Assembly: GCA_023132135.1 (NCBI GenBank)
Contig: JAGLYR010000067.1
Span: forward strand, 1 to 12,015
DNA length: 12,015 bases
DNA from: Candidatus Eiseniibacteriota bacterium
GTDB taxonomy: Bacteria; Arandabacterota; Arandabacteria; JAGLYR01
Direction: 5' to 3'
The number at the start of each line of letters is the position of its first letter. Within the stretch, counting starts at the first letter, position 1. Under the pieces are notes generated by a model. The model saw only the letters and a program-made list of their open reading frames with translations, did no database searches and had not been told where the DNA came from. This document shows positions 1 through 12,015 of the stretch, in pieces. The position numbers and the translations under genes are program-made.

Positions 1-1
1 A

Positions 2-232
2 ATGAGCTGGAACAAGACCAGACATCTGATTGCGCTTCTTGCACTGGCGGTGTTTCTTGCCGTGGGCGGGGTGTGCTGCGACTCCGGGAGCGATGTGGCG
101 GGCACCTCGGGTAACGGCGAAGAGGAACCGGATCCGTGGTGCGAGGAGTGCTGCCAGGATTGTCTGGATAACCCGGACGGGGACGGGTGTGGCGAGTGTT
201 TTGATGAGTGTGGGGATTGTCTCGAGTACTGA
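2..232 (+). CDS. small cysteine-rich exported peptide
   Basis: The 76-residue protein starts with a short basic segment (K5, R7, H8) and a hydrophobic stretch (about residues 9-24), as in a signal peptide. Two adjacent cysteines follow (C25, C26), then a Gly/Ser/Glu linker and a compact acidic tail with eight more cysteines (C47, C50, C51, C54, C63, C66, C70, C73). The Cys pairs are two to three residues apart, which could suit metal binding or disulphides in the periplasm. Lipidation is possible at C25, but the residue before it is Val, so the lipobox is poor. The start lies one base from the window edge, so its ribosome binding site cannot be seen and an upstream extension cannot be excluded. 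The gene is 45 bp upstream of the ASST gene on the same strand. I do not recognise a named family. Function is unknown. Confidence 0.6.
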   Translation: MSWNKTRHLIALLALAVFLAVGGVCCDSGSDVAGTSGNGEEEPDPWCEECCQDCLDNPDGDGCGECFDECGDCLEY

Positions 233-240
233 CAAAGGGC

Positions 241-270
241 AGAGAAGCTCTGACCACGAAGAGCACGAAG
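241..270 (+). repeat. 30-bp dispersed repeat, copy A (inverted partner at 1591-1620)
   Basis: The core reads GACCACGAAG-A-GCACGAAG and matches the reverse complement of 1591-1620 at 27 of 30 positions. The two copies bracket the ASST gene in opposite orientation. The purine-rich end of this copy lies 7 bp before the ASST start codon and probably contributes to its ribosome binding site. Repeats of the ACCACGAAG-GACACGAAG type are, from general knowledge, common in spacers of several Gram-negative phyla. Confidence 0.7.
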
Positions 271-277
271 AGAGTTC

Positions 278-1558
278 ATGAATCACATCCGGTTGACCCT
301 TCGAGGAACATCTGCGGAGCCCCGGCTCGCCGCGGCATGCAGGCTCGTGCTTGTGCTGCTGGTCTCGTGCCTGGCGATGGTCTCGTGCCGTGAGGAGAGC
401 TCGGAGTCCTCGGCTACTTCCTCCCCTTCCGACATCGATCCGCAGATCGTCGCGCAACTCAGGACGTTGGGGTATGTCAGCTTCACCCCCGTGGTTCGCG
501 AGGATGCGGGCAGAAGCGGGGTCACCCTGCACCACTCCCAACTCTCCTACGCCGGTTACAACCTCTACAACACCCGAACCAGCAACCTGGCCGTCTTGAT
601 GGATATGCGCGGAAGGATCGTCCACGAGTGGTCCGCTCCAGAGTTGGAAGAAGCCTGGCACCATGTCGAGATGATGACGAATGGAGACCTGCTGGTTCTG
701 GTCAAGGGCGGATACCTGGCGCGCCTTGCCTGGGATTCTCACCTGCTCTGGAAGACATGCATGAACGCGCATCATGACGTCGCCGCGGCGGGTGACGGGA
801 GCATCTATGTTCTGGATCGGGAGTTCATTCAGGTCCCCGCGGGCGACACCAGACTCCCCATCGTGGACGATTCGATTCATCTTCTTTCACCCAGCGGCGA
901 GATCATTCGGAAGACCTCCCTGTACCCTTTCCTCGGCGACCGGCTGAGTGACAAGACTTTCGAGGAGATCACCCAGTGGCTGGACGTCGGGGTGGTTGAC
1001 AGGATTATCGAACACTGCGACGTCTTCCACAACAACACGGTCGAGCTCGTCCATGACGATCTGGGGGGCCTCCCCACCAAGGGCGGCTTCCTCATTTGCG
1101 CGAGGGAGCTCGATCTTGTGGCCATCATTGATCTCGATGCCCAGCGTGTGGTTTGGAGCTGGGGACCGGGAGAGCTGGATCGCCCCCATCAGCCCAGTGT
1201 GACCCAGTCCGGCACTATCCTGATCTTTGACAACGGGATGCGGCGAGGCTACAGCCGTGTCCTCGAGGTAGATCCCGCCGGCGGAGAGATCCTGTGGGCG
1301 TACGAGGGACATCCGCCGGAATCCTTCTACTCCCGCGGGCGCGGGGGCGCGCAGGAGCTCCCCAATGGGAACATCCTCATCACCGAATCCGACAGGGGAC
1401 GCGCGTTCGAGGTGACCCGGGACAGAGAGGTCGTTTGGGAGTTTCACAATCCTGAGCTCGCGGAGGATGAAGACGGCAATCTCGAGCGCGGGGTGATCTA
1501 CCGTATGACGCGGATCGAACCCTGCGTGGTGGAGGCACTGCTTGCGGGCCCCGGCTGA
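278..1558 (+). CDS. arylsulfotransferase (ASST)-family lipoprotein
   Basis: The 426-residue protein resembles the arylsulfotransferase family, whose characterised members move sulfate between phenolic compounds in the periplasm through a histidine. The N terminus has a hydrophobic segment (about 19-36) ending in M-V-S-C37, an acceptable lipobox, then a Ser-rich linker. An IDPQIVAQLRTLGYV segment (53-67) precedes the catalytic domain. The rest shows repeated beta-propeller blades with GDLLVL, GSIYVLD, GTILIFDNG and GNILITE strands. Candidate active-site histidines are H128/H129, H165/H166, H246 and H304 (in PHQP), with R322/R323 nearby. The conserved family block is at about 303-322. The start at 278 was chosen for its purine-rich upstream sequence (AAGAGAG) and the signal peptide. 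No DsbA/DsbB-like partner gene is adjacent. A non-catalytic propeller lipoprotein is the main alternative, so transferase activity is an inference. Confidence 0.8.
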   Translation: MNHIRLTLRGTSAEPRLAAACRLVLVLLVSCLAMVSCREESSESSATSSPSDIDPQIVAQLRTLGYVSFTPVVREDAGRSGVTLHHSQLSYAGYNLYNTRTSNLAVLMDMRGRIVHEWSAPELEEAWHHVEMMTNGDLLVLVKGGYLARLAWDSHLLWKTCMNAHHDVAAAGDGSIYVLDREFIQVPAGDTRLPIVDDSIHLLSPSGEIIRKTSLYPFLGDRLSDKTFEEITQWLDVGVVDRIIEHCDVFHNNTVELVHDDLGGLPTKGGFLICARELDLVAIIDLDAQRVVWSWGPGELDRPHQPSVTQSGTILIFDNGMRRGYSRVLEVDPAGGEILWAYEGHPPESFYSRGRGGAQELPNGNILITESDRGRAFEVTRDREVVWEFHNPELAEDEDGNLERGVIYRMTRIEPCVVEALLAGPG

Positions 1559-1590
1559 AACCCACGGTGAGACAGAAATCAGGAATTCCC

Positions 1591-1620
1591 CTTCGTGCGC
1601 TTCGTGGTCGGAGCTTCTGT
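1591..1620 (-). repeat. 30-bp dispersed repeat, copy B
   Basis: Read on the minus strand, this segment gives the same GACCACGAAG-GCACGAAG core as 241-270, with three mismatches in 30. It lies 32 bp after the ASST stop codon, so the ASST gene is framed by an inverted pair about 1.35 kb apart. No transposase or target-site duplication is evident. Confidence 0.7.
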
Positions 1621-1654
1621 ACCCGTCCTCCGATCGCCCGTTGGCGAGTAGTCC

Positions 1655-1683
1655 TTGACGAAGGGGCCGGAGGCATGGAAAAT
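1655..1683 (+). promoter_or_regulatory. possible sigma70-type promoter for lemA
   Basis: TTGACG (1655-1660) matches the -35 consensus at five of six positions. A 17-bp spacer leads to GAAAAT (1678-1683), which matches TATAAT at four of six. It lies about 65 bp before the lemA start, in the only spacer upstream of that pair. This is a pattern match, so a chance match is possible. Confidence 0.35.
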
Positions 1684-1749
1684 GCATCACATGATGGGAA
1701 ACACAGCGAAGAGCGAACAGGGCAATAGCGTATCCGGAAGGGAGTCAAC

Positions 1750-2340
1750 ATGACTGGCCTGGTTATTCTCCTGATCATAGTCGGAGTAGTCTTTCTGTCC
1801 TTCATCGGCATATACAACCGCCTGGTGTCGGCGAGAAACAGGTTCAAGAACGCGTTTGCGCAGATTGACGTGCAACTGAAGCGCCGGTACGATCTCATTC
1901 CCAACCTCGTGGAGACCGCCAAGGGATACCTGAAACATGAGCGCGAGACCCTCGAGGGCGTGATCAAGGCGCGGAATGCCGCGATGGATGCAAGCAACCG
2001 CGCATCGGCAAGCCCCGGGTCGCCCGAGGCGATGAAAGGACTCTCCGAGGCGGAAGGCGCCCTGACCGGCATGCTCACCCGGTTCTTTGCGTTGTCCGAG
2101 GCGTATCCCGACCTCAAGGCCAATCAGACCATGAGCCAGCTCATGGAGGAGCTCACCTCCACAGAGAACAAAATCTCCTTCTCCCGGCAGGCGTACAACG
2201 ACTCGGTCATGAACTACAACATCACGCGGGAGAAGTTCCCCAACACTGTCGTGGCGGGGATGTTCAGTTTCACAGCGGCCGAGCTGCTGGAAGCAACCGA
2301 GTCCGCGGAGGAGCGGAAGGCACCGAAAGTGGAGTTCTAG
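1750..2340 (+). CDS. lemA: LemA family membrane-anchored protein
   Basis: The 196-residue protein has the standard LemA layout: an N-terminal transmembrane helix (about 3-22) with almost no cytoplasmic tail, then a long helical domain. The family signature sits at about 34-54: NAFAQIDVQLKRR followed by YDLIPNLV. The length is typical. LemA proteins are known as inner-membrane proteins often encoded beside M48/HtpX-type proteases. Their biochemical role is poorly defined, and links to proteolysis or envelope homeostasis are proposed. The start is supported by GGAAGGGAG ending 5 bp before ATG. The M48 gene begins 3 bp after the stop, so the two are certainly co-transcribed and probably translationally coupled. 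Family assignment is secure. The function in this organism is inferred from context. Confidence 0.95.
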   Translation: MTGLVILLIIVGVVFLSFIGIYNRLVSARNRFKNAFAQIDVQLKRRYDLIPNLVETAKGYLKHERETLEGVIKARNAAMDASNRASASPGSPEAMKGLSEAEGALTGMLTRFFALSEAYPDLKANQTMSQLMEELTSTENKISFSRQAYNDSVMNYNITREKFPNTVVAGMFSFTAAELLEATESAEERKAPKVEF

Positions 2341-2343
2341 CTC

Positions 2344-4257
2344 GTGAATTTCTTTGAACACCAAGATGAGGCGCGCAGCAAGACCACGCAGCTGGTGTTT
2401 CTCTTCGCCGTTGCAGTGGCCGGCATCGTCGTCGCCCTCTACTTCGCCAGCCGGATTGTCCTCAGGTACGGAATGTCGAACTCCGCAGCGCCGATGCAGG
2501 TGCCGTGGTGGGATACGCAAGGCTTCGTGACAATCGCAGTCCTGGGTGTGGCCTTCATCGGGCTGGCCAGTCTCACCAGAATGCAATCTCTGAAGGGCGG
2601 AGGAAGCAAGGTGGCCACGATGCTGGGCGGCCGGATTGTCAATCCAAACACAACGGACTCCAGCGAACGCCGGCTTCTCAACATCGTCGAAGAGATGGCC
2701 ATCGCTTCGGGGATCCCCGTCCCACAGGTCTACGTCCTTGACCAGGAGAAGGGCATCAACGCGTTTGCCGCCGGGCATTCCACGAGCGACGCCATTGTTG
2801 CCGTCACGCGCGGGACTCTGGACCAGCTCAACCGCGACGAGCTGCAGGGCGTGATCGCCCACGAGTTCAGCCACATCCTCAACGGCGACATGCGCCTCAA
2901 CATCCGCCTCATCGGCATCCTGTTCGGGATCCTTGCCATGGCGATCATCGGGAGGATCCTCACCCAGGCCATGTTCTTCTCGGGAAGAGGCTCGAAGAAG
3001 GGCGGCGGCCCGGCAGCCATGGCGCTGATCGGCGTCCTGCTGATCCTCATCGGCTACATCGGCGTTCTCGTGGGGCGGATGATTCAGAGTGCCGTGTCCC
3101 GCCAGAGGGAGTTCCTGGCCGATGCCTCGGCCGTTCAGTTCACCCGCAATCCAGCGGGAATCGCGTCGGCCCTCAAGAAGATTGGAGGCTACCGCGGCGC
3201 ATCCTACATCCAGTCGCCCAAGGCCGAGCAGGCGAGCCACATGTTCTTCGGCCAGGGCAGGAAACTCAGCTTTCTGACCAGTGTTTTCTCTACTCATCCG
3301 CCCCTGGCGCAGCGGATCCGGCGCATCGATCCCGCCTTTGACGGGGAATCCCTGGAGACCCGCGCCGGGCCGGACGGAGCAGCGGGCGGCCCCCGGGCCG
3401 CCGTCATGGGACTCGCCGGCGCCGGCACCGTGACGATGGATCCGAGCCGGATTACTGCGGCTGTCGGCAGTCCCACGGCCGAGCATCTGGCCGCCGTCAG
3501 CGCCATTCTCAAGCAGATCCCCGATCCCCTGATCGCGGCAATCTCCACGCCCGCCGGAGCGATGTCCGCTGCCTACGCGCTGCTCCTGGATCGGGATTCG
3601 GCGCAGCGCGAGCAGCAGATCCATCTCCTGAAGAAATCCGACAGCTCCGACATCGCCGATGCCGCCATGCGCCTGTACCCGGAAATAGAGAAACTTGATC
3701 CCCGGGCCCGGTTGCCGCTCGTCGATCTTGCCATGCCGGCGCTGAGGGGTCTGTCCTACGAAGCCCGGGACCGTTTCCTGTCGCGGATCGAGATGCTGAT
3801 CCAGGCCGACGAGAAGGTGAGCCTCTTCGAATTCCTGGTGCAGTGGATGATTGCCTTCCGCCTGGGATATGCCGACCGACCACCTGCCAGGATCAGGTTC
3901 CGCTCTCTTGGCCCCGTGCAGAAGGACCTGTCGATTGTGCTCAGCGCCCTCGCTCGGGCCGGAAGCCCCAAGGATGCCGAGGCTGCCCGGAGTGCGTTCG
4001 ATCTTGCCGTCCGTCGAGTGATCGATCCCCGGCGTGTGTCCCTTCCCTTTGTGCCCGACGCGGGTTTCGCGGCGGTGGGAAAGGCGTTCGATCGCTTTAT
4101 GCAGTCGACGTTCGAAGTGAGACAGAAGGTGATCGAGGCGTGCGCTTTTTGCGCGCTCGCCGACCGCACGGTGACGGTGGAAGAGGCGGAGATCCTGCGG
4201 GTGGTGTCGCTGGCGCTGGACTGTCCGTTGCCGCCGTTCCTTCGGGATGCCGGATGA
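2344..4257 (+). CDS. M48 (HtpX-like) membrane zinc metalloprotease with long C-terminal extension
   Basis: The 637-residue protein starts with GTG, 3 bp after lemA. The N-terminal half is an M48 peptidase: transmembrane segments at about 17-40 and 61-78, the zinc motif HEFSH at 173-177, further hydrophobic segments at about 187-208 and 224-245, and the third ligand in SRQREFLAD (E256). Catalytic residues look intact. M48 enzymes of this type degrade damaged membrane proteins at the inner membrane. HtpX itself is about 290 residues, so roughly residues 345-637 are extra. That part is rich in Ala and Leu, has no hydrophobic spans, and ends with a TerB-like pattern (TVTVEEAEILRVVSLAL, then PLPPFL). 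The extension may be a regulatory or substrate-binding domain (inference). The stop lies 16 bp from the convergent phosphatase gene and no terminator hairpin is visible between them. Confidence 0.95.
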   Translation: MNFFEHQDEARSKTTQLVFLFAVAVAGIVVALYFASRIVLRYGMSNSAAPMQVPWWDTQGFVTIAVLGVAFIGLASLTRMQSLKGGGSKVATMLGGRIVNPNTTDSSERRLLNIVEEMAIASGIPVPQVYVLDQEKGINAFAAGHSTSDAIVAVTRGTLDQLNRDELQGVIAHEFSHILNGDMRLNIRLIGILFGILAMAIIGRILTQAMFFSGRGSKKGGGPAAMALIGVLLILIGYIGVLVGRMIQSAVSRQREFLADASAVQFTRNPAGIASALKKIGGYRGASYIQSPKAEQASHMFFGQGRKLSFLTSVFSTHPPLAQRIRRIDPAFDGESLETRAGPDGAAGGPRAAVMGLAGAGTVTMDPSRITAAVGSPTAEHLAAVSAILKQIPDPLIAAISTPAGAMSAAYALLLDRDSAQREQQIHLLKKSDSSDIADAAMRLYPEIEKLDPRARLPLVDLAMPALRGLSYEARDRFLSRIEMLIQADEKVSLFEFLVQWMIAFRLGYADRPPARIRFRSLGPVQKDLSIVLSALARAGSPKDAEAARSAFDLAVRRVIDPRRVSLPFVPDAGFAAVGKAFDRFMQSTFEVRQKVIEACAFCALADRTVTVEEAEILRVVSLALDCPLPPFLRDAG

Positions 4258-4273
4258 TGGAAAGAAGGTCTGG

Positions 4274-5059
4274 TTATTCCGCGCGCGTAAAGGTGCCGAG
4301 CTCAACGGCCGCGGCGGTGATGTTGTCGCTGGAGCCAAGCTCGTAAGCCGTCTTCACCAGGTTAGCGAGGGCCGGAGCCAGCCGCTTGTTGCGGGTGAGT
4401 TCTTCGTAGAGCCTTTCGCAGTCAACAAGAGGTTCGACAGCGGAACCGCTCAGCCCGTCGGAACACATGAAGAAAATCTCCCCTTCCGCCCTGGGAAACA
4501 TCCGCGTGTCGGGTTGAGCGTTTTCCCCTACACCCAATCCCCGCACAAGGGTGGCAGCCAGTCCGCGATACTCTGAGGTCGGCTTGATCTCCTCCTTTTT
4601 ACCGAGGCCGACGTCCATTACTTCCTGCAGCATGGTGTGATCCCTGGTCACCTGCTCCGCTCCGCCGGCCCTCACGCGGTAGCAGCGGCTGTCGCCGACG
4701 TGGGCCACCAGGACGTTCTCGAAACCGACAGCCACGAGCACCAGGGTAGTCCCTATCCCCCGTGTGATTCCGAGCTCTTTGCCTTCCGCCACTATCCTCT
4801 TGTGCGCGGTACGAAAGAGTCCCTCGGTCCATGGAACGAGTTCCGTGTCTTTGCCCGGGGGATTCTTGAGAGCGTCCTTCGCGACATCGATGGCCATCTC
4901 GGCAGCGCGCTTTCCTTCCCGCAGTCCCCCCATCCCGTCGGCCAGCGCTCCCACGGCGTAAATGCACCCGCTGGGCTTGCGGTAGACCTTACCCCACGTA
5001 CAGTCCTGGTTCTCTTCCCGCTTTCCCTGGACGCTCTTGCTGGCAAAAGAGATCTTCAT
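4274..5059 (-). CDS. PP2C-type serine/threonine protein phosphatase
   Basis: This 261-residue protein is a compact bacterial PP2C (Stp/PppA type), which removes phosphate from Ser/Thr using two or three metal ions. The motifs appear in order: REENQD (14-19), ADGMGG (40-45), GIGTTLV (101-107), AHVGDSRCYR (119-128), CSDGLSG (199-205) and SSDNIT (243-248). The metal-binding aspartates D19, D41, D201 and D245 are all present, so it should be active. There is no transmembrane segment, so it is probably cytoplasmic. It lies alone between the convergent M48 gene and a repeat-rich spacer, and no Hanks-type kinase is adjacent. It has its own promoter candidate at 5101-5130. The ribosome binding site is weak (GGAG about 11 bp upstream). 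Family assignment is firm. The substrate is unknown. Confidence 0.95.
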   Translation of the reverse strand: MKISFASKSVQGKREENQDCTWGKVYRKPSGCIYAVGALADGMGGLREGKRAAEMAIDVAKDALKNPPGKDTELVPWTEGLFRTAHKRIVAEGKELGITRGIGTTLVLVAVGFENVLVAHVGDSRCYRVRAGGAEQVTRDHTMLQEVMDVGLGKKEEIKPTSEYRGLAATLVRGLGVGENAQPDTRMFPRAEGEIFFMCSDGLSGSAVEPLVDCERLYEELTRNKRLAPALANLVKTAYELGSSDNITAAAVELGTFTRAE

Positions 5060-5100
5060 CCGTCGCTCGGCTCCGGTGTCGATGTTGAAATGTTCTCTTC

Positions 5101-5130
5101 TGTATACAATCCAGGAGGGAGTATTGGCAA
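5101..5130 (-). promoter_or_regulatory. sigma70-type promoter for the PP2C gene
   Basis: On the minus strand, TTGCCA (5130-5125) and TATACA (5106-5101) are separated by 18 bp. They match the -35 and -10 consensus at five and four of six positions. The -10 box lies about 42 bp upstream of the start codon, which leaves a plausible leader. Confidence 0.5.
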
Positions 5131-5201
5131 CTGTTTTTCAGAGAACCGAGGGAAGTGCCAGGTGCCAAGGAGAAGATATCAAGGGGGGGAACCCGATTCG
5201 C

Positions 5202-5298
5202 GATTTCCGATTTCCGATTCACTGATATTCGCCAGCGGCCGATGGCGTCGCCAGGTACCCACAGGAAATCGGAAATAGGAAATGGGAAATGGGAAATA
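5202..5298. repeat. GGAAATN heptamer repeats in inverted arrangement
   Basis: Positions 5264-5298 are five exact tandem copies of GGAAATN (N = C, A, G, G, A). Upstream, 5202-5215 are two tandem GATTTCC units, the reverse complement of GGAAATC, followed by a partial GATTC. The two blocks can pair across about 45 bp. This is a microsatellite-like element known from many spacers in large bacterial genomes. It has no coding signal. Confidence 0.75.
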
Positions 5299-5360
5299 GG
5301 GTGAAGGCCGGGGACTTACCCTTCGATCCTCCCCTTGGTCTCGGCTTGGAACAGAACATC

Positions 5361-5439
5361 GTAGGGGCGACCCGGTGGGTCGCCCGGAATGCCATTGGCC
5401 AGCTGCGCAAAGCCGGGCGACCCACCGGGTCGCCCCTAC
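5361..5439. repeat. perfect 27-bp inverted repeat with nested palindromes
   Basis: The arms at 5361-5387 and 5413-5439 are exact reverse complements of each other, with a 25-bp loop. Each arm itself contains GGGCGACCC-N3-GGGTCGCCC, so each arm alone can also fold. The GTAGGGGCGACCC start and CGCCCCTAC end are typical of a widespread spacer-repeat family. No T-tract follows on either strand, so a classical terminator is not indicated, although the fold could still stall polymerase or protect an RNA end. Confidence 0.85.
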
Positions 5440-5465
5440 TGAGCTGGTCAGAGCATAGTCCCATT

Positions 5466-5647
5466 TAGCCTGCGTTTCTCACCAGGTTTCGTCGCGAGGG
5501 GCCGGGGCATGTGGCGAGAGGTCCCTTTGGACTGAGTCGCTCCCGGAAGCGTAGCCTTGTGCTACGCTGAGGAAGCGACGAGGGAAAAGGGGTCTCGCAG
5601 CCCATGCCCCGGCACCGTAGCAGAAAACTGGTGAGAAATGCAGGCTA
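5466..5647. repeat. 182-bp imperfect palindromic element (MITE-like)
   Basis: The whole element is symmetric about position 5557. Matching blocks are TAGCCTGC/GCAGGCTA (5466-5473, 5640-5647), TTTCTCACCAG/CTGGTGAGAAA (5475-5485, 5628-5638), GCCGGGGCATG/CATGCCCCGGC (5501-5511, 5603-5613), GTCGCT/AGCGAC (5536-5541, 5574-5579) and AGCGTAGC/GCTACGCT (5548-5555, 5561-5568). It has no reading frame of its own and no visible target-site duplication. Its right end supplies the TAG stop codon of the first DUF3795 gene. Confidence 0.85.
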
Positions 5648-5974
5648 GTCTCGTAGCGCATCCAGCGCAGTACGCGCGTCGGGAGCCAGCGCGAAGAACT
5701 TCTCGAGCGTGTCACAGGCATAGTCGTCGCACGCCGCGCAGTTCGGCACTGCCTTTGCCATCGCGCACTTCCGGACTTCGCACATCTCCGAGCAGTAGAA
5801 GAACTTCCGCCCTTCGGAGGAGCACCCGTCACAGTTGATATGCTCGGGTTTGATGTCGGCCCCGTACTGCGCCGACCATTGCTTGGCTACGGCAGCTCGC
5901 TTGTCATCATCATCTGCCTGTGTGGCCAGGTAGCCATCGCATTTGGAACAGTCCAGTCCGCAATAGGCAATCAC
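5645..5974 (-). CDS. DUF3795-family cysteine-rich protein
   Basis: This 109-residue protein opens with the DUF3795 signature IAYCGLDCSKCDGY (C5, C9, C12). It has further cysteines at C48, C51, C61, C65, C70, C79, C82 and C87, eleven in all, spaced like a metal or Fe-S binding scaffold. The family is uncharacterised, and its members are small, soluble and often found in anaerobes. The start is GTG at 5974, supported by AGGAG about 8 bp upstream. It follows the second DUF3795 gene by 25 bp, so the two form an operon reading leftward. The stop codon lies in the terminal bases of the 182-bp palindrome, so insertion of that element may have set or shortened the C terminus. Family assignment is firm. 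Function is unknown. Confidence 0.85.
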   Translation of the reverse strand: MIAYCGLDCSKCDGYLATQADDDDKRAAVAKQWSAQYGADIKPEHINCDGCSSEGRKFFYCSEMCEVRKCAMAKAVPNCAACDDYACDTLEKFFALAPDARTALDALRD

Positions 5975-5999
5975 GATCGCTCTCCTTCCCGTGGGACAC

Positions 6000-6464
6000 C
6001 TACTTGCCCACGTTGGACGCCCAGTGTTTTTTCCCCTCCAGAAACGCCTTCATCCCCTGGCGCTTGATCTTTCTCAGATTCTTCAGATGCGCGCCGCCGT
6101 GGTTCGTCCTGAGGAAATCCATCTTCTTGCAGGTTTCGAACTCATCGCATTCCCAACAACCCTCGAGCTCCTTCTTCCGGGCACACGTCCTGATCTTGCA
6201 GTAGGGATCGCCGCCGCCGCCCCGGCAGGTCCTTTTGCAGCGCAATTTCACCATGACCCCGAGGGCATCATAGCATTCGGGGTAGTGCTTCAGGGCGCTG
6301 AAGAAGGAAATTCCGGACATGGCTTCCGCTGTTATCGCGAACTTTGCCTGTCTCAGCTCCTTCCTGAGGTCCCTTGCCAGGTCGGCAATCTTGCCCTGGT
6401 AAGCAAAGCAGTCTCCGCAGTACAGGCCGCAATATGCGACCATCTTTCTACTGGGTCCGGCCAT
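6000..6464 (-). CDS. DUF3795-family cysteine-rich protein, longer paralogue
   Basis: The 154-residue protein carries the same opening signature (MVAYCGLYCGDCFAY, with C12, C16, C19) and eight more cysteines (C64, C76, C80, C89, C94, C103, C106, C112). The C-terminal 40 residues are Lys-rich and have no counterpart in the neighbour. AGGAGG lies 9 bp before the ATG at 6464. The internal ATG seven codons later has only a weak site, so the longer start is preferred. It is the first gene of a two-gene minus-strand unit and is a diverged duplicate of its neighbour. Metal binding is an inference from the cysteines. Function is unknown. Confidence 0.85.
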   Translation of the reverse strand: MAGPSRKMVAYCGLYCGDCFAYQGKIADLARDLRKELRQAKFAITAEAMSGISFFSALKHYPECYDALGVMVKLRCKRTCRGGGGDPYCKIRTCARKKELEGCWECDEFETCKKMDFLRTNHGGAHLKNLRKIKRQGMKAFLEGKKHWASNVGK

Positions 6465-6614
6465 GCCGCAGTTCCTCCTGTTCTGATTGTCCGGAATGAC
6501 AGGGATGAACAGGATAGAACAGATCGGGTGATGGCGCTATAAAGAAGTGGCCTGGATTATTCGGGCTATGACCCCGGTGATTGATGGAGAGCGCAAGCGG
6601 CGGACGGCAGTATT

Positions 6615-6647
6615 CCCCAATCCCAGTTGCTTGTCACTGGGTTGGGG
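6615..6647. repeat. short hairpin
   Basis: CCCCAATCCCAG (6615-6626) pairs with CTGGGTTGGGG (6637-6647) across a 10-base loop, with one bulged base. A second pairing, CTTGTCACT (6630-6638) with AGTGACAAG (6676-6684), overlaps it, so two alternative folds are possible. It may be a degenerate repeat relic. No adjacent gene makes a regulatory role clear. Confidence 0.5.
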
Positions 6648-6751
6648 CCAGCACTCCGTCCGTGTGACGAGGGCGAGTGACAAGTGTCGAGGAAATAGGG
6701 AGAATTCCGCAGGCTAGACGAGACGATGCTCCGACCAGCTCACATCTGCCA

Positions 6752-6890
6752 GGCCGGAAGCGGGTCCGGATATCAGGATCGAGGCTACGGCGCCTATCTT
6801 CTACGCACCAGGAGTTCCCACCCTCCTGACCCGGCTGCACTCCCGCAATCGTCGGAGCCAAGAGCCTGATATCCGGACCCGCTTCCGGCC
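6752..6890. repeat. perfect 26-bp inverted repeat around an 87-bp core
   Basis: Positions 6752-6777 and 6865-6890 are exact reverse complements (GGCCGGAAGCGGGTCCGGAT plus ATCAGG). The 87-bp core encodes nothing recognisable. The right arm ends 13 bp beyond the stop codon of the UbiB-like gene, so the structure marks the 3' end of that operon. It could be a small non-autonomous element or an RNA-stabilising fold. No T-tract is present. Confidence 0.8.
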
Positions 6891-6903
6891 GCGTACGAAG
6901 CCT

Positions 6904-8598
6904 CTACATCCTCCCGTGTCTCAGTATAGAAATGACCAACCCGAAACCCATGGCGCCGGCGACGACAAAACCCGCCAGACCAATAACAGGTATCTCGTGC
7001 CATCTCGGCGGGATACCGGAAAGGACGATGAGGGCGGAGCCGATCACCAGGGATGCCAGGACAATCGCAAACGCAATGCGATTGCTGATCCGGTCATGGG
7101 CGGACAACATCGGCTCCAGACCTCGATGTTCGAACTCTATCCTCACCTTGCCGCGTCTTGCCTGCCTGAGTATCTCGCGCAGTTCCCCTGGGATCTCCTG
7201 GAAAAGGTGAATGAGTTCACCGCCGGAACTGAACAGGTCTTCCGCAATCCGTGCCGGATGTACCCGGCTCCATTGGATGCGTCGGACAACGGGAGCCGCC
7301 TGCTTCACAGCATCGAAATCAGGATCCAATACGCGCCCGAGCCCCTCCACCGTGCTGAGGGCCTTGATCATCAGGAAAAGATCCGGAGGGACGCGCAGCC
7401 GGTGCCTTGCGGCCATTTCCAACAGCTGCTGGATGAGCTTCCCCAGCTCAAGGTCTTTCAACGGCTTGTACAAGTGCTCGTCCATGATCCCGGCCACGTC
7501 TCTCTCCAGGGAATCGCGGCCTGGTTGCTCGTCCCAAATGGTGAGCTTGAGCAGGTAGTCGGCCGCCTTTGATTCATCCCGGCGAGCAACGCTCATGAGC
7601 AAATCGGCGAAGTTCTCCCGGTGCTGCCGGCTGAGGCGGCCCATCATCCCGAAATCCAGGTAGCAGATAACGTTGCCGGGGAGAATGAAGATGTTGCCCG
7701 GATGGGGATCTGCGTGGAAAAAGCCATGCACAAACACTTGTTTCATGATCAGGTCAAACCCGCGGCGAGCGATCTCGCGTCTGTCGAGCCCTTCCCTTTC
7801 CAGTCGCTCGATCTCGGAAGCTTTGATACCACTCACGTATTCCATCGTGAGCACCCGACCGGTTGTGGCTTCCCTGTGAATCCGGGGGACGCGGACCCTG
7901 GTATCGCCATCGAACTGCAGGGCAAACCGTTCCGTGTGAGCTGCCTCGAGCCTGTAGTCGAGTTCCTTTTCCAGCGTGCGCGCGAACTCCTCCACTATTC
8001 GCGTAGGTTGCTGGATCTCCCAACCCTTCAGGTGCTTCTCCATGAGGGTAGCCAGATGCAGCATGATCTCCAGGTCGACTCCAACGGTCTTCTGTATCGC
8101 AGGCCGCTGAACCTTCACCACCACTTCCTCCCCACCCGCGAGCCGGGCCCTGTGAACTTGCCCGATGGAAGCCGCTGCCAGCGGACGTTCATCGAAGGAC
8201 CCGAATACCTGCTCCAAGGGTTTGTCCAACTCGGCCTCAATGATCTCCCTTGCTTCGGAGAAGGAAAAGGCCGGCACCTGATCCTGCAACTTGGCCAATT
8301 GCTGGATAAGCTCGACCGGCAACAGGTCGGGGCGGGTGGAGAGGATCTGCCCCATCTTGACGAACGTGGGACCGAGTTCTTCCAGCGCCATCCTTATCCT
8401 CTCGGCCCTCGAGAAGGACTCGATCCTCTCTCGCTGTTTGCGGGGAATCATCCGCAGGCCGATCTCCAGATGCTGTTCCATTTTCAGGCTGTCTACCAGA
8501 TCTTCGAATCCATACGTGAAAAGGACTGCGAGGATCTGGCGGTAGCGCTGGATATGCCGATACGTCCGGCCTATTGTCCCAATCCTGCGGATGAACAT
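6904..8598 (-). CDS. UbiB/ABC1 (AarF/ADCK) atypical kinase family protein
   Basis: This 564-residue protein is a full-length UbiB-family member. It has the KxGQ motif in FVKMGQILSTRPDLLP (K81-Q84), the Ala-rich nucleotide loop AAASIGQVHRA (141-151) in place of a Gly-rich loop, the invariant lysine K162 in VVVKVQRP, the catalytic-loop equivalent HADPHPGNI (295-303) and the metal motif LDFG (314-317). Two transmembrane helices close the C terminus (about 509-527 and 537-558). Characterised relatives (UbiB, Coq8/ADCK) are membrane-bound ATPases needed for ubiquinone assembly or isoprenoid-lipid extraction, with little protein-kinase activity. AGGAA lies 7 bp before the ATG. It is the last gene of a four-gene unit, 43 bp after the phasin-like gene. 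No ubi or men gene is present here, so a quinone role cannot be assumed. Confidence 0.93.
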   Translation of the reverse strand: MFIRRIGTIGRTYRHIQRYRQILAVLFTYGFEDLVDSLKMEQHLEIGLRMIPRKQRERIESFSRAERIRMALEELGPTFVKMGQILSTRPDLLPVELIQQLAKLQDQVPAFSFSEAREIIEAELDKPLEQVFGSFDERPLAAASIGQVHRARLAGGEEVVVKVQRPAIQKTVGVDLEIMLHLATLMEKHLKGWEIQQPTRIVEEFARTLEKELDYRLEAAHTERFALQFDGDTRVRVPRIHREATTGRVLTMEYVSGIKASEIERLEREGLDRREIARRGFDLIMKQVFVHGFFHADPHPGNIFILPGNVICYLDFGMMGRLSRQHRENFADLLMSVARRDESKAADYLLKLTIWDEQPGRDSLERDVAGIMDEHLYKPLKDLELGKLIQQLLEMAARHRLRVPPDLFLMIKALSTVEGLGRVLDPDFDAVKQAAPVVRRIQWSRVHPARIAEDLFSSGGELIHLFQEIPGELREILRQARRGKVRIEFEHRGLEPMLSAHDRISNRIAFAIVLASLVIGSALIVLSGIPPRWHEIPVIGLAGFVVAGAMGFGLVISILRHGRM

Positions 8599-8641
8599 GC
8601 TGCGGTTCCTTTCGAGAGAAACAGATGAACTGCCGGAGGAC

Positions 8642-8947
8642 TTACTCCTGACCCGCCGCCATGTTCTTCTCGATACGCTCGATCCTCGCCGTCAGCTGAG
8701 TGATATCGTCCCTGGTTGCGAGGCTCATCGCATTCAGTGATTCGCGCACCGTCTGTCGCACCTGTGCCTCGAGAGTTTTCCTCGTTGCCTCAGATTTCTG
8801 GAGCAGCTCATTGACCAGCTCTTTTCCTTCCTTCTCGGTTACTTCTCCCTTTGCGACGAGCTCTCCGACCAGTTCCTCCACCTTCTCCCTCGTCATCGCG
8901 GCCACTCCTACCGCAGCCAGCATCGTCTTCCGAACAAGACCGAACAT
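8642..8947 (-). CDS. small phasin-like coiled-coil protein
   Basis: The 101-residue protein has a hydrophobic N-terminal stretch (about 3-18), then an almost entirely helical, charged body. It ends in ATRDDITQLTARIERIEK (77-94), whose I82, L85, I89 and I92 make a 3-4-3 heptad. This layout matches the phasin/PhaF-like family of granule- or membrane-associated helpers. The C-terminal pattern is also close in style to UbiK/BMFP proteins, which assist ubiquinone enzymes. The ribosome binding site AGGGAGGT is strong. It sits 15 bp after the radical SAM gene and 43 bp before the UbiB-like gene. No PHA synthase is in the window, so granule binding is unproven. A helper or adaptor of the adjacent UbiB-like protein is an inference from position only. 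Confidence 0.75.
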   Translation of the reverse strand: MFGLVRKTMLAAVGVAAMTREKVEELVGELVAKGEVTEKEGKELVNELLQKSEATRKTLEAQVRQTVRESLNAMSLATRDDITQLTARIERIEKNMAAGQE

Positions 8948-8962
8948 GTTCCACCTCCCTGG

Positions 8963-10396
8963 TTACGACCTGCCAACGTATTCACCCGCCCAGATCGGGT
9001 CCGTAATCCTCTTGAGATCCTGGCCGTACCGCACCATGCCCCGGCGGTAGCCGGCGTCACGGAGAGCGATAGCTGCTTCTCCGTTGATAGGCCTGGCGTT
9101 GCTGCGCAGAACCGCTTTCTCCGCCACCGCGAAATGATCCCGGATCACGCAGGGGCATAGCCAGTTACCCGTTGCCTCGGCCGGCCGAGCGTATCCGTAC
9201 TCATCCTGCCATTTTCTAATGTCCTTGAACAGCGGAGAATCAAGCGCCGTGTTGAGATTCCCTCCCTTTGAGTAGATGTCGTAGATGTTGTCCGTGGAGT
9301 ATGGCACGAAGGCACACGGGGTGATGTCGCCGTTCCAGTCGATATAGAAATATCCGCCCGGGCGGCCGGCGCAGATGCAGCCGTTGCTCGCCATCCCGCT
9401 GTTCCAGAAGTCCGCCATGAAGAGCTTCTGCTCTCGAACGAGGCGCCGCGTCCTGCGCAGCATTTCAGCGCGCTGCTCGGGAGTGACCATCAGTTCAAGT
9501 GACTGGCCGCGCCCGATGGGCATGTACTGGAACAGCCAACTGTAGACGGCGCTCTGTTCCCCGAAGTAGAACTCGGCAAAACGATCACTCGTTATCGTCT
9601 CCCAGTTGTTCCTCGTCGGCGTGGCGGACACACCAAACATGACACCGTGCCTGCGCAGGTTCTCAAAGGCGGTCAGGATTTTCCTGTGCACACCTTTCCC
9701 CCGCCTGGCATCCGTCTCTTCCTCGAATCCCTCCACTGAAACCGCCGGGGTGATGTTCCCGAGCTCCGCCATGCGCTTCGCCAGACTGTCGTCGATCAAC
9801 GTCCCATTGGTGTAGACCATGAACATGTCGGTTTCGTGCTTGGCCACGATATCGAGCAAGTCGCGGTTGCCATCTCGCCACAGGAAAGGCTCGCCCCCGG
9901 AAATCACGGTGAAATGCGAACCCCAAAGCTCCTGTTTCTCCGTGAGGATTCTGTCAAAGGTGTCGAAGTCCAGGCTCGCGTGGTTTCCGGGATCGCTTTC
10001 CGCGTAGCATCCGACACAGCGGAGGTTGCACCTTCCGGTCGGACTCACCAACACGAACAGGGGAGGCGCAAAACCCAGCACTCGGGTGGTCTCTTCGACC
10101 TGTCTCCTGTTCAGAACTACCTGGTCCAGGAAAACCTTGATCAGACGTTTGCGGACGTTCTTTGCAATCAGCCCGCGCTCGAGCGCACGGTCGAAGCCGT
10201 ACAGTAACCCCATAAGATAGCCGTGCTTGTCTTCCTGCACACCGCGGGGGCGGTTGTCCGCGTTTTCCTGGACCAGCACCCGGTACGACTTGTTTTCGAT
10301 CCTGGCGAGGATCGCGTTCCTGACGTGACGCTCACTCGCGAGGAGACCGACGAGCTCCGCGAATCCCCCGCCTTTGAGAACGTTCCGAATGTTCAT
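8963..10396 (-). CDS. radical SAM protein with cysteine-rich C-terminal (SPASM-like) domain
   Basis: The 477-residue protein has the radical SAM cluster motif CNLRCVGC (C123, C127, C130), which binds a [4Fe-4S] cluster and S-adenosylmethionine. It also has the SAM-binding GGEP (167-170) and a YTNGT strand (195-199). About 110 residues precede the barrel, longer than usual. After the barrel come C340 and C342 (GCICAG), C361 (TPCAF), and C414 and C416 (CPC), a plausible auxiliary Fe-S site of SPASM or twitch type. YIDWNGDITPCAF is typical of that region. Such proteins modify peptides, sugars or lipids. The substrate here is unknown and no small precursor peptide is evident. The start overlaps the TetR stop by 4 bp (ATGA), with GAGGGAG 9 bp upstream, so translation is coupled to the regulator. 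Confidence 0.9.
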   Translation of the reverse strand: MNIRNVLKGGGFAELVGLLASERHVRNAILARIENKSYRVLVQENADNRPRGVQEDKHGYLMGLLYGFDRALERGLIAKNVRKRLIKVFLDQVVLNRRQVEETTRVLGFAPPLFVLVSPTGRCNLRCVGCYAESDPGNHASLDFDTFDRILTEKQELWGSHFTVISGGEPFLWRDGNRDLLDIVAKHETDMFMVYTNGTLIDDSLAKRMAELGNITPAVSVEGFEEETDARRGKGVHRKILTAFENLRRHGVMFGVSATPTRNNWETITSDRFAEFYFGEQSAVYSWLFQYMPIGRGQSLELMVTPEQRAEMLRRTRRLVREQKLFMADFWNSGMASNGCICAGRPGGYFYIDWNGDITPCAFVPYSTDNIYDIYSKGGNLNTALDSPLFKDIRKWQDEYGYARPAEATGNWLCPCVIRDHFAVAEKAVLRSNARPINGEAAIALRDAGYRRGMVRYGQDLKRITDPIWAGEYVGRS

Positions 10397-11022
10397 CTCG
10401 CTACGCTCCCTCTTAGAAACAGGTCGGTGATCATCTCTACATTCGTCTCGTATGGATGCCGCTCCGGGTCTTCCATCCAGCGGAGAAGGAATGCATTGCT
10501 TAGCCCCTCCAGCGCAACAGCCATGTAGTAGGGATCCAGGTTCCGAAGCACTTTCTTTCGGACACCTCTTTCCAGTACCGTCGCCAGATCTTTCAGCAGA
10601 TCGTCATACTGTTTCCGGATATCCTCGTCGAGACCTGCCTTGATGTTGAAACTAGCGCCACGCGTTTCACCGAAATAGAGACGCCATGTGGCGACGTTCT
10701 CCGCGAAGATCTCCGCCTTGGCCGAGACGTAACCTCGAATCGCAGCGGGCACATCGTTCCGCTTCTCCGGCTTCGTAAGGATTTCCTTCAGCGTGTCGTG
10801 GTACTCGGATACTTTCTCCATGATCAGGGTTTTGTAGAGGTCCTCCTTGTTCCTGAAAAACGAGTACAGAGTCCCAATTGCAAACTCCGCCCTCTTCGCA
10901 ATCTCCAGCATGGAAACATTGTGGTACCCCTTCTCCCCGAAAAGAACCAGCGCGCTGGCCAGCATCTCGCGCCGTCGTCTCAGCTTCTCCCTTTCCCGGC
11001 GCGGGATTTCTCTCTGCTCCAT
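10393..11022 (-). CDS. TetR/AcrR-family transcriptional regulator
   Basis: I place the start at 11022, giving 209 residues, because GAGGGAG lies 7 bp upstream. An ATG 33 bp further out (11055) has no ribosome binding site. The N terminus carries the TetR helix-turn-helix: LASALVLFGEKGYHNVSM leading into LEIAKRAEFAIGTLYSFFRNKEDLY (about 21-63). The rest is a helical ligand/dimer domain whose sequence gives no ligand. The protein probably represses the operon it heads, since TetR proteins commonly control their own promoter and a twin-box operator candidate lies at 11079-11104. A very basic N terminus (R8-R19 region) is typical of regulators that control lipid or xenobiotic genes, but this is weak evidence. 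Confidence 0.92.
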   Translation of the reverse strand: MEQREIPRREREKLRRRREMLASALVLFGEKGYHNVSMLEIAKRAEFAIGTLYSFFRNKEDLYKTLIMEKVSEYHDTLKEILTKPEKRNDVPAAIRGYVSAKAEIFAENVATWRLYFGETRGASFNIKAGLDEDIRKQYDDLLKDLATVLERGVRKKVLRNLDPYYMAVALEGLSNAFLLRWMEDPERHPYETNVEMITDLFLRGSVAR

Positions 11023-11078
11023 CGCTTCACTCCCTCGTGATTGCACCTGTGGCATCCGGTCGTCTACTTATGAACGCT

Positions 11079-11112
11079 ACGTCATGTTATATAATCCGAC
11101 GTCACTTGTCAA
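11079..11112 (-). promoter_or_regulatory. promoter and candidate TetR operator for the four-gene operon
   Basis: On the minus strand, TTGACA (11112-11107) is a perfect -35 box, followed after 15 bp by TATAAC (11091-11086). Two TGACGT boxes, at 11104-11099 and 11084-11079, are exactly 20 bp apart, two helical turns. One sits in the spacer between the -35 and -10 boxes and one just after the -10, the usual place for a repressor. The short spacer is slightly below the ideal 17 bp. The promoter lies about 60 bp upstream of the TetR start. Confidence 0.6.
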
Positions 11113-11226
11113 GAGGAAAATGCACCGGGATGGATTCCCGCACGAGGCACTTGACCCCCGGCTGTTCCGGTAATACTCTTCTGCCATCGGTCCTGTGGAG
11201 TATTCAGGCTAATCGGGGAGGTACAC

Positions 11227-11619
11227 ATGCATAACGCGAAGCGCTTGGTGATCGCAACCTTGTCCGGTCTGCTCTTTGGATTCGTCTGCCTCGCACTTGC
11301 CTCAAGTGCGCCGGAGCCTCTGCCATGGCAGGTGGCTGTTCAGATCCTTGCAAGTCGAACCCTCATTGGGTTCGCCATCGGGATCAGTTGTATCTCCCTG
11401 CGCCACTGGTCCATCCACGGGCTCGTTATGGGCGGGCTGTTCAGCCTCCCCCTAGCTTTCAGCACCCTCATGGCCCCCGAAAGCCCGGAGTACAGCAAAG
11501 CCGGTATGTTCGCGGGGACAATCGTGCTTGGAATGGTTTACGGACTGCTTATAGAGCTCATCACATCGCTCCTCTTCAAGGCAAGAGCGGAGGGTAAGAC
11601 ACAGGCTGCAACGAGCTAG
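11227..11619 (+). CDS. small four-helix membrane protein, unknown function
   Basis: The 130-residue protein has four hydrophobic segments at about 7-26, 36-56, 62-82 and 92-117 and a basic C-terminal tail, so it is predicted to be an inner-membrane protein with both ends probably cytoplasmic. The ribosome binding site GGGGAGG lies 5 bp before the ATG. It is transcribed divergently from the TetR-led operon across a 200-bp spacer, so a shared control region is possible, though no clear plus-strand promoter is visible. I do not recognise a named family. Gly-rich helices (GLLFGF, GFAIGIS, GLVMGG, GMVYGLL) suggest tight packing. A transport or channel role would be a guess. Confidence 0.75.
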   Translation: MHNAKRLVIATLSGLLFGFVCLALASSAPEPLPWQVAVQILASRTLIGFAIGISCISLRHWSIHGLVMGGLFSLPLAFSTLMAPESPEYSKAGMFAGTIVLGMVYGLLIELITSLLFKARAEGKTQAATS

Positions 11620-11681
11620 CCTGGGGTGATTCCCTGCGGCTCGGTGGCGCGGTGCGTAAGGGCCTTCACGATCTCAGAATT

Positions 11682-11729
11682 CGTTCCTTGGGGACGGCGT
11701 TCCTTGGGGACGTTGTCAGCTTTGTCAGC
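11682..11729. repeat. short tandem repeats in spacer
   Basis: CGTTCCTTGGGGACG occurs twice (11682-11696 and 11698-11712, period 16), followed immediately by two copies of TTGTCAGC (11713-11720 and 11722-11729, period 9). This lies in the 247-bp spacer between the membrane protein and the last gene. The TTCCTTGGGGACG motif resembles spacer repeats common in similar genomes. No regulatory role is evident. Confidence 0.7.
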
Positions 11730-11866
11730 TTGTTGTGCTGCCACCGGCGCCATCTGTCCACGGGTGACGTCTTCGACGAGGGAGAAATCGTCGCCCTGGG
11801 TGAATGCGCCGAGACTCACATGGTCTGCTCAAGTGAGGCACGCGCTCGGAAAGGGGGAAGCTGCGA

Positions 11867-12015
11867 ATGAGAATTCTTGGTTTGCTTTGCGTTGGCATAA
11901 TTCTCTTGAGCTCGCCCGGACGGGCGGACAACTTGGAAGGCTCCCTGGCGATCCACCTCGTGGCTTCGAATGACTATCTGGATTGTCAAGTGAATCACCC
12001 CGGGTATTCCGGAGT
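11867..12015 (+). CDS. exported protein, N-terminal fragment (runs off the window)
   Basis: The first 49 codons are visible. They encode a signal peptide (MRILGLLCVGIILLSSPGRA, cleavage expected after R-A at about residue 20) and the start of a mature domain, DNLEGSLAIHLVASNDYLDC. Start support is strong: GGGGGAAG lies 6 bp before the ATG. The mature start resembles secreted proteins of unknown role from Eisenbacteria-like genomes, which is a recollection of style and not a search result. The gene opens about 250 bp after the membrane-protein gene, across a repeat-bearing spacer. Function cannot be given from this fragment. Confidence 0.6.
   Translation, partial: MRILGLLCVGIILLSSPGRADNLEGSLAIHLVASNDYLDCQVNHPGYSG

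Follow-up and report, generated by a model that had tools for sequence, protein, structure and literature searches.

The four genes described here, which encode a TetR-family regulator, a radical SAM enzyme, a phasin-like helper and a UbiB-type ATPase, are a real module that is found across distant bacterial lineages, and the probable role of this module is the remodelling of a membrane lipid that has no relation to quinones. They lie in a 12,015-nucleotide stretch of DNA from a Candidatus Eiseniibacteriota bacterium (the whole stretch analyzed is called the window, and the genome it belongs to G000). Our main reading, to which we give a rough probability of 0.5, is that the genes make up a dedicated, self-regulated operon in which the regulator, the radical SAM enzyme, UbiB and the helper would together remodel a non-quinone hydrophobic membrane lipid. 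The compact four-gene layout proposed in a preliminary description of the window was borne out by the open reading frames, their domains and their spacing. On the minus strand, all four frames follow one another head to tail (Table 1), with a 4-bp overlap between the TetR and radical SAM genes, a 15-bp gap between the radical SAM and phasin-like genes, and a 43-bp gap between the phasin-like and UbiB genes. For the TetR gene, the start at 11022, which is preceded by GAGGGAG, looks better than the start at 11055 given by the ORF finder. The profile matches make the TetR, radical SAM and ABC1 domain calls firm; the phasin call is modest. The top NCBIfam match of the TetR protein was the fatty-acid regulator FadR, at a score far below its cut-off.

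Table 1. Features of the operon and its upstream region in the window.
Feature	Position	Strand	Details
TetR-family repressor	10393..11022	-	First operon gene; TetR_N 6e-15
Radical SAM enzyme, SPASM-like C-terminus	8963..10396	-	Radical_SAM 4e-22, CX3CX2C
Phasin-like all-helical helper, 101 aa	8642..8947	-	Phasin PF05597 8e-7
UbiB/ABC1 atypical kinase-like ATPase	6904..8598	-	ABC1 PF03109 1.3e-84
Promoter and tandem operator	11072..11112	-	TTGACA (-35) then GACGTCGGATTATATAACATGACGTAGCGTTC; conserved in orthologous loci

The one strong promoter claimed in the preliminary description is backed by TTGACA-17-TAACAT, the top sigma-70-like match of the region (10/12), and by the conservation of this element in orthologous loci along with a tandem operator, but not by the promoter scan itself, which was not significant (3 found versus 1.8 expected). 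The operator consists of two GACGT-N4-TT units with a period of 20 bp, overlapping the -35 and -10 elements. The same -35/operator arrangement was found upstream of TetR in most Eisenbacteria loci and in G161, and the operator claim covers the window, G161 and Eisenbacteria; a clear 20-bp period was not seen in the Planctomycetota and WOR-3 loci. Allowing up to 4 mismatches, the pattern had zero matches in ~3 Mb of shuffled sequence, and G000 contained one site genome-wide. In the Eisenbacteria genome G346, where the module is split across two contigs, exactly two sites were present genome-wide, one before TetR-radical SAM and the other before phasin-patatin-UbiB on the separate contig, and a reversed-pattern control found none. 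The operator common to these two unlinked loci independently supports a functional linkage between the radical SAM and phasin-UbiB genes, and we consider it the strongest evidence for their joint action.

A contig scan with the radical SAM protein yielded 22 loci, fetched by similarity, from Eisenbacteria, Planctomycetota, WOR-3, UBP1, Calditrichota, Desulfobacterales and other bacteria. The TetR-radical SAM-phasin-UbiB set recurs in Planctomycetota in the exact order of the window, in Eisenbacteria with a patatin gene between phasin and UbiB, and in other lineages, with or without patatin, in varying order. One locus reads TetR-patatin-phasin-UbiB-patatin-radical SAM (L082), another has phasin-UbiB upstream of the radical SAM gene (L088), and a third has radical SAM-UbiB followed by PagL and LpxB (L089). 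A fourth locus, L054, runs TetR-MMPL-radical SAM-ORF-LolA_like-barrel-phasin-UbiB-DAG-kinase-like-PlsC-methyltransferase. The functional reading is strengthened by this variation, since the operon order is not frozen. Genes near some module copies support a lipid role (patatin, MMPL, LolA-like, outer-membrane barrel, DAG-kinase-like, PlsC and PagL/LpxB); the patatin and exporter genes were seen in relatives and are absent from the window.

A less biased sample covered 386 genomes from across the domain and contained 20 orthologous radical SAM loci, in 18 genomes. UbiB lay within 8 kb at 6 of the 20, TetR was a neighbour at nine, phasin and patatin at five each, and at least one of UbiB, phasin and patatin was found at ten. 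None of UbiB, phasin, TetR and patatin was found near the 15 loci of the radical SAM paralogue group. The chance expectation for UbiB is roughly 1% per locus, which gives P ~6e-8 for loci that are not fully independent, and a Fisher test of the orthologue against the paralogue group gave only 0.02. A UbiB label on L049 (E 5e-6) was judged spurious and left out of the counts. The neighbourhood search that the preliminary description had put forward as a check on its idea of a shared system was thus run for radical SAM-UbiB co-occurrence, and the idea survives it in one orthologue group only (6/20 versus 0/15 in paralogues). The association is loose, because 14 of the 20 orthologous loci have no UbiB nearby; some small contigs hide neighbours. 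In the tree, the UbiB/phasin label is scattered within the orthologue group and requires seven or more changes on supported branches. The association was therefore either acquired or lost repeatedly, or it is ancestral and often broken.

The phasin-like helper passed the cut-offs of PF05597 (29.7 bits versus 28.8) and NF047773 (41.9 versus 35), fell well below that of TIGR01837, and matched the UbiK/BMFP family weakly (E 6e-4, below cut-off). Its structural model is all-helical, and it is the only detected phasin-family protein of G000. PHA synthase (PhaC, PF07167) had no match in G000 and ten relatives; because this enzyme is absent from the 11 genomes, the helper does not count as an ordinary phasin of PHA granules, and a role there was rejected. 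When the 386 genomes were searched with the phasin alignment, 105 of them proved to contain relatives. At 40 phasin loci, which were among the best matches and outside the starting set, UbiB was present in 19 cases. In all 19 the two genes share a strand; phasin comes first in 18, the genes are directly adjacent in 18, and the gap is -4 to 54 bp in 18. A patatin gene sits between phasin and UbiB in L098. The phasin-UbiB pair is widespread in bacteria and extends far beyond the radical SAM association. All domains of the module are known, and both their combination and the phasin-UbiB pairing appear to be undescribed in the open-licence literature that we searched, in which we found no discussion of the pairing and, in line with the preliminary description, no system of this composition.

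UbiB carries the KxGQ motif, the AAASIGQVH loop, HADPHPGN, DFG and a two-helix C-terminal membrane tail, and these motifs are invariant or conserved in the family alignment. Having all family motifs, and being the only full ABC1 protein of G000, it could do ordinary isoprenoid-quinone work together with the helper, with an unrelated radical SAM enzyme merely sharing the operon. Its score against the equivalog model TIGR01982 is 469.6 bits versus a cut-off of 487.55, and the UbiB proteins of module relatives fall on both sides of this cut-off. The five UbiA-family proteins in G000 also favor this explanation and suggest that the organism may produce some kind of prenyl lipid, and MqnA/D is present in two genomes with the phasin-UbiB pair (G120 and G257). 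Against it, MenD (PF16582) and MqnA/D (PF02621) had no match in the 96%-complete G000 and were not detected in eight other genomes with the module or the pair (G161, G346, G008, G335, G297, G269, G052 and G123, of which G161 and G008 are 72% and 59% complete). Moreover, UbiA-family matches are missing from G269 and G123, which nevertheless keep UbiB with the radical SAM gene or with the exporter and phasin, and in G346 one operator would control the radical SAM and the phasin-patatin-UbiB genes at two unlinked loci. Given that neither MenD nor MqnA/D was detected, a menaquinone function of UbiB in G000 is unlikely and was rejected; ordinary quinone work by UbiB and the helper is an unlikely account of the operon as a whole. 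The membrane-lipid pathway suggested in the preliminary description is partly supported, by the lipid gene context and the operator shared by two loci, with a role in quinone synthesis disfavored.

In the radical SAM enzyme, CX3CX2C (C123, C127 and C130) is invariant in 28 sequences, which places the protein in the radical SAM superfamily. The sole invariant C-terminal cysteines are C340, C361 and C416, fewer than in a full SPASM domain with its seven auxiliary-cluster cysteines, and the protein scored 20.9 bits against SPASM PF13186 (cut-off 21.5). It also has a helical N-terminal domain of ~108 aa. The predicted structure is confident (pLDDT 91), and its nearest solved folds, like its best sequence matches, are the peptide maturases SkfB, SuiB and anSME (Z ~24). 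This SPASM-like fold would suit an enzyme that matures a peptide or protein, with the phasin-like protein as its substrate or carrier. However, the overlap and the gaps of at most 43 bp leave no room for a precursor gene inside the operon, the phasin-like family is common without radical SAM genes and pairs with UbiB instead, and its alignment shows neither a conserved cysteine nor a core motif of the kind found in modified peptides. With the gene context pointing to lipids as well, we regard peptide maturation as quite improbable. The fold of the enzyme does not reveal its substrate, and the lipid reading rests on gene context and co-regulation, not on the radical SAM enzyme itself.

Tes is an archaeal radical SAM enzyme that joins lipid chains (PMC9433317, PMC8941075). 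Bacterial Mss enzymes link acyl chains to each other in a large number of phyla, most of which are anaerobic, and their homologues are assigned by E <= 1e-30 and identity > 30% (PMC13274423, PMC11868695); Mss is reported to share the Tes catalytic architecture (PMC13274423). The module enzyme might likewise be a membrane-spanning-lipid synthase joining two acyl chains tail to tail, with UbiB, the helper and patatin serving bolalipid synthesis and turnover. In keeping with this, the module sits in lipid gene contexts, and a radical SAM paralogue group (34–43% identical) is similarly widespread. However, a fully supported branch in the tree parts the module group from this widespread group, and Tes (7tol/7tom; Z 17.4–17.8, profile E 2.5e-6) is not among the closest folds of the model. 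Tes stands behind the peptide maturases by both fold and sequence, and it was rejected as a named identity; we hold an Mss-like synthase to be unlikely. Around the genes of the widespread paralogue group, the neighbours are varied (MatE, TldD/PmbA, cupin and an LPG synthase TM region) and do not point to any one pathway. Plasmid-borne relatives of the radical SAM gene were distant homologues only, on Escherichia albertii, Klebsiella and Methanosphaera plasmids; a TetR gene directly precedes the Methanosphaera copy, and the two plasmid contexts viewed were otherwise uninformative.

For the self-regulated lipid operon, the candidate functions could be combined as follows. TetR would repress the operon from the tandem operator overlapping the -35/-10 region and would probably be released on binding a lipid or acyl-CoA ligand. 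The chemistry would fall to the radical SAM enzyme, which may attack an unactivated carbon in the lipid or in its chain. UbiB, held in the membrane by its two C-terminal helices, might spend ATP on exposing the hydrophobic substrate or shifting it, as family knowledge and the gene pairing suggest. The phasin-like coiled-coil protein, whose gene is paired with UbiB, may assist UbiB at the membrane surface as a small partner, much as UbiJ and UbiK do in ubiquinone synthesis. In relatives, patatin could free or trim acyl chains, and the MMPL-LolA-barrel exporter could carry products outward. More tentatively, and at somewhat less than even odds, UbiB and its phasin-like partner might be an ancient lipid-handling unit outside quinone synthesis, which presents a lipid to the radical SAM enzyme under the TetR switch, with patatin and the MMPL-LolA exporter as optional additions.

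How UbiB/COQ8 ATPases act at the molecular level is a long-standing question, and nearly all work on it has dealt with quinone synthesis. In the module, UbiB appears to be co-regulated with a candidate chain-modifying enzyme in genomes where no menaquinone pathway was detected, and the module would provide a natural setting in which to test UbiB action on a non-quinone lipid. The phasin-like gene, as a regular neighbour of UbiB across bacteria, is a candidate for encoding a UbiB partner protein.

Compared with known systems, the helper resembles phasins and PHA granule proteins (PF05597, TIGR01837 and NF047773) in its family sequence match and all-helical model, but its genome lacks PHA synthase and its gene partner is UbiB. 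The radical SAM enzyme shares the core fold and a C-terminal cluster region with the SPASM enzymes SkfB, SuiB and anSME, and differs from them in its three invariant C-terminal cysteines, distinct helical N-terminal domain, lipid context and lack of a precursor peptide in the operon. Tes is a mid-ranking fold match only. Mss, compared by its published description, has a similar spread over anaerobic phyla; neither Tes nor Mss was found described together with TetR-phasin-UbiB. The module also resembles UbiB/COQ8 with UbiJ/UbiK in ubiquinone synthesis: in E. coli, ubiJ precedes ubiB, and in the module a small partner gene likewise stands beside a UbiB that belongs to this ATPase family, has every key motif and carries the membrane tail. 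In contrast to that system, menaquinone genes were not detected here, the partner is phasin-like instead of SCP2/UbiK, and the operon also contains a radical SAM enzyme and a TetR regulator.

In the Eisenbacteria loci L033-L035 and L098, the last being a phasin-UbiB locus with a patatin gene in between, the module has a divergent MMPL gene next to it, accompanied by a TetR of its own and by LolA-like and barrel genes; the layout looks like a single neighbourhood of exporter and module. At the WOR-3 loci L044 and L045, the gene ahead of radical SAM encodes a PhaR-type (PHB_acc_N) protein instead of TetR (L044:5191-5961, L045:5287-5952); this PhaR-type protein gave a weak phasin-like match. CrtC-lipocalin and MMPL genes follow the radical SAM gene on its 3' side. 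In Escherichia albertii, a distantly related homologue of the radical SAM protein (32%; WP_273821943.1, L095:2254-3633) is encoded on a conjugative IncF plasmid, an unusual location for such an enzyme.

Within the window, the inverted repeat next to the UbiB gene has arms that are 88% complementary and a loop of 57 nt; a terminator is one possible reading of it, a small mobile element another.

Features of the window on the 3' side of the operon
Feature	Position	Strand	Remark
Inverted repeat, 41 nt	6752-6890		a short way 3' of the UbiB stop codon
DUF3795 (cysteine-rich) protein	6000-6464	minus	downstream of operon; adjoins the next, differing from it
DUF3795 (cysteine-rich) protein	5645-5974	minus	downstream of operon
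LemA-family gene, then directly M48 peptidase	1750-4257		
Arylsulfotransferase (ASST)-like protein	278-1558		

The M48 peptidase has a long C-terminal extension. LemA-HtpX-like gene pairs are a common arrangement, and the LemA-M48 pair is of this type.
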